From Amycolatopsis thailandensis (GTDB lineage Bacteria; Actinomycetota; Actinomycetes; Mycobacteriales; Pseudonocardiaceae): a DNA stretch of 64,000 bases. This document shows, one piece after another, positions 1 to 64,000 of this stretch (position 1 is its first letter; every line of letters begins with the position of its first letter). Location of the stretch: NCBI RefSeq assembly GCF_002234405.1, contig NZ_NMQT01000025.1:1-64000 (forward strand). Reading direction: 5' to 3'. Position numbers and translations under genes: made by a program. The notes beneath the pieces are model-generated. The model was not told the DNA's origin. It searched no databases and was given only the letters and a program-made list of their open reading frames with translations.

Positions 1-1
1 C

Positions 2-280
2 GCGGCCCCGGCGCTGGTCGTCGTCGGCGCGCTGATGATGAGCCAGGTGAAGGAGATCGACTTCTCCGACTTCACCATCGCGCTGCCCGCGTTCCTGACC
101 ATCGTGGTCATGCCGTTCACCTACTCGATCGCGAACGGCATCGGCGCCGGCTTCGTCAGCTACGTCGTGCTCCGCGCCGTCTCCGGCAAGGCGAAGGGCA
201 TCCACCCGCTGATGTGGGCCATCGCCGCCATGTTCGTGGCCTACTTCGCCGTCGGCCCCATCCAGGCGGCGTTCAACTGA
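2..280 (+). CDS. NCS2-family purine permease, C-terminal fragment
   Basis: This is the last 92 residues of a gene whose start lies before the window. The sequence reads PALVVVGALMM, then IDFSDFTIALPAFLTIVVMP and FTYSIANGIGAGF, which is the conserved C-terminal part of AzgA-type NCS2 permeases (adenine or hypoxanthine/guanine proton symporters of the inner membrane). Two to three hydrophobic segments are visible. The substrate cannot be fixed from the fragment. The gene runs in the same direction as the following MarR gene but is separated by a short gap, so co-transcription is uncertain. Confidence 0.85.
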   Translation, partial: AAPALVVVGALMMSQVKEIDFSDFTIALPAFLTIVVMPFTYSIANGIGAGFVSYVVLRAVSGKAKGIHPLMWAIAAMFVAYFAVGPIQAAFN

Positions 281-347
281 CCAGCGGTTATGTCATCCGT
301 GGGCGATCTCACGGGCCGGCGATCCGATCGTGAGGTATGCTAACTAT

Positions 348-779
348 ATGTCCGGAGACACGCACGAGCGCTCACTGGCGAGCCGCCTGCGTCTCGCGGT
401 GGTGCGGCTCAATCGACGGCTACGGGCCCAGCGGGCCGGTGACGGCATCTCGCTGACCCAGGTTTCGGCGTTGTCGACGTTGCACAAATGCGGTGCGCTG
501 ACCCCTGGCCAGCTCGCCGCGAAGGAAGGCGTCCAGCCGCCCTCGATGACGAGGGTGATCGCCGCGCTCGAGGAGATGGACTACGTCGAGCGCAGGCCGC
601 ATCCGACGGACGGCCGCCAGGCCATCGTCGAGTTGTCCGGCCGCGGCCGGGCCTACGTGGTCGAGCAGATCACCGCGCGGGAGATCTGGCTGGACAAGCA
701 ATTGGCGGAGTTGAGCGCCGAGGAACGCGAAGTGCTCTCTCGCGCCGCCGAGATCATCGACAGGATGGCGGGGAACTAA
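348..779 (+). CDS. MarR-family transcriptional regulator
   Basis: This 143-residue protein has the usual MarR layout: a dimerisation helix, then a winged helix-turn-helix around LTPGQLAAKEGVQPPSMTRV and a wing containing RRPHPTDGRQ. I prefer the ATG at 348. A GTG at 330 in the same frame would add six residues, but the DNA just before 348 (TATGCTAACTATATG) is AT-rich and promoter-like, so a leaderless start at 348 fits. It lies 5 bp before an MFS exporter gene, and this pairing suggests it represses that exporter and itself until a drug-like ligand binds. The ligand is not known. Confidence 0.85.
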   Translation: MSGDTHERSLASRLRLAVVRLNRRLRAQRAGDGISLTQVSALSTLHKCGALTPGQLAAKEGVQPPSMTRVIAALEEMDYVERRPHPTDGRQAIVELSGRGRAYVVEQITAREIWLDKQLAELSAEEREVLSRAAEIIDRMAGN

Positions 780-784
780 CAGCG

Positions 785-2149
785 GTGACGACCACGGGTA
801 ACGAAACTGAGTGTCCTTCCAAGACCACCGTTACCCGGGAACCCGCTCCACCGCCGCCACCTCCCGCGCGCGAGAAGCCGCGCGGGAGCATGTTCTCTTC
901 GCTGAAGGTCCGCAACTACCGGCTCTTCTTCACCGGCCAGGTCATCTCGAACATCGGCACCTGGATGCAGCGCATCGCGCAGGACTGGCTGGTGTTCACC
1001 CTCAGCGGCAACGACCCGATCGCCCTCGGCATCGCGGTCGCGCTGCAGTTCGCGCCGACACTGTTCCTCTCGCTGTGGGCCGGGGTGCTGGCCGACCGCG
1101 TCGACAAGCGGCGGCTGCTGATCGGGATCCAGATCGCCGTGCTGGCGCAGGCGGTCGTCCTCGGCGCCCTGGACCTGAGCGGGATCGCGGCGCTCTGGCA
1201 CGTCTATCTCCTCTGCTTCACGCTGGGCTGCACGGCTTCGCTGGAAGTGCCCGCGCGGCAGTCGTTCGTCGCCGAGATGGTCGGCAGGGACAAGGTCACC
1301 AACGCCGTCGCGCTCAACTCCTCGATCTTCAACATGGCGCGCATCGTCGGCCCGGCCATCGCGGGGTTCGCGATCACCTGGGTCGGCACCGGCTGGCTGT
1401 TCATGGCGAACGCGGTGAGCACCGGCGCCGTCATCGCCGCGCTGGTGATGATGAACCCGGACAAGCTCTTCCGCGGCCCGGCCATCCCGCGCGAGAAGGG
1501 GCAGCTCGTCGAGGGGCTGCGGTACGTCCGGCGGCGCAGTGACCTGATGACCGTGATGGTGCTGGTGTTCTTCGTGAGCACGTTCGGCATCACGTACTTC
1601 ACCTCGCTGCCGATCGTCGCCGCGAACGTCTTCCACACCAACGCCGACGGCTACGGCCTGCTGTCGACGCTGGTCGCCGTCGGCACCTTCACCGGCGCGC
1701 TGATGTCGGCCCGCCGCAACACCCGCGGTGGTCCTCGTGTGCGGCTGCTGCTGATCTCGGCGTTCCTGCTCGGCGCGTTCGAAGTGATCACCGCGTTCAT
1801 GCCGACGTACCTGACCTTCGGTCTCGCGCTGATCCCGCTCGGCTTCGCCACGATCACCTTCCTCAACACGGCGAACGCGCTGGTGCAGACCGCGGTCAGC
1901 CCGGAGATGCGCGGCCGCGTGATGGGCCTGTACGTGCTGGTGCTGATCGGCGGGAACCCCATCGGTGGCCCGATGACCGGCTGGATGGCCGACGCCTTCG
2001 GCGGCCGCTCGCCGTTCTACATCGGCGGCGCGATCTCGGCGATCGCCGCGATAGCCTGTGCCGTCGTGCTGATCCGGCGCGGCGGGGTGAGCCTGCCGGT
2101 GCGGCGGTTCGGCAACGGGCTGCGCGTGCTGAAGAGGGAGCGAGTGTGA
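785..2149 (+). CDS. MFS exporter (EntS/MFS_3-like)
   Basis: This 454-residue integral membrane protein of the major facilitator superfamily has about 12 hydrophobic segments. The A-type motif between TM2 and TM3 reads GVLADRVDKRRLL, typical of drug or siderophore exporters related to EntS. I chose the GTG at 785 because it directly follows the MarR stop; an ATG at 890 (MFSSLKVRNYRLFF) is the alternative and would remove a Pro-rich cytoplasmic N-terminus (EPAPPPPPPAREKPRG). It forms an operon with the MarR gene and overlaps the next gene by GTGA. Proton-coupled efflux is known for the family; the substrate is unknown. Confidence 0.85.
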   Translation: MTTTGNETECPSKTTVTREPAPPPPPPAREKPRGSMFSSLKVRNYRLFFTGQVISNIGTWMQRIAQDWLVFTLSGNDPIALGIAVALQFAPTLFLSLWAGVLADRVDKRRLLIGIQIAVLAQAVVLGALDLSGIAALWHVYLLCFTLGCTASLEVPARQSFVAEMVGRDKVTNAVALNSSIFNMARIVGPAIAGFAITWVGTGWLFMANAVSTGAVIAALVMMNPDKLFRGPAIPREKGQLVEGLRYVRRRSDLMTVMVLVFFVSTFGITYFTSLPIVAANVFHTNADGYGLLSTLVAVGTFTGALMSARRNTRGGPRVRLLLISAFLLGAFEVITAFMPTYLTFGLALIPLGFATITFLNTANALVQTAVSPEMRGRVMGLYVLVLIGGNPIGGPMTGWMADAFGGRSPFYIGGAISAIAAIACAVVLIRRGGVSLPVRRFGNGLRVLKRERV

Positions 2150-2583
2150 ACAGACTCGGCGTCGAACCGTCGGTGACCCGGTGGGACGGCGGCGAGGCCC
2201 GGTTCCTCGGCTGGACGATCGACGGCGCCGCCCTGCGCGACCTGGTTCCCACGCAGAATCAAACGCCGTTGTTCCTGGACGACGACGGGTGGCGCGAGAC
2301 CGCCGTCGCGACGCTGTCCCGGCTGCTGGGCGACTTGCCGGGCGATTTCGACGACGGCCGGGTCGCACTGGATTTCTGCCCGCTGTGCGGCGACCTCGGC
2401 TGCGGTGCTTACAGCGTCGAGGTCGTCTTCGGTGACGACGTGGTCGAGTGGCGGAACTTCGGCTGGCAGACCGACTACGAACCCTTCGATGACCCGGACG
2501 AGTACAAGTTCACCGGAGCCCTTTTCGATCGGAAGGCGTACGAGACCCTTCTCCGCGACCTCCTGTCGAACTACCGCGCCTAG
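2146..2583 (+). CDS. Conserved hypothetical protein with CPLCGDLGCG motif
   Basis: This 145-residue soluble acidic protein starts with a GTG overlapping the MFS stop codon (GTGA), so it is translationally coupled to the MarR/MFS operon. It contains FCPLCGDLGCG at about residues 78-88, a Cys-rich motif that could bind metal, followed by a Trp/Asp/Glu-rich C-terminal half. No signal peptide or membrane segment is present. I do not recognise a named family. Its stop codon overlaps the stop of the convergent gene at 2580. Confidence 0.7.
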   Translation: MNRLGVEPSVTRWDGGEARFLGWTIDGAALRDLVPTQNQTPLFLDDDGWRETAVATLSRLLGDLPGDFDDGRVALDFCPLCGDLGCGAYSVEVVFGDDVVEWRNFGWQTDYEPFDDPDEYKFTGALFDRKAYETLLRDLLSNYRA

Positions 2584-3596
2584 GGCCCGAGCAGCGGCGG
2601 CACCATCTTCTCGGCGAGCGCCTGCAGATCGCCGGCGCCCTTGAACTTCAGCGTCTGCCCGACCGGATCTTCGGTGAGCTGCACGACGACGCCTCGCCCG
2701 TTGACCTGGGCGGGCCGTCCGGCGATCGTCGTGGTCGGTTTGACCACCGAGGACAGCGCGCTGTAGTCCGCGGTCGTGCCGTTCAGCTCGCACGACGCGA
2801 AGAAGGTCGGTTTCGCCTTGTCCGCGGGGACTCCGAGCGCTCGGCCGAGTTCCCCGCACAACAGCCAGGACATCACCGGGAGTGGTTTGTCCTTGAGTGG
2901 CCCGGCTTCGACCGGTTGCGGCGCGATCTCGCCGTCTTCGCCGATTTTCGGCAACCGCGGCCCGGGCGGCATCGCTCCCGCGATCAGCGCCTCGGCGAGT
3001 GCCTTCGCCTTGCCCTCGGCCTCGGGCGTCTTGACGGCCCGGCTGCGGACGGCGACGTTCAATACCGGCGACGCGCCTTTGTGTGGCGCGACCTCGATCA
3101 GTTCGACGCTCAGACTGATGGTGCCCATCTCGGTGGCGATGACCGCGAGCTTGCCCGCGACGGTGGTCCTGGTCGGCAGCCCGCGGCTCGTGCTCTCGGG
3201 CAGCGCCGGGATCATCTGGGCGGTGACGTCGAACTGCGCGGTGACAGCGTGGCAGGACCCGCTCGCCTCCCGGAGCGTGCGGCCGCCGAGGATCTCCTCC
3301 CAGCGCTGCTCCGGGATCGCCTGGCACAGCACCTGCGCGCCGGTCTCACTCGTCAGCGCGGCCACCATCTCGCCCGTCGGCATCAGGACCGGGCGGAGCG
3401 CGTTCTCCGGCTTGGACGGCCAGGTTTCGGGAAGTTCGCCCTCCGCGCTGGTGCCACCCTTGTTCAGCAGGGTGATCGCGACGAAGATGCCCACGCCGAA
3501 CAGCAGCAGGACGCTGGTCAGCGCGCAGCCCGCCCAGATCCACATCGGACGGTCGGTCTTGCGGGCGATGGCGCGGTAGTCGTTCGGGGTGGCCAC
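2580..3596 (-). CDS. Membrane-anchored hypothetical protein
   Basis: This 338-residue protein has a short basic cytoplasmic N-terminus, one transmembrane helix at about residues 19-42 (IWAGCALTSVLLLFGVG) and a large extracytoplasmic domain. The domain appears to hold two related halves, each with paired Cys (VLCQAIP...GSCHAV and LLCGELG...ASCELNG), which suggests two disulfide-stabilised repeats, as in DUF3558-like actinobacterial envelope proteins. The function is unknown. It is convergent with the upstream gene, and the two stop codons overlap (CTAG). Confidence 0.65.
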   Translation of the reverse strand: MATPNDYRAIARKTDRPMWIWAGCALTSVLLLFGVGIFVAITLLNKGGTSAEGELPETWPSKPENALRPVLMPTGEMVAALTSETGAQVLCQAIPEQRWEEILGGRTLREASGSCHAVTAQFDVTAQMIPALPESTSRGLPTRTTVAGKLAVIATEMGTISLSVELIEVAPHKGASPVLNVAVRSRAVKTPEAEGKAKALAEALIAGAMPPGPRLPKIGEDGEIAPQPVEAGPLKDKPLPVMSWLLCGELGRALGVPADKAKPTFFASCELNGTTADYSALSSVVKPTTTIAGRPAQVNGRGVVVQLTEDPVGQTLKFKGAGDLQALAEKMVPPLLGP

Positions 3597-3669
3597 GGGG
3601 TCAAGCTAGCCGCTCGGGGGCTCGCTGTCCGGCGAAACGCCAACCCGCCGCGCCACTGGCACCATGCTT

Positions 3670-3722
3670 GCCCCCAATGTGGCATTGGGGACGCTCAATG
3701 TCCCCAATGCCACATTGGGGGC
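3670..3722. repeat. Dispersed palindrome, family B copy 1
   Basis: This is a perfect inverted repeat with 22-bp arms (3670-3691 and 3701-3722) and a 9-nt loop (CGCTCAATG). Each arm contains the submotif CCCCAATG-TGG-CATTGGGG, itself a near-palindrome. The same element occurs at 35691 and 63215. It lies between the divergent genes at 3596 (minus) and 3807 (plus), so here it is not a terminator for a flanking gene unless transcription enters from outside. Confidence 0.9.
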
Positions 3723-3806
3723 GGGAGAGCCGACCACTCGCAAGAGGGAGGCGGAAGGGTCGCCGGAGGGAACCGGCCCGAAGCGCGTCCGACGATGCTT
3801 CAAGGC

Positions 3807-4331
3807 ATGACCAGCACAGCGTTCCGCAGCGTCGCAGGAGTGCCCAGATGGGCGAAGTGGTCGGCGCACACCGTCGCCCTGGTGAACGTCCCGTCCGGAA
3901 TCTGGCGGCTCGGGCTGGCCGTGGGGATCCCGTTCGGCCTGGCACAGTCCGAAATGGACGCCATGAAGACACCCGGCTGGGGATCGCTCTACCTGGTGTT
4001 CCTCGCCGTGTTCTCCGAAGCCGTCGCTTTCCTGGCTCTCGGTCTCGTCCAGCCGTGGGGCGAGGTCTGGCCACGCTGGATCCCTTTCGTGGGCGGCAAA
4101 TCCGTCTCCGCCCGCAAGGTCGTGATCACGTCCTCGCTCGGTGTGCTGGCCACGACGATCTACGCCGGGCTGTTCGTCTACACGACCTTCAACGCCGACA
4201 TGGCGGGCGAGCCCTGGGCGGACTGGCTGATCGCCATCGTCTACGTGCCGCTGTTGCTCTGGGGTCCGCTGCTCGCCGTCGTGACGTGGCACTATCACCG
4301 GCGTCGCGCCCAGGCGTCGATCAAGGTCTGA
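3807..4331 (+). CDS. Small integral membrane protein, unknown function
   Basis: This 174-residue protein has about four hydrophobic segments and ends in a basic tail (WHYHRRRAQASIKV), so the C-terminus is probably cytoplasmic. Phrases such as PSGIWRLGLAVGIPFGL and WGSLYLVFLAVFSEAVAFLA mark a membrane family common in actinomycetes but not functionally assigned. The ATG at 3807 was chosen; an in-frame ATG at 3795 would add four residues. It is convergent with the SDR gene 12 bp downstream. Confidence 0.7.
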   Translation: MTSTAFRSVAGVPRWAKWSAHTVALVNVPSGIWRLGLAVGIPFGLAQSEMDAMKTPGWGSLYLVFLAVFSEAVAFLALGLVQPWGEVWPRWIPFVGGKSVSARKVVITSSLGVLATTIYAGLFVYTTFNADMAGEPWADWLIAIVYVPLLLWGPLLAVVTWHYHRRRAQASIKV

Positions 4332-4343
4332 AGCGCCGAACGA

Positions 4344-5183
4344 TCACTTCCACCTGGCGGACGGAGGCGGTTCCAGCGCCTCCCGCAGATCGCCGCCTAC
4401 CTCGTCCGCGACGTCTTCCACGGTCCACGTCTCCCGTTCGAGGACAGGGTCCTTGATCGCGGTCTGCCGGAGCACGCACAGGATGTCGCCCCGGAACCGC
4501 AGGATCTGCCCGGTGATGCCCGCCGAGAGTTCGCTGAGCAGGTAGGTCACCAGCGGGGCCACCCGCTCCGGCGTGTGCTCCGGGGTCTGGACGACGCTCG
4601 GGTCCTTCCAGGCCATCCGAGTCCAGGCCACCGGCGCGACGGCGTTGACCCGGATGCCGTGTTCGGCCAGGTCGGCCGCCCAGGAGGCGGTCATGGAGGC
4701 GACGGCGCCCTTCGAGGCCGAGTACGCGGCCGCGCGCCGCTGGCCGATCATCGAACCGGAGCCCACGTTCACGATCACGCCGCCGCCCCGCTCGCACATG
4801 ACCGCGGCCGCGGCGGTCCCGCAGAACAGCGGGCCCAGCACGTTGACCTCGACCACCTCGCGCATCTTGGCCGGATCGTCGGCCCACGGATCGGCGCGGT
4901 AGTTGACGCCGGCGTTGTTGACCAGTCCGTCGAGCGAGCCGAATTCGGTGACGCACTGGTCGATCAGCCCGGCGGCCGAAGCGGCTTCGGCGATCGAGCG
5001 GTCGTTGGCGACGGCGCGTCCGCCGAGCGACCGGATCTCCCCGGTGACCTCCCGTGCGAGGTCACCGTCCACATCGTTGACGACGACGGCGGCCCCGTGT
5101 GAAGCCGCGTGCAGCGCGAAAGCCCTGCCCAGACCCTGCCCGGCTCCGGTGATCACCACGGCTTTACCGCTCAGATGGCTCAT
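4344..5183 (-). CDS. Short-chain dehydrogenase/reductase
   Basis: This 279-residue classical SDR has the nucleotide-binding TGAGQGLG at residues 12-19, NNAG at 89-92 and the catalytic YSASK (Tyr154, Lys158), so it should use NAD(P)(H) to oxidise or reduce an alcohol/ketone. The C-terminal 40 residues after GQILRFRGD extend past the usual SDR core. The substrate cannot be told. An iron-box palindrome lies 69 bp upstream of the start at 5252-5272, so iron control is possible. However, the better-looking promoter in that box points the other way. Confidence 0.85.
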   Translation of the reverse strand: MSHLSGKAVVITGAGQGLGRAFALHAASHGAAVVVNDVDGDLAREVTGEIRSLGGRAVANDRSIAEAASAAGLIDQCVTEFGSLDGLVNNAGVNYRADPWADDPAKMREVVEVNVLGPLFCGTAAAAVMCERGGGVIVNVGSGSMIGQRRAAAYSASKGAVASMTASWAADLAEHGIRVNAVAPVAWTRMAWKDPSVVQTPEHTPERVAPLVTYLLSELSAGITGQILRFRGDILCVLRQTAIKDPVLERETWTVEDVADEVGGDLREALEPPPSARWK

Positions 5184-5251
5184 GAGACCAGTGTGTAGTC
5201 ACTCGGACGGGTGAGATCGGCGTCTCTCAGGCGAACCCCTTGCCGGGGTAG

Positions 5252-5272
5252 ATGAGGTTAGGCTAACCTCAT
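5252..5272. promoter_or_regulatory. DtxR/IdeR-type iron box with embedded promoter
   Basis: This is a perfect 21-bp palindrome centred at 5262. Its inner 19 bases match the known iron-box consensus TTAGGTTAGGCTAACCTAA at 17 of 19 positions, the best match in the window. On the plus strand it overlaps a plausible -10 (TAACCT, 5264-5269) with a -35 TTGCCG at 5240-5245 and an 18-bp spacer, so an iron-loaded regulator would block transcription starting at about 5275. The minus-strand gene (SDR) lacks an equally good -35. Confidence 0.85.
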
Positions 5273-5274
5273 AC

Positions 5275-5361
5275 ATGTCCGCTTCGTGGTGGGAGCGGCA
5301 GTCAGTTCGGGAACGGACGAAGCCCCGCAACCGGGTCACCCCCGGAGGCGGGGCTTCGTTC
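5275..5361 (+). ncRNA. Candidate iron-repressed small RNA (or 36-aa leaderless ORF)
   Basis: A transcript started by the promoter in the iron box would begin at about 5275 and run into a strong hairpin: 12-bp outer arms 5317-5328/5348-5359 plus an inner CCGGG/CCCGG stem. It would be about 85-90 nt long. A 36-codon ORF also begins with ATG at 5275 and ends at 5385, but it reads through the hairpin and has no recognisable domain, so I favour a regulatory RNA. Mycobacterial MrsI is a known iron-regulator-controlled small RNA of similar architecture. The hairpin also serves as terminator for the convergent gene at 5401. Confidence 0.45.
5317..5359. terminator. Bidirectional hairpin terminator downstream of nat
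   Basis: Perfect 12-bp arms (ACGAAGCCCCGC and its complement) enclose a second 5-bp GC stem. The hairpin sits 42 bp downstream of the arylamine N-acetyltransferase stop on the minus strand and at the end of the iron-box transcript on the plus strand. There is only a weak T-rich stretch on either side. Confidence 0.75.
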
Positions 5362-5400
5362 ATTCCGGGGGTTCATGGTCGATGACCGGCGTCGATCCGG

Positions 5401-6159
5401 TCAAGGGTGTTCCGGCACTCGGGTGAGTTCGATCCCGAACTCCTTCCGGTAGGCGTCCAGGACCTCCTGATCACTCGAAAGCCTGGTCTCCTCGCGGACG
5501 CCGTGGGTCGTGACGATCAGCCTGTCACCCGTCAGGGTGACCCGGCCGTGGGTGCTCGGCAGCGAACAGGTCGGCCCCCGCGTGAAATGCGAGTCCGGTG
5601 ACGTCGCCTGCCAGAACGCCGTCGGGACGAACTCGTCCAGCGCCCGCGTCCGCGGCTCGATCCGGTACTGGGGCTTGCCGTCCAAGAGGACGTCGATGTC
5701 GCCGTGGGGCGCGTCGAGGAACAGGAACTCGCCGTCCGGGTCGGCCTGCGGCTCGGTGGCGGACAGCCGCAGCGGGAACCGGCTGAACCGGCCGAAACCG
5801 ACGTCGGCCAGCCATGGTTCGTCCAGTTCGACGCGCACGACGGCGTGGTCGAACGGTGGCCCGAGGGTGCCGTCCGCCCGGAACACCTTCGCGGCCTTCA
5901 GATCGGCGTCGAAACCCAGTTCACGCAGCAGGGCGGCGAAGAGGCCGTTGAGTTCGTAGCAGAAGCCGCCACGCCGCCGTCGCACGATCTTGTCGAACAG
6001 CGCCTCGGTGTCCAGGACGATCGGTTCGCCGAGGTGGATGCTCAGGTTCTCGAACGGGACCACCGCGAGGTGGCGCTCCTGCAGTACCCGCAGCGCGGCG
6101 ACGTCCACGGCGGCGGGGCGCTCCAGGCCGAGGCGATCGAGGTATGCGGCGACGTCCAT
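5401..6159 (-). CDS. nat: Arylamine N-acetyltransferase
   Basis: This 252-residue cytoplasmic enzyme transfers an acetyl or acyl group from CoA to arylamines or arylhydrazines. The Cys-His-Asp catalytic triad is complete: Cys67 in GGFCYE, His105 in FDHAVV and Asp119 in ADVGFG. VPFENLSIHLG near the N-terminus is also characteristic of the family. Length is slightly below the usual 270-280 residues. It could equally be an amide synthase of ansamycin type, which shares the fold and triad, but no polyketide cluster is in the window, so a detoxification or housekeeping NAT is preferred. Confidence 0.93.
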   Translation of the reverse strand: MDVAAYLDRLGLERPAAVDVAALRVLQERHLAVVPFENLSIHLGEPIVLDTEALFDKIVRRRRGGFCYELNGLFAALLRELGFDADLKAAKVFRADGTLGPPFDHAVVRVELDEPWLADVGFGRFSRFPLRLSATEPQADPDGEFLFLDAPHGDIDVLLDGKPQYRIEPRTRALDEFVPTAFWQATSPDSHFTRGPTCSLPSTHGRVTLTGDRLIVTTHGVREETRLSSDQEVLDAYRKEFGIELTRVPEHP

Positions 6160-6201
6160 GCGACCACCTTGACACCTCGACTTCGCTGGAGGTCAAGCAC
6201 G

Positions 6202-6228
6202 AAAAAGGGCCCTCCCGGAGGAGAGCCC
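6202..6228 (-). terminator. Rho-independent terminator of superoxide dismutase gene
   Basis: Read on the minus strand, a 9-bp stem (GGGCTCTCC/GGAGGGCCC with one G-T pair) and a TCCG tetraloop are followed directly by five T residues. It starts 18 bp after the stop codon of the dismutase gene. It is one of the few textbook U-tract terminators in the window; most other 3' ends carry long GC palindromes instead. Confidence 0.85.
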
Positions 6229-6245
6229 CGTTTCGTGGCGAGAGG

Positions 6246-6869
6246 TCAGCCGAGCAGCAGGCCGTTGCCACCGGCGACGGCGTTGTCGAACCGCTTGGAG
6301 ATCTCGGCCCAGTTGAAGATGTTCCACAGGGCCTCGACGTACTTCGGCTTCACGTTCTTGTAGTCCAGGTAGAACGCGTGCTCCCAGACGTCGACCAGCA
6401 GGATCGGCGTGGTCGGCAGGATCAGGTTGTTGTGGTGGTCGCGCAGCTGCTGGGTGATCAGCGTCTTGCCGATCGGGTCCCAGGAGAGCGCGGCCCAGCC
6501 GTTGCCCTGGATCGTGGTGGCGACCGCGGTGAACTGCGCCTTGAACTTGTCGAAGGAGCCGAACGCCTCGTCGATCGCGGAGGCCAGCTCGCCGGTCGGC
6601 TTGTCGCCGCCTTCCGGGGAGAGGATCTTCCACCACACGACGTGGTTGGCGTGCCCGGCCAGGTGGAACGCCAGCGTGGTCTGGAGGCCGACGATGTCAC
6701 CGAAGTTGCCGGCGTCGCGGGCTTCGGCGATCTTGTCGAGCGTGTCGTTCGCGCCCTTGACGTAGGTCGCGTGGTGCTTGCTGTGGTGCAGCTCGTTGAT
6801 CTCGCCCGAGATGTGCGGCGCAAGAGCGCTGTAGTCATAGTCGAGATCGGGGAGCACGTAGCGGGCCAT
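6246..6869 (-). CDS. sod: Superoxide dismutase, Fe/Mn family
   Basis: This 207-residue cytosolic enzyme dismutates superoxide to oxygen and hydrogen peroxide. All four metal ligands are visible: His28 (LHHSKHH), His76 (AGHANH), and Asp160 and His164 (DVWEHAFY). I place the start at the ATG at 6869 ([13 protein letters not shown]) because GAAGGAGG lies directly upstream; an in-frame upstream start would add eight unconserved residues. The choice of Fe, Mn or both cannot be settled by eye. It is a single-gene unit with its own terminator. Its position next to the iron/heme genes fits an oxidative-stress role, though no iron box is seen before it. Confidence 0.95.
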
Positions 6870-7094
6870 CGGCCCTCCTTCTGTCTTCGACACGAGTTTC
6901 CAAGGACGAACTTAGTCGTCTTCACCCGTTTGCGGCGACCGGGGGCGCCGCGTTTCTCCCCAGGTGGAACGACTCGTTCTTACCGGCAGTACCCGGTGGG
7001 GCCACTGCCTGAAACTCACCCTGCTAGCTCCAGTTAGCTGGAGGTCAAGGCGATGTGACGCCGGTCATCGAAGGAGGGCCGATGACTCTTCGGC

Positions 7095-7607
7095 TCAGGA
7101 GAAGGAGACCGGGATGAAGACGTCCGAGTTCCGGTCGTTCGAGGCGAAGTGATCGCGCCGCGAGATGATCGCGCACGTCACCGAGGGGTTGGAGCAGTCG
7201 AGGCCGCTGTTGACTTCGGCGATCCGGATCTGCGTCGTGAAGGTGCCGTTCGAGGCGATGGGCGAGGAGCCGCCGGGGAAGTTGGTGACCCAGGCGGACG
7301 GGCCGACGCCGGTGCCGCCCTGGCCGTCGCCGCCCGCGCACGGGCTCGGCTTGGTGCCGTAGCTGTAGTCCTCGGGCACGGCGCACAGCGCGACGTAGTA
7401 GCCCTCCGCGGAGTTGAAACCGCTGCCCGTGACGGTGATGGTCTCGCCGGCGGCGGCGAGACCGGTGGCGTTGGAGGCGGAGAGGGTCTTGCCGTTGTGG
7501 GTCGCACTGCCCGGCGCGGCCGAGGCGGGGGCGGCGAGCGCGGTGACGGCCGCGGTCGCGGCGGTCGTGACGAGTGCGGCGCGGAGCAGGACCGATCTCT
7601 TCGACAT
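7095..7607 (-). CDS. Secreted neocarzinostatin-fold protein
   Basis: This 170-residue protein has a Sec signal peptide (cleavage after APASA, about residue 30). The mature part begins with an Ig-like strand pattern (ETITVTGSGFNSAEGYYVALC) and has two Cys pairs (ALCAVPE...SPCAGG and LDCSNPSVTC) placed as in the two disulfides of the neocarzinostatin family, followed by FIPVSF like the family C-terminus. Those proteins bind hydrophobic ligands; here a heme-related ligand is an inference from context. It is divergent from hmuT across two iron boxes, so it should be induced by low iron. RBS GAAGGG precedes the ATG. Confidence 0.75.
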   Translation of the reverse strand: MSKRSVLLRAALVTTAATAAVTALAAPASAAPGSATHNGKTLSASNATGLAAAGETITVTGSGFNSAEGYYVALCAVPEDYSYGTKPSPCAGGDGQGGTGVGPSAWVTNFPGGSSPIASNGTFTTQIRIAEVNSGLDCSNPSVTCAIISRRDHFASNDRNSDVFIPVSFS

Positions 7608-7642
7608 GGGAGGTTCCCTTCGATCACAAGGAGGTCACAGCC

Positions 7643-7661
7643 TTAGGCAAGGCTTACCTAT
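7643..7661. promoter_or_regulatory. Iron box 1 between the divergent heme genes
   Basis: TTAGGCAAGGCTTACCTAT matches the 19-bp DtxR/IdeR consensus at 15 positions. It lies 36 bp upstream of the minus-strand secreted protein start (7607), in a position to block that promoter. Confidence 0.75.
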
Positions 7662-7672
7662 CAGGGAGTGAA

Positions 7673-7691
7673 TATGGTTAGCCTTGCCTAA
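7673..7691. promoter_or_regulatory. Iron box 2 overlapping the hmuT start codon
   Basis: GGTTAGCCTTGCCTAA within this interval matches the consensus (reverse orientation) at 15 of 19 positions. Its last base is the A of the hmuT ATG, so there is no room for a Shine-Dalgarno sequence. The hmuT mRNA is probably leaderless or begins inside the operator. Confidence 0.75.
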
Positions 7692-8782
7692 TGTTGTCAA
7701 GGGGGTTGCTGTCCACGGTCGCCGTGCTCCTCGCCATCGTTGTCAGCGGTTGCTCGTCACCGCCGTTGGCGACCACGAAAGCGGCCGAAACCGGAGCTGA
7801 CCTGCAGCCGCTTTCACAGGTCAAGCCCCTGTCGGAGCCGAAGAACCAGGTCGGCCCGAGTACCGCGAGGCTCGCGCAGGCGGACATCACCGGCGGGAAA
7901 CCGGCGGTCCAGCACCTCCCGGCGGCGATCACGGATCACCAGGGCACGCCGGTCACGGTGACCGACACCAGCCGGATCCTCGCCTTCGACATGTCCGGCA
8001 CGCTCGCCGCGACCGTGTTCGGCCTCGGCCTCGGCGGCAACGTCGTCGGACGGGACGTCTCCACCGGCTTCCCGTCGGCCAGGGACCTGCCGCTGGTCAC
8101 CGTGAACGGCCACCGGCTCAACGCCGAGGCGATCCTGGCGTTGCGCCCGACCGTGGTGATCACCGACACGACGCTGGGCCCCTGGGACGTCGTGCTCCAG
8201 TTGCGCGCGTCCGGGGTGCCCGTGGTCGTCGTCGACGCGAAGCGTTCGATGGACAACGTCGGTGACATCGTCCGTCAGGTCGCCGCCGCGCTGGGCGTTC
8301 CCGAAGCGGGCGAAAGCCTCGCCACCAGGCTCGCGGCCGACGTCGACGCCAAAAAGGCGGAGATCGCGAAGCTCGCTCCCGCCGATCCGGCCCGCAAACT
8401 CCGCGTCGTCTTCCTCTACATGCGCGGACAAGCCGGCGTGTATCACCTGTTCGGCAAGGGATCCGGCGCCGATTCGCTGATCGGCGCGCTCGGCGCGGTC
8501 GACGTCGCCACCCAGGCGGGGATCGAGGGGATGCGCCCGGTCAACCCGGAGGCGCTGGCCAAGGCCAAGCCCGACGTGATCCTCATGATGACGAAAGGTC
8601 TCGAATCCGTCGGCGGGATCGACGGCGCGCTCCAGGTGCCCGGGGTGGCGCAGACGCCCGCCGGGCAGCACCGCCGCGTCGTCGACATGGCGGACTCGCA
8701 GATCCTGAGCTTCGGACCGCTCACCGCCGGCGTGCTCGACGCGCTGGCACGGGCCCTCTACGCGCCGGACGACGCCGGATGA
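7691..8782 (+). CDS. hmuT: Hemin ABC transporter substrate-binding lipoprotein
   Basis: This 363-residue lipoprotein has a lipobox VVSGC (Cys21). It belongs to the helical-backbone metal/heme-binding proteins (BtuF/ChuT/HmuT type): a first lobe with RILAFDMSGTLAATVFGLGL and an ILALRPTVVITD strand, a long linking helix, and a second lobe with GKGSGADSLIGALGAVD and ALAKAKPDVILMM. It would hand heme from surface proteins to HmuU. The ATG follows directly from an iron box, with no RBS. It overlaps hmuU by ATGA. Family membership is firm; heme as ligand rests on the HtaA and heme oxygenase neighbours. Confidence 0.9.
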   Translation: MLSRGLLSTVAVLLAIVVSGCSSPPLATTKAAETGADLQPLSQVKPLSEPKNQVGPSTARLAQADITGGKPAVQHLPAAITDHQGTPVTVTDTSRILAFDMSGTLAATVFGLGLGGNVVGRDVSTGFPSARDLPLVTVNGHRLNAEAILALRPTVVITDTTLGPWDVVLQLRASGVPVVVVDAKRSMDNVGDIVRQVAAALGVPEAGESLATRLAADVDAKKAEIAKLAPADPARKLRVVFLYMRGQAGVYHLFGKGSGADSLIGALGAVDVATQAGIEGMRPVNPEALAKAKPDVILMMTKGLESVGGIDGALQVPGVAQTPAGQHRRVVDMADSQILSFGPLTAGVLDALARALYAPDDAG

Positions 8783-9813
8783 ACCGCGGCGTCAAGGTGA
8801 CCGCCGTGTTCGCCGCGCTCGTCGCCGGTGTCGTCGCGGTTTCCCTCGTTTCCGCGGGCAGCGGGCAGTTCGGCGTCCCGCTGTCGCAGGTCTTCGATTC
8901 GGTGCTGCACCGGCTCGGGCTCACGGAAACGCGGCTCGATCCGTTCGCCGAGGGCGCGCTGTGGCAGGTCCGGTTCCCGCGCGTGGTGATGACGTTGCTG
9001 GTCGGTGGGGTGCTCGGGGTCTGCGGCGCGGTGATGCAGGGCGTGTTCGGCAACCCGCTCGCCGAACCGGCCGTGGTCGGTGTCTCCTCCGGCGCGGCCG
9101 TGGGGGCCAGTCTGTCCATTGTGGCCGGTTGGACGTTCTTCGGCGCTTTCACCACACCGGCCTTGGGTTTCGCCGGTGGGCTCGTCACGACGCTGCTCGT
9201 CTACGCGCTTTCGCGGTCTCGCGGGCGCTCCGAGGTGGTGACGCTGATCCTGACCGGCGTCGCGGTCAACGCGGTCACGATGGCGATCATCTCGTTCCTG
9301 ATGTTTTCCGCCGACCAGGCCGCCCGTGAGCAGATCGTGTTCTGGCAGCTGGGTTCCCTGGCCGGTTCGCGCTGGCCGTACGTCGTGACCGTGCTGCCGC
9401 TGGTCGCCGTCGGGGTCGCGGTGTCGATCGCGCTTTCCCGGAAGCTCGACCTTCTCGCGCTCGGGGAGCGGCAGGCCCGGCATCTCGGCGTGGACGTCGA
9501 AAGACTGCGCCTCGGCGCTGTCGTGATCGTCGCGCTGATGGCGGCCGCGGCCGTTTCGTACTCGGGGATCATCGGGTTCGTCGGGCTGATCGTGCCGCAC
9601 GGGCTGCGGATGCTGCTCGGTCCCGGGCACCGCGTGCTGATCCCGGCGAGCCTCTTCGGTGGCGCGCTGCTGCTCGCCGCGGCGGATCTCGGCGCCAGAA
9701 CCCTTTTCACCTACGCGGATCTGCCGATCGGCATGCTGACCGCGCTCGTCGGCGGGCCGTTCTTCTTCTGGCTCCTGCTGCGCACCAGGCGGCGTTCGGG
9801 AGGCTGGGCGTGA
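8779..9813 (+). CDS. hmuU: Hemin ABC transporter permease (FecCD family)
   Basis: This 344-residue BtuC/FecCD-type permease has about ten membrane segments. Hallmarks include VRFPRVVMTLLVGGVLGVCG, AVMQGVFGNPLAEPAVVGVSSGA and the C-terminal GIIGFVGLIVPHGLRML coupling region that contacts the ATPase. It works as a dimer in the cytoplasmic membrane with HmuV. The start overlaps hmuT, and its stop overlaps hmuV (GTGA), so the three subunits are translationally coupled. Confidence 0.92.
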   Translation: MNRGVKVTAVFAALVAGVVAVSLVSAGSGQFGVPLSQVFDSVLHRLGLTETRLDPFAEGALWQVRFPRVVMTLLVGGVLGVCGAVMQGVFGNPLAEPAVVGVSSGAAVGASLSIVAGWTFFGAFTTPALGFAGGLVTTLLVYALSRSRGRSEVVTLILTGVAVNAVTMAIISFLMFSADQAAREQIVFWQLGSLAGSRWPYVVTVLPLVAVGVAVSIALSRKLDLLALGERQARHLGVDVERLRLGAVVIVALMAAAAVSYSGIIGFVGLIVPHGLRMLLGPGHRVLIPASLFGGALLLAAADLGARTLFTYADLPIGMLTALVGGPFFFWLLLRTRRRSGGWA

Positions 9814-10640
9814 AGTTCTTCTCCCGGCGTGAAAACACCTTGCCCCGGCACGCCGGACGCGGTGCCGAACTCGATCGCGTCTCCTATGCGGTCGACGGGA
9901 AAACGCTGCTGCGTGAGGTCTCGCTGAGAGTGCGCGCGGGCGAGGTCCTCGCCGTCGTCGGCCCGAACGGCGCGGGCAAGTCCACGACGCTCGGGCTGCT
10001 CGCCGGGGATCTCCGCCCGGATTCGGGGCGCGTCCTCGTGGCCGGGACGGAGCTGGGTGGCTGGAGCGGGATCGAACTCGCGCGGTTGCGGGCGGTACTG
10101 CCGCAGCAGAACACCGTGACCTTCCCGTTCACCGTCGAGGAAGTCGTGCGGATGGGCAGAACCCCTTGGGAGGGAACGGAAGCCGAGGACTTCGACGAGA
10201 CCGAGATCGCGGCCGCGCTGAAGGCGACCGGGATGACCGGGTTCGCCGGACGCCGGTTCACCACGCTGTCCGGCGGCGAGCAGGCGAGGGCCGCGCTCTC
10301 GCGGGTGCTCGCGCAGCGGGCGGGACTCCTGCTGCTCGACGAGCCCACCGCCGCCCTGGATCTGCGGCACAGCGAGGAGATCCTCACGCTCGCGACACGG
10401 CGGGCCGAGGCCGGGGATGCGGTGCTCGTCGTCCTGCACGACCTCGGCCTCGCCGCCGCGTACGCGGACCGGGTCGCGGTGCTGTCGGACGGGGAACTCG
10501 CCGCCGAAGGCACGCCCGCCGAGGTGCTGACCGAGTCGCTGCTCAGCGAGGTCTACCGGCATCCCGTGGAAGTCCTCACCCATCCCCGCACCGGGAAACC
10601 GATCGTCCTGCCCCACCGAGCGGCCGAGGAGCGCCGATGA
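9810..10640 (+). CDS. hmuV: Hemin ABC transporter ATP-binding protein
   Basis: This 276-residue ATPase has Walker A GPNGAGKS at 51-58, Q-loop QQN near 99-101, signature LSGGEQ at 153-158, Walker B LLLLDEPT at 173-180 and a switch His in VLHDLGLAAAYADR. It carries the residues expected of heme/siderophore importers (FecE/HmuV type). The start is GTG, overlapping the hmuU stop. The stop overlaps the next ORF by ATGA. Confidence 0.93.
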   Translation: MKFFSRRENTLPRHAGRGAELDRVSYAVDGKTLLREVSLRVRAGEVLAVVGPNGAGKSTTLGLLAGDLRPDSGRVLVAGTELGGWSGIELARLRAVLPQQNTVTFPFTVEEVVRMGRTPWEGTEAEDFDETEIAAALKATGMTGFAGRRFTTLSGGEQARAALSRVLAQRAGLLLLDEPTAALDLRHSEEILTLATRRAEAGDAVLVVLHDLGLAAAYADRVAVLSDGELAAEGTPAEVLTESLLSEVYRHPVEVLTHPRTGKPIVLPHRAAEERR

Positions 10641-11461
10641 AACAGCTGATGAGAGTGGCCGTCGCAGCCGGGCTGCTCATGATCGCCGCACCCGTGCCCG
10701 CCTCGGCGGCGGGCGCGGCCGTGACGTTCTCACCCGGTGCCGCGGACCCGGACTACGCGACCTCCTTGCAGGTCAAGGGAACAGGGTTCCAGTCCGTGCC
10801 CAAGGGGTACGGCGGGATCTACCTGCTGTTCGGCTGGGTCGCCGACGGCGCGTGGCAGCCGAGCCAGGGCGGCGCGGCAGGCGAGACCTACCGGTACGTC
10901 AAGGACAAGGAAACCAAGGACAACAACGGCTTCCAGCGATTCCTGGCCTTCCCCGGCAGCGACACCGCGTCCGCGGCCAACGGCGAGCTCGCCGCGAACG
11001 GGACCTGGTCGACGAAACTGGTGATCCCCGGCGCCCGGTTCAAGGCGGCCGACCGGTCCGGGAAGGTCGTCGACGTCGATTGTCTCAAAGTCCGATGTGG
11101 ACTGATCACGGTCGGCGCGCACGGCGTGGTCAACGCCACCAACGAGACTTTCACTCCGGTGACGTTCGCGGTGCCGAAGGCGCCCACGACGCAGGCCGCC
11201 GCGCCACCACCCCCTCCGGCTTCGTCGGCGCCGCAGCCCTCCTCCGGCGCGGCGCCGGCGTCCTCTTCGGCGCCACCTATGTCCACTGTGGAATCCACGC
11301 CCGCGGCGACTCCGGCTCAGGCCGTGCAGCCTGCCGCGCAGAGCGGGGAATCCGGTTCGTGGTGGTGGATCGCCGTCGTGGCGGGCGTGGTGCTGATCGC
11401 CGCGCTCGCCGTCCCCCTGATCCGGGCCCGCAAACGGACCCGAAACGCGGAAGGTGAATGA
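10637..11461 (+). CDS. Surface-anchored Ig-like protein of the heme operon
   Basis: This 274-residue protein has a signal peptide (cleavage near PASAAGAA), an Ig/neocarzinostatin-like domain (VTFSPGAADPDYATSLQVKG), one Cys pair late in the domain (VDCLKVRCGLIT), a Pro/Ser/Ala linker of about 70 residues, then a single C-terminal helix (WWWIAVVAGVVLIAALAVPL) and a basic tail. It is therefore membrane-tethered with the folded domain outside. The second Cys pair matches that of the protein at 7095-7607; the first is missing. In corynebacterial systems HtaC-like proteins sit in the same place and bind heme; that role is inferred here. Confidence 0.75.
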   Translation: MKQLMRVAVAAGLLMIAAPVPASAAGAAVTFSPGAADPDYATSLQVKGTGFQSVPKGYGGIYLLFGWVADGAWQPSQGGAAGETYRYVKDKETKDNNGFQRFLAFPGSDTASAANGELAANGTWSTKLVIPGARFKAADRSGKVVDVDCLKVRCGLITVGAHGVVNATNETFTPVTFAVPKAPTTQAAAPPPPPASSAPQPSSGAAPASSSAPPMSTVESTPAATPAQAVQPAAQSGESGSWWWIAVVAGVVLIAALAVPLIRARKRTRNAEGE

Positions 11462-11462
11462 A

Positions 11463-13343
11463 GTGTCCTTGCGAAGATGGGGCGCCGCGCTGGCGGGTGC
11501 TGCCCTGGTGGCCGGAATCGCCGTCACCCCGGCGCTCGCCGCCGATCCGTTCACGCCGAAGGTGACCGTGACACCGAGCACCGGACTCGATCCGGCGGGG
11601 ACGAAGATCGTCGTCAAGGGCACCGGGTTCGACCCGGCCGCCAACGACGGCAAGGGCTTCGGCCTGCGCGTGGGCCCGGCGAAGCCCGACGTCCGGGACC
11701 GCGCCGGTAAGGATTTCCAGGTCAGCCGCCTGATCAAGAAGGGCGCCGTCGGCACCCAGATCCCGCTCGGCGACGACGGGAACTGGGAATACGCGGTCAC
11801 GGTCAAGGCCGAGTACGTCGCGAGCGGCACGACCTACAGCGCGAAGACGCAGCCGTTCAGTGTCTTCGTCTTCGGCTGGGACACCCCGGTGCTCACCTGG
11901 GACAGCACGACGCCGGTGAAGTTCACCGGAATCGGTGACCCCGATCCCGGTCCGGGGGACACCGCGGCCGGGGTCGGCTGGGGCGTGAGGCAGTCCTGGC
12001 GGAGCTACATCACCCGCGGCGGCACGGTGACACCGTCGAACGGGGCGACACTGGATTCCTCGGCGCCGAACGTCGAGCCGTTCCCGTACCGATGGAAGTA
12101 CGGATCGTCCACATGGGACTCCGGCAAGGGCACGGTCTCCTACGCCGGGCAGGTCACCTACACGTTCGAGGCGCACACGATCTGGGACTTCACCATCGCC
12201 GATCCCCGGATCGCCATCGCCGGTGACGGCACCGGGAAGCTCACCGCGAAGATCGGGTATTCCTTCTACGGGACCAAGACCGCGCCCCAGAAGGTGCGGA
12301 CGCCGTCCGACGTCGTGTTCGCCGACCTCAAGCTCAAGGCGCCACAGCAGGTGGGTGACGGCGTCGTCGTCGACATCGAGTCGGCGAAACTGACCAAGGA
12401 GGGTGCCGAGGCGTTCGCCGACTTCTACAAGGAGGGCGACGCTCTCGACACGGGCCAGATCGCCTTCCCCGGCAAGAGCGGCCCCGCGCCCACTTCGAGT
12501 CAGCCCACCAGTTCGGTGCCCACGAGTTCGGTTCCGACCTCGACTCCGACCTCGACTCCCGCCTCGACGACGTCCTCGGCGTGTGTGCTGACCCCGGACT
12601 CCGCGAAGCAGGGAAACCTGTTGTGGGGCTTCAAACAGAGCTTCCGCCGCTATGTCGCGACCGGTTCGGGCACGTCTATCACCGCTTCGGACGGTGTCGA
12701 GGTCACCGATATCGACAAGATCGACGGGACGGGGCCGCTGAGCGGGGCCTACCGGTGGGGCTTCGACAGCGTGCGGTACCAGTCGGCGAGCGAGTTCACG
12801 ACGCAGTTCCGGGGCAAGGTGACCTTCGCCTATCCGAGTCACTCGTTCGAATTGTCGATCGGGCGGCCGAAGGTGGTCGTGGCGCAGGGGAAGGGCACGC
12901 TCTACGCCGACGTGGAACTGAAGACGACCAGCGGGGCGCCGTCGCCGCCCATCAATCAGCCTGGTGTGGAACTCGCGTCGCTGGACCTTGCGGCGGCGAA
13001 GACCACCGAGGGCGCGGGCGTGCTGAGTGTCGCCGGGATCAAGGTCACCCTGGGCAACGCGGAGGCTTTCGCGAAGTTCTACACGGTCGGCGAGGTGCTC
13101 GACGAGGCCGCGGTGACGCTCGGTGCCTCGTGCGCGAACCTGCCGGGCGGTTCCGGGCCCGGCTCGGGTCCCGGTGCCGGCTCGGGCTCCGGCTCCGATG
13201 ATCTGGTGCCGGACGTGAAGTACCGGCCGGACTCGGCCCTGGCCTCCACCGGTGTCGAGAGCGGCGTCTGGCTGCTCGGGGGACTGGTGCTGCTGGGCGC
13301 CGGACTGCTTCTGGTGCTGGTGGTGCGTCGCCGGACCGTGTAA
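11463..13343 (+). CDS. htaA: HtaA-type heme-binding cell-surface protein
   Basis: This 626-residue protein has a signal peptide (cleavage after TPALA), an Ig-like N-terminal domain (VTVTPSTGLDPAGTKIVVKG) and two HtaA conserved regions: WGVRQSWRSYI near residue 170 and LLWGFKQSFRRYV near 380. A Thr/Ser/Pro linker separates them. The C-terminus carries LASTG (593-597), a hydrophobic helix and VVRRRTV, which is a class E sortase (LAxTG) cell-wall sorting signal. HtaA domains in Corynebacterium diphtheriae bind heme from hemoglobin and pass it to HmuT. GGAAGG lies 8 nt before the GTG at 11463; a GTG at 11454 is the alternative start. Confidence 0.9.
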   Translation: MSLRRWGAALAGAALVAGIAVTPALAADPFTPKVTVTPSTGLDPAGTKIVVKGTGFDPAANDGKGFGLRVGPAKPDVRDRAGKDFQVSRLIKKGAVGTQIPLGDDGNWEYAVTVKAEYVASGTTYSAKTQPFSVFVFGWDTPVLTWDSTTPVKFTGIGDPDPGPGDTAAGVGWGVRQSWRSYITRGGTVTPSNGATLDSSAPNVEPFPYRWKYGSSTWDSGKGTVSYAGQVTYTFEAHTIWDFTIADPRIAIAGDGTGKLTAKIGYSFYGTKTAPQKVRTPSDVVFADLKLKAPQQVGDGVVVDIESAKLTKEGAEAFADFYKEGDALDTGQIAFPGKSGPAPTSSQPTSSVPTSSVPTSTPTSTPASTTSSACVLTPDSAKQGNLLWGFKQSFRRYVATGSGTSITASDGVEVTDIDKIDGTGPLSGAYRWGFDSVRYQSASEFTTQFRGKVTFAYPSHSFELSIGRPKVVVAQGKGTLYADVELKTTSGAPSPPINQPGVELASLDLAAAKTTEGAGVLSVAGIKVTLGNAEAFAKFYTVGEVLDEAAVTLGASCANLPGGSGPGSGPGAGSGSGSDDLVPDVKYRPDSALASTGVESGVWLLGGLVLLGAGLLLVLVVRRRTV

Positions 13344-13557
13344 CGGTCGTGAGTGGCTAGGACGGTTAGAGCGGACCGGCAACCTACCCACGCGTGACCT
13401 GCGTGAGAGTGGCGTTTCCGCGTGTGCCGGGATCGAAGCAGGCCTTCTTCGCTGCCTTGAGGGCAGGGTTCGGACCGGTCAGGGCCCGAGTCTCCACAGG
13501 GGACACTTAGCGGCGATTGAGCGTCCGATTTGTGCCCGTATGGGATGTTCTGTGCAG

Positions 13558-13605
13558 GGTCGTGAGTGATAAGGAGGGTTAGAACCCTCTTTATCACTCA
13601 CGACC
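13558..13605. repeat. GTGAGTGATAA hairpin
   Basis: 23-bp arms (13558-13580 and 13583-13605) have one G-T mismatch and a 2-nt centre. The arm begins GGTCGTGAGTGATAA. A diverged single arm starting GGTCGTGAGTGGCTAGGA lies immediately after the htaA stop at 13346-13363, which suggests an older, partly eroded copy of the same element. Confidence 0.85.
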
Positions 13606-13689
13606 CCTTCGCAAAGCCAGGCAAAGTTCCCAAAACGGGCGTTCCGGCTGGCATAGGTGTCTCATGTGGACGGCCGAAGTCGCGATCTA

Positions 13690-13740
13690 CTGGGCGCCGG
13701 ACTGCTTCTGGTGCTGGTGGTGCGTCGCCGGACCGCGTAA
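13690..13740 (+). pseudogene. Duplicated 3' end of htaA (51-bp remnant)
   Basis: The 51 bases end in the same position as htaA, including its stop codon, and match 13293-13343 with one substitution (CCGTGTAA versus CCGCGTAA). They encode the last 16 codons of the membrane anchor and charged tail. Nothing resembling the rest of HtaA precedes it, so it is either the tail of a deleted paralogue or a product of repair or insertion at the gene end. Confidence 0.85.
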
Positions 13741-13744
13741 GCGA

Positions 13745-13799
13745 TGTCATGAGGGGTCCCCATGGGACGGAATTCGTCCCATGGGGACCCCTCATGACA
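13745..13799. repeat. Dispersed palindrome, family C copy 1
   Basis: Perfect 25-bp arms (13745-13769, 13775-13799) enclose the 5-nt loop GAATT. The outer 17 bases TGTCATGAGGGGTCCCC are identical to those of the element at 45592, but the inner stem (ATGGGACG) differs from that copy (TTAAGAC) and is still fully self-complementary. It ends 13 bp before the heme oxygenase stop (minus strand), where it can act as that gene's terminator. Confidence 0.92.
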
Positions 13800-13812
13800 C
13801 ACGGGACCGAGG

Positions 13813-14481
13813 TCAGGCCGCCCGGTACGAGTCCAGCTCGCTCGCCAGCTCGTCGAACACCGCGATGTTGCACTCGAAGGCCACGATCGCCTCCTCGATC
13901 AGCCGCGCGCGCTCGTCCTCGCTCCACGGCGCCGAGTTCAGCCGCTCGCGGTAGCCGTCCCGGAACTTGGGCGCGCTGCCCAGCTGGTCGAAGTGGTAGA
14001 ACAGCGACCCCGCGTCGCGCACCTCGTACTCGCGCTCCAGCAGTCGCCGGATGACCTGGCCGCCGGCGATGTCGCCGAGGTAGCGGGTGTAGTGGTGGGC
14101 GACGAACCCGCCGGACCAGTCCGATGCCTCGGCCACGCGCCGCGCGTAACGCTCCGTCGAGGCCAGCGGGCGGACGGTCTCCCGCCAGTCCGGGCCGACG
14201 AGGTGTTCGAGGTCGCGTTCGAGGCTCGGCAGCCGCCGCAGTTCCTCGAAGACGAACTTGCCCGCCACCGGGTCCGCGGCCAGCTTGTCGGCGGCGCGCT
14301 CGATGGCCTGGTAGATGAAGTAGTACTGGATGGCCAGCCGGGTGTAGCCCTCCAGCGAGAGCTCGCCGCCGAGCAGCGCGTTCATGTACTCGGAGTGGTT
14401 GGCCCGCTCGTGGGCGGCCATGGTGGAGGCGCGAAGGTTCGCGGAGAACGGCCCGGATTCGACGTCGGTGGTCACCGGCAT
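13813..14481 (-). CDS. hmuO: Heme oxygenase (biliverdin-producing)
   Basis: This 222-residue soluble enzyme opens heme to biliverdin, Fe2+ and CO, completing the heme-iron pathway fed by HmuTUV. The axial ligand is His24 in MAAHERANHS, and the distal helix carries GDIAGG at 136-141 (YLGDIAGGQVI), as in the HO-1/HmuO family. I chose the ATG at 14481 (MPVTTDVESG), since upstream in-frame ATGs add residues absent from the family. An iron box lies about 60 bp upstream (14540-14558). It is convergent with htaA. Confidence 0.94.
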   Translation of the reverse strand: MPVTTDVESGPFSANLRASTMAAHERANHSEYMNALLGGELSLEGYTRLAIQYYFIYQAIERAADKLAADPVAGKFVFEELRRLPSLERDLEHLVGPDWRETVRPLASTERYARRVAEASDWSGGFVAHHYTRYLGDIAGGQVIRRLLEREYEVRDAGSLFYHFDQLGSAPKFRDGYRERLNSAPWSEDERARLIEEAIVAFECNIAVFDELASELDSYRAA

Positions 14482-14539
14482 GGACACAGCCTCCAAGCAT
14501 CGATCTGACATGCTGTCAGAAAGAGCGTAAGGCACAACC

Positions 14540-14558
14540 GCGAGTTAGGCTACCCTAA
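14540..14558. promoter_or_regulatory. Iron box upstream of heme oxygenase
   Basis: The core TTAGGCTACCCTAA (14545-14558) matches the DtxR/IdeR consensus at 14 of 19 positions overall. It overlaps the last two codons and stop of the upstream TetR gene, so hmuO can have its own iron-repressed promoter although it follows that gene on the same strand. Confidence 0.7.
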
Positions 14559-15148
14559 TCTTTAGGTTTCTCCGTCATGCCGACCGCTCTGAGCACGAAT
14601 CGGACCGCTCCCTCGATCGCGTCGTCCAGCCGTTCGGGTGGCACGTCGACCACCTGACGGCTGCCCAGCGCGGCGGTGATCATCGGGATCAGCACGTCCG
14701 GATCCTCTTCCGGCACTCCCTCGGCGAGGATCTCCCGCAGCTGGCCGGTGATGGGATCCGCGTGCGCGCTGATCCGCCGGTACGCGGCGGGCGCCAGCGC
14801 CGACGCGAGCGCCGTCCCCGGCGGCAGGTGGTACTCCGCCAGCACCCGCAGTTGCAGCCGGACGAACGTCGAAAGCTTCGCGACCGGGGTGTCGGCGGTC
14901 GCGACGGCCGCCGTCAGCCGCTCGACGTACCGTGTCGCCTCGTCCTCGACGAAGGCGACCAGCAGGCTTTCCTTGTCGGGGAAGTGGTTGTACATCGCCG
15001 TCCGGCCGAGACCGGCTTCGGCCGCGACCCCCGCGAGCGTGACCGCGTCGAATCCGCGCTCGTACAGCTGCCCGCGCAGGACGTCGAACACCCTGCTGCG
15101 GACCTCGCGCCGGTGCTCCTCCAGCGACCGGCCGATGATCTTGGGCAC
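14555..15148 (-). CDS. TetR-family transcriptional regulator
   Basis: This 197-residue protein has an N-terminal HTH (GFDAVTLAGVAAEAGLGRTAMY followed by NHFPDKESLLVAFVEDE) and a variable ligand-binding domain. The start is a GTG at 15148 preceded by GGAGGTGG. It lies 23 bp after the stop of the glutamate-cysteine ligase family gene and shares its direction, so the two are probably co-transcribed. Its stop codon lies inside the iron box of hmuO. The effector is unknown. Confidence 0.88.
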   Translation of the reverse strand: MPKIIGRSLEEHRREVRSRVFDVLRGQLYERGFDAVTLAGVAAEAGLGRTAMYNHFPDKESLLVAFVEDEATRYVERLTAAVATADTPVAKLSTFVRLQLRVLAEYHLPPGTALASALAPAAYRRISAHADPITGQLREILAEGVPEEDPDVLIPMITAALGSRQVVDVPPERLDDAIEGAVRFVLRAVGMTEKPKD

Positions 15149-15171
15149 GAGCCACCTCCTGGAAGGAGACC

Positions 15172-16671
15172 TTAGGCCTCCAGGGGCCAGGTGTGCACCG
15201 GCGTGTCGGTCGCGGACAGCTCCAGGTACCGGCCCAGCATCCGGTTCAGCGCGGTCTCGCGCTCGGCCCCGCGCTCCTCCGCGCGCAGGACGAACTCCCG
15301 CTGCCACGCCGCGCCGGTCCGCCTGGTGAGGCAGCGCTGCTCGATGACGCCCAGATAGCGCTCTCTCGCCGCGTCCGAAACATCCGATCGGCGTAATCCC
15401 TCGTGCGCCAGCGGCAGCAGGACCCGCAGCACCAGCTCGTCCGGCGGGATCCAGCCGATGCCGGGCCAGTACAACTGCGCGTCGAAACCCCGTCGCGCCC
15501 CCGCGTACATGTTCTCCTCGGCCGCCTGGAACGACATCTGTGTCCACACTGGACGGTCGGCCTCGGCGAGAGCCCGCTGGGCGCCGTAGAAGAAGGCCGC
15601 GTTCGCGACCATGTCGACGACGGTCGGGCCCGAGGGCAGCACCCGGTTCTCCACCCGGAGATGCGGCATGCCGTCGACGACGTCGTAGACCGGCCGGTTC
15701 CAGCGCCAGACGGTGCCGTTGTGCATCCGCAGTTCGGTGAGTTTCGGCGCCTGGCCGGAGTCGAGCGCTTCGATCGGGTCTTCCCGGTCGGTCTCGGGCA
15801 GCAGGCCGGGGAAATACCGGACGTTCTCCTCGAACAGGTCGAAGATCGACGTGATCCACCGCTCACCGAACCAGACCCTCGGCCGCACGCCCTGGTTCTT
15901 CAGCTCCTCCGGCCGGGTGTCCGTGGCCTGCAGGAACAGCGGGATCCGCGTCTCGTGCCAGAGCGTCTTGCCGAGCAGGAACGGCGAATTCGCGCCGACC
16001 GCGATCTGGACCCCGGCCAGCGCCTGTGCCGCGTTCCAATGCGCCGCGAACTCCTCCGGCGCGACCTGGAGATGCAGCTGGACCGAGGTGCAGGCTGCCT
16101 CGGGCAGGATCGACTCGGAGTAGCTGCGCAGGCGCTCGGGTTGTCTGCCGGGCAGTGGCGCGCCCTCCATCGAAAGCACCGTCCGCTCGCCGCGCGCGGC
16201 GAAGATCCGGTCGTTGAGCAGCGAATACCGCGCGTTGTTGGTGAGCCACTTCTGGTCGAAGTGCTCGTGCCGCAGCGTCGGGAGGATGCCGATCATCGCC
16301 AGCGAGGCGCCGGATTCCTCGGCCGTGCGCGCGGCGGCGCCCAGATACGCGCGGAGATCGTCCTCCAGCTGGAGCGCGGACTCGCCGGCCAGCGGCCGCG
16401 GCGGCACGTTGAGCTCCAGGTTGTGCTGGCCGAGTTCGGTGGTGAACGACGGATCGTTCAGCGCCTCGAGCACCGTCGTGTTCGTCATCGACGGGCGCAG
16501 CTCGGCGTCCACGAGATTGAGTTCGACCTCGAGCCCGATGTTCTTGCGAGGGAAGGAAAAACTCCCGTCGGTGAGCATTCGGGCCAAAGTGTCGAGACAA
16601 CGCTGGACCTTTCGGCGGTAACGTCCGCGATCTTGCGGTTCACAGGGGTCCGCCGAAAGATTCTTACCCAT
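15172..16671 (-). CDS. Glutamate-cysteine ligase family (GCS2) enzyme
   Basis: This 499-residue enzyme of the carboxylate-amine ligase/GCS2 superfamily (ATP-dependent peptide-bond formation between glutamate and an amine such as cysteine) shows IGLEVELNLVD (metal/ATP site strand), ELGQHNLELNVPPRPL, TSVQLHLQV and MPHLRVENRVLPSGPT. The ATG at 16671 (MGKNLSADPC) was chosen because upstream residues look unconserved. It is longer than EgtA (about 430 residues), and the genome is expected to make mycothiol rather than glutathione. Gamma-glutamylcysteine or another gamma-glutamyl amide could therefore be the product. Not certain. Confidence 0.8.
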   Translation of the reverse strand: MGKNLSADPCEPQDRGRYRRKVQRCLDTLARMLTDGSFSFPRKNIGLEVELNLVDAELRPSMTNTTVLEALNDPSFTTELGQHNLELNVPPRPLAGESALQLEDDLRAYLGAAARTAEESGASLAMIGILPTLRHEHFDQKWLTNNARYSLLNDRIFAARGERTVLSMEGAPLPGRQPERLRSYSESILPEAACTSVQLHLQVAPEEFAAHWNAAQALAGVQIAVGANSPFLLGKTLWHETRIPLFLQATDTRPEELKNQGVRPRVWFGERWITSIFDLFEENVRYFPGLLPETDREDPIEALDSGQAPKLTELRMHNGTVWRWNRPVYDVVDGMPHLRVENRVLPSGPTVVDMVANAAFFYGAQRALAEADRPVWTQMSFQAAEENMYAGARRGFDAQLYWPGIGWIPPDELVLRVLLPLAHEGLRRSDVSDAARERYLGVIEQRCLTRRTGAAWQREFVLRAEERGAERETALNRMLGRYLELSATDTPVHTWPLEA

Positions 16672-16888
16672 GTTCGTCGAGCTCCTCATTGGCCACGCTC
16701 CGCGGGATCCAGGCGGGACTGCCAGGCGGCCCAACGGTTTCACGCATCGCCTTCGCCCGGCTAGCGGCCAAACTGGTGCTCTCTGTCACTAGGGGTTAAC
16801 TTACAGCAAAATACGCCCGTTCGTACCACCTCGTCCGGAACGTTCGGACGCGAACGGCGTGCGGTGAGGGTGATGACACACTCTCCCG

Positions 16889-17704
16889 GTGGCTGAACTG
16901 ATCACCATCGACGACTCCGGCGACCCCCGGCTCGACGATTTCCGCGACTTGTCCACGGCCGATCGGCGGCCCGATCGGCCGGGCGGGCGTGGCTTCGTGA
17001 TCGCCGAGGGCACCGTCGTGGTCGAACGGCTGCTCAAATCCCGATATCCGGTCCGCGCCCTCCTCGGCGTGGAGCGGCGATTCCACGAATTGAGCGGCGA
17101 ACTGGACGGCGTCGACGTCCCCGGCTACGTGACCTCGGCCGAGACGATGGCCGAGGCGGTCGGATTCCATCTGAACCGCGGGATCCTGGCCGTCGCGGAC
17201 CGGCCCGTCCCGCCGCCGACGGTCGAAAGCGTCATCGACGGCGCGCGGGTGCTCGCGGTGCTCGAAGGCGTCGGTGACCACGAGAATCTCGGCTCGCTGT
17301 TCCGCAACGCGGCCGCGCTCGGTGTCGACGGCGTCCTGCTCGGAGCCGGTTGTTCGGACCCGTTGTACCGGCGCAGCGTCCGCGTTTCGATGGGGCACGT
17401 GCTGCGCGTCCCGTTCGCCACGTTCGGTTCCTGGCCCGGCGACCTGGAAATGCTGCGGGAACGCGGTTTCCGTATCGCGGCCCTCACTCCTCGTGCGGAT
17501 TCCGTTTCGCTGCGCCAGTTACGGGATCAAACACCGGAGAAGGTCGCGTTGATGCTGGGTGCGGAGGGCCCCGGCCTGACCGACGAGGCCATCGCCGCCG
17601 CCGACGTCGCGGTGCGGATCCCGATGCCCGACGGCGTCGATTCGCTGAATGTCGCGACCGCGGGCGCGATCGCGTTCTACGAGACGCGTCCACCGCTATC
17701 GTGA
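16889..17704 (+). CDS. TrmH/SpoU-family RNA 2'-O-methyltransferase
   Basis: This 271-residue SAM-dependent ribose methyltransferase has an N-terminal substrate-binding domain (FVIAEGTVVVERLLKS) and a C-terminal SPOUT knot with all three motifs: NLGSLFRNAAALGVDGVLL (motif 1), VALMLGAEGPGL (motif 2) and IPMPDGVDSLNVATAGAIA (motif 3, the SAM-binding knot). The target could be rRNA or tRNA and cannot be assigned here. The start is GTG at 16889. It is followed 27 bp downstream by the DUF2537 gene. Confidence 0.9.
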   Translation: MAELITIDDSGDPRLDDFRDLSTADRRPDRPGGRGFVIAEGTVVVERLLKSRYPVRALLGVERRFHELSGELDGVDVPGYVTSAETMAEAVGFHLNRGILAVADRPVPPPTVESVIDGARVLAVLEGVGDHENLGSLFRNAAALGVDGVLLGAGCSDPLYRRSVRVSMGHVLRVPFATFGSWPGDLEMLRERGFRIAALTPRADSVSLRQLRDQTPEKVALMLGAEGPGLTDEAIAAADVAVRIPMPDGVDSLNVATAGAIAFYETRPPLS

Positions 17705-17731
17705 GCATCCGAGCGATCACGAGGAGAACCC

Positions 17732-18373
17732 ATGGAATTGCGGATCCGTGAGGGACGCGCGGTGCTGGCCGGGCCGGACGGCGGAAGCGCGCGCGAGGTG
17801 GACCCGCACTCACTCGCGATCGGTTCGGACCTCGCCCAGGCGCTGCACGAGTGGGCGCGTGTCGCGTCGGCCGTCGGCGCCGCCCGCCCCGGCGACTCCG
17901 GTGACCCCGACTCCGGCGACACCGGCACCGAAGCCGTTTCCGTGGTCTCCCAGCGAGGTCGTCAGCTCGCCCAGCGGGTCGCCGCCACGATGGGCACCTC
18001 GGTGCGGTTCGTCGATCCCGTCTCCGGCGAAGGCGTCATCGTCGACCCGCCCACTCCGGCACCCCGCAGCGAACTCGCGCGCCGCCTCTTCGGCACGCCG
18101 GACCCCGCCGGGGAACCGACCCCGTGGCTGACCGGGCTGACCATCTCCGCGTTCGTCGCGGCCGTGGTCGTCGTGGCGATGCTGGCGCTGGCGAACACCC
18201 TGGCGCGTGAGACCAGCGGCTGGCTCGCGCTGCTCGCGTCCGCCGTCGTGACCGCCGGGATCGCTCCGTCGCTGTGGCTGGCGCGCCGGGTGCCGATCGT
18301 GCGGTGGGCGTCGTTCGGCGCGGCCGCGGGGATCGTGATCGCGTGGATCGGCGTGCTGGTCGTCGTCTTCTAG
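17732..18373 (+). CDS. DUF2537-family membrane protein
   Basis: This 213-residue protein has a soluble N-terminal part (ELRIREGRAVLAGPDG, matching the actinobacterial DUF2537 N-terminus), a Gly/Asp-rich linker, and three C-terminal hydrophobic helices from about residue 130. GAGGAGAA precedes the ATG. The function is unknown. It lies behind the SPOUT methyltransferase gene in the same direction and overlaps the convergent gene at 18370 by four bases at the stop codons. Confidence 0.75.
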   Translation: MELRIREGRAVLAGPDGGSAREVDPHSLAIGSDLAQALHEWARVASAVGAARPGDSGDPDSGDTGTEAVSVVSQRGRQLAQRVAATMGTSVRFVDPVSGEGVIVDPPTPAPRSELARRLFGTPDPAGEPTPWLTGLTISAFVAAVVVVAMLALANTLARETSGWLALLASAVVTAGIAPSLWLARRVPIVRWASFGAAAGIVIAWIGVLVVVF

Positions 18374-19188
18374 ACGCGTTTGGAGAACATCAGGATCTGC
18401 CCGCCCGCCTGCGTCGTCCTTTGCCCGCTCAGCGTGTAACCGCGGTATCCGGCGATCTGCACGACCAGCGCCGGGGAGATCCGGTAGGCGCGCATCGCGA
18501 TCTGCACGTGGGGCCGCCCGTCGAATTCCCGCGCGAGCCACCCGAGGCGGGAGGTGCGCGGGAACACACAGGTGACGAAGGCGGTCGGGATGATTCCGGC
18601 GAAAGCGGCCAAGAACAGCAGGTTGGCCAGCGGGTCCTCGGATTCGTCCGACGCTCCGGCGGAAATCAGCGCCACGACGAGCAGGACGGCGATCGTGACG
18701 GGCACGATGCCGTTCAGCCACACGGGGCGGAACCCGGGCCCCGGCGGCGCGGGCAAGGGAAGCCGCGGTGGTGACGGGTCGCGGCCGAGCAGGAGGATCC
18801 GGTCGTCCGGATCGCCGAAATCCGCCGCGACCCGCAAACCCTCCGTCTCGGCGACCTCCGCGACACGCCGGGCGGAGAGGTTCGCGTGCTTGAGGCTGAT
18901 CCAGACCTGGTCCGAACCGCTGATCCGGTTGAGCAGCCAGCGTTCCCGGTCCTTGTCCGGCCGGTCGGGACCGTCGAACCAGGGAACCGGCGGCACGTGC
19001 TGTGGCGCGTACTGGAAACTGAGGCAGCCCTGGTACATCGGCGGGATCTCCAGGTAGCCGCGTTCGCGCGCGATCCCGCGGACGTTGTCAGGGTCGAGCC
19101 GCCATTCCAGCGGTGACACGTGGGAGTACGGCGCCCCGGTGAACACCTCGTACCGCAACCGGACGGTGCTGATGTACCAATCGTGCAT
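18370..19188 (-). CDS. Hypothetical membrane protein
   Basis: This 272-residue protein has a soluble N-terminal half (MHDWYISTVRLRYEVFTGAP, rich in Trp/Tyr/Pro) and two central hydrophobic helices (LNGIVPVTIAVLLVVALISAG and LANLLFLAAFAGIIPTAFVT), then a basic C-terminal domain. The hairpin-like topology puts both soluble parts on the same side. No family recognised. Divergent from the MmcQ/YjbR-like gene at 19222. Confidence 0.65.
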   Translation of the reverse strand: MHDWYISTVRLRYEVFTGAPYSHVSPLEWRLDPDNVRGIARERGYLEIPPMYQGCLSFQYAPQHVPPVPWFDGPDRPDKDRERWLLNRISGSDQVWISLKHANLSARRVAEVAETEGLRVAADFGDPDDRILLLGRDPSPPRLPLPAPPGPGFRPVWLNGIVPVTIAVLLVVALISAGASDESEDPLANLLFLAAFAGIIPTAFVTCVFPRTSRLGWLAREFDGRPHVQIAMRAYRISPALVVQIAGYRGYTLSGQRTTQAGGQILMFSKRV

Positions 19189-19221
19189 GAGTATCCCCCT
19201 CGCACGAGGATACTGAGATCC

Positions 19222-19587
19222 ATGGCCGGTGACCCGCTCGTTTCACTCAGACGGCTCTGCCTCGCGCTGCCGGAGACCTCCGAGCGCCTCAGCCACGGCG
19301 AGCCGGCGTGGTTCGTGCGCGGCAAGAAGTCGTTCGTCAAATACGCCGACCGTCATCACGACGACAAGGTCGCGTTCTGGTGCCCGGCGCCGCCCGGCGC
19401 GCAGGAAGAACTGGTGGGCGCCGAGCCGGAACGGTTCTTCCGGCCGCCCTACGTCGGGCACAGCGGCTGGATCGGGGTCCGGGTGGACGTCGACGTCGAC
19501 TGGGCCGAGATCGAGCGGATCGTCACCGACGCCTATTGCCTCGTGGCGCCGAAATCCCTGATCGCGCAGGTCCCCGGACGCACGTAA
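19222..19587 (+). CDS. MmcQ/YjbR-family DNA-binding protein
   Basis: This 121-residue protein has the YjbR/CyaY-like double-wing fold signature: an N-terminal helix with CLALPETSERLSHGEPAWFV, the strand KSFVKYAD, KVAFWCPAP and PYVGHSGWIGVRVDVDVDW. The family is often annotated DNA-binding, without a proven role. The ATG at 19222 was preferred to a longer in-frame start at 19120 that would overlap the divergent gene. The stop codon TAA lies inside a hairpin (19579-19620). Confidence 0.82.
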   Translation: MAGDPLVSLRRLCLALPETSERLSHGEPAWFVRGKKSFVKYADRHHDDKVAFWCPAPPGAQEELVGAEPERFFRPPYVGHSGWIGVRVDVDVDWAEIERIVTDAYCLVAPKSLIAQVPGRT

Positions 19588-19620
19588 TGGCCCCTCCACC
19601 GGAAGGGGCCATTACGTGCG
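19579..19620. terminator. 17-bp-arm palindrome between convergent genes
   Basis: Arms CGCACGTAATGGCCCCT (19579-19595) and its exact complement (19604-19620) flank the loop CCACCGGA. It contains the stop codon of the upstream gene and ends 3 bp before the stop of sepH on the other strand, so it can terminate both. It shows the same style as the dispersed palindromes but only one copy is in the window. Confidence 0.88.
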
Positions 19621-19623
19621 AAG

Positions 19624-20469
19624 TCAACCTCGTTGCGATCGGACGCCCAACAGGACGTCTTCCCAGGATGGAACGATGGGGTGGTTCTTCTTCCCCTTCG
19701 CCCGTGGAGCGGGTTCGGCCACTTCCTCCGGCTCGTCAGCCGGGAGTGGTGGCTCGACATCTTCGTCGGGCTCCGCGAGCGGCGCGTCGATCACCTTCGC
19801 GACCGGTTCGTCCGGAGCCGAATCGAGAGTGGGCTGGACGGCTGGTTCCTTGGCGGGGTCCAGCGCCCGGACCGTGCGCGGGGCGCGGTAGGCGTTGGGA
19901 TTGAGCAGGACTTCGGCGTTTTCGTCGAGCGCCTGCACGGTGCCGCCGTGCGCGCCGGGCGCGAACGCCCAGTGCGCGCGGTTGTCCGAGCGGCCTGCCT
20001 TCCAGCTCAGCACGACGACCCACTTGCCGTCGTCGCCGCGCCAGGAGTCCCAGGTCGCCTGGCTGTAGTCGTGGCCGCGCTGCCCGAAGGAGTGCGCGAC
20101 GACCTCACCGAGGGTCTGCACGTCGGGGCCGTCTTCGCGGATCGGGTGCGCGCGCTGGGCCAGTTCGGCGGTGCGGGATCGTTCGAGCAGGACCGGGTAC
20201 GCGAACCGCTCGACGCGCTGCACGGTCACGCCGGCGCTGCTCGCGACCTGCTCCACGGACTCACCGGCCCGGATTCGTGCCTGGATCTCGCGTGGCCGCA
20301 TTTGGCTCTCCAACTCGATTTCGATCTGGCCGAGGCGGGTGATGTCACCCCTCGCCGCCGCTCGCAACCTCTCGTCCGCGGGGAGCAGGAAGCGCGTGCG
20401 GCTCGCCGGGTCTTCGCACACGATGGACTTACCGTCCTCGTGCAGCCCGACCACCCGTAGCGCTCGCAT
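19624..20469 (-). CDS. sepH: Cell-division regulator SepH (DUF3071)
   Basis: This 281-residue protein has the SepH layout: an N-terminal DUF3071 domain with an HTH-like segment (IQARIRAGESVEQVASSAGVTVQRVERFAYPVLLER), a second half of the domain (QATWDSWRGDDGKWVVVLSWKAG), then a long acidic Pro/Glu-rich disordered region and a short conserved C-terminus (PSWEDVLLGVR). In Streptomyces and mycobacteria SepH stimulates FtsZ assembly at division septa. It is restricted to Actinobacteria and is a useful taxonomic anchor for the window. Monocistronic. Confidence 0.93.
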   Translation of the reverse strand: MRALRVVGLHEDGKSIVCEDPASRTRFLLPADERLRAAARGDITRLGQIEIELESQMRPREIQARIRAGESVEQVASSAGVTVQRVERFAYPVLLERSRTAELAQRAHPIREDGPDVQTLGEVVAHSFGQRGHDYSQATWDSWRGDDGKWVVVLSWKAGRSDNRAHWAFAPGAHGGTVQALDENAEVLLNPNAYRAPRTVRALDPAKEPAVQPTLDSAPDEPVAKVIDAPLAEPDEDVEPPLPADEPEEVAEPAPRAKGKKNHPIVPSWEDVLLGVRSQRG

Positions 20470-20658
20470 TCTCGCCTCCCCGATTCTTCACCTTTGTGGG
20501 TGTCCACGTTAAAACGGCGCGTCGCCTTGACGTGTGAGGCGCGCCGATGTCATGTGTCCTGCTCACTATTTTGTTCATGACCGCAAGTGCATTCTGCTGG
20601 AGTAATCCACGGCTCGCCGCGTGACGCGCTGGACACACACAGTCACGATCGGGGGAAT
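20470..20658. other. Intergenic region sepH / histidine kinase
   Basis: 189 bp containing the sepH promoter region on one side and the kinase 3' end on the other. AT-rich words (ACTATTTTGTTCATGA near 20566) are present, but I see no strong hairpin, operator or ORF. Confidence 0.5.
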
Positions 20659-21822
20659 CTACGGCAGCCGGATCCGGACGACCAGTCCGCCGCCGCGTCC
20701 GCCCGGTTCCGCGCCCGCGGTCCCGCCGTGCGCCTGGGCGATGGACCGGACGATCGACAGGCCGAGCCCGGCGTTGCGCGAGTCGCCGGTCCGGTCGACC
20801 GACAGCCGCCGGAACGGTTCGAACAGCGCGGGTACGGCGTCCAACGGCACCTGAGGGCCGGTGTTGCGCACCACCAGCGCCGGGTCGCCGCCGATGTCGA
20901 CGTGGATCCAGCCGCCCTTGCGGTTGTAGGTGATGGCGTTGTGCACGAGGTTCGTGACCAGCCGTTCCAGCAGCACGGGGTCGCCGGACACGGTCCGCGG
21001 CCGCAGCCGCGACTCCACGGTGACGCCCGCTTCCTCGGCCATGGCCGCCGCCGACCGGATGACCGTCGCCGCGACCTCGTCCAGGCGGACGGGGCCGCGC
21101 GCGGCCAGGCCGCGATCGCTGCGGGCGAGCACGAGCAGGCCCTCGATCATCCGTTCGCTGCGTTCGTTGGTGTAGATCAGGTGCTCGCCGAGTTTCCGGA
21201 CCTCCGGGCTGACGTCGGGGTCGGCCATCGCCACCTCGACCAGCGTGCGCTGCACGGCCAGTGGGGTCCGCAGTTCGTGGGACGCGTTGGCGACGAAGCG
21301 TTTCTGGCTGTCGAACGACACGGCGAGCCTGTCGAGCATGCCGTCGAAGGTGTCGGCGAGCTCCTTGAGTTCGTCGTCGGGGCCGTCGAGGTCGATCCGC
21401 CTGTCGAGGTTCTCGACCTCGAGTTTCCGCGCGGTGGAAGTGATCGCGTGCAGCGGCCGCAGCACCCGGCTCGCCATCAGCCAGCCGAGCAGCACCGCGA
21501 GCGCGCCGGCGATCGCCAGTGCCACCAGCGATTGCCACAGCAGTGTCGAGAGGACGTCCGAGCGGTATTCGGTGATCGAGGTCGCGACCAGCTGCGTGGC
21601 CTGGGCGCGCTCGACGGGCATGATGGTCGCCGTGTCCATCGGGTACGCCTGGGCGCGCTGGACCGAGATGCCCGCGGCGGTGTCGGCGAAGGCGGCCGTG
21701 TCCGGCAGCTTCGAACTCACCAGCAGGTAGTTGACGATCAGCAGCGCGAGCCCGACGATCAGGAACGCCCCGCCGTAGAGCGCCGTCAGCTTGGTGCGGA
21801 CGGAGAGCCGGAGCGGTTTCAC
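20659..21822 (-). CDS. Sensor histidine kinase (OmpR-pair)
   Basis: This 387-residue kinase has TM1 at about 14-36, a short extracytoplasmic loop of about 55 residues, TM2 at about 93-117, HAMP (RVLRPLHAITSTARKLEVENL), a dimerisation domain with the phospho-acceptor His182 (NASHELRTPLA) and a HATPase domain (N box LVTNLVHNAITYN, GLGLSIVRSIAQAHGG). The GTG start overlaps the response regulator stop by GTGA, giving an operon regulator-kinase. The neighbouring lipoprotein/adaptor/ABC genes (23152-26694, divergent across a repeat block) are the likely targets; this is inference from position. Confidence 0.92.
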   Translation of the reverse strand: MKPLRLSVRTKLTALYGGAFLIVGLALLIVNYLLVSSKLPDTAAFADTAAGISVQRAQAYPMDTATIMPVERAQATQLVATSITEYRSDVLSTLLWQSLVALAIAGALAVLLGWLMASRVLRPLHAITSTARKLEVENLDRRIDLDGPDDELKELADTFDGMLDRLAVSFDSQKRFVANASHELRTPLAVQRTLVEVAMADPDVSPEVRKLGEHLIYTNERSERMIEGLLVLARSDRGLAARGPVRLDEVAATVIRSAAAMAEEAGVTVESRLRPRTVSGDPVLLERLVTNLVHNAITYNRKGGWIHVDIGGDPALVVRNTGPQVPLDAVPALFEPFRRLSVDRTGDSRNAGLGLSIVRSIAQAHGGTAGAEPGGRGGGLVVRIRLP

Positions 21823-22478
21823 GACCCGAACCGGTAACCGGCGCCGGGCACGGTTTCGATCAGCGGCGGCTCGCCGAGCTTGCGCCGCAACGTCATCATC
21901 GCCACGCGGACGGCGTTCGTGAACGGGTCGGCGTGCTCGTCCCACGCCTTCTCCAGCAGGTCCTCCGCGCTGACCACGGTCCCTTCGGCGCGCATCAGCA
22001 CCTCCAGTACCGCGAATTCCTTGGGGGACAAGGGAAGGAACCGGCCGTCGCGGGACGCCTGGTGCCGGGGCAGGTCGAGGACGACGCCGCCGCGTTCCAA
22101 TACCGGCGGCAGCGCCGGCCGCGCGCGCCGCGACAACGCCTGCACCCGCGCGACCAGTTCGGCGAACGCGAACGGTTTCGTCAGGTAGTCGTCGGCGCCG
22201 AGGCCCAGCCCGGCGACCCGGTCGTCGACGTCGGTGGCGGCCGTCAGCATGAGGACGCGCGCCTCGCCGCCGGTCTTCAGCACCGCCGCGCAGACCTCGT
22301 CGCCGTGCACGACGGGAAGGTCCCTGTCGAGCACTACGACGTCGTAGCCGTGCACCCCCACCCGGTCCAGGGCCTGGCCGCCGTCGTAGCAGACGTCGAC
22401 GGCCATGGAGAACCGTCGCAGGCCCTCGGCGATCGTGTCCGCCAGGAGCCGCTCGTCTTCCACCACCAGCACTCTCAC
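21819..22478 (-). CDS. OmpR/PhoB-family response regulator
   Basis: This 219-residue protein has a receiver domain (VRVLVVEDERL; phospho-acceptor Asp51 in VVVLDRDLP; conserved Lys101 in LTKPF) and a C-terminal winged helix (PLSPKEFAVLEVLMRAEGTV, ending VRRKLGEPP-like and GAGYRFGS). The GTG at 22478 starts exactly at the receiver beta-1 strand; the longer upstream reading has low-complexity residues and was rejected. Transcribed with the kinase at 20659. Confidence 0.92.
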   Translation of the reverse strand: MRVLVVEDERLLADTIAEGLRRFSMAVDVCYDGGQALDRVGVHGYDVVVLDRDLPVVHGDEVCAAVLKTGGEARVLMLTAATDVDDRVAGLGLGADDYLTKPFAFAELVARVQALSRRARPALPPVLERGGVVLDLPRHQASRDGRFLPLSPKEFAVLEVLMRAEGTVVSAEDLLEKAWDEHADPFTNAVRVAMMTLRRKLGEPPLIETVPGAGYRFGS

Positions 22479-22596
22479 CAGGTCAGTCTGCCCCGGATGG
22501 GGGTAAGCGCGAGATAAGCGCGGGTCGTCCGGCCGGGTGGTGTGGCCCGGTCGGGTTGGAGGCATCGTGTCTTGGGTACCTGCGGTCGGACGGTTT

Positions 22597-22749
22597 CGCG
22601 TGACCGGTGGGACGACACCCGTGATCAGACGGACGACACGCGTGATTGGGCGGACGGCACGCGGTGGGGACTCGGCCGTCGCCGAATGTCGTCCGTCTGG
22701 CCACGAGTGTCGTCCGTCTGATCACACGTGTCGTCCACTCGGTCACGCG
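22597..22749. repeat. Large inverted repeat of GACGACAC/GTGATCAGA units
   Basis: The left half (22597-22660) reads CGCGTGACC, then three units resembling GGACGACACGCGTGATCAGA. The right half (22685-22749) is its imperfect complement and ends GGTCACGCG. Both inverted and tandem symmetry are visible, with a spacer of about 25 bp. Confidence 0.85.
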
Positions 22750-22791
22750 AACGGACCGGTCCGGCCTCGGCCCACCTCGGCCCGGTGTCGC

Positions 22792-22834
22792 GAAAGCCAC
22801 TTTCGCAACGTTGAAGGTTGCGAAAGTGGCTTTC
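22792..22834. repeat. GAAAGCCACTTTCGCAAC hairpin
   Basis: Perfect 18-bp arms at 22792-22809 and 22817-22834 flank the 7-nt loop GTTGAAG. Each arm also contains the internal partial palindrome GAAAGCCACTTTC. It is not adjacent to any gene end. Confidence 0.88.
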
Positions 22835-22902
22835 ACAACGCGTTCTGCCGAGACAGAGCCGGTACCTGCGGACGGCTTGGCTCAGCCGGCCAGGTGGCCC
22901 CG

Positions 22903-23028
22903 GCCGAACTCGCGTGATCGGAGCCGTGACTCACGTGCTTGGAGGCCGAACTCATGTGCTTGGAGCCGTAACTCGCGTGATCCGGCTTCAAGCACACGAG
23001 TTACGGCGTCAAGCACGCGAGTTACGGC
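22903..23028. repeat. Array of ~21-bp GCCGTAACTCGCGTGCTTG units, direct and inverted
   Basis: Four forward units, with variants CCGAACTCGCGTGATCGGAG, CCGTGACTCACGTGCTTGG, CCGAACTCATGTGCTTGGAG and CCGTAACTCGCGTGATCC, are followed by two inverted units reading CAAGCACACGAGTTACGGC and CAAGCACGCGAGTTACGGC. The third forward unit and the inverted units can form a long hairpin. Confidence 0.85.
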
Positions 23029-23151
23029 TGGGTGCACCTGCCGCGGGCCGGACCAGTGGGAGCGTAAGCGCGACATAAGCGACTTCGCTTACCGCGCCGG
23101 AATCGCCGCCTCCGTAGAAATCGGGTCGCCAAGACGACCGAAGGAGCAGCG

Positions 23152-23703
23152 ATGCGGAAACGACCGATGGCGGCACTGATCGCCGGAGCGGTCTTCGCGC
23201 TGGTGGCCGGCTGCGGCGGCGGGGACGGCGGCGACAAGGTCGCCTCGATCTCATCGCCGCCGAGCGCCGGCGCCGGTGACGGACAGCAGGCCGACAACGT
23301 GTCCGACGAGGACAAGAGGCGCAACTTCGCGAAGTGCATGCGCGAGCACGGGGTCGACATGCCCGATCCCAAGAGGGACGCCAACGGCCAGGACACGGTC
23401 ACCTTCGAGGCGGTCGAGGGTGGATTCGACGAGAACAAGATGAAGGCGGCGGACGAGGCGTGCCGCAAGCTCCTGCCGAACGGCGGCGAGATCAAACCGC
23501 CCACGCCGGAAGAGCTCGACAAGATGCGCAAGGAAGCCAAGTGCATGCGCGACCACGGCATCGACTTCCCGGACCCCGAGCCCGCGGGCAAGGGCGGCGC
23601 CGCCATCGCGCTGGGCGACGCGAACGGTGACCCGAAGAAGTTCGAAGAAGCGGCGAAGGCCTGCGGTCTCGGCATGACCATGAGGGCGGCTCCGGCGAAA
23701 TGA
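23152..23703 (+). CDS. Secreted lipoprotein with duplicated Cys motif
   Basis: This 183-residue lipoprotein has lipobox LVAGC (Cys20). The mature part contains two copies of a Cys motif, KCMREHGVDMPDP and KCMRDHGIDFPDP, each with a further Cys (EACRKL, KACGLG), suggesting two disulfide-bonded helical repeats. Its stop overlaps the next gene (ATGA), so it is the first gene of a four-gene lipoprotein/adaptor/ATPase/permease operon. It could be a substrate-capturing or stress-sensing accessory of the exporter; the role is not established. Confidence 0.82.
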   Translation: MRKRPMAALIAGAVFALVAGCGGGDGGDKVASISSPPSAGAGDGQQADNVSDEDKRRNFAKCMREHGVDMPDPKRDANGQDTVTFEAVEGGFDENKMKAADEACRKLLPNGGEIKPPTPEELDKMRKEAKCMRDHGIDFPDPEPAGKGGAAIALGDANGDPKKFEEAAKACGLGMTMRAAPAK

Positions 23704-24800
23704 GCGAACACGAAGGTCCCGGCGGCGCTCGGCGTTCGCGCCGGGCGCGCTGGTTCATCATCGCGGCGGTCCTCGCCGTCGTGGTCGGGACGACGTCGGT
23801 GGTCGTGCTGACCAGGGTGACGTCGGAGGCCCAGCAGGTCGGGCAGGCGCCGCCACCGGTCGAAACCGCGAAGGTGGAGAAGACCGACTTGCAGGAGGAG
23901 GAAGAAGCGAGCGGAAAGCTGGGCTACGGCGAGGAAAGCTCCCTCGCCGGCCGGAAACAGGGCACCATCACGTCCCTTCCGGACGCGGGCGCCGTGCTCA
24001 CCCGCGGCAAGGCCGTCTACGGCGTCGACGCCAAGCCGGTCCCGTTGTTCTACGGCACGCTGCCGTTCTTCCGTGACCTCGCAGACGGGGCGGCGGACGG
24101 CCCGGACGTCAAGCAGCTGGAAGAGAACCTGAAGGCGCTCGGTTTCGGCGGTTTCGGCACGCCCGACAAGAAGTTCACCTCGGCCACCGCCGCCGCGATC
24201 AAGAAGTGGCAGAAGTCGCTGGGGGTCGAGCAGACCGGCGCCTTCGGGCAGGGCGACGTCGTCCTCGCGGCCGGCGAGATCCGGGTTTCGCAGCTCGCCG
24301 CGCAGCTCGGCGGTCCCGGCGGCGGCGAACTGCTGAAGTACACCGGCACCGAGCGGATCGTCGAGGTCAAACTCGACGCCGCCAAGCAGGCCATCGCGAA
24401 GGAGGGGGACAAGGTCGGGGTCGAAATCACCGGCGGCAAGACGACCGACGGCGTGATCACCGAGGTCGGCAAGGTCGCGGAGAACGGCAAGGACGGCGCC
24501 GGGCAGGACGACGGCAAGCCGAAGATCAAGGTCAAGATCAAGCTGGACGATCCGGCCGCCGCGGGGTCTCTCGATTCGACGCCGGTCTCGGTGCGGTTCA
24601 CCAAGGAAGTCCACAGTGGAGTGCTGGCGGTCCCGGTCGGCGCCCTGCTCGCGCTCGCCGAGGGCGGCTACGCCGTCGAGGTCGACGAAGGCGGCAAGCG
24701 ACGGCTCATCGCGGTGAAGACCGGCCTGTTCTCCGGCGGCCGCGTCGAGATCACCGGCACCGGCCTCGCCGCCGGGATGCGGGTGGTGACGACGTCATGA
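23700..24800 (+). CDS. Efflux adaptor with peptidoglycan-binding domain
   Basis: This 366-residue HlyD/MacA-like protein has a single N-terminal membrane helix ([20 protein letters not shown]), a lipoyl/barrel-sandwich part ([21 protein letters not shown]), an inserted peptidoglycan-binding-1 domain ([26 protein letters not shown], then [15 protein letters not shown]) and a C-terminal beta-barrel/membrane-proximal region ([21 protein letters not shown]). In Gram-positives such adaptors link an ABC pump to the wall. Overlaps both neighbours by ATGA. Confidence 0.88.
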
Positions 24801-25483
24801 CCCCGGTGCTGGCCGTGCGCGACGCCTCGCGCACCTATCCCGGCGGCGTGCGCGCCCTGCACGAGGTGACACTGTCCATCGAGGACAGGGAGATGGTCGC
24901 GATCCTCGGGCCGTCCGGTTCCGGCAAGTCGACGCTCTTGCAGCTGATGGGCACACTCGACCGGCCCACCAGCGGCGTCATCGAACTGCGCGGGCACGAC
25001 GTCGCGAAGTTGCCCGACCGCAAGCTTTCCGCGCTGCGGTCACGGTGGATCGGTTTCGTGTTCCAGCAGTTCTTCCTCAGTGAGGGGGTGAGCGCGGTCG
25101 ACAACGTCGCGACGGGGCTGCTGTACGCAGGGGTGCCGCGGCGGAAACGGCGCGAGCGGGCGCTGGCGGCGCTCGACCGGGTCGGTCTCGCGCACCGTGC
25201 GGGTCATTTCCCGAACGAGCTCTCCGGAGGGGAACGGCAGCGGGTGGCGATCGCGCGGGCGGTCGTCAACTCGCCGTCGATCCTGCTGGCCGACGAGCCG
25301 ACCGGGAACCTCGACACGGGCAACGGCGCGGCGATCCTCAACCTGCTCGCCACGTTGAGTTCGCAGGGGACGACGGTCGTGATCATCACCCACGACCGGG
25401 AGATCGCGGCGGGTATCCCGCGGCGGATCGAGCTGCGGGACGGCCGGATCCGGCTCGACACCGGGACGGGGGTGCCGGTGTGA
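24797..25483 (+). CDS. ABC exporter ATPase (MacB/LolD type)
   Basis: This 228-residue ATPase has Walker [11 protein letters not shown]-loop VFQQFFL, signature [14 protein letters not shown], Walker [13 protein letters not shown] and the switch HDREIA. The sequence [20 protein letters not shown] is typical of the MacB/LolD/FtsE branch. The ATG at 24797 overlaps the adaptor stop. It works with the permease that follows. Confidence 0.93.
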
Positions 25484-26694
25484 GCGCGCCGGTGCTCGAC
25501 AAGACGCCGGATCCGGCCCGGCTCGGCCCACGTGACGTGCTGAACCTCGGCGCGCACGGGATGCGGACGCGGCCGATGCGCGCGGTGCTGTCCGCGCTCG
25601 GCATCGGGATCGGGATCGCCGCGATGGTGGCGGTGCTCGCGATCCCGGCGTCGGGCGCGAAGGCACTGCAAGACCAGCTGTCCGCGCTCGGCACCAACCT
25701 GCTCACCGCGGGACCGGGCAAGACGATGTTCGGCGGCGACGCGACGTTGCCGGACAGCGCTGTGCCGATGGCGAAGCGGATCGCCCCGGTGACGGCGGCG
25801 TCCGCGACCGGCGGCACCGGCGCGTCGGTCCGGCGGACGGACAAGATCGACAAGGACGAGACGTCCGGCCTGTCCGTCTTCGCGGCGACGCCGGAACTGC
25901 TCGACGTCATCGGTGGTTCCGTTCGCGACGGCCGGTTCCTCCGTGACGCGACCCGCGACTACCCGGTCGTCGTGCTGGGCTCGGTCGCGGCCGCGCGGCT
26001 CGGGATCGACCACATCGACCAGGCCGCCCCGCCGAAGGTGTTCATCGACGGGAAGTGGTTCACCGTGGGCGGGATCCTCGGGCCGACGCCGCTGGCGCCC
26101 GAGATCGAGCGGTCGGCGCTGGTCGGCTGGGACGCGGCGGTGCGGCTCCTCGGCTTCAAGGGGCATCCGACCACCGTGTACGTGCGGGCGAAGGATTCGC
26201 AGGTCGAGAACGTCCGCTCGGTGCTCGCGCACACGATGAACCCGGAGGCGCCGAACGAGGTCGAGGTGCGTCGCCCGTCGGAGGCGCTGGAGGCGCAGAA
26301 GCTGACGGAGAACACCTACAGCGCGCTGTTCCTCGGGCTCGGCGGGGTGGCGTTGCTGGTCGGCGGCGTCGGGGTGGCCAACACGATGGTGATCTCGGTG
26401 CTGGAGCGGCGCCGGGAGATCGGCCTGCGCCGCGCGCTCGGCGCGACGAAACGGCAGGTGAGAGGCCAGTTCTTGGCCGAGTCGGTGCTGTTGTCCGGGC
26501 TCGGCGGGATCGCCGGGGTGCTGGTCGGCGTCCTCGTGACGTCCGGGTACGCGCTGAGCCAGGGCTGGCCGGCGGTGCTTCCGGTCGGCGCCCTGCTCGG
26601 CGGGGTCGGGGTCTCGGCGCTCGTCGGTGCCGTCGCGGGTGCCTATCCGGCGATGCGCGCGGCGCGGCTGCCGCCGACCCAGGCCCTCGCCTAG
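25480..26694 (+). CDS. MacB-type ABC permease
   Basis: This 404-residue permease has TM1 near residue 45 ([20 protein letters not shown]), a large periplasmic-type MacB_PCD domain ([20 protein letters not shown] and onward) and an FtsX core with three C-terminal helices, including the conserved [19 protein letters not shown] loop. The start is GTG overlapping the ATPase stop. Together with the adaptor it forms a mechanotransmission-type exporter, probably for a toxic peptide, macrolide or lipid. The substrate is unknown. Confidence 0.92.
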
Positions 26695-26704
26695 CTGGCG
26701 TTTC

Positions 26705-26753
26705 GTCCTCTGGATGCGGTGGTTCGCACTGCCAACTACCGCATCCAGAGGAC
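26705..26753. repeat. Dispersed palindrome, family A copy 1
   Basis: 16-bp perfect arms GTCCTCTGGATGCGGT (26705-26720) and ACCGCATCCAGAGGAC (26738-26753), with loop region GGTTCGCACTGCCAACT. It begins 10 bp after the permease stop and can terminate that operon. The same arms recur at 34958 and 47480. Confidence 0.92.
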
Positions 26754-26786
26754 TAACTGCGTGGTGGCGGTGGGTAATCTCGCCGG

Positions 26787-27986
26787 GTGCTGGTGGGATT
26801 GTCGGGGCGGAAACTCGCGGGGGCGCTGCTCGCGCTCGAAGTCGTCGTGGTCGGCGTGCTGTTCACCATGAAGGTTTTCGACGGCCAGGACCTCGAGGTC
26901 TACGTCGGCGGTTCCCGGCTGCTCCTCGATTCGGGAGACCTGTACGGCACCTGGGTCCAGACGCACGGCGGCTGGCTGCCCTTCACGTACACGCCGTTCG
27001 CGGCGGCGGTGTTCGTACCCGGCACGCTGCTGTCCACGGCGATCGCGACGAGGCTGGTCGGGCTCGCGTCGATCATCGCGGGCGGGATCGTCGTGTACCT
27101 CTTCGTCGCGACGCTCAACGGCTCGCTCACCGACCGCGCGAACGTCCGGGGTCGCGCCATCGCCGTCCTGGCCGCGATCGGGGCGCAGGCCGTCGGCGGG
27201 ATCATGGAGCCGGTCCGGTCGACGCTCGGCTTCGGCCAGATCAACACCCTGCTGATGCTGATGGTCGTGCTCGACGCCCTGCTGCCGGGCCGCGCGCGTA
27301 CGAAGGGACTGCTGATCGGCGTCGCCGCCGCGATCAAGCTTACCCCGGCGTTCTTCATCCTGTTCTTCTTGTTCCGCAAGGACTTCCGCTCCGCCGCCCG
27401 GGTCGTCGCCGGGTTCCTCGGCGCCGGGCTGCTGATGTTCGCGTTCGCGCCCGGCGCGTCGGCGAAGTTCTGGACGGACGTCCTCTTCGACACCAGCCGC
27501 ATCGGCGATCGCGGCTACGTCGGCAACCAGTCGCTGCGCGGGATGCTGGCGCGATTCGGGTTCGGCTCGGCGGAAGAGATCGTCTGGGTGCTGGCCGCTG
27601 TCGTGGTGGTCGCGCTGACCGCGTTCGTGATCGCGCGCGTCGTGGAACCGGTGTTCGCGCTGACCGCCTGCGCGATCGGCGGCCTGCTGGTCTCGCCCGT
27701 GACCTGGACGCACCACTGGATCTGGTGCGTGCCGATCCTCGTGCTGCTGGTGTGGCTGCGATCGGCGGTTTCGTACGTGCTCGCCGCCGTGACGGCGGCG
27801 CTGTTCGTGATCGCGCCGATGTGGCTCGCGCCGCGGCCCGCCGGGAGCTTCGGCTGGTGGCTGGCGACGGAATCCTTCGTCCTCTACGGCTTGTTGCTCC
27901 TAGTGCTGGCCGCAGTCTTCCCCAAGTACGTGAAGGCCCCCTTCATTGCGCCTGGCGCAATGAAGGGGGCCTTCACGGAAAGCTAG
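26787..27986 (+). CDS. GT87-family mannosyltransferase (DUF2029)
   Basis: This 399-residue polytopic glycosyltransferase of the GT-C fold has about 10-11 membrane segments. The first extracytoplasmic loop carries FDGQDLEVYVGG, with the acidic residues expected of polyprenyl-phosphate-mannose-dependent alpha-(1,2)-mannosyltransferases, followed by WLPFTYTPFAAAVF and a conserved GFGQINTLLMLMVVLDAL. It probably adds mannose to lipoglycans or other envelope glycans. Odd feature: the last 18 residues (VKAPFIAPGAMKGAFTES) are encoded by a perfect palindrome (27929-27977), so the original C-terminus seems to have been replaced. Confidence 0.87.
   Translation: MLVGLSGRKLAGALLALEVVVVGVLFTMKVFDGQDLEVYVGGSRLLLDSGDLYGTWVQTHGGWLPFTYTPFAAAVFVPGTLLSTAIATRLVGLASIIAGGIVVYLFVATLNGSLTDRANVRGRAIAVLAAIGAQAVGGIMEPVRSTLGFGQINTLLMLMVVLDALLPGRARTKGLLIGVAAAIKLTPAFFILFFLFRKDFRSAARVVAGFLGAGLLMFAFAPGASAKFWTDVLFDTSRIGDRGYVGNQSLRGMLARFGFGSAEEIVWVLAAVVVVALTAFVIARVVEPVFALTACAIGGLLVSPVTWTHHWIWCVPILVLLVWLRSAVSYVLAAVTAALFVIAPMWLAPRPAGSFGWWLATESFVLYGLLLLVLAAVFPKYVKAPFIAPGAMKGAFTES
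27929..27977. repeat. Dispersed palindrome, family D copy 1, inside coding sequence
   Basis: Perfect 24-bp arms around a single central base (27953): CGTGAAGGCCCCCTTCATTG and onward. It lies within the last codons of the mannosyltransferase gene, whose TAG stop follows it at 27984, and 11 bp before the stop of the convergent serC gene. It shares the GAAGG-CCCCTTCATTGC core with the element at 39689. Confidence 0.9.
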
Positions 27987-27987
27987 C

Positions 27988-29127
<1,140 letters not shown>

Positions 29128-29230
29128 TCAGGTCGGGACGGGCCTGCTGACAGTCGGTGCCGCCTGTCCGGTATGTGGGATCAGCGAACTCCCTCCCGCC
29201 GTCGCCGACCGCCGGGTAGCTTCTCGCCTC

Positions 29231-29548
29231 ATGGCGACAGTGCACGAACGATTCCCCCTGCCCCCTGAGGCGTTGTGGCAGGCCCTCCAGAGCGGGGTCA
29301 CCGCGGTCAAGGGGAAGAACCCCTACTACGACTCGGCCGCGGGTTACGTCACCTTCTCGACCAGCATGGGCCTGTTCAGCTACGGGCAGACGGTCACGGT
29401 GAAGGTCGAGCGGACGCCGGAGGGCTCGGGGCTGGCGATCCAGACGAGCCTGAAGTTCGGTTTCGTCGACTGGGGCGAAGGCAAGCGCATCGCCCGCAAG
29501 TTCATCGCGGCGGTGGGGACGGCCGTCGGGCACACCCCGGCTGCCTGA
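29231..29548 (+). CDS. Small conserved hypothetical protein
   Basis: This 105-residue soluble protein starts MATVHERFPLPPEALWQALQ and continues with beta-rich segments (GYVTFSTSMGLFSYGQTVTV) and a basic C-terminal helix. It has no signal peptide. The pattern is reminiscent of a small SRPBCC/START-like or DUF1499-like fold, but I cannot assign it. The ATG was chosen over a longer in-frame reading at 28994 that would run antisense into serC. Overlaps the next gene by ATGATG. Confidence 0.65.
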   Translation: MATVHERFPLPPEALWQALQSGVTAVKGKNPYYDSAAGYVTFSTSMGLFSYGQTVTVKVERTPEGSGLAIQTSLKFGFVDWGEGKRIARKFIAAVGTAVGHTPAA

Positions 29549-30057
29549 TGCCCGATCCGTGGAGACCCAGATGGAGTTTCCTGTTCCTGTACTTCCTCGT
29601 GTTCGTGATCCACTGGGTCTTCGGCGAGTGGGACGAGACGACGGCCATCGCCGCACCGCTCGGTTTCGCGGGGGCGCTCGTGCTCGTGTTCGTCCCCGGC
29701 CTGCCGCGCTGGGTGTACGGAGACGGGCCGGACGAGATCTCTTCGCCGAAGACCCGCCAGTGGTGGACGGCGCTGCGGTTCACCATCCGGCGTCGTGAAG
29801 GTGTCCTCGACGTCGTGTTCGGCCCCTGGGCGCTGGCCACCGCCACACTGGATCCGGACGCGGACACCGCGCGCGGGTGGGCCGTCCTCGACGGCCGCCC
29901 GGCGAAGTTCGTCATCGAGAGATGCCCCGGCGAACTCGCCGAGTCGCTGCGCGGCCCGCGCCGGATGTGGGTCGTCGGTGACCCCGACTACAGCGACGTC
30001 CTGGTGTGCGCGGGCGGCGGTCGCGAGTTCACGACCGCCGCCTTCCGCTTCCGCTAG
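29548..30057 (+). CDS. Hypothetical membrane protein with soluble C-terminal domain
   Basis: This 169-residue protein has two N-terminal hydrophobic helices (FLFLYFLVFVIHWVFG and AIAAPLGFAGALVLVFVPGL) and a soluble C-terminal domain of about 100 residues (WTALRFTIRRREGVLDVVFGPW) ending FTTAAFRFR. The TGATG junction with the upstream gene implies translational coupling and a joint role. The stop overlaps that of the convergent serine hydrolase gene. No family recognised. Confidence 0.65.
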   Translation: MPDPWRPRWSFLFLYFLVFVIHWVFGEWDETTAIAAPLGFAGALVLVFVPGLPRWVYGDGPDEISSPKTRQWWTALRFTIRRREGVLDVVFGPWALATATLDPDADTARGWAVLDGRPAKFVIERCPGELAESLRGPRRMWVVGDPDYSDVLVCAGGGREFTTAAFRFR

Positions 30058-31409
30058 CGCCAGCCGTCGGGGTCGACGCCGCCCGGGATGGGCGCGGCCG
30101 GGTCGAACGGCGTCCGCGAGAAGATGAACGTCGCGAGGTCGAGGTGGTTCGGCTTCCCCGCCGAGTCCCGCCCGACCCGCAGCGTCTCGCCCGCGTAGTA
30201 GGCGTCGAGGCCGACCCAGGTGTCCTCGCCGACCGGTGCGAACCGCGACGCGCGGCCGGGCCCGTCGGACGGCGCGAGCGAGAACAGGCCGTCCGGGAGC
30301 AGCCGCAGGTGGTACGGCGTCGGGCCCCAGTGCCACAGCCCGGTCAGCTCCAGCAGCTTCGGGTCCACAGTGGACGGAACCCATTCCTTGGGCATCGACG
30401 GTTCGTGCTGTTCGGTCAGGTTCATCAGGTCGAGGCACAGCTGCGTGATGCCGACGCCCGCCGTCGAGTTCGTCAGCACCAGCGCGCCGAGGCCGGCGTT
30501 CGCGTCGACCAGCGAGCAGGCGAGGAAGCCCGGCATCGATCCGGTGTGCCCGGCCAGGCGCCTGCCCTCCGTGCGGACCAGCATGACGCCGAGGCCGAAG
30601 CCGGTGGACCAGGTGTCGCCGTCGTCCACGGTGACCATTTCGCGCATCTCCGCGACGGTCTGCTCGCTCAGCACGCCACCGGTGTGGCCGCCGAGGAACG
30701 CCGTCCAGCGGGCGAGGTCGGTGATCGTGGACCACAGCTGCCCGGCCGGCGCCATCGCGCCCGCGTCCGGCGACGGCTCCGGCATGAGCAGGTCGGCGAA
30801 GGGGTGCACGGCGAATCCGTTCGCGTGCGCGCCTTCCGGATGCGGCGAGGTCCGGGTCATGCCGAGCGGGCCGAGGATCTCGGCGCGGACGACGTCGAGC
30901 CAGGACTGCCCGCGGTGCCGGGCGACCAGCTCGCCGAGCACGCCGTAGCCGACGTTGCTGTAGTGGAACTTGCTGCCCGGCCGCAGCCGCGTCGCGCCGT
31001 CTTTGAGGCTTTCGACTAGCGCGTCCCAGTCGGCGCCGACCGTGCGCTCCCACCAGGAGCCGGGCGATTCCGCTGTCAGGCCCGAGGTGTGCGAGAGCAG
31101 CTGCGCGATGGTGGCCGAGCCGAACGCGGTACCCGGCAGATGCTGTTCGAGCGGGTCGTTGAGGTCGAGCTTGCCTTCGTCGCGCAGGCGCATGACGGCC
31201 GTCGCGACGAGCGTCTTGGTGATCGATCCGAGCCGGTACTGGGTGTCGGCGCCCGGCGTCGCGCCGTCGACGCGTCCGCGTCCTCCTGACCAGACGAGTT
31301 CTCCGTCGCGGACGACGGCGGCGACGATGGACGGGGCGCGGCACGAGGATTGCTCGTGCGCGAGGCGGCGTAGCAGCGCCATTTCGGTCGTGGCAAGCAT
31401 GAGACGCAT
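30054..31409 (-). CDS. Beta-lactamase-family serine hydrolase
   Basis: This 451-residue class C beta-lactamase/DD-peptidase-like protein has the SxxK motif in GSITKTLVATAV, the YxN motif in FHYSNVGYGVLGELV, and an HTG triad in AGHTGSMPGF. No signal peptide is seen, so it is probably cytoplasmic and likely an esterase or peptidase. A C-terminal domain (WHWGPTPYHLRLLPDGLFSL) resembles the lipocalin-like DUF of such hydrolases. It is the last gene of the ABC/two-component operon, starting 5 bp after the response regulator stop; GGTAGG precedes the ATG at 31409 (in-frame alternative 31400). Confidence 0.85.
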   Translation of the reverse strand: MRLMLATTEMALLRRLAHEQSSCRAPSIVAAVVRDGELVWSGGRGRVDGATPGADTQYRLGSITKTLVATAVMRLRDEGKLDLNDPLEQHLPGTAFGSATIAQLLSHTSGLTAESPGSWWERTVGADWDALVESLKDGATRLRPGSKFHYSNVGYGVLGELVARHRGQSWLDVVRAEILGPLGMTRTSPHPEGAHANGFAVHPFADLLMPEPSPDAGAMAPAGQLWSTITDLARWTAFLGGHTGGVLSEQTVAEMREMVTVDDGDTWSTGFGLGVMLVRTEGRRLAGHTGSMPGFLACSLVDANAGLGALVLTNSTAGVGITQLCLDLMNLTEQHEPSMPKEWVPSTVDPKLLELTGLWHWGPTPYHLRLLPDGLFSLAPSDGPGRASRFAPVGEDTWVGLDAYYAGETLRVGRDSAGKPNHLDLATFIFSRTPFDPAAPIPGGVDPDGWR

Positions 31410-31414
31410 TCTGC

Positions 31415-32035
31415 CTACCCGAGCAGGCCCAGTCGCATAGCGGTGGTCACAGCCGCCGTGCGGTCCGAAACGTCCAGTTTTCCGAACGTCCGGAGCAGGT
31501 GGGTCTTGACGGTCGCCTCGCTGATGTGGAGCGTTCGCCCGATGTCGGCGTTCGTGCTGCCCTGCGCCACCAGCCGGAGCACTTCGATCTCGCGCGCCGA
31601 CAACGGCGACGCCGTCGGGTTGCGCACCCGGTTCACCAGCTTCCCGGCGACCGAAGGGGCCAAGACCGTCTCGCCGCGTGACGCCGCCCTGATCGCTCCG
31701 GCCAGCTCCGTGCGCGAAGCGTCCTTCAGCAGGTAGCCGGAGGCTCCCGCCTCGACCGCGCGCAGGATGTCCGCGTCCGTCTCGTAGGTGGTGAGCACGA
31801 CGACCCGCTGGCCGGGCCGGTCCGCGAGGATCTTCCGGGTCGCGCCGACGCCGTCGAGACCGGGCATCCGCAGATCCATCAGGATCACGTCCGGCTGCTT
31901 GACCCGGCTCAAGGCCACGGCTTCGTCCCCGGAACCCGCTTCCCCGATGACGCTGAGGTCCGGTTCGGCCTCCAGCATGCCGCGCAGGCCTTCCCGCACC
32001 ACGGGGTGATCGTCGACCAGCATGATCGTGATCAC
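31415..32035 (-). CDS. NarL/LuxR-family response regulator
   Basis: This 206-residue protein has a receiver domain (IMLVDDHPVVREGLRGML; phospho-acceptor Asp54 in VILMDLRMPG) and a GerE/LuxR helix-turn-helix (LSAREIEVLRLVAQGSTNAD, then THLLRTFGKLDV). The GTG at 32035 overlaps the kinase stop (GTGA). It is the partner of the kinase at 32032 and probably controls the ABC genes of its own operon. Confidence 0.93.
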   Translation of the reverse strand: MITIMLVDDHPVVREGLRGMLEAEPDLSVIGEAGSGDEAVALSRVKQPDVILMDLRMPGLDGVGATRKILADRPGQRVVVLTTYETDADILRAVEAGASGYLLKDASRTELAGAIRAASRGETVLAPSVAGKLVNRVRNPTASPLSAREIEVLRLVAQGSTNADIGRTLHISEATVKTHLLRTFGKLDVSDRTAAVTTAMRLGLLG

Positions 32036-33192
32036 GCGGGCACCTCCAGTTCCAGCTTCGTCCCCGCACCGGGTTCGCTTTTCAGCGTCACGATGCCACC
32101 GACCTGTTCCGCCCGCGTCCGCATCCCCGCCAGGCCGAAGCCGCCGGTGGGCGCGGCGGGGTCGAATCCGGCGCCGTCGTCGGTCACGCCGAGCCGGACG
32201 CGTCCGTCCACAACGGACAGCCGGAGCGACACCTCGGTGGCGCGCGAATGCTTGCGGATGTTGCTCAAGGCCTCCTGTGCCCCGCGCAGCACGACGACCT
32301 CGGTGGCCATCGGCAGTGCGGGCAACGGGCCGTCGACCTCGATCGACGCCTCGATCCCGGCCTCCTCGGTCAGCCGTTCGACCTGCCGGCGCAAGGCCTC
32401 TTCCAGTGAGTCGGCGGCGAGCGCGGACGGCCCCTGCGCCGCGACCATCGCCCGTGCCTCGGCCAGGTTCTCCCGCGCCGTCCGCGCCGCCAGTTCGAGG
32501 TGGCGCCGGGCCGCCTTCGGATCGGTGTCCATTTCGGACTCGATGGCCTGGGTCAGCGTGACGATGCTGGTGAAACCCTGCGCGAGCGTGTCGTGGATTT
32601 CCCGGGCCATGCGCTCGCGTTCGGCGGCGGTCCCAGCCTCCCTGGAGAGCCGGGACACCTCCGCCTGACTGGCCTTCAGCTGCTCGATCAACGCGGCCCG
32701 AGCCTTGCTCTGTTCGATGATCTGCGTGGTGTAGCGCCCGGCCAGCAGGCTGAAGATGATCAGGATCGCCGTCATCGGCACCAGGATGCGCAACGCGGGC
32801 TGATCGAGGCCGCCCCGGACGATCGACGACAGCGGCCCCAGCAGTACCGCGATCGTGGTGAGGATCGACGCCGTCTTCGTCGGCAACGTCATGTAGAGCA
32901 CGGGGCAGGCGAAGAACAGGATGAAACTCGAGGTGGTGGTGGCGAAGGTGGCGGCGGTCAGCAGGAGCATCAGGATCCCGACGAACAGCCACGGCGTGTC
33001 CTCGTAGTCCGGGCCCTTGATGAGGCCGCGGCCCCGGACCAGGTAGGCGACGCCGACGCCGACCAGGCACAGGATCGCGATCGTCTTGTCGACGGTGGCG
33101 TCGTCCCCGATGAGGATCAGTGCCGTCGTGGCGACGAAGGTGATCCCGAAGAGGACCTCCCAGAGCCAGAACAGCCGCTCCCAGGCGTTCAC
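32032..33192 (-). CDS. Sensor histidine kinase (NarX/DesK type)
   Basis: This 386-residue kinase has about five membrane helices in the first 150 residues with very short loops (intramembrane-sensing type), then a coiled-coil helix, a HisKA_3 domain with His200 (MAREIHDTLAQGF) and a HATPase domain (GAQEALSNIRKHSRA, GFGLAGMRTRAEQVGG). The GTG start overlaps the permease stop. LiaS/DesK-like kinases coupled to ABC-2 exporters usually respond to membrane or cell-envelope disturbance. Confidence 0.92.
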   Translation of the reverse strand: MNAWERLFWLWEVLFGITFVATTALILIGDDATVDKTIAILCLVGVGVAYLVRGRGLIKGPDYEDTPWLFVGILMLLLTAATFATTTSSFILFFACPVLYMTLPTKTASILTTIAVLLGPLSSIVRGGLDQPALRILVPMTAILIIFSLLAGRYTTQIIEQSKARAALIEQLKASQAEVSRLSREAGTAAERERMAREIHDTLAQGFTSIVTLTQAIESEMDTDPKAARRHLELAARTARENLAEARAMVAAQGPSALAADSLEEALRRQVERLTEEAGIEASIEVDGPLPALPMATEVVVLRGAQEALSNIRKHSRATEVSLRLSVVDGRVRLGVTDDGAGFDPAAPTGGFGLAGMRTRAEQVGGIVTLKSEPGAGTKLELEVPA

Positions 33193-34018
33193 CTGCCTTC
33201 GTTCGACCAGCGGAACGTCAGCTTCGCCAGCAGCAGCCCCGCCACGCACCACGCCGTCAGCACCAGCGCCACCATCGGAAGTTCCCATGTCCCCGCCATT
33301 TCCTGTGTCGCCGCTTCGGCCGGCAGGAACACCGAGCGGAAGCCCTGGCAGATCCACTTCACCGGGAAGAAGGAGGCGATGGTGACCATAACCTTCGGCA
33401 GATTGCTGATCGGCGTGACGAACACGCCCGAGATGAACTGGAGCGCGATGTAGATCAGGTTGGTCACCGCGACCGCGCCGCTGACCGACTTCGTCACCGA
33501 GCTGAGCGCGATGCCCAGCAGCGTGCAGCTGGTGACGCCGAGAAGGAAGACCCACAGCGCGGTCAGCAGCTTCATCGGGTCGGTGGGCAGTTCGAGGTCG
33601 AACAGCAGGCTGCCGACGACCGACATCAGCGCGACCTGGGCGATGCTGGTGAAGCCGACCAGGATGATTTTGCCGATGAAGTAGGACGCGGCGGGCATCG
33701 GCGTGCCGCGCAGCCGTTTGAGTGCCCCGGCCTCCCGGTCCGACGCGAGGCCGATGCCGATGCTGTTGAACGACGTCGACACGATGCCGGAGCCGATCAT
33801 GCCCGCGGCCAGAACCTGGCCGGTGGTGATCGCCATGCCGGGCATCGAGGAGTTCAGCATCGAACCGAGCAGGACCATCAGCAGGGACGGGAAGGCGAAG
33901 GTGAAGATCACCTGCTCCCGGATGCGGAAGAACTGCTTGAGTTCGGCGGAGCCCCGGATGAGACCCAGCGACAGGGTGCCGGGGAGGGTGCCCGGGTGGG
34001 TCAGCGTGGACTGTGTGG

Positions 34019-34022
<4 letters not shown>
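33189..34022 (-). CDS. ABC-2 type permease
   Basis: This 277-residue DrrB/ABC-2 permease has six predicted helices: an N-terminal cytoplasmic segment, LMVLLGSMLNSSMPGM, ISSTSFNSIGIGLASDREAG-like coupling region (GALKRLRGTPMPAASYFIGK, conserved in the family), and a C-terminal helix preceding WSNEGR. The start overlaps the ATPase stop (GTGA). It exports an unknown lipophilic compound or lipid. Confidence 0.9.
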
Positions 34023-34858
<836 letters not shown>

Positions 34859-34957
34859 ACGTCGATCGTGCTTGGGGCGCCGGGTGCCCCGGGACGTCCG
34901 CAGGACTGAACCCGGCTGTCAACCGATCGGTGGACACCGGTGTCTCCTCCTCCCGCT

Positions 34958-35013
34958 TTTAGTCCTCTGGATGCGGTACATGCTTGTTGGAGTGCTGCAT
35001 CCAGAGGACTAAA
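34958..35013. repeat. Dispersed palindrome, family A copy 2
   Basis: 17-bp perfect arms TTTAGTCCTCTGGATGC (34958-34974) and its complement (34997-35013), with an inner CGGTACATG loop. On the minus strand its TTTAG provides the TAG stop codon of the TetR gene (35009-35011). It sits between that gene and the downstream ABC operon, so it can isolate the two transcripts. Confidence 0.92.
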
Positions 35014-35599
35014 CGCGGGGGGTGAGCAGGGTGCGGACGGAGGTTTCGAGGGACGGCAGTAGTGCGGCCGGGTCGGTCGAAGTGAGCATCCGGTTCGCGA
35101 AGCCGTCCGACAGGGCCAGGACGGCGTCGGCCAGGTCGGAGGCCACGAGGTCGTCCCGGACATCGCCTGCCGACTGGGCCTTCGAGATGTACTGCGCCGT
35201 TATCTCCGCGAGTTCGTCGTAGCCGGTGCGGATGAACTCGGCCCACGACGGCAGGACGGCGGCGCGGGCGGTGAAGGCGTTGATGACGATCACCTCCGCG
35301 CGGCGCTGTTCGTCGAGCGGCATCGCCTCGACGAGCAGCCGCAGCAGCAGGTCCAGCAGGTTCCCGGACTGGTCGAGGGTGTTCCAGCGCTGCTCCAGGA
35401 ACTCGCTCGTCATGTCGAGGGCGAAGCGGAACAGATCTTCCTTGGTGGAGAAGTACTTCTGCACCGCGCCACCGGATACGCCCGCTTCCGCGGCGACCGA
35501 GCGCACGCTCACGGCCTCGACGCCTTCACGCGCGACGATCCGCAGGAGGGCGCCGGCGATCTCCCGGCGGCGTTCGGTCCGGTCCACGATCTTCGGCAC
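35009..35599 (-). CDS. TetR-family regulator, divergent from MFS transporter
   Basis: This 196-residue protein has an N-terminal HTH with GVEAVSVRSVAAEAGVSGGA followed by VQKYFSTKEDLFRFALDM, and a ligand domain. The GTG at 35599 was chosen since upstream sequence in frame includes the palindrome at 35691. It is divergent from the MFS gene at 35854; between them a small palindrome GAATACAGTCGTATCC (35818-35833) overlaps a -10-like TAGAAT and may be its operator. Its stop codon is inside the family A hairpin. Confidence 0.88.
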   Translation of the reverse strand: MPKIVDRTERRREIAGALLRIVAREGVEAVSVRSVAAEAGVSGGAVQKYFSTKEDLFRFALDMTSEFLEQRWNTLDQSGNLLDLLLRLLVEAMPLDEQRRAEVIVINAFTARAAVLPSWAEFIRTGYDELAEITAQYISKAQSAGDVRDDLVASDLADAVLALSDGFANRMLTSTDPAALLPSLETSVRTLLTPRV

Positions 35600-35690
35600 G
35601 TTCGCATCTTCCTCTCCGCCGACCCGGTCGGGTCGACCGCGACCACTCCGCGAACGGGCACCCCGATCCACGCGCGGCAGCCTCGTGATC

Positions 35691-35749
35691 GGTGCCCCCA
35701 ATGTGGCATTGGAGACGCTCAGTGTCCCCAATGCCACATTGGGGGCACC
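35691..35749. repeat. Dispersed palindrome, family B copy 2
   Basis: Arms of about 28 bp (GGTGCCCCCAATGTGGCATT and onward, 35691-35718; complement 35722-35749) have one mismatch near the loop. The core is the same CCCCAATGTGGCATTGGGG unit and ACGCTCA(A/G)TGT centre as at 3670. It lies between divergent genes (TetR and MFS), not at a 3' end. Confidence 0.92.
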
Positions 35750-35817
35750 TTCCGCCCGCAACCTCGCAGCCGGCAGGGGGTGAAGGGGTCCTATCGCTTG
35801 CCCAGCAAGCCTCTTTA

Positions 35818-35833
35818 GAATACAGTCGTATCC
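35818..35833. promoter_or_regulatory. Putative TetR operator / MFS promoter
   Basis: GAATAC-AGTC-GTATCC has 6-bp arms with one mismatch, and it overlaps TAGAAT (35816-35821), a good -10 for the MFS gene 33 bp downstream. This is the only short palindrome in the divergent region apart from the dispersed element and a small GCTTGC/GCAAGC hairpin at 35796-35810. Confidence 0.5.
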
Positions 35834-35853
35834 GAAAAAAGGGGGGTACTGGG

Positions 35854-37353
35854 GTGGATGAGACAGCACAGAAAAGGCGGTCGGAGGAGAATCAGCTCGC
35901 CGCCGCGCTGACCAAGGGGCCGGCGGAGGTCCTCGATTTCCTCCTGCCGTTGTGGGTGGGAAGCCAGCTCGGCGCGTCGGCCGCCGAGGTCGGGGCGCTG
36001 ACCGCGCTGGAGACACTGGTGTCGTTCGTGGTCCGGCCGATCGCGGGCTCGCTGGCGGACCGGTTCGACCGGGGCCGGATCGCGGCTGTCGGTGCGGTCC
36101 TCTATGGACTGTCCTTTGTGGTCTACGCTGTGACGCCGGGGATCGGTGTCGCGTACCTGGCCGCGGTTCTCGGCGGCGCGGGTGGCGCCCTGTTCTGGGT
36201 CGCGTTGCGGGCCCGTGTGGGGGAGGGGCTCGCGCGGGACGACGGCGCGTTCAGCAAGCTGTTCGCGGCCGAGGGCGGCGGCACGTGGATCGCGTTCGTG
36301 GTCGCGCTGACCGCGATCGCCTGGATCGACTACCGGGGGGTGTTCTGGCTCGGCGCGGCGGCCTGCGTCGTGGCCGCGGTGGTCTTGCTGAACGCGAAAT
36401 CCGCGCCGGTGCGCGAGGAAGGAGCGCCACGGCTCCTGCAACTGGGCAAACGGATGCGCCCGATGCTCGCGCTCGTCGCGTTGACCGCGATGGCCGAGGC
36501 CGGGGTCGCGCTGCTGCTCCTGATGCATCTGCAACGCGGGCACCGGCTGGAGCTCGGCGAGATCGCGGCGGTGTTCATCCCCGGCTTCATCGTGTACAGC
36601 CTGCTGCCGGACTACCTGCACGGTTTCGTCCGCAAGGTCGGCCGGACGCGGGTGCTCTCGCTGGCGATGCTGGCGAGCGCGGTCTTCGCCGCCGGTCTGT
36701 CCTTCGCGCCGAGCCCGGCGGTGCTCGCCGTCATGTGGGTCCTGTCGGCGGCCGCGTTCGCCGCGGCCATCCCCGTCGAGCAGGCGGTGGTCGCCGAGGC
36801 GGCAGGGCTGAGCCTCGGCCGGGCCATGGGAATCTACGAAAGCGCGACGCTACTCGGAGCGACGATCGGGACCTTCCTGGCGGGGCAACTCTACGGCTCG
36901 GACGTCGGCTGGCGCGTCGCCTGCTTCGGCGCGGCGGCGCTCCTGATCTTCGGATCGTTCGTGGTTCGTGGCGCCGTACGGCGTGTCGGAGTTGCGGAGT
37001 TTCCCGTGGAACACCGAAAAACGGTGTCACAAAAGGAAAACCCGGCTCCCCGCATGATCGAGGAAAGTCCACAAGAGCCCGAACCGGTGACGGAGGAGGC
37101 GAACAAGCGGGCGAACCCGCTCCGGAACTGGGCGATCCATGTCGCGGTGTACGTCCTCGCGCAGGCGGCACTGGCGATGGCCGGCTACAGCTGGCCCGTC
37201 GAAGCCTTGTTCGGCGAAGCGCACGACGCGGGCTGGTATTGGAACTCGAGCGGTCACTGGCTGTTGAACCTCGGCCGGATCTGGACCTTCGTCCTGGTGA
37301 TCGACACCGTGTGGACGGTCGGCCGCGCGCTGCTCAAGAAACGGCCTTATTGA
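35854..37353 (+). CDS. MFS transporter with two-helix C-terminal extension
   Basis: This 499-residue transporter has twelve MFS helices with the A-motif GSLADRFDRGRIAAVG, followed by an acidic cytoplasmic linker (MIEESPQEPEPVTEE) and about 95 extra residues with two more hydrophobic segments (WAIHVAVYVLAQAALAMAGY and WTFVLVIDTVWTVGRALL) around a Trp/Tyr-rich stretch. The start is GTG at 35854 after GGGGGG. The divergent TetR gene suggests ligand-induced expression. The extension is unusual for MFS drug exporters, and its role is unknown. Confidence 0.85.
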   Translation: MDETAQKRRSEENQLAAALTKGPAEVLDFLLPLWVGSQLGASAAEVGALTALETLVSFVVRPIAGSLADRFDRGRIAAVGAVLYGLSFVVYAVTPGIGVAYLAAVLGGAGGALFWVALRARVGEGLARDDGAFSKLFAAEGGGTWIAFVVALTAIAWIDYRGVFWLGAAACVVAAVVLLNAKSAPVREEGAPRLLQLGKRMRPMLALVALTAMAEAGVALLLLMHLQRGHRLELGEIAAVFIPGFIVYSLLPDYLHGFVRKVGRTRVLSLAMLASAVFAAGLSFAPSPAVLAVMWVLSAAAFAAAIPVEQAVVAEAAGLSLGRAMGIYESATLLGATIGTFLAGQLYGSDVGWRVACFGAAALLIFGSFVVRGAVRRVGVAEFPVEHRKTVSQKENPAPRMIEESPQEPEPVTEEANKRANPLRNWAIHVAVYVLAQAALAMAGYSWPVEALFGEAHDAGWYWNSSGHWLLNLGRIWTFVLVIDTVWTVGRALLKKRPY

Positions 37354-37379
37354 CATGTTGTCTAACATGACAATATGTC
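37352..37379. promoter_or_regulatory. TetR-type operator overlapping the ephD-like start
   Basis: Inverted arms GACATGTTGTC (37352-37362) and GACAATATGTC (37369-37379) have one mismatch and a 6-bp spacer. The right arm contains the ATG of the hydrolase/SDR gene (37375-37377). The TetR gene that ends this operon is the obvious candidate to bind here and repress both genes. Confidence 0.75.
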
Positions 37380-39081
37380 TCATACGTGGGTGACGGCCAG
37401 CGACGGTGTCCGCCTCTCGGTCCGGGTGACCGGTGTCGACGACGCGCCCACGGTGGTGCTCGTCCACGGTTACCCGGACAACGGCTCCATGTGGGACGGC
37501 ATCGCCGCCCTGCTGGAACGCCGCTACCGGGTCGTCGTCTACGACGTCCGCGGCGCGGGCCGCTCGGACAAGCCTTCGGGACGCGCGTCCTACAAGCTGG
37601 ACCAGCTGTCCGAGGACCTCGCCGCGGTCGTCGACGCGGTCCAGCCCGAGGGCAAGGTCCATCTGCTCGCGCACGACTGGGGCTCCATCCAGACCTGGCA
37701 TTCGGTCACCGGCGACAGGCTGCGCGGGCGGCTCGCGTCGTTCACGTCGATCTCCGGGCCGAGCCTCGACCACGCGGGCGCGTGGTTCCGCGCGCAGGTG
37801 CGCCCGAGCCCGAAACGGCTCAAGAACGCGCTCGTCCAGTGGGCGCACTCGACCTACATCCTCGGCTTCCAGATCCCCCTGATCCCGCAGCTGCTGTGGC
37901 GCACCGGGGCGATGGGCGCGCTGATCGGCCGGATGGATCCGGCGGCGGCCGCGCCGTCCACTTCGGACGGCCTGTTCGGGCTCAATCTCTACCGCGCCAA
38001 CATGTTCACCCGGCTCTCCCGGCCGAAGCCGCGCAGTGCCGAGATCCCGGTGCAGGTGCTCGCGCCCACTGGCGACAAGTTCGTCACGACGCCGTTGCAG
38101 ACCGAGATCGAGCGCTGGGCGCCGGACCTGTCCGTCCGCCGGATCGTCGGGACGCACTGGGTGGTCCGCGAGAAGCCTCAGGTGATCGCCGACGCCACCG
38201 CCGAGCTGATCGACCACGTCGAAGGTGGTGAGGAAAGCCGTGCGCTCAAGCAAGCCCGCACGGGCGGTTTCGCGCACAAGCTCGTCCTGATCACCGGCGC
38301 GGGCAGCGGGATCGGCCGCGCGACGGCGCTCGCGTTCGCGGACCGGGGTGCCGACCTCGTCATCACCGATATCAACGGTTCCGCCGCCGCGGACACCGCG
38401 AAACTCCTGCGGGACAAGGGTGTCACCGTCGGCGAGTACACAGTGGACTCCTCCGACGCCGAAGCCGTCGAGAAGTTCGCGCAGCAGGTCAAGGAAGAGT
38501 TCGGTGTCCCGGACATCGTCGTCAACAACGCGGGGATCGGCATGTCCGGTCCGTTCCTCGACACGACGGTCAAGGACTGGGAACGCCTCATCGACGTGAA
38601 CCTGTGGGGCGTCATCCACGGCTGCCGCGTCTTCGCCGAGCAGATGCGCGAGCGGGCCGAAGGCGGCCAGATCGTCAACGTCGCTTCGGCCGCCGCCTAT
38701 CTCCCGTCGAAGATCCTTTCCGCCTACGCCACCACGAAATCCGCCGTGCTCACCCTGAGCATCTGCCTGCGGGCGGAGCTCGCCGCCGAGAACATCGGCG
38801 TGACCGCGATCTGCCCCGGCATCGTGAACACGAACATCACCAGCACCACCCGGTTCGTCGGCGTCGACGACATCGAGCAGAAGCGGCGTCAGAAGTCGAG
38901 CAGCAAGCTGTACGCGAAACGCGGCTTCGGACCGGAGAAGGTCGCACGCGACATTCTGCGCGCGGTCGAGAAGGACAAGGCGATCCAGCCGTCGACACCG
39001 GAGGCCAAGGCCGCGCTCGTCCTCTCCCGGCTCACACCCGGACTGCTGCGGGCCGCGGCGAAGCTGGACGTCACCCCGTGA
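37375..39081 (+). CDS. ephD: EphD-like alpha/beta hydrolase-SDR fusion
   Basis: This 568-residue two-domain enzyme resembles mycobacterial EphD. Residues 1-285 are an epoxide-hydrolase-type alpha/beta hydrolase: HGYPDN at 31-36, nucleophile Asp101 in AHDWGS, and catalytic His261 in GTHWVV. Residues 300-568 are a classical SDR: TGAGSGIG 307-314, NNAG 384-387, YATTK 451-455. A plausible job is hydrolysing an epoxide or ester and oxidising the product, possibly on a fatty or mycolic-type lipid as reported for EphD. It overlaps the TetR gene by GTGA. No RBS; the start lies in the operator, so the mRNA may be leaderless. Confidence 0.88.
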   Translation: MSHTWVTASDGVRLSVRVTGVDDAPTVVLVHGYPDNGSMWDGIAALLERRYRVVVYDVRGAGRSDKPSGRASYKLDQLSEDLAAVVDAVQPEGKVHLLAHDWGSIQTWHSVTGDRLRGRLASFTSISGPSLDHAGAWFRAQVRPSPKRLKNALVQWAHSTYILGFQIPLIPQLLWRTGAMGALIGRMDPAAAAPSTSDGLFGLNLYRANMFTRLSRPKPRSAEIPVQVLAPTGDKFVTTPLQTEIERWAPDLSVRRIVGTHWVVREKPQVIADATAELIDHVEGGEESRALKQARTGGFAHKLVLITGAGSGIGRATALAFADRGADLVITDINGSAAADTAKLLRDKGVTVGEYTVDSSDAEAVEKFAQQVKEEFGVPDIVVNNAGIGMSGPFLDTTVKDWERLIDVNLWGVIHGCRVFAEQMRERAEGGQIVNVASAAAYLPSKILSAYATTKSAVLTLSICLRAELAAENIGVTAICPGIVNTNITSTTRFVGVDDIEQKRRQKSSSKLYAKRGFGPEKVARDILRAVEKDKAIQPSTPEAKAALVLSRLTPGLLRAAAKLDVTP

Positions 39082-39695
39082 CCTCCGCCAGACGCCCTCG
39101 CCGGATGTCGCCGCAGGCGCGCCGGGAGGACCTGATCCGCGCCGCGCTGGCCCTGTTCGGCTCACGCGCGCCCGAACTCGTCACGGTGGACGACATCATC
39201 GCCCGCGCCGAGGTTTCGCGGCCGCTGTTCTACCGGTACTTCTCAAGCCTGCGGGAACTGCAGGTCGAGGCGCTGAAAACGGTCACCGAAGGGCTCATCG
39301 ACGGCCTGGCCGGGCTGGAGGAAGGGCCGCCCGAAACGCGGCTGCGGGCCGCCGTCCGCGGGCTGATCGACGTGGCCGACCATTACCGCGCGGGGTACGT
39401 CGCACTGCTGCGCAGCGGTTCGGTGATCGCGACGTCGGAGACGGACGCGGCGATCGACGAGGTGCGCAACCGCGCCGTCGAGCTCATTCTCGGCGCGCTG
39501 GGCGTGCCGGAACCTTCGCCGATGCTCCTGCTGACCTTGCGCTGCTGGACCGCCGTGGTCGAGGGCGCTCTGCTGAGCTGGCTTCAGGAACGCGCTGTGC
39601 CGCGCGAGGTGCTCGACAGCTGGCTGGTCGACCAGCTGACGGCGATGCTGGCGACCACCGCTGGGCACGACTCCTCGGTCCCGCGACTGCAATGA
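39078..39695 (+). CDS. TetR-family regulator of the ephD operon
   Basis: This 205-residue protein has HTH VTVDDIIARAEVSRPLFYRY and a C-terminal ligand domain. The GTG start overlaps the hydrolase/SDR stop, so enzyme and regulator are co-expressed and autoregulation through the operator at 37352-37379 is likely. The stop codon TGA (39693-39695) is contributed by the family D palindrome. Confidence 0.88.
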   Translation: MTSARRPRRMSPQARREDLIRAALALFGSRAPELVTVDDIIARAEVSRPLFYRYFSSLRELQVEALKTVTEGLIDGLAGLEEGPPETRLRAAVRGLIDVADHYRAGYVALLRSGSVIATSETDAAIDEVRNRAVELILGALGVPEPSPMLLLTLRCWTAVVEGALLSWLQERAVPREVLDSWLVDQLTAMLATTAGHDSSVPRLQ

Positions 39696-39741
39696 AGGGG
39701 CCTTTCATAGCAAAATTTGCTATGAAAGGCCCCTTCATTGC
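39689..39741. repeat. Dispersed palindrome, family D copy 2
   Basis: Perfect 26-bp arms around one central base (39715): GCAATGAAGGGGCCTTTCAT and onward. It contains the TetR stop codon and ends 5 bp before the citrate synthase stop on the other strand, so it is a bidirectional terminator candidate. The GCAATGAAGG(G)GGCC part matches the copy at 27929 in inverted order. Confidence 0.92.
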
Positions 39742-39746
39742 GCTTG

Positions 39747-40898
39747 TCAGGCCTGCTTCGCGACCAGGTCCCAGCCTTCGACGTCTTCCGGCTTACGCGG
39801 CTCCGGCCCGACGTACTTGGCCGAAGGCCGCACGAGACGGCCGGTCTTCTTCTGCTCCAGGATGTGCGCGGCCCAGCCGGCGGTGCGCGCCGAGCTGAAC
39901 ATCGCGGGCATCATGTGCGGCGGAACCTGGGCGAAGTCCAGGATCACGGCCGCCCAGAACTCGACGTTGGTCTCGATCGGGTGGTCCGGACGCCGCTCGC
40001 GCAGCTCCTTCAGCGCCACCTGCTCCAGCTCCGCGGCCGCTTCGTAGCGCGACGCGCCGAGCTCCTGGCAGGTGCGGCGCAGCACGCGCGCCCGCGGGTC
40101 CTCCGCGCGGTACACGCGGTGCCCGAAGCCCATCATCCGTTCCTTGCGGTCCAGGATGCCCTTGACCAGGCCGACCGCGTCACCGGTCTTCTCGACCTCT
40201 TCGATCATCGGCAGCACCCGCGCCGGCGCACCACCGTGCAGCGGGCCGGACATGGCGCCGATCGCGCCGGACAGGGCCGCGGCGACGTCGGCGCCGGTCG
40301 AGGCGATGACGCGGGCGGTGAAGGTGGAGGCGTTGAGACCGTGCTCGGCGGCCGAGACCCAGTAGGCGTCGATGGCCTTGACGTGGGCGGGGTCGGGCTC
40401 GCCGCGCCAGCGGACCATGAACCGCTCGGTGATCGACGCGGCCTCGTCGACCCGCGTCTGCGGGACTGCGGGCTGCCCGATGCCGCGCGCGGACTGGGCG
40501 ACGTAGGAAAGCGCCATCACCGACGCGCGGGCCAGCTGGTCGCGGGCCTCGTCGTCGCTGATGTCGAGCAGCGGCCGGTAACCCCAGATGGGGGCGAGCA
40601 TGGCCAGCGCGGCCTGGACGTCGACCCGGACGTCACCGGTGTGCACCGGCAGCGGGAACGGTTCGGCGGGCGGTAGCCCGTGGCCGAACCGGCTGTCGAC
40701 GAGAAGACCCCAGACGTCACCGAAGGTCACCTTGCCGGCGAGATCCTCGATGTCGACACCGCGATAGCGCAGCGCGCCACCGTCACGGTCGGGCTCGGCG
40801 ATTTCGGTCTTGAAGGCGACGACGCCTTCGAGACCCGGTCGGAAACCGTCGTCGACCTGGTCGGACGGCTGATTGGTGCTGATCGTGGAGGTACTCAC
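39747..40898 (-). CDS. citA: Citrate synthase (CitA-type)
   Basis: This 383-residue type I citrate synthase condenses oxaloacetate and acetyl-CoA, or performs the related 2-methylcitrate reaction. The active-site His of SAAEHGLNAST and of MGFGHRVYR are present. The usual catalytic Asp in NVDF is a Glu (ETNVEFWAAVIL), which I recall as a feature of actinobacterial CitA proteins. N-terminal FRPGLEGVVAFKTEIAEPD matches that subgroup. The GTG at 40898 was chosen; upstream in-frame residues are not citrate-synthase-like. Monocistronic. Confidence 0.9.
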   Translation of the reverse strand: MSTSTISTNQPSDQVDDGFRPGLEGVVAFKTEIAEPDRDGGALRYRGVDIEDLAGKVTFGDVWGLLVDSRFGHGLPPAEPFPLPVHTGDVRVDVQAALAMLAPIWGYRPLLDISDDEARDQLARASVMALSYVAQSARGIGQPAVPQTRVDEAASITERFMVRWRGEPDPAHVKAIDAYWVSAAEHGLNASTFTARVIASTGADVAAALSGAIGAMSGPLHGGAPARVLPMIEEVEKTGDAVGLVKGILDRKERMMGFGHRVYRAEDPRARVLRRTCQELGASRYEAAAELEQVALKELRERRPDHPIETNVEFWAAVILDFAQVPPHMMPAMFSSARTAGWAAHILEQKKTGRLVRPSAKYVGPEPRKPEDVEGWDLVAKQA

Positions 40899-41189
40899 TG
40901 TGGTGAAACCTTTCGATGCGCATTCCCCGGCTTTGTGTTCATGCGTGGACGGGATACACGCAGCGAAGGCGCGCCTCATCGCACGGATGGACAAACTTTG
41001 CTCCACGTCGGGTCCAGGGGCAATCGAAAGATGTGGTGCTTTCGGTCACGATTACGAGAACGATTCAGTGAAAACGACCCTCGTACGCGAAGAGTTACGG
41101 CGGCGTTCACTTTGCGTGTACCGGCCGCCGAGGTAAATCCTGTGTTTCGGGAACCGGCGCCGACCGGTTTCCGGTGATACACCTTTCTC
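40899..41189. other. Intergenic region citA / ureA
   Basis: 291 bp holding the divergent promoters of citrate synthase and the urease operon. It includes AT-richer stretches near 40990-41070 (CAATCGAAAGATGTGGTGCT) and a short GGAACCGGC/GCCGACCGG-like dyad near 41150. I see no NtcA/GlnR-like site I could defend and no ORF. Confidence 0.4.
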
Positions 41190-41492
41190 ATGCACCTGAG
41201 CCCCCAGGAGCGGGACAAACTGCTCATCCACGTCGCCGCGGACGTAGCTCGCAAACGCCTGGAGCGGGGGGTGCTGCTGAACTACCCCGAGGCGGTCGCG
41301 CTGATCACCGACCACGTCCTCGAAGGCGCCCGTGACGGCCGGACGGTGAGCGAACTCGTCGCGAGCGGGCGTTCGGTCCTCTCGCGGGCGCAGGTACTGG
41401 ACGGCATTCCCGAGATGGTCGACTCCGTGCAGGTCGAAGCCACCTTCCCGGACGGCACGAAGCTCGTCACCGTGCACGACCCGATCGTCTAG
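41190..41492 (+). CDS. ureA: Urease subunit gamma
   Basis: This 100-residue structural subunit of the nickel enzyme urease has [23 protein letters not shown] and [17 protein letters not shown], the conserved gamma-subunit sequences. First gene of ureABCFGD. Urease hydrolyses urea to ammonia and CO2 for nitrogen supply. Confidence 0.97.
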
Positions 41493-41504
41493 AAAGGGCC
41501 GCGA

Positions 41505-41798
41505 GTGCGACCAGGAGAGATCATCACCGGCGACGGGCCGGTCGAACTGAACCCCGGCAGGCCGCGGGTCCGGCTGCTCGTGCGGAACCTCGGCGACCGG
41601 CCCGTGCAGGTCGGCTCGCACTACCATTTCGCGGCGGTCAATCCCGGACTCGAATTCGACCGGGGGGCCGCGCGAGGGCATCGGCTCGACGTGCCCGCGG
41701 GAACTTCGGTGCGTTTCGAACCGGGCGTCGAACGCGAAGTCGACCTCGTCCCGCTGGCCGGGGACCGCGCGGTGCCCGGATTGCGCAAGGAGTCCTGA
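41505..41798 (+). CDS. ureB: Urease subunit beta
   Basis: This 97-residue subunit starts with GTG 12 bp after ureA. It has the family core [17 protein letters not shown] and [15 protein letters not shown]. The stop overlaps the ureC start by one base (TGATG). Confidence 0.97.
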
Positions 41799-43519
41799 TG
41801 CCGTCGATCGATCGCGAGCGCTACGCCGAACTCTTCGGCCCGACCACCGGCGACAAAATCCGTCTCGCGGACACGGATCTGCTCATCGAGGTCACCGAGG
41901 ACCGCAGTATGGGCCCGTCCGGCAGCGGCGACGAGGTGCTGTTCGGCGGCGGCAAGGTGATCCGCGAATCCATGGGCCAGGGGATGGCGACCCGGGCCGA
42001 GGGCGCGCCGGACCTGATCATCACCGGCGCGGTGATCCTGGACCACTGGGGGATCGTCAAGGCCGACGTCGGCGTCCGGGACGGCCGGATCGTCGGCATC
42101 GGCAAGGCAGGCAACCCGGACACGATGGACGGGGTGGATCCGGCGCTGGTCGTCGGCCCGTCCACGGAGGTGCTGTCCGGCAACGGGAAGATCCTGACCG
42201 CGGGCGGGATCGACTGCCACGTCCACTTCATCTGCCCACAGCTGACCGACACCGCTCTCGCGTCCGGGCTCACCACGCTGGTCGGCGGCGGGACCGGGCC
42301 GGTCGAGGGCAGCAAGGCCACCACCGTCACGCCCGGTGCGTGGAACCTCGGCCGGATGCTGCGGGCGATGGACGGCCAGCCGGTCAACGTCCTGTTGCTG
42401 GGCAAGGGGAACACCGTCCGGCACGAGGCACTGCGCGAACAGCTCGCCGCCGGCGCGGGCGGGTTCAAACTGCACGAGGACTGGGGCAGCACCCCCGCCG
42501 CGATCGACGCCTGCCTCACCGTCGCCGACGAATCCGGCGTCCAGGTGGCGATCCACACCGACACGCTGAACGAGGCAGGCTTCCTGGAGTCCACTGTGGA
42601 CGCCATCGGCGGCCGGTCGATCAACGCGTACCACACCGAAGGCGCGGGCGGCGGGCACGCGCCGGACATCATCCAGGTCGCCGGGCTGCCCAACATCCTG
42701 CCGTCGTCGACGAATCCGACGCGCCCGCACACCGCGAACACCCTCGACGAGCATCTCGACATGCTCGTCGTCTGCCATCACCTGAACCCGTCCGTACCCG
42801 AGGACCTGGCGTTCGCCGAAAGCCGGATCCGGCCGACGACCATCGCGGCCGAGGACGTCCTGCACGACCTCGGCGCGATTTCGATGATGAGCTCGGATTC
42901 GCAGGCGATGGGCCGGATCGGCGAGGTGATCATCCGGACCTGGCAGACCGCGCACGTGATGAAACGGCGGCGCGGCGCATTGCCGGGCGACGGTGCCGCC
43001 GACAACCTGCGGGCTCGTCGCTATGTCGCCAAATACACCATCAACCCCGCGATCGCGCACGGCATGGACCGCGAGATCGGCTCGGTGGAGGTCGGGAAAC
43101 TCGCGGATCTCGTGCTGTGGGAACCGAAGTTCTTCGGCGTCCGGCCGCATGTCGTGCTCAAAGGCGGATTCCCCGCGTGGGCGGCGATGGGCGACGCGAA
43201 CGCGTCCATCCCGACGCCGCAACCGGTGCTGGCGCGGCCGATGTTCGGTGCGGACCCGGGGGTCGCGGCCGCGAGCAGCTTCCATTTCGTCGCGCCGGAA
43301 GCGCTGGAAAACGGGGTGGCGGAACGGTTCGGCATCGCGCGGAAACTCGTGCCGATCGCGAACACCCGCTCGCGCGGCAAGGCGGACATGGTGCTCAACG
43401 ACGCCACACCGGACATCCGGGTGGAGCCGGACAGTTTCGCCGTGCACGTCGACGGCGAGCTCATCGAACCGAAACCGGTGACCGAACTGCCCATGGCGCA
43501 AAGGTACTTTTTGTTTTGA
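41798..43519 (+). CDS. ureC: Urease subunit alpha (catalytic)
   Basis: This 573-residue catalytic subunit has every nickel-site residue in place: His141 and His143 (CHVHF), carbamylated Lys224 ([10 protein letters not shown]), His253, His279 (HTEGAGGGH) and Asp367 (SSDSQAMGR). The mobile flap Cys326-His327 (VVCHHLN) is also present. Full length, uniform codon use. Followed directly by ureF (TGATGG). Confidence 0.98.
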
Positions 43520-44193
43520 TGGACCTCTCCGCGCTCATCCTCGCCGACTCCCGCTTCCCCGGGGGCGGGCACGTCCATTCCGGCGGGCTCGAAGAAGCCG
43601 TCACCCGGAAGCTGATCACGCACGAACGCGACCTGCCGGGGTTCCTCTCCGGCCGCCTGCGCACGGCGGGTGCGCTGGCCGCCGTGTTCGCCGCCGCGTC
43701 GGCGCACGCTGCCGCGCGAAACGTCCGAAGTGGACATTGGCGACGGCTCGACCTCGAACTCGACGCCAGAACGCCGTCGCTCGCGCAGCGGGAGGCGTCC
43801 CGTGCGCAGGGGCGGGGAACGGCGAGGGCGGGCAAGGCGGCGTGGCCGTCGCCGGTGCTTTCCCGGCTGCTGGAGGAAACCCCGCGACCGCACCATCCGG
43901 TGATCGTCGGTGCGCTGATCGGGGTGCCCTTCGACGCGGCGATGGCGGTCGCGTACCTCGCGATCAGCGGTCCGGCGAGCGCGGCGGTGCGGCTGCTCGG
44001 GCTCGATCCGTTCGCCGTCAACGCCGTCGTGGCCCGGCTTTCGCACGAGGTCCGGGACGTCTCCTCGCGCGCGGCCGAGGTCGCGGGGGACGACCCGGCG
44101 GAACTCCCGGCGCCGGGGTCTCCGGCGCTCGATCTGTTCGCCGAGGCACACGCCCGGCACCACAAGGAAGAGGTGCGTCTCTTTGCCAGCTGA
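43519..44193 (+). CDS. ureF: Urease accessory protein UreF
   Basis: This 224-residue helical accessory protein of the UreDFG nickel-loading complex has [23 protein letters not shown] at its N-terminus, the conserved UreF opening, and [16 protein letters not shown] near the C-terminal part. It gates GTP hydrolysis by UreG. Overlaps ureG by 11 bp. Confidence 0.93.
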
Positions 44194-44890
44194 GCATGGT
44201 CATGGACACGGTCACGTCCACCCGGTCAACTTCGACCCGACCGCCGCGGAGCCCGATCACTACGACCCGGCGCCGACCGCGGGCCGCGCGTACCGGATCG
44301 GCATCGGCGGGCCGGTGGGCAGCGGGAAGACCGCGCTCACCGCGGCGCTGTGCCGGGCGCTCGGCGACGAGGTGAACCTCGCCGTCGTCACCAACGACAT
44401 CTACACCACCGAGGACGCCGATTTCCTGCGCAAGGCCGGGGTGCTCGACCCGGAGCGGATCGAGGCCGTGCAGACCGGCGCGTGCCCGCACACCGCGATC
44501 CGCGACGACATCACCGCGAACCTCGACGCCGTCGAACGGCTGGAGGAGCGGTTCCCCGGGCTGGATCTGGTGATCATCGAAAGCGGCGGGGACAACCTCA
44601 CCGCGGTGTTCAGCCGGGGGCTCGCCGACAGTCAGGTCTTCGTGGTCGACGTCGCGGGCGGCGACAAGGTGCCGCGCAAGGGCGGGCCGGGCGTGACGAC
44701 GGCGGATCTGCTGGTGATCAACAAGATCGACATCGCGCATCTGGTCGGCGCGGACATGGACGTGATGACCTCGGACGCGCACCGGATGCGAGGCGAACTC
44801 CCCGTGATCACGCAGTCCCTTGTGGACACTCCGAACGCGCCCGCGGTCGCGGACTGGGTGCGCTCGCTGCTCCCGGTCAACGCGGGGTGA
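44183..44890 (+). CDS. ureG: Urease accessory GTPase UreG with His-rich N-terminus
   Basis: This 235-residue SIMIBI GTPase has P-loop GGPVGSGKT (about 42-50), the nickel-binding CPH at 101-103 ([12 protein letters not shown]), ESGGDNL and NKID. The N-terminal [13 protein letters not shown] supplies extra nickel ligands. No ureE gene is present in the operon, so this tail may do part of the nickel-storage job of UreE. The reading frame opens with TTG at 44183 inside ureF; an unusual but coupled start. Confidence 0.93.
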
Positions 44891-45600
44891 AGGCGCACGC
44901 GCGGCTGACCGCCTGCTTCGAGGGCGGCCGGACCGTTCTGCGTGAGCTGCGCTCGATGGCGCCGCTCACACTGCTCCCCAAGCGGGGCACCGGTGCGTCG
45001 GCGGTGGTGCACCTGGTCAACTCGGCGACCTCGCCGTTGGGTGGCGACGAGCTGAAGCTGACCATCCGCGTCGGCCCCGGTGCTTCGCTGCGGATTTCCG
45101 GTGTCGCGGCGACCATCGCGCTCCCCGGGTTGCACGGTGAGGGCAGCTCGTCCCTTGTGGACGTCGTCGTGGAGGCGGGTGGCTCGCTGGAGTATCTGCC
45201 GGAGCCGACCGTCGTGACCGCCCGGGCCCGGCACTCTGCTGTGCTTCGGGCCGCTTTGGCGGAGGATGCCTGTCTGCACACGCGGGAGGTGCTCGTACTC
45301 GGCCGGGCGGGTGAGCAGCCCGGGTCTCTGGTGACCACGCAGCACGTGACGCGGGGTGAAGTACCGGTACTTCGGCAGACGCTGGAGATCGGGGACTCCA
45401 TTTTGGACTCCAGTCTGGCGCATCTGGCCGGACGGCGGGTGCTGGCGACCGATCTGGTCGTCGGTGGCCCTTCGGTTCCTGAAGCTTGCGGCGACTGGTG
45501 GTCTCGCACCTCGCTTGCCGCCGGAGGGATACTCACGACGTCGTTGGCGCCGGATGCCGTGACCGCGCTCCGGGTTTTCGACGGCGCCCAGGTGTCATGA
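44887..45600 (+). CDS. ureD: Urease accessory protein UreD
   Basis: This 237-residue chaperone bridges UreF/UreG to the apo-urease. Recognisable parts are [40 protein letters not shown] and the strand-rich centre with [21 protein letters not shown]. The start is GTG overlapping the ureG stop. The stop codon TGA (45598-45600) lies inside the palindrome at 45592-45648, which closes the operon. Confidence 0.92.
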
Positions 45601-45648
45601 GGGGTCCCCTTAAGACAAAATTCGTCTTAAGGGGACCCCTCATGACAC
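45592..45648. repeat. Dispersed palindrome, family C copy 2
   Basis: Perfect 25-bp arms (45592-45616, 45624-45648) enclose the loop AAAATTC. The outer TGTCATGAGGGGTCCCC is identical to the copy at 13745 while the inner stem TTAAGAC differs and is compensated on the other arm. It supplies the ureD stop codon and ends 20 bp from the convergent lipase stop. Confidence 0.93.
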
Positions 45649-45668
45649 GCTCACGGACCGACTCCCCG

Positions 45669-46763
45669 TCAGAACTTGGTGCCCAGCCAGGTCATCGCGA
45701 CCGGGCCGCCCGCCGAGACGCCGCCGATGTGTTCCAGCAGCGGGAACTCCTGCCAGGTGACGTCGGCACCGAGGGCGCGGTAGCGGTCGCGCAGGCCTTT
45801 GCCGACCGACAGCGGGATCAGTTCGTCCAGTGACGCGTGGTAGAGGTAGACCGGCGCGCCCGGTTTGGTCTTACCCGCCAGGTTCTCGCCGAGGCGGGCC
45901 TGCCAGCGCGGGTCCGAGGAAACGTTCGGCACGGTCGTGAAGTCGTTGAGACGCGCGAAAGGCGCCGCCGCGCCGAGTTCGACGGTGCAGGCTTCCTTGA
46001 CCTTCGCGACGGCCTTCTCGCCCTTCGCGTTGAGCACGTTGTCGAACGGCAGTTCCGGGTACGCGGCCGCGTAGCCGACAGCCGCGCCGAGCACGAGACC
46101 GAACGCCGGTCCGCCGTCGTTGAACTTCAGGACCGCGTTCAGATCCGCCGGGACACCGCCTTCCGCGACGCCGACCAGGTTGACGTCGGGAGCGTAGGAC
46201 GGTTGCAGTTCGCCGGCGAACGCCGCGGCCTGACCTCCTTGTGAGTAGCCGAAAACGCCGACCGGGCCGGTCTTCGACAGTCCCGCTTCGGGGACCCGGG
46301 CGGCGGCGCGGGCGGCGTCGAGGACGGCCCGGCCTTCCGACTGACCGACGGCGTAGGTGTGCGTGCCCGAGGTGCCGAGGCCTTCGTAGTCGGTCACGAC
46401 GACCGCCCAGCCGCGCGAAAGCGCTTGGCTCATCAGGAGGACTTCGTTCTCGGACCCGTTCGTCAGCCGCTTCGACGGCGCGCACCGGTCGCCGAGGCCG
46501 TGGGTGCCGACGGCGTAGCTGATCAGCGGGCGCGGCCCTTTCGTCCACGGGGTGGGCGGCACCAGCAGGATGCCCGACACCGTGTTCGGCTTCCCTGTCG
46601 CCGAGGTCGAGCGGTAGTTGAGTTTCCAGGCCTTCGCCGGAGCGGTGGCGACGACCGGTTTGTAGTCGACTAGGTCCCCTGGCGCGCTTGGCGCGGCTTG
46701 CGCGGCGGGCGCGCCGATGAGGGTGGCTGCGAGGGCTGAGACCAGAACTGTCCGAAGCGTCAT
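45669..46763 (-). CDS. Secreted lipase / esterase (LIP family)
   Basis: This 364-residue protein has a signal peptide (cleavage after AAQA, about residue 23). The alpha/beta hydrolase has nucleophile Ser174 in GVFGYSQGGQAA, an acid in YHASLDELIPL and a His in LLEHIGGV. The pattern (ISYAVGTHGLGDRCAPS, WAVVVTDYEGLGTSG) fits the secretory lipase family (PF03583-like). It probably hydrolyses lipid esters outside the cell. Divergent from a TetR gene 91 bp away, likely its regulator. I prefer the ATG at 46763 (MTLRTVLVSALAATL) as a proper signal-peptide start. Confidence 0.9.
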   Translation of the reverse strand: MTLRTVLVSALAATLIGAPAAQAAPSAPGDLVDYKPVVATAPAKAWKLNYRSTSATGKPNTVSGILLVPPTPWTKGPRPLISYAVGTHGLGDRCAPSKRLTNGSENEVLLMSQALSRGWAVVVTDYEGLGTSGTHTYAVGQSEGRAVLDAARAAARVPEAGLSKTGPVGVFGYSQGGQAAAFAGELQPSYAPDVNLVGVAEGGVPADLNAVLKFNDGGPAFGLVLGAAVGYAAAYPELPFDNVLNAKGEKAVAKVKEACTVELGAAAPFARLNDFTTVPNVSSDPRWQARLGENLAGKTKPGAPVYLYHASLDELIPLSVGKGLRDRYRALGADVTWQEFPLLEHIGGVSAGGPVAMTWLGTKF

Positions 46764-46854
46764 TGCCGTCTCCAGTTTGGTAATCGAGATTTTCGCAATG
46801 TAGGCGGTGTTGGTAGCATCTGGCAATCCCTGTTACCGAATCGGGGGAGGACGA

Positions 46855-47475
46855 GTGGCCCGCACGTACGGCGGGGTCGCACCGGAGCAGCGGCGCGCCG
46901 AACGGCGTGAGCGCCTGCTCGTGGCGGCCCTGGACCTGTTCACCTCGACGGGCTACCGCCAGGCGAAGATCACCGAGTTGTGTACCCGGGCAGGCGTCTC
47001 CACGCGGAACTTCTACGAGGAGTTCGAGAGCAAGGAGAAGGTGCTGCTGACCCTGCACGAGCGCATCAACGCCCTCGCGCTGGAGCACGTCACCGGCACG
47101 CTGGAACGGCTGGAGGACGCCGACGCGGTCACCCGGATCGGGACGCTACTGGACGTCTTCGTCGGCACCGTCACCTCGGATCCGCGGATGCCGCGGCTGA
47201 ACTACGTCGAAGCGGTCGGTGTCAGCGCCGCTTTGGAGGCGCAGCACCAGGAATGGGTCGACCGGTGGGCCGCGTTCATCGAAGCCGAGGCCCGGCACGC
47301 CGCCGCGCACGGCGTGGCGCCGGATCGCGACTACCACCTGACGGCGATCGCGCTCGTCGGCGCGGCGACCGGGCTGCTGCGCGAGTGGCAGGCGCATACT
47401 CCGCCGTTGCCGGTCGCCGACGTCGCCGCCGAGCTCCGGGCCCTGATGCTGGCCGCGATCACCCGCCCGGCCTGA
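46855..47475 (+). CDS. TetR-family regulator divergent from lipase
   Basis: This 206-residue protein has HTH QAKITELCTRAGVSTRNFYE followed by EFESKEKVLLTLHERI. It starts at the GTG at 46855 after GGGGGAGG; the ATG-less upstream reading was rejected. The intergenic region contains separated GGTAA and TTACC half-sites (46780 and 46834), too far apart to call an operator with confidence. Likely regulates the lipase gene. Confidence 0.86.
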   Translation: MARTYGGVAPEQRRAERRERLLVAALDLFTSTGYRQAKITELCTRAGVSTRNFYEEFESKEKVLLTLHERINALALEHVTGTLERLEDADAVTRIGTLLDVFVGTVTSDPRMPRLNYVEAVGVSAALEAQHQEWVDRWAAFIEAEARHAAAHGVAPDRDYHLTAIALVGAATGLLREWQAHTPPLPVADVAAELRALMLAAITRPA

Positions 47476-47479
47476 CCCC

Positions 47480-47541
47480 GCGTTTCGTCCTCTGAATGCG
47501 GTAGATGCACGCGCAAGTACCGCATCCAGAGGACGAAATGC
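47480..47541. repeat. Dispersed palindrome, family A copy 3
   Basis: 24-bp arms GCGTTTCGTCCTCTGAATGC and onward (47480-47503) and 47518-47541 have two wobble mismatches. It lies between the convergent TetR (stop 47475) and cvnD (stop 47543), one base from the latter. The right arm keeps the family sequence GCATCCAGAGGAC, while the left arm carries GAATGC, so the two arms have started to diverge. Confidence 0.9.
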
Positions 47542-47542
47542 G

Positions 47543-48136
47543 TCAGGAGGCGGCGGAGGCCCGCCGGAAGGTGTTGTGCAGCACCGCGAGCAGCGCGTCC
47601 CGCACCGAAAGCCGAGCTCGTGCGTCGAAGGTGATCAGCGGGACGTCCTCGCTCACCGCGAGCGCCCAGCGCACGTCTTCGAGATCGTGTTTGAGGGAGC
47701 CGTCGAAGACGTTCACCCCGACCACGAACGGCAGCCCGGCCTTCTCGAAGTAGTCGACCGCCGGGTAGCAGTCGTCGAGGCGCCGGGTGTCGACGATGAC
47801 GAGCGCGCCCAGCGCCCCGAGCACGAGGTCGTGCCACATGAACCCGAACCGGTCCTGCCCCGGGGTGCCGAAGAGGTACAGCTTCACCTCTTCGTCGATG
47901 GTGATGCAGCCGAAGTCCAGCGCCACCGTGGTGGTGGTCTTCGACGGCACCTCCCCGCCCGGGCCGTCGACGGCCGCGCCCGCCGAGGTCATGGCTGCCT
48001 CGGTGGTCAGCGGTTTGATCTCCGAGATCGCGCCGACGGTGGTGGTCTTGCCGACCCCGAACCCGCCCGCGATGACGATCTTGACCGGTGTCGGCGGCCT
48101 GGCCGACACCGGTTCAGCGAATTGCTTCGAGTCCAC
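47543..48136 (-). CDS. cvnD: Conservon GTPase CvnD
   Basis: This 197-residue small Ras/MglA-like GTPase has P-loop AGGFGVGKTT at 23-32, switch region ALDFGCITI, DxxG-like LFGTPGQDRFGFMW and guanine-recognition VGVNVFDG. The last gene of the cvnA-B-C-D conservon, overlapping cvnC by 23 bp. In Streptomyces conservons, these proteins form a membrane complex resembling eukaryotic G-protein signalling. Confidence 0.93.
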   Translation of the reverse strand: MDSKQFAEPVSARPPTPVKIVIAGGFGVGKTTTVGAISEIKPLTTEAAMTSAGAAVDGPGGEVPSKTTTTVALDFGCITIDEEVKLYLFGTPGQDRFGFMWHDLVLGALGALVIVDTRRLDDCYPAVDYFEKAGLPFVVGVNVFDGSLKHDLEDVRWALAVSEDVPLITFDARARLSVRDALLAVLHNTFRRASAAS

Positions 48137-48494
48137 GAATGACCCTTTCGATCATGCCGAGGTCCTGGGTGAAAGCTCCGGCAGGGCGGCGCAGCACGAC
48201 GTAGCCGAGCGCGGCGAGATCCGCCACGAGCACCCTGGCCACGCCGATGTGCAGGCCGAGCATCGCGGCCACTTCGGCGACGGATTTCGTTTCCCGGCAA
48301 AGGGAAACGATCTCCCGTCGTTCGAAGGTCAGCCTCGCCTGTGACGCCGCTCCGAGCCTGCTCGTGAGCACCTGTGCCTCGATTTCGAGCGTGCCGTCCA
48401 CCGGCTGCGCGCGGCCGGCGGTGAGCAGATACGGGCGCAGCGGTGAGATGCCCTGTTCGGCGCCTCTCGGCTGAGGTACCTGATCGTCGCTCAT
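48114..48494 (-). CDS. cvnC: Conservon protein CvnC (DUF742)
   Basis: This 126-residue DUF742 protein has LRPYLLTAGRAQP at the N-terminus, a winged-helix-like core (FERREIVSLCRETKSVAEVAAMLGLHIGVARVLVADL) and a C-terminal GYVVLRRP. Part of the cvn operon; overlaps cvnD and lies 19 bp after cvnB. Confidence 0.93.
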   Translation of the reverse strand: MSDDQVPQPRGAEQGISPLRPYLLTAGRAQPVDGTLEIEAQVLTSRLGAASQARLTFERREIVSLCRETKSVAEVAAMLGLHIGVARVLVADLAALGYVVLRRPAGAFTQDLGMIERVIRGLEAIR

Positions 48495-48513
48495 TCCCTT
48501 GTCCCCTCGTCAG

Positions 48514-48939
48514 TTAGCTGCCGACGCTCTTCTTGAGTTCCTCGATCAGCGCGGGGGTGAGCACCTCGGTGGCCCGGTTGGCGAACATCGCCATCTCGTA
48601 GGCGATCGTGCCGAGGCTGGCCTGCTTGGTGGCGAGCACGCCGAGCGAACAACCGATGCTGATCGTGCAGACCAGCAGGTAGCCCTGCTCCAGTTCGATG
48701 ATGATCTTGTCGGGCGACCCGAGCGGGTGGCTCTCGGAGACGCCGTGCGCCAGTCCGAGCATCGCCGAGCAGATCGCGGCCAGCCGGTCGGCGTTGGCGC
48801 GTTCCAGTTCGGACGACATCGCGATCAGCAGGCCGTCGGCCGAGACGGCGATCGCGCCCATCGCGCTCGCCGTGTTCTGTGCGAAGCGCGTCACCAACCA
48901 GTTGAAGTTCCGGGCTTCGACGCTGACTCCGGTCGTCAT
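48514..48939 (-). CDS. cvnB: Conservon Roadblock/LC7 protein CvnB
   Basis: This 141-residue Roadblock/LC7-fold protein has NFNWLVTRFAQNTASAMGAIAVSADGLLIA and GYLLVCTISIGCSLGVLA. LC7 proteins are GTPase-interacting modules, here probably acting on CvnD. The ATG overlaps the cvnA stop. Confidence 0.94.
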   Translation of the reverse strand: MTTGVSVEARNFNWLVTRFAQNTASAMGAIAVSADGLLIAMSSELERANADRLAAICSAMLGLAHGVSESHPLGSPDKIIIELEQGYLLVCTISIGCSLGVLATKQASLGTIAYEMAMFANRATEVLTPALIEELKKSVGS

Positions 48940-51620
48940 CTCTTGCTCTTCTCTCTCTGTTCCATCTCCGGGTTGACGGCTTTCTCCAACCCGTCACTGA
49001 AGGCGTCGAACGCGGCACGCTCGGCCTCGGGGTCACGCATGCCCTTGGGCTTGGTGGTGTTCAGCGCCGCCCGCGCGGTCTGGTGTCGCGCGGCCGGCCC
49101 TTTCGCCAGTCCCGGCGCCAACTGGGCGCCGGGGACCCGCCGGGTGAGACCGCCGCGCGAGGCGGCGGGCACCGGTGTCGGGGTCGGCATCGGCATCGGG
49201 TTGCCCGCCGGCGGGCTCACCGGGGGCGGAGGTGCTTGCGGCGGTACCGGATCTTGAGGGGATCCTGTGGTGGCCTTCGCGAGTCCGGCCTCGAACCCGT
49301 CGAAGGCCGCTTTGGCCGCTTCTGGATCATGCCTGGACTTCTGCCGCGACGGCGCGTCGGGGGCACCGGGAAGCTGAGCGCCCTTGACCCGCCGCCGCAG
49401 ACCGCCGCGGGTCTCCCCGGAGTCGGCGGTCAGCGTCGGCTTGGGCGCCTCGAACGCGGGCAGGGACACGGGCGGTGACACGGGAAGCGGTGCGGGTTCC
49501 GGCATCGGCTCCGCGATCTCGCCGTCGGTCTTGCGGAACCAGCGGAAGTCCCGGGGTGGCAGACCGTCGCGCGGGATCATCCCGGCGATCGCCAGTGTCG
49601 GCGGCTCGTGCGCGGGCGCCTTCTCCCGAGGCTGGGCCCGGGGTGGCTGCGGGGCGGGTTCGTCGCCCGGTTCCACCGTCGGCCACGCCGGCGGCGCCGG
49701 GACCGACTTCGGCACCGGCGCCCGGTAGGTCAGCAGATCCGACGGGACGATGATGCGCGCGGTGATGCCCTCGCCCGGCTCGGTTTCGGTCAGCTCGACC
49801 TTGAGCCCGTGCCGCCGCGCGAGCCGTCCGACCACGAACAGCCCGAGCACACTGGTCGGCGCCAGTTCGAGCCGCTCGCGTTCGACCAGCCGCCGGTTCT
49901 CCTCGGCCAGCCGTTCGGCGGTCATGCCGATGCCCTGGTCCACGATCACGATCAGGCACGAGCCGTCGGGCAGGATCTTCGTTCCGACGTCCACAAAGGA
50001 CTCCGGCGGCGAGAACGACGTCGCGTTCTCCAGCAGCTCGGCGAAGATCAGCACGAGATCCGAACCGAACGGCGACGACAGCAGGAGGTCGCCCATCGAA
50101 CCGAGCCGGACCCGCTGGTAGTCCTCGATCTCCGCGAGCGCTGAGCGCAACGCCGTCGAAAGCTCGATCGGCCCGGAAATCCTTGCCTCGTCGCGGTTTC
50201 CCGAAACGACGAGGAGGTTGTCCGCGTTCCGGCGCAACCGGGTGGAGAGGTGGTCGAGCCGGTAGAGGCTCGCCAGCAGCGCGACGTCCTGTTCGTTGCG
50301 CTCCAGTTCGTCGACCAGCGCCAGCTGCCTGCCCACCAGGTTCTGCGTCCGCTTCGCGACGTTGGCGAACATGAGGCCGACGTTGCGCCGCGTGACGGCC
50401 TGCCGTTCCACCAGTTCGGCCGCGGTCGCCTGGACCCGGTTGAACGCTTCGGCCAGCTTGCCGAGTTCGTCCTGGGAGGACACGTCGATCGTGGCGAGCC
50501 GCGGCGCGAGTTCTTCCGCCTGCTCGGTGTCGGTGACGCGCACCAGTTCGGTGCTCGCGAGGTCGGCGACCGACGTCGCCGCCGTGGTCAGCTTCCGCAG
50601 CGGATCGGCGATCGACCGGCTGACCGCGATCGCGAGACCACCGACCAGCAGGAACAGCACACCGGCGCCGACACCGATCGTCCACGCCAGGTTCTGTGCG
50701 GCGTCCGCGCGCGCGGTCGCGGTGTCGGTGATGCCGGTGGTGACCGCGTCCTGGGCGAGCCGCCGCTGGTTGGACTGGGCGTCGACGGCGCCGAGGATGT
50801 CCGGCAGCAGGCTCTGCACGGCCTGCGAGCCGCGGGTTTCCGCGATCTTGCCTTCCAGCGCGTCGACCCGGCGGCCCGTCTCGCCCTGCTCGACCGCGAC
50901 GACCTGGGTCGCCTGGGTGACGTCGGCCTGCTGCACGAACCGTTCGAGGAACAGCGACGACTGCTGTTTCGCGTCGTCCAGCACCGGCCGCCCGGAATCG
51001 GGGGTGACCAGCACGATGATCAACGCCATACCGCGCAACGAGTTCTCCTCGTTCGCGCGCAGCAGCGCGTCGAGCGCTGTCAGCTGACGGGTGCCCTCCG
51101 CGTCACTGGTCTGCTGCGGGACGAGACGGAGCGAGTTGATGACCGCGTCGATCACCGCGTGATACGTCCGCGCCACGCTGTCGAGCGAGGCGCCGCGCCG
51201 GAGCGCGTTCTCCCGGATCTCGTTCAGCGACCCGATCCGCACCAGCGCCGCCGCGAGCTCTTCCGGAGCGTCGGCGGGCAGCTGCGCGCGCACCTGGTTC
51301 ACCGTGTCCGAGACGACGCCCTGCTGCTTCAGCATCGCCGAGCTGCTCGCCGACGACGACGCGATGTAGTGCGCCGTCAGCAGCCGCTCCCGTTGCAGTT
51401 CCCACGCCAGCGTGCCGAGGGCACGGGCCTGCGACGCGACGTCGGCGGTGGTGCGGGCGGACCGGGCGTCGTCGACTTCACCGGCGACGTAAGGCACCGA
51501 CACCAGGACCACGGCGGTCAGCGGCAGCATCAGGAGCAGGTTGAGCTTGCCCCGGATGCCGAGTCTGCCGAGCAGTCCGGAACGCGGGGTGCGTTCCGGC
51601 CGGGTCTTCCCGTGCCTCAT
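48936..51620 (-). CDS. cvnA: Conservon sensor kinase-like protein CvnA with NIT domain
   Basis: This 894-residue membrane protein has TM1 near 25-45, a large extracytoplasmic helical domain resembling nitrate/nitrite-sensing NIT domains (WELQRERLLTAHYIASSS ... NSLRGMALIIVLVTPD), TM2 near 320, HAMP, and a HATPase domain (FAELLENATSFSPPESFVDV, DQGIGMTAERLAEENRRL). The Pro-rich C-terminus carries two copies of a motif RGGLxRRVxGAQL ... DPEAxxAAFDxFxxGLxKA at about 738-785 and 822-881. The classical phospho-His box is absent, as in other CvnA. Start at the ATG 51620, or the GTG 51626, which overlaps the ABC ATPase stop. Confidence 0.92.
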   Translation of the reverse strand: MRHGKTRPERTPRSGLLGRLGIRGKLNLLLMLPLTAVVLVSVPYVAGEVDDARSARTTADVASQARALGTLAWELQRERLLTAHYIASSSASSSAMLKQQGVVSDTVNQVRAQLPADAPEELAAALVRIGSLNEIRENALRRGASLDSVARTYHAVIDAVINSLRLVPQQTSDAEGTRQLTALDALLRANEENSLRGMALIIVLVTPDSGRPVLDDAKQQSSLFLERFVQQADVTQATQVVAVEQGETGRRVDALEGKIAETRGSQAVQSLLPDILGAVDAQSNQRRLAQDAVTTGITDTATARADAAQNLAWTIGVGAGVLFLLVGGLAIAVSRSIADPLRKLTTAATSVADLASTELVRVTDTEQAEELAPRLATIDVSSQDELGKLAEAFNRVQATAAELVERQAVTRRNVGLMFANVAKRTQNLVGRQLALVDELERNEQDVALLASLYRLDHLSTRLRRNADNLLVVSGNRDEARISGPIELSTALRSALAEIEDYQRVRLGSMGDLLLSSPFGSDLVLIFAELLENATSFSPPESFVDVGTKILPDGSCLIVIVDQGIGMTAERLAEENRRLVERERLELAPTSVLGLFVVGRLARRHGLKVELTETEPGEGITARIIVPSDLLTYRAPVPKSVPAPPAWPTVEPGDEPAPQPPRAQPREKAPAHEPPTLAIAGMIPRDGLPPRDFRWFRKTDGEIAEPMPEPAPLPVSPPVSLPAFEAPKPTLTADSGETRGGLRRRVKGAQLPGAPDAPSRQKSRHDPEAAKAAFDGFEAGLAKATTGSPQDPVPPQAPPPPVSPPAGNPMPMPTPTPVPAASRGGLTRRVPGAQLAPGLAKGPAARHQTARAALNTTKPKGMRDPEAERAAFDAFSDGLEKAVNPEMEQREKSKR

Positions 51621-51622
51621 GG

Positions 51623-52411
51623 TCACCTTTCTTCTCGGCTCCGCCCGAGATGTCCGCGGTGCTGTTCCCGGACGAGATCTTCGATGGACGCGCGCAGCGC
51701 GACGAACTCCGGCGCGCGTTTGACCGCGAGCTCGCGGTCTTCGGGCAGGTCGACCACGATGTCGGCGGCCACCCGGCCCGGATCCGAGGCGAGCACCACG
51801 ACGCGTCTTCCGAGGAACACGGCCTCTTCGACGTCGTGGGTCACCATCAGCACGGTGGTGCCGGTGTCGGTCCAGATCCGGCGGATCAGGACCTGCATGT
51901 CCTCTTTGGTCTGGACGTCCAGCGCGCCGAAAGGTTCGTCCAGCAGCAGGACGTCGGGCTCGCCCGCCAGCGCCCGCGCGATCGCGACGCGCTGCTTCTG
52001 CCCGCCGGAAAGCTGTTTGGGCAACGACTTCCGCAGCTGGGCGAGCCCGGTCTCTTCGAGATACCAGTCGACCCGGCGCGCGCGTTCGGCCTTGTCGAGG
52101 CTGAGCAGTTCGAGTCCGAACGCGACATTGCTCTCCACCGTGCGCCACGGGTACAGCGCGCCGTGCTGGAACACCAGGCCGCGATCCGGGCCGGGCCCGG
52201 TCACGGCGTCGCCGTCGAGGGTGATGAGACCTTCGGACGGCTCGGTCAGGCCGGCGATCAGCGAGAGCAGGGTCGACTTGCCGGACCCGCTCGCGCCGAC
52301 CACGCAGACGAAGTCGCCGCGCGCGACGTCGAGGTCGATCCCGTCGAGCGCGCGGGTTGTCTTGCCGCGGACGGTGTAGTCCTTCGCGACGGCTTTCAGC
52401 TGGAGCGTCAC
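51623..52411 (-). CDS. NitT/TauT-type ABC transporter ATPase
   Basis: This 262-residue ATPase has Walker [12 protein letters not shown]-loop VFQHGALYPWRTV, signature [15 protein letters not shown], Walker B VLLLDEPFGALD and switch THDVEEAVFLGRRVVVL, the SsuB/TauB pattern. The GTG at 52411 overlaps the permease stop. Its TGA overlaps a GTG at the head of cvnA, so transporter and conservon are probably one transcript. Confidence 0.92.
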   Translation of the reverse strand: MTLQLKAVAKDYTVRGKTTRALDGIDLDVARGDFVCVVGASGSGKSTLLSLIAGLTEPSEGLITLDGDAVTGPGPDRGLVFQHGALYPWRTVESNVAFGLELLSLDKAERARRVDWYLEETGLAQLRKSLPKQLSGGQKQRVAIARALAGEPDVLLLDEPFGALDVQTKEDMQVLIRRIWTDTGTTVLMVTHDVEEAVFLGRRVVVLASDPGRVAADIVVDLPEDRELAVKRAPEFVALRASIEDLVREQHRGHLGRSREER

Positions 52412-53367
52412 GCCGCCCACCTCCCGACCCGGGCCCGCAGGAGCCGCAGCGCGATGTCGATGACCAGCCCGAGCAGGCCGATCACGATCAGCAGCGCGAA
52501 GATCCGGTCGGTCTGGGTGAACCGCTGCGCCCGCATGATCCGCAGGCCGAGTCCGGCGGTGGCGTTGATCAGTTCGGCGACCACCACGAAGTTCCACGCG
52601 GCGGCGGCGTTGACGCGGGTCGCGTCGATCATGCCGGGCAGCGCGTGCGGGACGATCACCTTGCGCAGGACCTCACCGCGTCGCGCGCCGAGCGTGTAGG
52701 ACACGTCGATCAGCGAACGCGGCACCCCGCGCACGGCGTCGGCGGTCATCAGCGTGTTGAAGAAGACCGTGCCGAGGAACAGGACCGCGACCTTCGACGG
52801 CTCGCCGAGGCCGAGCCAGATCATCAGCAGCGGGATGAACGCGCTCGCCGGCAGGTACCGCAGCATCGCGATGACCGGTTCGAACAGCGCCAATCCCGCG
52901 TTGAACGTCCCCATCACGATGCCGAGCGGGACCGAGACGAGCACCGCGAGCCCGAAGCCGAGCAGCACCCGCTGGGTCGTGGCCCAGAGATCGCTGAACA
53001 GTTCGCCGGACTCGATCATCTTCAGCAGCGCGTCGAACACCGCGACCGGCGTCGGCAGGAACGTGGGCTTGATGGTGCCCAGTGCGTTCAGCGTCACCCA
53101 GATCAGCAGCGGGATCGCGAACGAGGCCACCGCCAGCGTCCACCGCCAGCGCGCGGGGATCGGTGTCCGGAGCGAGAACAGCGGGGACGCGTTCGGCTTG
53201 AGACCCGCCCGGCGGGGCAGCGGCGACCAGTCCGGTCGCGCGCCACCCCGGCGACGGTCTTCTTGCGCTTCGGCGAGCCGCTGCTCGTCGTCGAGACGCC
53301 GCGCTTCGGCCTCGTCAGCGGCGTCCGTCCGCTGAGAGGCGGGCTTCGCCGCGTCGGTGGTGCTCAC
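52408..53367 (-). CDS. NitT/TauT-type ABC transporter permease
   Basis: This 319-residue permease has a charged, Ala/Glu/Arg-rich cytoplasmic N-terminus of about 75 residues and then six BPD_transp_1 helices with the EAA-loop region (DVSYTLGARRGEVLRKVIVPHALPGMIDATR). SsuC/TauC-like. Imports aliphatic sulfonates, taurine, nitrate or a similar small anion together with the flanking genes. The GTG start overlaps the binding-protein stop. Confidence 0.92.
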   Translation of the reverse strand: MSTTDAAKPASQRTDAADEAEARRLDDEQRLAEAQEDRRRGGARPDWSPLPRRAGLKPNASPLFSLRTPIPARWRWTLAVASFAIPLLIWVTLNALGTIKPTFLPTPVAVFDALLKMIESGELFSDLWATTQRVLLGFGLAVLVSVPLGIVMGTFNAGLALFEPVIAMLRYLPASAFIPLLMIWLGLGEPSKVAVLFLGTVFFNTLMTADAVRGVPRSLIDVSYTLGARRGEVLRKVIVPHALPGMIDATRVNAAAAWNFVVVAELINATAGLGLRIMRAQRFTQTDRIFALLIVIGLLGLVIDIALRLLRARVGRWAA

Positions 53368-54368
53368 TTCACCGCCTTGACGTACTGGTCGTCGAACAGC
53401 CCGTCGATGTCGGGCCGGTTCTGCGCGAGCCCGTTGGAGAGGATGAATTCGACGATCTTGCCCGCCTGGAAGTTGAGGTGGGCCGGGGTCACGCCGGGGG
53501 TGAAGGCGTCGAGGTTCTGCTGCTTGGTGAAGATCGTGGTGCCGGCGTCGTAGGTCTTGTACTCGTCGATCGACACGGCGCCGCGTTTGGCCATGATCTT
53601 CACGGCCTCGTCCCGGTTCTGCTTGATCCACTCGACCGTCTCGAACCAGGTGTTCACCAGCGCCTGGACCTCCTTTTTGCGCTCCTTCGACATCTGCTCG
53701 GAGACGACAAGGTGGTCGGGGATGGCACCGGGGAACTCGGCGGACGTCGCGATCGCGCGGCTGCCGGGGCGCTCCAGCGCCTTCGTGGTGAAGGGGGCGA
53801 AGGCGGCGACGGCGTCGACCTGCTCGCCGACGAACGCGGCCGCGGCGGCGTCGGTCAGCAGCGGGACCAGCTCGACGTCCTTTTCGGTCAGCTTCGCCTC
53901 CTGCAGCGCGAGCAGCAGGAGGTAGTGGTCGACGGTGCCCTGTTCGACGGCGATCTTCTTGCCCTTGAGGTCGGCGACGCCGGTGATCCCCTGGCGGGCG
54001 ATGATCTTGTCGTTGCCGGTCGAGTTGTCGTTGACCAGGACGACCGACAGTTTCGCGCCACCGCTGACCGACGCGAGGGTGTCGTTCAGGGTCTGGCTGT
54101 TCGCGTCGATCGCGCCGGAGGAGAGCGCGTTGATGCTCTCGGTGTAGCTGTCGAACCACTTCAGGTCGACGGTCACGCCGTTCTTCTCGAAGAGGCCCTT
54201 CTCCTGGGCCACGGCCCACGGGAACCAGCCCGGCCAGGCGCTGTAACCGATGGTGACCTTGGTGCCGGAGGCCGCCGTGCTGTCGGAACATGCCGAAAGG
54301 GCGGTCACGCCCGCGAGCGAAATGGCGCACAACAACGCCGTCATGAGACGGCGGTAACGGGAAATCAC
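53364..54368 (-). CDS. NitT/TauT-type substrate-binding lipoprotein
   Basis: This 334-residue lipoprotein has lipobox LSAC (Cys27). The NMT1/SsuA-like domain shows VTIGYSAWPGWFPWAVAQEKG, ALSSGAIDANSQTLND, GKKIAVEQGTVDHYLLLLAL and AVAAFAPFTTKAL, typical of binding proteins for taurine, sulfonates or urea/amide-like ligands. The start is GTG at 54368. First gene of the transporter-conservon operon. Confidence 0.9.
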   Translation of the reverse strand: MISRYRRLMTALLCAISLAGVTALSACSDSTAASGTKVTIGYSAWPGWFPWAVAQEKGLFEKNGVTVDLKWFDSYTESINALSSGAIDANSQTLNDTLASVSGGAKLSVVLVNDNSTGNDKIIARQGITGVADLKGKKIAVEQGTVDHYLLLLALQEAKLTEKDVELVPLLTDAAAAAFVGEQVDAVAAFAPFTTKALERPGSRAIATSAEFPGAIPDHLVVSEQMSKERKKEVQALVNTWFETVEWIKQNRDEAVKIMAKRGAVSIDEYKTYDAGTTIFTKQQNLDAFTPGVTPAHLNFQAGKIVEFILSNGLAQNRPDIDGLFDDQYVKAVK

Positions 54369-54757
54369 AACGCACTCCTGGGGAAGGGGAGTAACTCGGG
54401 CGTGGAAAGTTCCGGCGGTTCGAGCGCAGGACTGATCGACCGGTGTCGGGCTCCTCGTGGAAGCCCGGCCGGCAATAGCGGATGGATCAGCCGCACACCC
54501 GGCAGTCCCATCCGAAACCTCTGAACACTCTGGATAGAGGTGATCACCCCGTTGCTCTCGGCGGCGATCCTATCGAGTGGCGCAAGGTCTACCTAGTGTG
54601 ATCGTCAGCTCTTGCTCGATTTGCTGTCACATTCTGCTAAATCCGGCCGTTCGCCCCAAGGGGAAGAGTCTCGCCTGATGGGCAACCCCGGCCGGTCGAG
54701 GTACGTCGATCGGGTGGCGGGTGAAAACCTCGCCCGTCTTCCGGGAGGGAGCAGAGG
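54369..54757. other. Long leader region upstream of the transporter-conservon operon
   Basis: About 390 bp between two divergent genes. On the minus strand it contains CTCTATCCAGAGTGTTCAGA (near 54541-54518) and a GGGCTTCC-ACGA-GGAGCCC hairpin (about 54450-54470) about 80-170 nt upstream of the binding-protein start. This may be a structured 5' leader. I could not match it to a known riboswitch core. No credible ORF; the 60-codon reading frame has no domain. Confidence 0.4.
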
Positions 54758-55129
54758 ATGAAATTTCGTTCGGCCGCGATGTGCGTCGCGGGGGCGGCGA
54801 TCGTGTCCACCTTGGCCGGAGCGGGTCAGGCGAACGCGACCAGACCGTCCAGTCTGGTGTTGAGCCCTGGCGCCGTCGTCGCAGGTGGGACGGTCACCGC
54901 GGACATCTATTGCCTGCGCCCGTCCGGTGCGGGCGAGCTCGCGACGACGCTCGTCGCGGACGGTCTCGCCGCGCCGATTCCCTTGCGGGTGGTGGGAGAC
55001 GGCGGCACCGGGGGCATCGGCGTCGCGCTCCGGGGCGACGGTCCAGTGGGGACGGTGCCCGGCCGGTACACGGCGTCGTACGACTGCTGGGGCTGGATTG
55101 TCCGCGCGGAGTTCACTGTCACGAACTGA
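54758..55129 (+). CDS. Small secreted Ig-like protein
   Basis: This 123-residue protein has a Sec signal peptide (cleavage near QANA, about residue 27). The mature part is all beta-type (SLVLSPGAVVAGGTVTADIY, GRYTASYDCWGWIVRAEFTV) with two Cys that can form one disulfide. Function unknown. GGAGCAGAGG precedes the ATG. A GGCCGG...CGGGAC hairpin (55151-55187) follows as terminator. Confidence 0.7.
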   Translation: MKFRSAAMCVAGAAIVSTLAGAGQANATRPSSLVLSPGAVVAGGTVTADIYCLRPSGAGELATTLVADGLAAPIPLRVVGDGGTGGIGVALRGDGPVGTVPGRYTASYDCWGWIVRAEFTVTN

Positions 55130-55711
55130 CAGCCGGACAGGAGAAGTGAAGGCCGGTTTCGGGACGAATTGCCGTCCCGGGCCGGTCTTCTGACACATCT
55201 TGCCCGGATGTGTCGCGGAGGTTTCCCGGCCGGGTAATTTCTGTCAATCGACAGAATTAACGGGACGGCGGACCGGTCGCCCGCGCGGGCCGGACTCGAA
55301 TGGCCGGAAGAATTGTTCGCGGGCGCCGGAATGGTCGGCGAAGAAAAGAGAAGTGGGGGCCTTTTTCATTGGCGGACGATTCCTTGTCGATCTGCGCGGA
55401 CCCGGTCTGTCCAGGCAATTCCCGCGCCGGATAAAGACGGGCCGGTCCGCCTCCGCGGCGGCGAGCGCGATTCCGCGGGTCGCCGGGGCGATTCGGAACA
55501 AAGCGGTGCGACGGGCGTCCCGTGCTGGATCGATCAGGACCGGGCAGGTAACCGGGAGGTAACGGCTTGCGGTCCAGCGGTTACGCACAGATGATCGGAC
55601 GGGGGTGGCGGGTGTCACCGTTCAGTGGGTTTCGCCGCCGCGTCGGAGGCAATACCGTCGGCGGCGAAGCCGCAGTCACAGATGCCCCGACCGGGTACGG
55701 AGGTTTGGCGG
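55130..55711. other. 580-bp intergenic region before pdxH
   Basis: It starts with a terminator-like hairpin (55151-55187, CGGGACG/CGTCCCG stem). A short operator-like palindrome TTCTGTC-AATC-GACAGAA at 55239-55256 follows, and then about 450 bp with mixed codon bias and no convincing gene; overlapping ORFs on both strands (55200-55562, 55244-55618) lack domains, RBS or consistent third-position GC. Confidence 0.5.
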
Positions 55712-56398
55712 ATGATGCCGGAGATCAAGGAAGGCGCTGCCGACAACGGCGACGCCGTCGTTCGCCTGCCCGGGATGCGGGTGGCCTACGAAGGGGCCGC
55801 TTTCGACGAGTCCGCGCTGGCGGAGACCTGGACCACCCAGCTCCAGGACTGGCTGAACCAGGCCGTCTCCGCCGGGGTCGCCGAACCGAACGCGATGGTG
55901 CTCGCCACGGCCGACCCGGAGGGCAGGCCGTCCTCCAGGACCGTCCTGTGCAAGGGCCTCGACGAGCGCGGCGTCGTGTTCTACACGAACTACACGTCGA
56001 CCAAGAGCCACGACCTCACCGCGACGCGCTACGCGTCGATCACCTTCCCCTGGTACGCCCTCCAGCGCCAGGTGCACGTGCGCGGCGAGGTGGAGAAGGT
56101 CAACGTCGCCGAGACCGCCGAGTACTGGGCCTCCCGGCCGCGGGGTTCACAGCTCGGAGCCTGGGCGTCGCCGCAGTCCCGCGTCGTCGACGGCCGCCGC
56201 GCCCTCGAGACCGCGCTGCACGGCATCGAGCGCCGCTTCGCCGACGTCGAGAACATCCCCTTCCCGCCGCACTGGGGCGGGTGGCGCATCCGGCCCGACG
56301 TCGTCGAGTTCTGGCAGGGCCGCGAGGACCGCATGCACGACAGGCTCCGCTACGTCCGCACCGACGACGGCTGGCAGGTAGAGCGCGTCGCGCCGTAA
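55712..56398 (+). CDS. pdxH: Pyridoxamine 5'-phosphate oxidase
   Basis: This 228-residue FMN enzyme oxidises pyridoxamine/pyridoxine 5'-phosphate to PLP. It has EPNAMVLATADPEGRPSSRTVLCKGLDERG, FYTNYTSTKSHDL (FMN binding), and the C-terminal dimerisation domain with WGGWRIRPDVVEFWQGREDRMHDRLRY-type signature. GGAGG lies 8 bp before the ATG pair at 55712/55715. Full length. Confidence 0.95.
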   Translation: MMPEIKEGAADNGDAVVRLPGMRVAYEGAAFDESALAETWTTQLQDWLNQAVSAGVAEPNAMVLATADPEGRPSSRTVLCKGLDERGVVFYTNYTSTKSHDLTATRYASITFPWYALQRQVHVRGEVEKVNVAETAEYWASRPRGSQLGAWASPQSRVVDGRRALETALHGIERRFADVENIPFPPHWGGWRIRPDVVEFWQGREDRMHDRLRYVRTDDGWQVERVAP

Positions 56399-56801
56399 TT
56401 TTGGCCGGCGCGCTTACGAAAAGCGCGCCGAAGGGGCGCCGGGCCGTACGCAACTCGCGTTGGGTGCGGAGGGCGCCCCTTCATCGCGTTTTCGTGGGCC
56501 TTCGGCCCAAAAGAGGGCGCGCGGCGGTGAAGTCTCCCGTCGCGCTGACGCGCTTCCGGGAGACGCGTGGGGTCACGGAGACTGGGGCGCGACAGCGTCG
56601 GGTCACCGGGCCTCGGTGCGGCTGACAGCCGTGGGCTGAAGGGGCCCTTTACCTCATGAGACGTGGTGAAGGGGACTTTCGCCGCATCTCATGAGGTGAA
56701 AGCGCCCTTCGCCGCGTCTGACGTGGGGAAAGTTCCCTTCGGGTGGTGGGTGACATAAATCGCGCGCGGTTGGTTAGTTAGCGCGGCTAAGCTGTCTGGT
56801 T
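56399..56801. other. 400-bp repeat-rich intergenic region after pdxH
   Basis: GGCGCGCTT-ACGAA-AAGCGCGCC (56407-56429) follows directly on pdxH and is probably its terminator, within a larger GAAGGGGCGCC/GGCGCCCCTTC dyad. A hairpin GGGCC-TTC-GGCCC stands near 56496-56508. A 30-bp tandem repeat occupies 56636-56755. Near 56770-56790 a -35-like TTGGTT and a -10-like TAAGCT precede the leaderless-looking GTG of the next gene. Confidence 0.75.
56636..56755. repeat. 30-bp tandem repeat, four units
   Basis: Units begin CTGAAGGGGCCCTTTACC, GTGAAGGGGACTTTCGCC, GTGAAAGCGCCCTTCGCC and GGGAAAGTTCCCTTCGGG at 56636, 56666, 56696 and 56726. Period 30 bp, diverged at roughly a third of positions. Within it CCTCATGAGA (56652-56661) and TCTCATGAGG (56687-56696) are perfect inverted copies. 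The GTGAAGGGGNCCTT core resembles the family D palindromes. Confidence 0.8.
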
Positions 56802-58085
56802 GTGAGTGATGACGTGGGGGTTGAGCAGCGCAAAGGTGTCCGCAAGCTGTTCGGCTCGATCGTCGTGGACACCCGGCCGCTCAAGATCCCCGCGTTCCGC
56901 CGCCTCTGGCTGTCCACCGCGGTCACCGCCATCGGCAGCCAGCTCACCGCCGTCGCGGTCCCCAAACAGGTCTTCGACCTCACCGGCTCGTCGGCGTACG
57001 TCGGCCTGACCGGCCTCGTCGCGCTGATCCCCCTGCTCGTCTTCGGCCTCTGGGGCGGCGCCATCGCGGACGCCGTCGACCGCCGCAAGCTCCTGCTCGT
57101 CACCAACGTCGGGGTCACCGTCACTTCGGCGGTCCTGTGGCTTCAGGCGTTCGTGAACATCGGCTCCGTCTGGCTCGTCCTGGCCCTGCTCGCGGCCAAC
57201 CAGGCGTTCTTCGCGGTCAACATGCCGACCCGCAGCGCCGTCGTCGCCCGGCTGGTGCCGGACAACCTGATCGCGCCCGCGACCGCGCTGAGCAGCACGA
57301 TGGCCACCTTCGGGGCGGTCTTCGGCCCACTGCTCGCCGGGTCGCTGATCCCGATCCTCGGCCTCTCGACGCTGTACCTGATCGACGTCGTCGCGCTGAC
57401 CCTGACCCTCATCGCCGTCTGGAAGCTGCCCCCGATCCCGCCGCTCGGCGAGATCGCGCGCCGCGCCGGGATCCGCGACATCATCGACGGCTTCAAATAC
57501 CTGGCGACCCAGAAGATCCTGCTGGCGTCCTTCCTCGTCGACATCATCGCGATGGTCGCGGGCATGCCGCGGGCGCTGATCCCGGAGATGGCGGAACGCA
57601 CCTTCGGCGACCCGCCCGGCGGCGGACCGGCGCTGGGCTGGCTGTACGCCGCGCTCCCGGCGGGCGCGATGCTGATCGGGCTCTTCTCCGGCTGGCTGAC
57701 CAAGATCGGCAAACAAGGTGCCGGCGTGATCATCTCGGTCTGCGTCTGGGGCGCCGCCATCGTCGGCTTCGGACTCGCGAACTCGCTGTGGCTCGCGGTC
57801 TTCTTCATGGCGCTCGCCGGGGCCGCCGACATGGTCAGCGCGATCTACCGGATGTCGATCCTGCAGGTCGCCACCACCGACGAGATGCGCGGACGGCTCC
57901 AGGGCGTGTTCACCGTCGTCGTCGCGGGCGGTCCGCGGATCGCCGACCTCACCCACGGCTGGGCTGCCGCCGGTGTCGGCACCGCGGCCGCCGCCTCGGG
58001 CGGCGGGGTGCTGGTCATCGTGCTGGTCGTCGCCGCCGCGCTGCTGATCCCGTCCTTCTGGCGGTACCGGGCCCCGGTGGACTGA
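56802..58085 (+). CDS. MFS transporter (EntS-like)
   Basis: This 427-residue MFS protein has about 12 helices. Motifs are LWLSTAVTAIGSQLTAVAVP, the A-loop GAIADAVDRRKLLLV and EMAERTFGDPPGGG. Similar to enterobactin exporter-like MFS_3 proteins. The start is GTG at 56802; TAAGCT lies about 11 bp upstream with no RBS, indicating a leaderless transcript. The upstream TTAGC-GCG-GCTAA dyad (56777-56789) is a possible operator but not a good iron box. Confidence 0.85.
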   Translation: MSDDVGVEQRKGVRKLFGSIVVDTRPLKIPAFRRLWLSTAVTAIGSQLTAVAVPKQVFDLTGSSAYVGLTGLVALIPLLVFGLWGGAIADAVDRRKLLLVTNVGVTVTSAVLWLQAFVNIGSVWLVLALLAANQAFFAVNMPTRSAVVARLVPDNLIAPATALSSTMATFGAVFGPLLAGSLIPILGLSTLYLIDVVALTLTLIAVWKLPPIPPLGEIARRAGIRDIIDGFKYLATQKILLASFLVDIIAMVAGMPRALIPEMAERTFGDPPGGGPALGWLYAALPAGAMLIGLFSGWLTKIGKQGAGVIISVCVWGAAIVGFGLANSLWLAVFFMALAGAADMVSAIYRMSILQVATTDEMRGRLQGVFTVVVAGGPRIADLTHGWAAAGVGTAAAASGGGVLVIVLVVAAALLIPSFWRYRAPVD

Positions 58086-58109
58086 TTCGCCGGGGCTATC
58101 GTCGGGCCC

Positions 58110-58700
58110 ATGCGTATTTCACGAGCGATCGTCGGATTCGCCGCTGTCATCGCGACCCTTTCCGCCTGTTCTTCCGGGGACGGGAAGTCGGACAACGCGG
58201 CGAAGCCGTCGAGCCAGGCGCCCGCTCCGTCCTCCTCCGCCGCGCCGAGTTCTTCGGCCGCCCCCACCGGTGGCGCCGGTGCGAAGGAGCCGTGCGCGCT
58301 GCTCCCCGCCGAGGCCGTCTCGAAGGCGATCAACATCCAGGGCGTGACCTCGGCGCCGGGCCCGGTGCAGGACAACGCCGCCAACGGCGGCAAGGCCAAG
58401 AGCTGCGTCTACTCCGCCGCCGGCAAGCAGATCGGCGCGCTCGCCGTGACCCGCTTCGAAGGCAACAAGATCAAGTCCGCCGAGATGATCGCGGCGCTGA
58501 AGAAGGCGAAGGCGAACGCGAAGGACGTCCCGGGAGTCGGTGAGGGCGCCATCTACTACACCGACGAGAACAAGACCGCGACGCTGGCGGCCGCCGAACT
58601 CGTGAACAACGTCCCGGTGCTGGTCAACTACACCGGACCGGTGAAGATGACGCAGGAGATGATGGCACCGCTGGTGAAGACCGCGGTCGACGCGAACTGA
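58110..58700 (+). CDS. DUF3558-like lipoprotein
   Basis: This 196-residue lipoprotein has lipobox TLSAC, a Ser/Ala/Pro linker of about 40 residues, then a globular domain with PCALLPAEAVSKAI and KSCVYSAAG (a conserved Cys pair) and LVNYTGPVKMTQEMMAPLV at the end, the DUF3558 pattern common in mycolata and relatives. Function unknown. 24 bp after the MFS stop, so probably in the same transcript. Confidence 0.8.
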   Translation: MRISRAIVGFAAVIATLSACSSGDGKSDNAAKPSSQAPAPSSSAAPSSSAAPTGGAGAKEPCALLPAEAVSKAINIQGVTSAPGPVQDNAANGGKAKSCVYSAAGKQIGALAVTRFEGNKIKSAEMIAALKKAKANAKDVPGVGEGAIYYTDENKTATLAAAELVNNVPVLVNYTGPVKMTQEMMAPLVKTAVDAN

Positions 58701-58789
58701 TACCCCGAATCGGTCTCCGTCAACCCGTGACGAAGAACTGACCAAATCGGACTGTCGGCCACAGACGTGATGCGGCACACTCTTGCCGC

Positions 58790-60175
58790 ATGGCGGACAC
58801 GACGACAACGGAACAGGCCGGCCCTGCCGGTCAGCCGAGCCTCAAACGGGTCATGGGTTCCAAGCTCCTGCTGTTCTTCGTGGTGGGGGACATCATCGGG
58901 ACGGGCGTCTACGCGCTCACCGGGCAAGTGGCGGGACGGGTTGGCGGCGCGCTGTGGCTGCCGTTCCTGATCGCCTTCGTGGTCGCGATCATGACCGCGT
59001 TCAGCTACCTGGAACTGGTCGGGAAGTACCCGCAGGCGGCGGGGGCCGCGCTGTACACGCACAAGGCGTTCAAGATCCGCTTCCTCACCTTCATGGTGGC
59101 GTTCGCGGTGATGTGTTCGGGGATCACGTCGGCCTCGTCCGCGGCGAAGGCCTTCGGGGACACCTATCTCGCCGAGTTCATCACCGCGCCGATGCCACTG
59201 GTGGCGATCCTGTTCGTGATCGGGCTCGCGCTGATCAACTTCCGCGGGGTCTCCGAATCGGTGAAGACCAACGTGGTGCTGACCTGCATCGAGATCGGCG
59301 GTCTGCTGATCATCATCGGGGTCGGCGTCTGGGCGGTGCTCAACGGCAACGGGGACGCCTCGCGGCTGGTCGAGTTCGACACCGAGAACCAGACGATGCT
59401 GGTGGCGATCACCTCGGCGACGTCGCTGGCGTTCTTCGCGATGGTCGGTTTCGAGGACTCGGTCAACATGGCCGAGGAGTGCAAGGACCCGATCCGGATC
59501 TTCCCGAAGGCGATGCTGTGGGGCATGGTCATCGCCGCGACCATCTACATCCTGGTCTCCGTGACCTCTTCGCTGCTGGTGCCCGCCGACGAGCTGGAGG
59601 CAGCCAAGAGCAGCGCGCTGCTGAAGGTGCTCGACGTCGGGGCGCCCGGGTTCCCGCGCGAGGTCTTCTCCGCGATCGGTCTCTTCGCGGTCATCAACTC
59701 GGCGCTGATCAACATGCTGATGGCCAGCCGCCTGCTCTACGGCATGGCGAACCAGCGGATCATCCCGAAGCAGCTCGGCACCGTGCACCCGTTCCGCCGC
59801 AGCCCGTGGGTGGCGATCGTGTTCACCAGCGTCATCGCCATCGGTCTCGTGTCCTTTGTGGACATCAGCGTGCTCGGCGGTACGACGGCGTTGCTGCTGC
59901 TGGCCGTCTTCGCCATCGTCAACGTCGCCGTGCTGGTGCTGCGCAAGGAAAAGTCGGCGCACAAGCATTTCCGTGCGCCGACCATCGTCCCGGTGCTGGC
60001 CGCGATCTTCTGCGTCTACCTGGTGACCCCGTTGTCCGGGCGGCCCGCGCGTGACTACAAGGTCGCCGCGATCCTGCTCGGTGTCGGTGTCGTGCTGTGG
60101 GGGATCAACTGGCTCGTCATGCGGGCGACGCACAGCGAGGAGGACCGGCAGCCCATCGAGCCGCCGGTCGGCTGA
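58790..60175 (+). CDS. APC-family amino acid permease
   Basis: This 461-residue permease has about 12 helices. VVGDIIGTGVYALTGQVAG is the unwound TM1 substrate site of APC transporters, followed by AFSYLELVGKYPQAAGAALYTHKA and AMVGFEDSVNMAEECKDPIRIFPKA. Imports an amino acid or amine by cation symport. The start codon lies in the 3' edge of a hairpin TGCGGCA-CACTCT-TGCCGCA (58771-58790), which could hold the start in a stem. No RBS is evident. Confidence 0.9.
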   Translation: MADTTTTEQAGPAGQPSLKRVMGSKLLLFFVVGDIIGTGVYALTGQVAGRVGGALWLPFLIAFVVAIMTAFSYLELVGKYPQAAGAALYTHKAFKIRFLTFMVAFAVMCSGITSASSAAKAFGDTYLAEFITAPMPLVAILFVIGLALINFRGVSESVKTNVVLTCIEIGGLLIIIGVGVWAVLNGNGDASRLVEFDTENQTMLVAITSATSLAFFAMVGFEDSVNMAEECKDPIRIFPKAMLWGMVIAATIYILVSVTSSLLVPADELEAAKSSALLKVLDVGAPGFPREVFSAIGLFAVINSALINMLMASRLLYGMANQRIIPKQLGTVHPFRRSPWVAIVFTSVIAIGLVSFVDISVLGGTTALLLLAVFAIVNVAVLVLRKEKSAHKHFRAPTIVPVLAAIFCVYLVTPLSGRPARDYKVAAILLGVGVVLWGINWLVMRATHSEEDRQPIEPPVG

Positions 60176-60178
60176 CCC

Positions 60179-61006
60179 CTATCCGCGGCTGAGGGCCTGG
60201 TACTCCACTGGGCTGTGGGCCGAGAACACGGTGATCTCGTCGGCGTGTTCTGGGCTCAGCTCCCGCAGCCGTTCGACGTTCTCCAGACGCGGCTTGCGCA
60301 GCGTCTGCACCATGTTCTGGAACGCGGTCATCCCCGGCGGGCAGTGCGGTTTCACCGGATCCATCTGACCGTGGAAGAAGTACGCGTCACCCGCGTGCAG
60401 CAGCCAGCCGTCGCCGGTGTCGACCGCGACCCCGGTGTGGCCCTTGGTGTGTCCCGCGAGCGGCACCAGCAGGATCTCCGGCGGCAGGCCCTTGAGCTCG
60501 CGGACGGCCTGGAAGCCGAACCACTCGTCACCGGCCTCGTCGTAGGTGCTCCACAAGGGACGGTGGGCGAACTGGTTGGCGCGGAACCGGAACTTCTCGC
60601 TCGCGTTCGCGGGTGAGGTCGCCGCGTCGTGCTCCGAGGTGCGGACGTGCACGACCGCGTTCGGGAAGTCCGCGAGCCCGCCCGCGTGATCGACGTCGAG
60701 GTGGGTGCAGACGATGTGCCGCACGTCCTCCGGCTTGTGGCCGAGCGCTTCGATCTGGTGGGCGGCCGTTTCCACCTCGACCGGCTTCGCGCCGACCATG
60801 ATCGTGAACGGCGTGCCGAGCCACGCGCCGGGATTCGCGACACCCTTGCGGCCGAAACCGGTGTCCACCAGCACGAGCCCGTCGCCGGTCTCGATCAGAA
60901 GGCAGTGCGCCACCAGCTCCGAGCGGCGCAGCAGACCGGGCTGGCCGTCGAGGAACTTGCCTCCCGGCGCCCGCATCGTGCCGCAGTTCAGATGGTGGAC
61001 CTTCAT
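60179..61006 (-). CDS. Metallo-beta-lactamase-fold hydrolase A
   Basis: This 275-residue MBL-fold hydrolase has the metal motif THLDVDHAGG (His102, Asp104/106, His107), a later His in AGHTKGH and the bridging Asp in LHAGDAYFF. The N-terminus MKVHHLNCGTMRAPGGKFLDG is shared with the next gene. Such proteins include quorum-quenching lactonases and esterases. It overlaps its paralogue by ATGA and shares the TetR regulator upstream. Confidence 0.88.
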   Translation of the reverse strand: MKVHHLNCGTMRAPGGKFLDGQPGLLRRSELVAHCLLIETGDGLVLVDTGFGRKGVANPGAWLGTPFTIMVGAKPVEVETAAHQIEALGHKPEDVRHIVCTHLDVDHAGGLADFPNAVVHVRTSEHDAATSPANASEKFRFRANQFAHRPLWSTYDEAGDEWFGFQAVRELKGLPPEILLVPLAGHTKGHTGVAVDTGDGWLLHAGDAYFFHGQMDPVKPHCPPGMTAFQNMVQTLRKPRLENVERLRELSPEHADEITVFSAHSPVEYQALSRG

Positions 61007-61833
61007 AGCCTGCTCCTCTGGCTGAGCCGTTCGAATGCGGTGGCGTCGTGCGCGGCGAAGACCGTCACTTCGTCACCGTTGTTACTGACAAGTTCGCGCA
61101 GCCGGCGCTGGTTGTCCAGTCGTGCGGTTTTCTCCGTCTGCATGTACGACTCGAAGAAGCCGAGTGCGAAGGGGATGTGCGGCTTTTCCGCCAGTTCGCC
61201 GCCGTGGAAGACGGCGTCACCGGCGTTGAGGAGCCAGCCGTCACCCGTGTCGACAGCGACGCCGGCGTGGCCGCGGGTGTGCCCGGCGAGGGGGATGATC
61301 AGCACGTCCGGAACCCCTTCGAGCTCGCGGACGGCGTCGAAACCGAACCAGGGCTCGCCGTCGGCGCGGTACGACTTCCAGATCGGGCCGTGGCTGAACT
61401 GGACCTTCCGGTAGCGGCCGGCCTCCTTGCGGTCGACCGGCTTTTCGAGCGCCTGGAGCTCGCGGGCGTGCACGTGGACCCGCGCCCGCGGGAAGTCGAC
61501 GAGCCCGCCCGCGTGATCGAGGTCGAGGTGGGTGAGCACGATGTCGCGCACGTCGGCCGGGTCGAAGCCGAGTTCGCGGATCTGCGTGGTGGCGCTGAGG
61601 TCGTCGTCGCTGTCGGGGTGGACCAGCCGGACGAAACCGGCGCCGAGCCATTCGGCCGGCCGGGTGACTGTCGGGGTCCCGACGCCGGTCTCGATGAGCA
61701 CGAGCCCGGTGTCGGTCTCCAGTAGAAGGCAGTGGCAGATCAGTTCCGCGCGGCGGAACAGGCCGGGTTTGCCGTCGACGAGTTTGCCGCCGAGTGGCCG
61801 CATGGTCCCGCAGTTGAGATGGTGGACGCGCAT
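61003..61833 (-). CDS. Metallo-beta-lactamase-fold hydrolase B
   Basis: This 276-residue paralogue of the preceding gene, clearly a tandem duplication (MRVHHLNCGTMRPLGGKLVDG, LTHLDLDHAGG, LAGHTRGHAGVAVDTGDGWLL, NAGDAVFHGG), keeps all metal ligands. The substrate loops differ (for example HPDSDDDLSATTQI versus MVGAKPVEVETAAHQI), suggesting different substrates. The stop overlaps gene A; the start overlaps the TetR stop by one base. Confidence 0.88.
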   Translation of the reverse strand: MRVHHLNCGTMRPLGGKLVDGKPGLFRRAELICHCLLLETDTGLVLIETGVGTPTVTRPAEWLGAGFVRLVHPDSDDDLSATTQIRELGFDPADVRDIVLTHLDLDHAGGLVDFPRARVHVHARELQALEKPVDRKEAGRYRKVQFSHGPIWKSYRADGEPWFGFDAVRELEGVPDVLIIPLAGHTRGHAGVAVDTGDGWLLNAGDAVFHGGELAEKPHIPFALGFFESYMQTEKTARLDNQRRLRELVSNNGDEVTVFAAHDATAFERLSQRSRL

Positions 61834-62396
61834 CAGGGCAGCTCCCGTTCGAGTGTGGTGCGAAGGTGAGGGGCGATCGCGCGCAGCGGCGCGGTGTCGT
61901 GCAACGTCTTGGCCAGCAGCAAGCCGCCCTCGACGGCGGCGAGGACGACTGTCGCCAGGTGAGCCGCCTTGTCGGTGTTCAGCGCTTCGGCGATCAGGGT
62001 GTGCCAGGAGGTGTAACCGTCGGCGCAGGCCCGGCGGATCTCCTCGCTGTCACCCGACGCGTCGAGCGCGACCGTCGCGAGCGGGCAACCTCGCTGGAAA
62101 TTCGACTCCTCCAAGGACTTCGCGAGCGCGTCGACGACGTTCTCGATGCCCGTGATCACGTCGGGCGAGCTCGCGACGATCGTGCGCAGCTGGTCGCAGA
62201 GCCGATCGGCGGACTGGCGGATGGCCTCGGCGGCCAGCTGTTCCTTGCCGCCGGGGAAGTGGAAGTAGAGCGATCCCTTGGGCGCGCCGACGGCGGCGAC
62301 GAGCTGGTTGAGACCGGTGGCGTGATAACCCTGCTGGTGGAAGAGCTCGGCGGCGGAGTCGAGCATGCGCTGCCGGGTGTCGGTGCGGCGGACCAT
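61833..62396 (-). CDS. TetR-family regulator of the hydrolase pair
   Basis: This 187-residue protein has HTH GYHATGLNQLVAAVGAPKGS followed by LYFHFPGGKEQLAAEAI, and a YxiM/TetR_C_11-like ligand domain (NFQRGCPLATVALDASGDSEE), as in the LmrA/YxaF-type TetR proteins. It heads the operon regulator-hydrolase B-hydrolase A. An operator candidate lies at 62425-62444. Confidence 0.9.
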   Translation of the reverse strand: MVRRTDTRQRMLDSAAELFHQQGYHATGLNQLVAAVGAPKGSLYFHFPGGKEQLAAEAIRQSADRLCDQLRTIVASSPDVITGIENVVDALAKSLEESNFQRGCPLATVALDASGDSEEIRRACADGYTSWHTLIAEALNTDKAAHLATVVLAAVEGGLLLAKTLHDTAPLRAIAPHLRTTLERELP

Positions 62397-62424
62397 GCGA
62401 CCGACTGTAGCTCAAACTATGACG

Positions 62425-62444
62425 ACCGGTCTAGTAAGACTGGT
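62425..62444. promoter_or_regulatory. Putative TetR operator
   Basis: ACCGGTCT-AGTA-AGACTGGT has 8-bp arms with one mismatch, 29 bp upstream of the TetR start. LmrA/YxaF-type regulators are known to bind TAGACC-GGTCTA-like sites, which resembles this sequence. Confidence 0.65.
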
Positions 62445-62482
62445 TTACACAAACCCTCTGTTTTACGAATGTTTGTGTAAAC
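62443..62482. promoter_or_regulatory. Perfect 12-bp inverted repeat upstream of the HTH gene
   Basis: GTTTACACAAAC (62443-62454) and GTTTGTGTAAAC (62471-62482) are exact complements with a 16-bp AT-rich spacer (CCTCTGTTTTACGAAT). Located 38 bp before the HTH-protein start, it probably carries that promoter and an autoregulatory site. The repeat is AT-rich in an otherwise GC-rich region. Confidence 0.7.
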
Positions 62483-62519
62483 TGGGCAGTGAACCGACCG
62501 GCGGCCGAAGGGAGCGGAC

Positions 62520-63221
62520 ATGGTCGACTCGGCCCAGTTGCTCCCGGTCGCGCGGGCGGCGCAGGTTCTGGACATTTCACGAGAGCGCGTCCGCGAACTC
62601 GTGCACGGCGGCAGGCTCGACGCGATTCGGATCGGCCGCGAACTGCTGATCGATGCCCGATCGGTCGAGCATCGGAAGAGCGTGGTGAAGCCCGCTGCCG
62701 GCCGCCCGCTTTCCGCGCGGATGGCCTGGGGATTCTTGTGGTCGCTGAGCGGCTGTCACCCGTCGTGGATCTCGCCGTCCGAGCGGGTCCGGCTCAAGCG
62801 CTACGCGCAGGAACGCGAGCCCGCTCAATGGCCGCGCCTGCTCTCCGGCCGTGCGCGCGTGTACCGCGTCCGGATGCTGGCGGGCCCGCTCGCACGGCTG
62901 CGGGAGGACCCGCATGCTGTCGTCAGCGGCCCGGCCGCCGCTGGTCATTACGGTGCCGATTTGATGGCGGGGGGCGCGGACGAGGAGTTCTACGTGGACG
63001 CCGCCCGTTTCGAGGACCTCGCGCGGTCACGACGGCTTCGACTGGACAGTGCGGAGCCCAACGCGGTGATCCGCGTTCCGGCCCTGTCTGGAGTTCTTCG
63101 TCCGCCGGGATCGGACGGCTACGCGATCCCGGCGGCCGTCGCGGCGGATCTGCTCGATGCCGGGGATGAGCGCTCTGTCCTTGCGGCGCAACAACTTCTC
63201 ACCCTTACAGTAAGCCGGTGA
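62520..63221 (+). CDS. Excisionase-type HTH protein, possibly antitoxin-like
   Basis: This 233-residue protein has an N-terminal MerR/excisionase-like HTH (LPVARAAQVLDISRERVREL, then LDAIRIGRELLIDARSVEHR) and an uncharacterised C-terminal domain (YAQEREPAQWPRLLSGRARV ... YYVDAARFEDLARSRRLRLD-type segment). The layout resembles AbiEi-like antitoxins or regulators, but no toxin gene follows. GAAGGGAG precedes the ATG. The stop TGA is formed at the edge of the family B palindrome; coding-like sequence continues in the same frame after it, so the gene may be truncated. Confidence 0.72.
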   Translation: MVDSAQLLPVARAAQVLDISRERVRELVHGGRLDAIRIGRELLIDARSVEHRKSVVKPAAGRPLSARMAWGFLWSLSGCHPSWISPSERVRLKRYAQEREPAQWPRLLSGRARVYRVRMLAGPLARLREDPHAVVSGPAAAGHYGADLMAGGADEEFYVDAARFEDLARSRRLRLDSAEPNAVIRVPALSGVLRPPGSDGYAIPAAVAADLLDAGDERSVLAAQQLLTLTVSR

Positions 63222-63283
63222 TGTCCCCAATGTGGCATTGGGGACGCTCAATGTCTCCAATGTGGCATTGGGGACATCACCGG
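63215..63283. repeat. Dispersed palindrome, family B copy 3
   Basis: Outer perfect 18-bp arms CCGGTGATGTCCCCAATG (63215-63232) and its complement (63266-63283). Inside are two CCAATG-TGG-CATTGGGG units in direct order, unlike the other copies where the second unit is inverted. It contains the stop codon of the HTH gene. Confidence 0.9.
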
Positions 63284-63356
63284 TTTCGTCGCCTTCGTCC
63301 GCGAGATCCTCGGTGCCGCGTACGCCGAGGCGCTAGACGCCGATCGCGGACGCTGA
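63284..63356 (+). pseudogene. Possible detached 3' end of the HTH gene
   Basis: In the same frame as the HTH gene after the palindrome, the sequence reads about 24 codons, FVAFVREILGAAYAEALDAD and three more, then TGA at 63354. Third positions are nearly all G or C in the first 16 codons, like a real gene, and the peptide would be a plausible amphipathic helix. The last 24 bases overlap the convergent acyl-CoA synthetase gene. This is inference; it may be chance. Confidence 0.4.
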
Positions 63357-64000
63357 ACCGCCGAACTGTTGCCGCAGCTCGCGTTTGAGAAGTTTCCCGG
63401 AAGCGTTCTTCGGCAGTTCGCCGAGGAAGTGCACCGACTTCGGCACCTTGTGCGCCGCCAGTGACTTCTTGGCGAACTCGATCAACTCCGCTTCCTCGAC
63501 GGACTCCTTCGCCACGACCACCGCGGCGATCGCCTCGATCCAGCGTTCGTGCGGCAGGCCGACGACGGCGACCTCGGCGACGGCGGGGTGTGCGTACAGC
63601 GCGTCCTCCACCTCGCGCGACGCGACGAGCACGCCGCCGGTGTTGACGACGTCCTTGATCCGGTCGACCACGAACAGGTAACCCTCCTCGTCCTGGCGCA
63701 CCAGATCGCCGGAGTGGAACCAGCCACCCGTGAAAGCCTCCACCGACTCCTCGGGCTTGCCCCAGTAACCCGTGCATAGCTGGGGAGAGCGGTACACGAC
63801 CTCGCCGAGTTCGCCCGGCGGGAGGTCGTTCATATCGGCGTCCACCACGCGCGTCTCGACGAACAAGACCGGGCGGCCGATGGAATCCGGTCGCGCGTCG
63901 TGCTCTTCGGGGCGCAGCACTGTCGCGAGTGGACCGATCTCCGACTGGCCGAAGCAGTTGTAGAAACCGACCCCCGGCAGCTGTCCGCGGAGTTTGTCCA
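63333..64000 (-). CDS. Acyl-CoA synthetase (AMP-binding), C-terminal part
   Basis: This is the last 222 residues of an ANL-superfamily ligase whose start is beyond the window. It shows FYNCFGQSEIGP (the A5-type motif normally written YGxTE), GELGEVVYRSPQLCTGYWGKPE, FHSGDLVRQDEEGYLFVVDR (A7-A8), KDVVNTGGVLVASREVEDAL and the catalytic lysine in PKNASGKLLKREL (A10). It would adenylate and thioesterify a fatty or aromatic acid to CoA. The chain specificity is not readable from this part. Confidence 0.9.
   Translation of the reverse strand, partial: DKLRGQLPGVGFYNCFGQSEIGPLATVLRPEEHDARPDSIGRPVLFVETRVVDADMNDLPPGELGEVVYRSPQLCTGYWGKPEESVEAFTGGWFHSGDLVRQDEEGYLFVVDRIKDVVNTGGVLVASREVEDALYAHPAVAEVAVVGLPHERWIEAIAAVVVAKESVEEAELIEFAKKSLAAHKVPKSVHFLGELPKNASGKLLKRELRQQFGGSASAIGV

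Follow-up and report, generated by a model that had tools for sequence, protein, structure and literature searches.

The window analyzed here is a 64,000-nucleotide stretch of DNA of the soil bacterium Amycolatopsis thailandensis (positions 1 to 64,000 of contig NZ_NMQT01000025.1). Its ureD gene runs into a palindrome of family F1 that supplies the TGA stop codon at 45598-45600, and the final ureD codons, GTG TCA TGA, lie inside the element. The palindrome reads GTGTCATGAGGGG...CCCCTCATGACAC with an arm complementarity of 96%. Family labels F1-F12 are our own, and clusters built on shared 8-mers merge some of them (F1 with F2, F3 with F4). The features referred to below are as follows; palindromes are given no strand.

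44886-45600, plus strand: ureD, Pfam UreD (PF01774), start approximate
45592-45648, no strand: F1 palindrome with a 55-bp core, TGTCATGA...TCATGACA, at 45593-45647
39101-39695, plus strand: TetR gene, ending in an F3 palindrome
39689-39741, no strand: F3 palindrome, giving the last Gln codon and the TGA (39693-39695) of the TetR gene
34949-35022, no strand: F9 palindrome, in which TAG 35009-35011 terminates a minus-strand TetR gene
63212-63286, no strand: F7 palindrome plus flank extension, 55-bp core beginning at 63222
19579-19620, no strand: orthologous hairpin overlapping the TAA (19585-19587) of a YjbR/MmcQ-like gene
26783-27986, plus strand: GT87 gene, containing the palindrome at 27929-27977
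27929-27977, no strand: F4-type palindrome, read in frame close to the C-terminal end of GT87
13745-13799, no strand: F1 palindrome
13557-13606, no strand: F10 palindrome, GTCGTGAGTG...
26702-26756, no strand: F9 palindrome, about 10 nt past a stop
47479-47542, no strand: F9 palindrome, filling the convergent gap 47475/47543
3670-3722, no strand: F7 palindrome in a divergent gap
35691-35749, no strand: F7 palindrome in a divergent gap
22787-22839, no strand: F6 palindrome with GCGAAAGCCACTTTCGC arms in a divergent gap

An earlier note on this DNA had named five genes that stop inside long palindromes, and all five stops were confirmed at their positions. Two of the five cases are weak support. 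The hairpin at 19579-19620 belongs to no repeat cluster in the 8-mer clustering and is orthologous and nearly unchanged in all seven of the closest relatives examined (G005, G006, G007, G013, G014, G015 and G017); this hairpin of the YjbR gene is stable among relatives, in contrast to the fast-changing family palindromes. The HTH gene TGA (63219-63221) falls in the flank extension immediately before the 55-bp F7 core, and the palindrome at 63212-63286, with 85% complementarity, receives no score from the stricter detector. The element ending the minus-strand TetR gene (34949-35022) was found in other detection runs and was missed by the faster detector used for the genome sample. Several relatives carry other palindromes at the end of the plus-strand TetR gene.

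The translated copy at 27929 described in the same note was likewise found in frame, among the last residues of the GT87 gene; this palindrome also lies 10 nt past the stop of the convergent gene 27988-29086. The GT87 in-frame site holds the same or a different palindrome subfamily in six relatives (G005, G006, G007, G014, G015 and G017). Other repeats were seen in the window. An F11-type repeat cluster of CGCGTGATC / CGTGCTTGGAG units, bigger and less regular than the other families, occupies 22932-23040 in a divergent gap. An imperfect repeat, TTAGGCAAGGCTTACC / GGTTAGCCTTGCCTAA, lies between divergent genes at 7637-7697 and resembles an actinobacterial iron box. The sole match above the gathering score in an Rfam search of the window was the 5' ureB sRNA (5_ureB_sRNA, RF02514, 69.3 bits) at 41958-42254 on the minus strand, opposite the plus-strand gene 41793-43519 and upstream of ureD; it lies away from the palindromes, and no Rfam family was matched at any of them.

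The generality of stop supply was examined in 13 A. thailandensis contigs comprising 1,205,628 bases (1.206 of 9.35 Mb), in which palindrome density is biased upward because the contigs were picked for carrying pattern hits. The 1,133 genes were called by a seven-state codon-model HMM and not taken from annotation, such that stops follow the frame and starts are approximate. At a score of at least 15, 211 palindromes were detected, compared to one in a 3-mer-shuffled control. A stop codon was wholly or partly inside only 17 of the 211 (15 codons wholly within 14 elements and three codons partly), and the proposal that palindromes generally provide the stop of the gene before them therefore failed. 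With the same detector, three of 12 palindromes in the window contain a stop (P = 0.06 for at least three at the sample rate).

The usual case is a palindrome immediately after the stop, mostly between convergent genes. Of 298 stop-to-element distances, 125 were 0-20 nt past the stop and 18 were negative. Counts per 10 nt were 13 from -10 to 0, 69 from 0 to 10, 56 from 10 to 20 and 24 from 20 to 30, with about 3-5 remaining from 60 to 300 nt. Convergent gaps held 107 elements (4.5/kb), tandem gaps 75 (1.1/kb) and divergent gaps 12 (0.27/kb), with a further eight in coding sequence and nine beside contig ends. Where a gap left 150 bp or more of room, 34 of 97 elements were within 30 nt of a stop, compared to 13.8 expected. 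The suggested class of gene-end-targeting elements stands insofar as dispersed palindromes do sit at gene ends. That stop supply is their purpose is not supported: 69 elements start 0-10 nt after the stop and 13 start 0-10 nt before its end.

Whether stop overlaps exceed chance, as had been suggested, was assessed with a shuffle in which each of 182 usable elements was moved at random within its own gap. The 14 whole-stop overlaps observed exceeded the 7.1 ± 1.0 expected when no entry into genes was permitted and fell below the 33.5 expected when 10 nt of entry was allowed; the verdict on enrichment depends upon the null chosen, since the two expectations bracket the observation. The overlaps look like the extreme of a distribution packed closely behind stops, not like an enrichment in their own right.

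Where an element contains the stop, the end of the protein is often affected. C-termini were compared in orthologue pairs from A. azurea (G005) and G014. Among the 23 pairs in which the stop lay in an element, which include the conserved YjbR case and other unchanged cases, C-terminal length was equal in 52% and the last three residues were identical in 35%. The corresponding values were 94% and 75% where an element lay 0-40 nt past the stop (137 pairs), and 93% and 78% where the gene had no element (509 pairs). This comparison, one of the checks proposed in the earlier note, showed that stop-overlap genes differ more (52% of 23 vs 94% of 137), and the element alters the protein end in about half of the stop-inside pairs.

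The ureD locus provides a specific example. The stop is the TGA of a local palindrome in A. thailandensis and in four of the seven closest relatives examined (G005, G006, G013 and G015), with three kinds of palindrome involved. UreD ends in VFDGAQVS in A. thailandensis, VFESP in A. azurea and A. keratiniphila, VFEEG in G013 and PLENP in A. regifaucium, all with stops inside a palindrome; the stop is outside the palindrome in G007, G014 and G017. In a wider survey, the ureD stop was inside a palindrome at six of 37 loci of named genomes (36 Amycolatopsis and one Prauserella, drawn from 58 loci of which the other 21 belong to other genera). The six are azurea, keratiniphila, pittospori, regifaucium, xylanica and RYN_118, the last at the very edge. 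The right flank of the F1 element at ureD, CACGGAC, is like the edge of the F5 element at the same place in A. keratiniphila and others. A single F5 element marks the ureD end in A. keratiniphila. The A. azurea gap is about 1.4 kb (locus L086, about 5.8-7.3 kb) and contains an extra stretch between two F5 palindromes, which recombination between gene-end palindromes may have brought in.

These changed C-termini, together with a bias of TGA toward the edges of the family arms (bases 2-12 in 208 of 332 arms vs bases 12-22 in 45 of 332), are what would be anticipated of dedicated stop-and-terminator cassettes, selected to supply stops and targeting gene ends for that purpose. The low number of stop-containing elements in the sample argues against that explanation, as does the fact that most elements begin past the gene's own stop; furthermore, several families have in common an arm sequence that includes the outer TGAARGG. 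We consider such cassettes very improbable.

The palindromes fall into repeat families. Nine clusters with at least three members, defined by shared 8-mers, take in 166 of the 211 palindromes. Detected extents ranged from 41 to 146 bp at a score of at least 18, with 55 and 53 bp the commonest. Intact-ended copies were collected from A. thailandensis contigs and from the relatives' window blocks using regular expressions that permit other lengths. Every intact-ended copy was 55 bp in F1 (16 copies), F2 (12), F3 (5), F6 (7) and F7 (6), as were 11 of 12 F5 copies (the other being 54 bp), and all 14 F4 copies were 57 bp. F9 copies measured 64-65 bp (17) and F10 copies 46 bp (10). Direct repeats at the element edges were not in excess in nine families with 5-17 copies each, and thus target duplications were not indicated. 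Several families start with TG and finish with CA, and F1 and F2 share their outer 8 bases. Inspection by eye of family edges (TGTCATGA, TGCAATGA, GTCCGTGA, TGTTGCGA and others) revealed no common tag of the GTAG or CGTC kind that marks one end of a 20-40-bp REP unit; in F9, CGTC occurs seven bases in from the edge.

Palindrome density at score 15 or higher in 6.7-kb ureD loci was highest, at 26.6 per 100 kb, across nine loci of the orientalis clade, with 10.6 across 27 loci of other Amycolatopsis and 2-8 across 21 loci of the other genera sampled. Contigs C82, C88, C32, C363, C364, C323 and C113 of the A. thailandensis assembly begin within approximately 140 bases of a family palindrome, and since these seven do so, the elements may break assembly.

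Copy number of individual families varied sharply between congeners. A. thailandensis contains 141 F1 arms, corresponding to about 70 copies of a 55-bp palindrome with a variable centre. Elsewhere, G032 had 95 arms (of those listed, most differ in the centre base), G056 had 15 and five other genomes had one or two each. In 72 of 79 congeners the F1 arm was absent; one of these is A. azurea, a near relative with a median gene-end flank identity of 95.6% to A. thailandensis. F2 showed a different distribution, with 31 arms in A. thailandensis, 155 in G043, 149 in G006, 121 in G014, 107 in G070 and 68 in G046, and none in 57 of 79 congeners. The palindromes are mobile and amplify in species-specific bursts.

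Whether a gene end is occupied is conserved between species; which palindrome occupies it often is not. Twenty A. thailandensis F1 sites were located in two close relatives, A. azurea and G014; sites 8 and 15 were unreadable in both, and for sites 3 and 4 the flanks matched weakly in G014 and not at all in A. azurea. Another palindrome was present at 12 of the 16 readable sites in A. azurea, with no palindrome at the remaining four (sites 14, 16, 18 and 19), and at 17 of the 18 readable sites in G014 at a marking threshold of 11, six of these being F2. Site 14 had no palindrome in either relative. Site 2 has matching flanks on both sides of the A. thailandensis F1 and the G014 F2; at sites 9 and 16, the match is largely one-sided.

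The same pattern of exchanged palindromes was read at window gene ends in congeners. The gene end carrying the F1 element at 13745 has F10 in A. azurea, G013 and G017, F4 in G007 and F2 in G014, with no palindrome of score 13 or higher at the orthologous end in G006 and G015. In G006, the convergent gap 47475/47543 contains an F2 copy that is imperfect; G017 has another family there, and G007 has no palindrome.

Concordance extended to gaps in general, scored as occupied at a palindrome score of 15. Tandem gaps were occupied in A. azurea in 14 of 17 cases where A. thailandensis was occupied vs one of 186 where it was not, and convergent gaps in 19 of 30 vs two of 25. In G014, the corresponding counts were 15 of 19 vs three of 186 for tandem gaps and 26 of 32 vs five of 30 for convergent gaps. 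Fisher p values ranged from 2e-5 to 7e-18, with the compared regions having been picked around A. thailandensis F1 sites and the two relatives' gaps for one A. thailandensis gap not being independent. Five other relatives, compared in the window only, pointed in the same direction with small numbers, with the exception of G017 tandem gaps (0 of 1).

Among 74 co-occupied convergent and tandem gaps in A. azurea and G014, F1 gaps included, the palindromes were the same in 23, related in 11 and different in 40, where "different" denotes an 8-mer threshold under which F1/F2 pairs count as different despite forming one cluster (six of the 17 G014 cases). When F1 gaps were left out, shared 8-mers classed 23 of the 47 remaining gaps as same, 10 as related and 14 as different, with some other "different" pairs (gaps 41, 224 and 839) having the appearance of subfamilies.

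Conserved occupancy and maintained near-perfect symmetry are both consistent with ordinary terminators drifting in place, through compensatory changes and template switches that copy one arm to the other, so that the families merely look different. In some pairs, for example at TetR 39695 in A. thailandensis and G006, the flanks are unchanged and the palindromes look like versions of a single element. Drift does not account for 141 F1 arms in one genome and none in A. azurea, and the species-specific bursts contradict it for F1 and F2. Unrelated families also occur at one gene end (F1, F10, F4 and F2 at 13745), and because of this and the F1 burst, copying from elsewhere is needed. Drift in place is, in our judgment, quite improbable.

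Prior occupancy was then compared between F1 sites and other gaps. Among tandem gaps of at least 60 bp, the relative was occupied at five of five F1 gaps vs 10 of 72 others in A. azurea (p = 1.5e-4) and at six of six vs 12 of 70 in G014 (p = 8.5e-5). Among convergent gaps of all lengths, the counts were six of 10 vs 15 of 45 in A. azurea (p = 0.11) and 10 of 11 vs 21 of 51 in G014 (p = 0.003); at 60 bp or longer they were six of six vs 12 of 19 (p = 0.10) and 10 of 10 vs 19 of 27 (p = 0.06), respectively. The excess of prior occupancy at F1 sites is strong in tandem gaps and weaker in convergent gaps.

These comparisons bear upon the alternative that insertion is random and copies survive only behind genes, with no targeting of hairpins and with shared occupancy reflecting a small number of tolerant gaps. 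The scarcity of elements in coding sequence and divergent gaps fits that account, as do the F1 sites that have no palindrome in a relative, the weak excess in convergent gaps and the lack of clear debris. The complete occupancy of the longer tandem F1 gaps argues against it, as does the observation that elements hug the stop even in long gaps. On balance, random insertion with selective survival appears unlikely.

The manner of replacement was evaluated from the flanks. Both flanks were conserved in one of 33 different pairs vs nine of 20 same-family pairs (A. azurea and G014), and exact in-place exchange was rejected as a general rule on the basis of the former count. Since exact exchange in place is rare, insertion followed by later loss of the old element fits as well. 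Orphan half-palindromes were not clearly enriched near intact palindromes (nine of 32 within 60 nt vs 39 of 211 intact palindromes with a neighbour). Candidate remnants recognized by eye are the CACGGAC right flank at ureD, an F9-like arm beside F2 at approximately 77,490 of C57 and an F9 arm beside F4 in G014.

A search for a mobilizing enzyme was also conducted. The Y1/RAYT transposase domain (PF01797), the family of REP and IS200/IS605 systems, was found in none of nine Amycolatopsis genomes, including A. thailandensis and the burst genomes; the same search was positive in five of 14 control genomes, and the A. thailandensis assembly is 96.8% complete. The elements share with REP/RAYT systems a high copy number of extragenic palindromes biased toward gene 3' ends; the Y1 transposase of such a system was absent from these genomes. 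The fixed-length target site duplication of a MITE of a DDE insertion sequence was likewise not found. No transposase flanked by an arm pair was found among unpaired arms in the 1.2 of 9.3 Mb covered. Two F1 pairs approximately 1.07-1.08 kb apart, on C29 and C57, were considered as autonomous elements and set aside, the enclosed genes showing no sign of a transposase: the gene enclosed by the C57 pair stays in place in A. azurea and G014 amid other palindromes, and the gene enclosed by the C29 pair (108697-109017) has no Pfam match.

At the RNA level, the elements are predicted to form stable hairpins, with a median fold energy of -45 kcal/mol (201 elements) and a hairpin length of 24-26 bp in the three elements folded. 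A T-tract after the element was not usual (2.07 vs 1.97 T per 12 nt in controls), with six or more T downstream in 2.2% of elements vs 0.5% of controls. The elements differ accordingly from canonical intrinsic terminators, in which a T-tract follows the GC-rich hairpin. Judging from their anatomy, the elements would most likely act as a bidirectional terminator or 3'-end protector.

The explanation that we favour, and regard as reasonably probable, is that mobile palindromes settle at and replace existing gene-end hairpins, so that position is inherited and sequence is exchanged, with a probable bidirectional 3'-end or terminator role. The palindromes are copies from many families of tiny mobile elements, for the most part about 50-65 bp long and in seven cases near-fixed at 55 or 57 bp. 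Amplification comes in species-specific bursts, and copies lie chiefly within the first few tens of bases past a stop, above all between convergent genes. A new copy would mostly take a gene end already holding a palindrome and then replace or convert the older one. We infer that this replacement is the route of insertion and that an enzyme carries it out; insertion would most likely proceed by cutting or copying through the existing hairpin, the older one disappearing either immediately or afterwards. The pattern would be maintained by selection that favours a hairpin at gene ends and disfavours insertion in genes or promoters. A transcript arriving from either side would form a long hairpin directly after its stop, which most likely ends transcription or protects the 3' end in both directions. 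In many families a TGA lies a few bases in from either edge and becomes the gene's stop where it is in frame and the element lies slightly upstream; in such cases the last one or two residues are encoded by the element, as an occasional by-product.

A more specific mechanism, possible but one that we rather doubt, is a gene-end exchange system in which a non-Y1 enzyme recognizes hairpins of about 55 bp whatever their sequence and swaps in the copy of the amplifying family. If true, the system would periodically rewrite terminators, and sometimes stop codons, genome-wide.

Under the favoured replacement of gene-end hairpins by mobile palindromes, these gene ends are of interest for several reasons. 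Their rewriting can be seen beside gene-end coding flanks that are about 95% identical between the species, and it constitutes a natural experiment on how interchangeable 3'-end signals are. It is also a case of small elements altering protein C-termini, and it offers a trail to a mobilizing enzyme in Amycolatopsis, a genus with well-known antibiotic producers.

The combination of near-fixed-length families, species-specific bursts and palindrome exchange at conserved gene ends was not seen in the literature searched. Titles and abstract openings from a full-text search of literature outside subscription journals contained no description of Amycolatopsis palindromes. Individual features have precedents in other systems. 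EFAR of Enterococcus faecalis inserts into stem-loops, deleting most of the target and retaining part of the stem; it comes from another phylum and comprises larger modular elements, and stem remnants are not clearly enriched here.

The Efa family is described at the 3' ends of coding sequences (PMC1590033). The same source describes stable stem-loops lying no more than 50 bp past the stop, with a bias toward convergent genes in every bacterium that it surveyed; compared to such factor-independent terminators (PMC1590033), the elements described here form repeat families, show bursts and exchange, and have no usual T-tract. The likeness to REP/BIME sequences (PMC3733652) lies in high-copy palindromes behind genes, mostly in convergent or tandem gaps. 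The ends of GTAG REPs often supply a stop codon (PMC3733652); the stop-codon effect seen here is minor and has a published precedent in REPs. As compared to REP/BIME as presented there (PMC3733652), the present elements are near-perfect palindromes of about 55 bp that are exchanged at the same gene end, with no GTAG tag seen at unit ends inspected by eye and no Y1_Tnp/RAYT in nine of nine genomes.

YPAL/RU-2 of Yersinia is a mobile palindrome whose targets span or adjoin dyad symmetry, and it is said to affect transcripts of upstream genes (PMC2229807). YPAL is given there as about 168 bp with 3-26-bp target duplications (PMC2229807), whereas the elements here are mostly 50-65 bp with no duplications. 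Enterobacterial RU-1 is a mobile repeat fused to gene 3' ends that removes the normal stop and changes the C-terminus (PMC2759123). RU-1 is described as 127 bp long and translated over much of its length (PMC2759123), whereas here a stop at the element edge usually ends translation.
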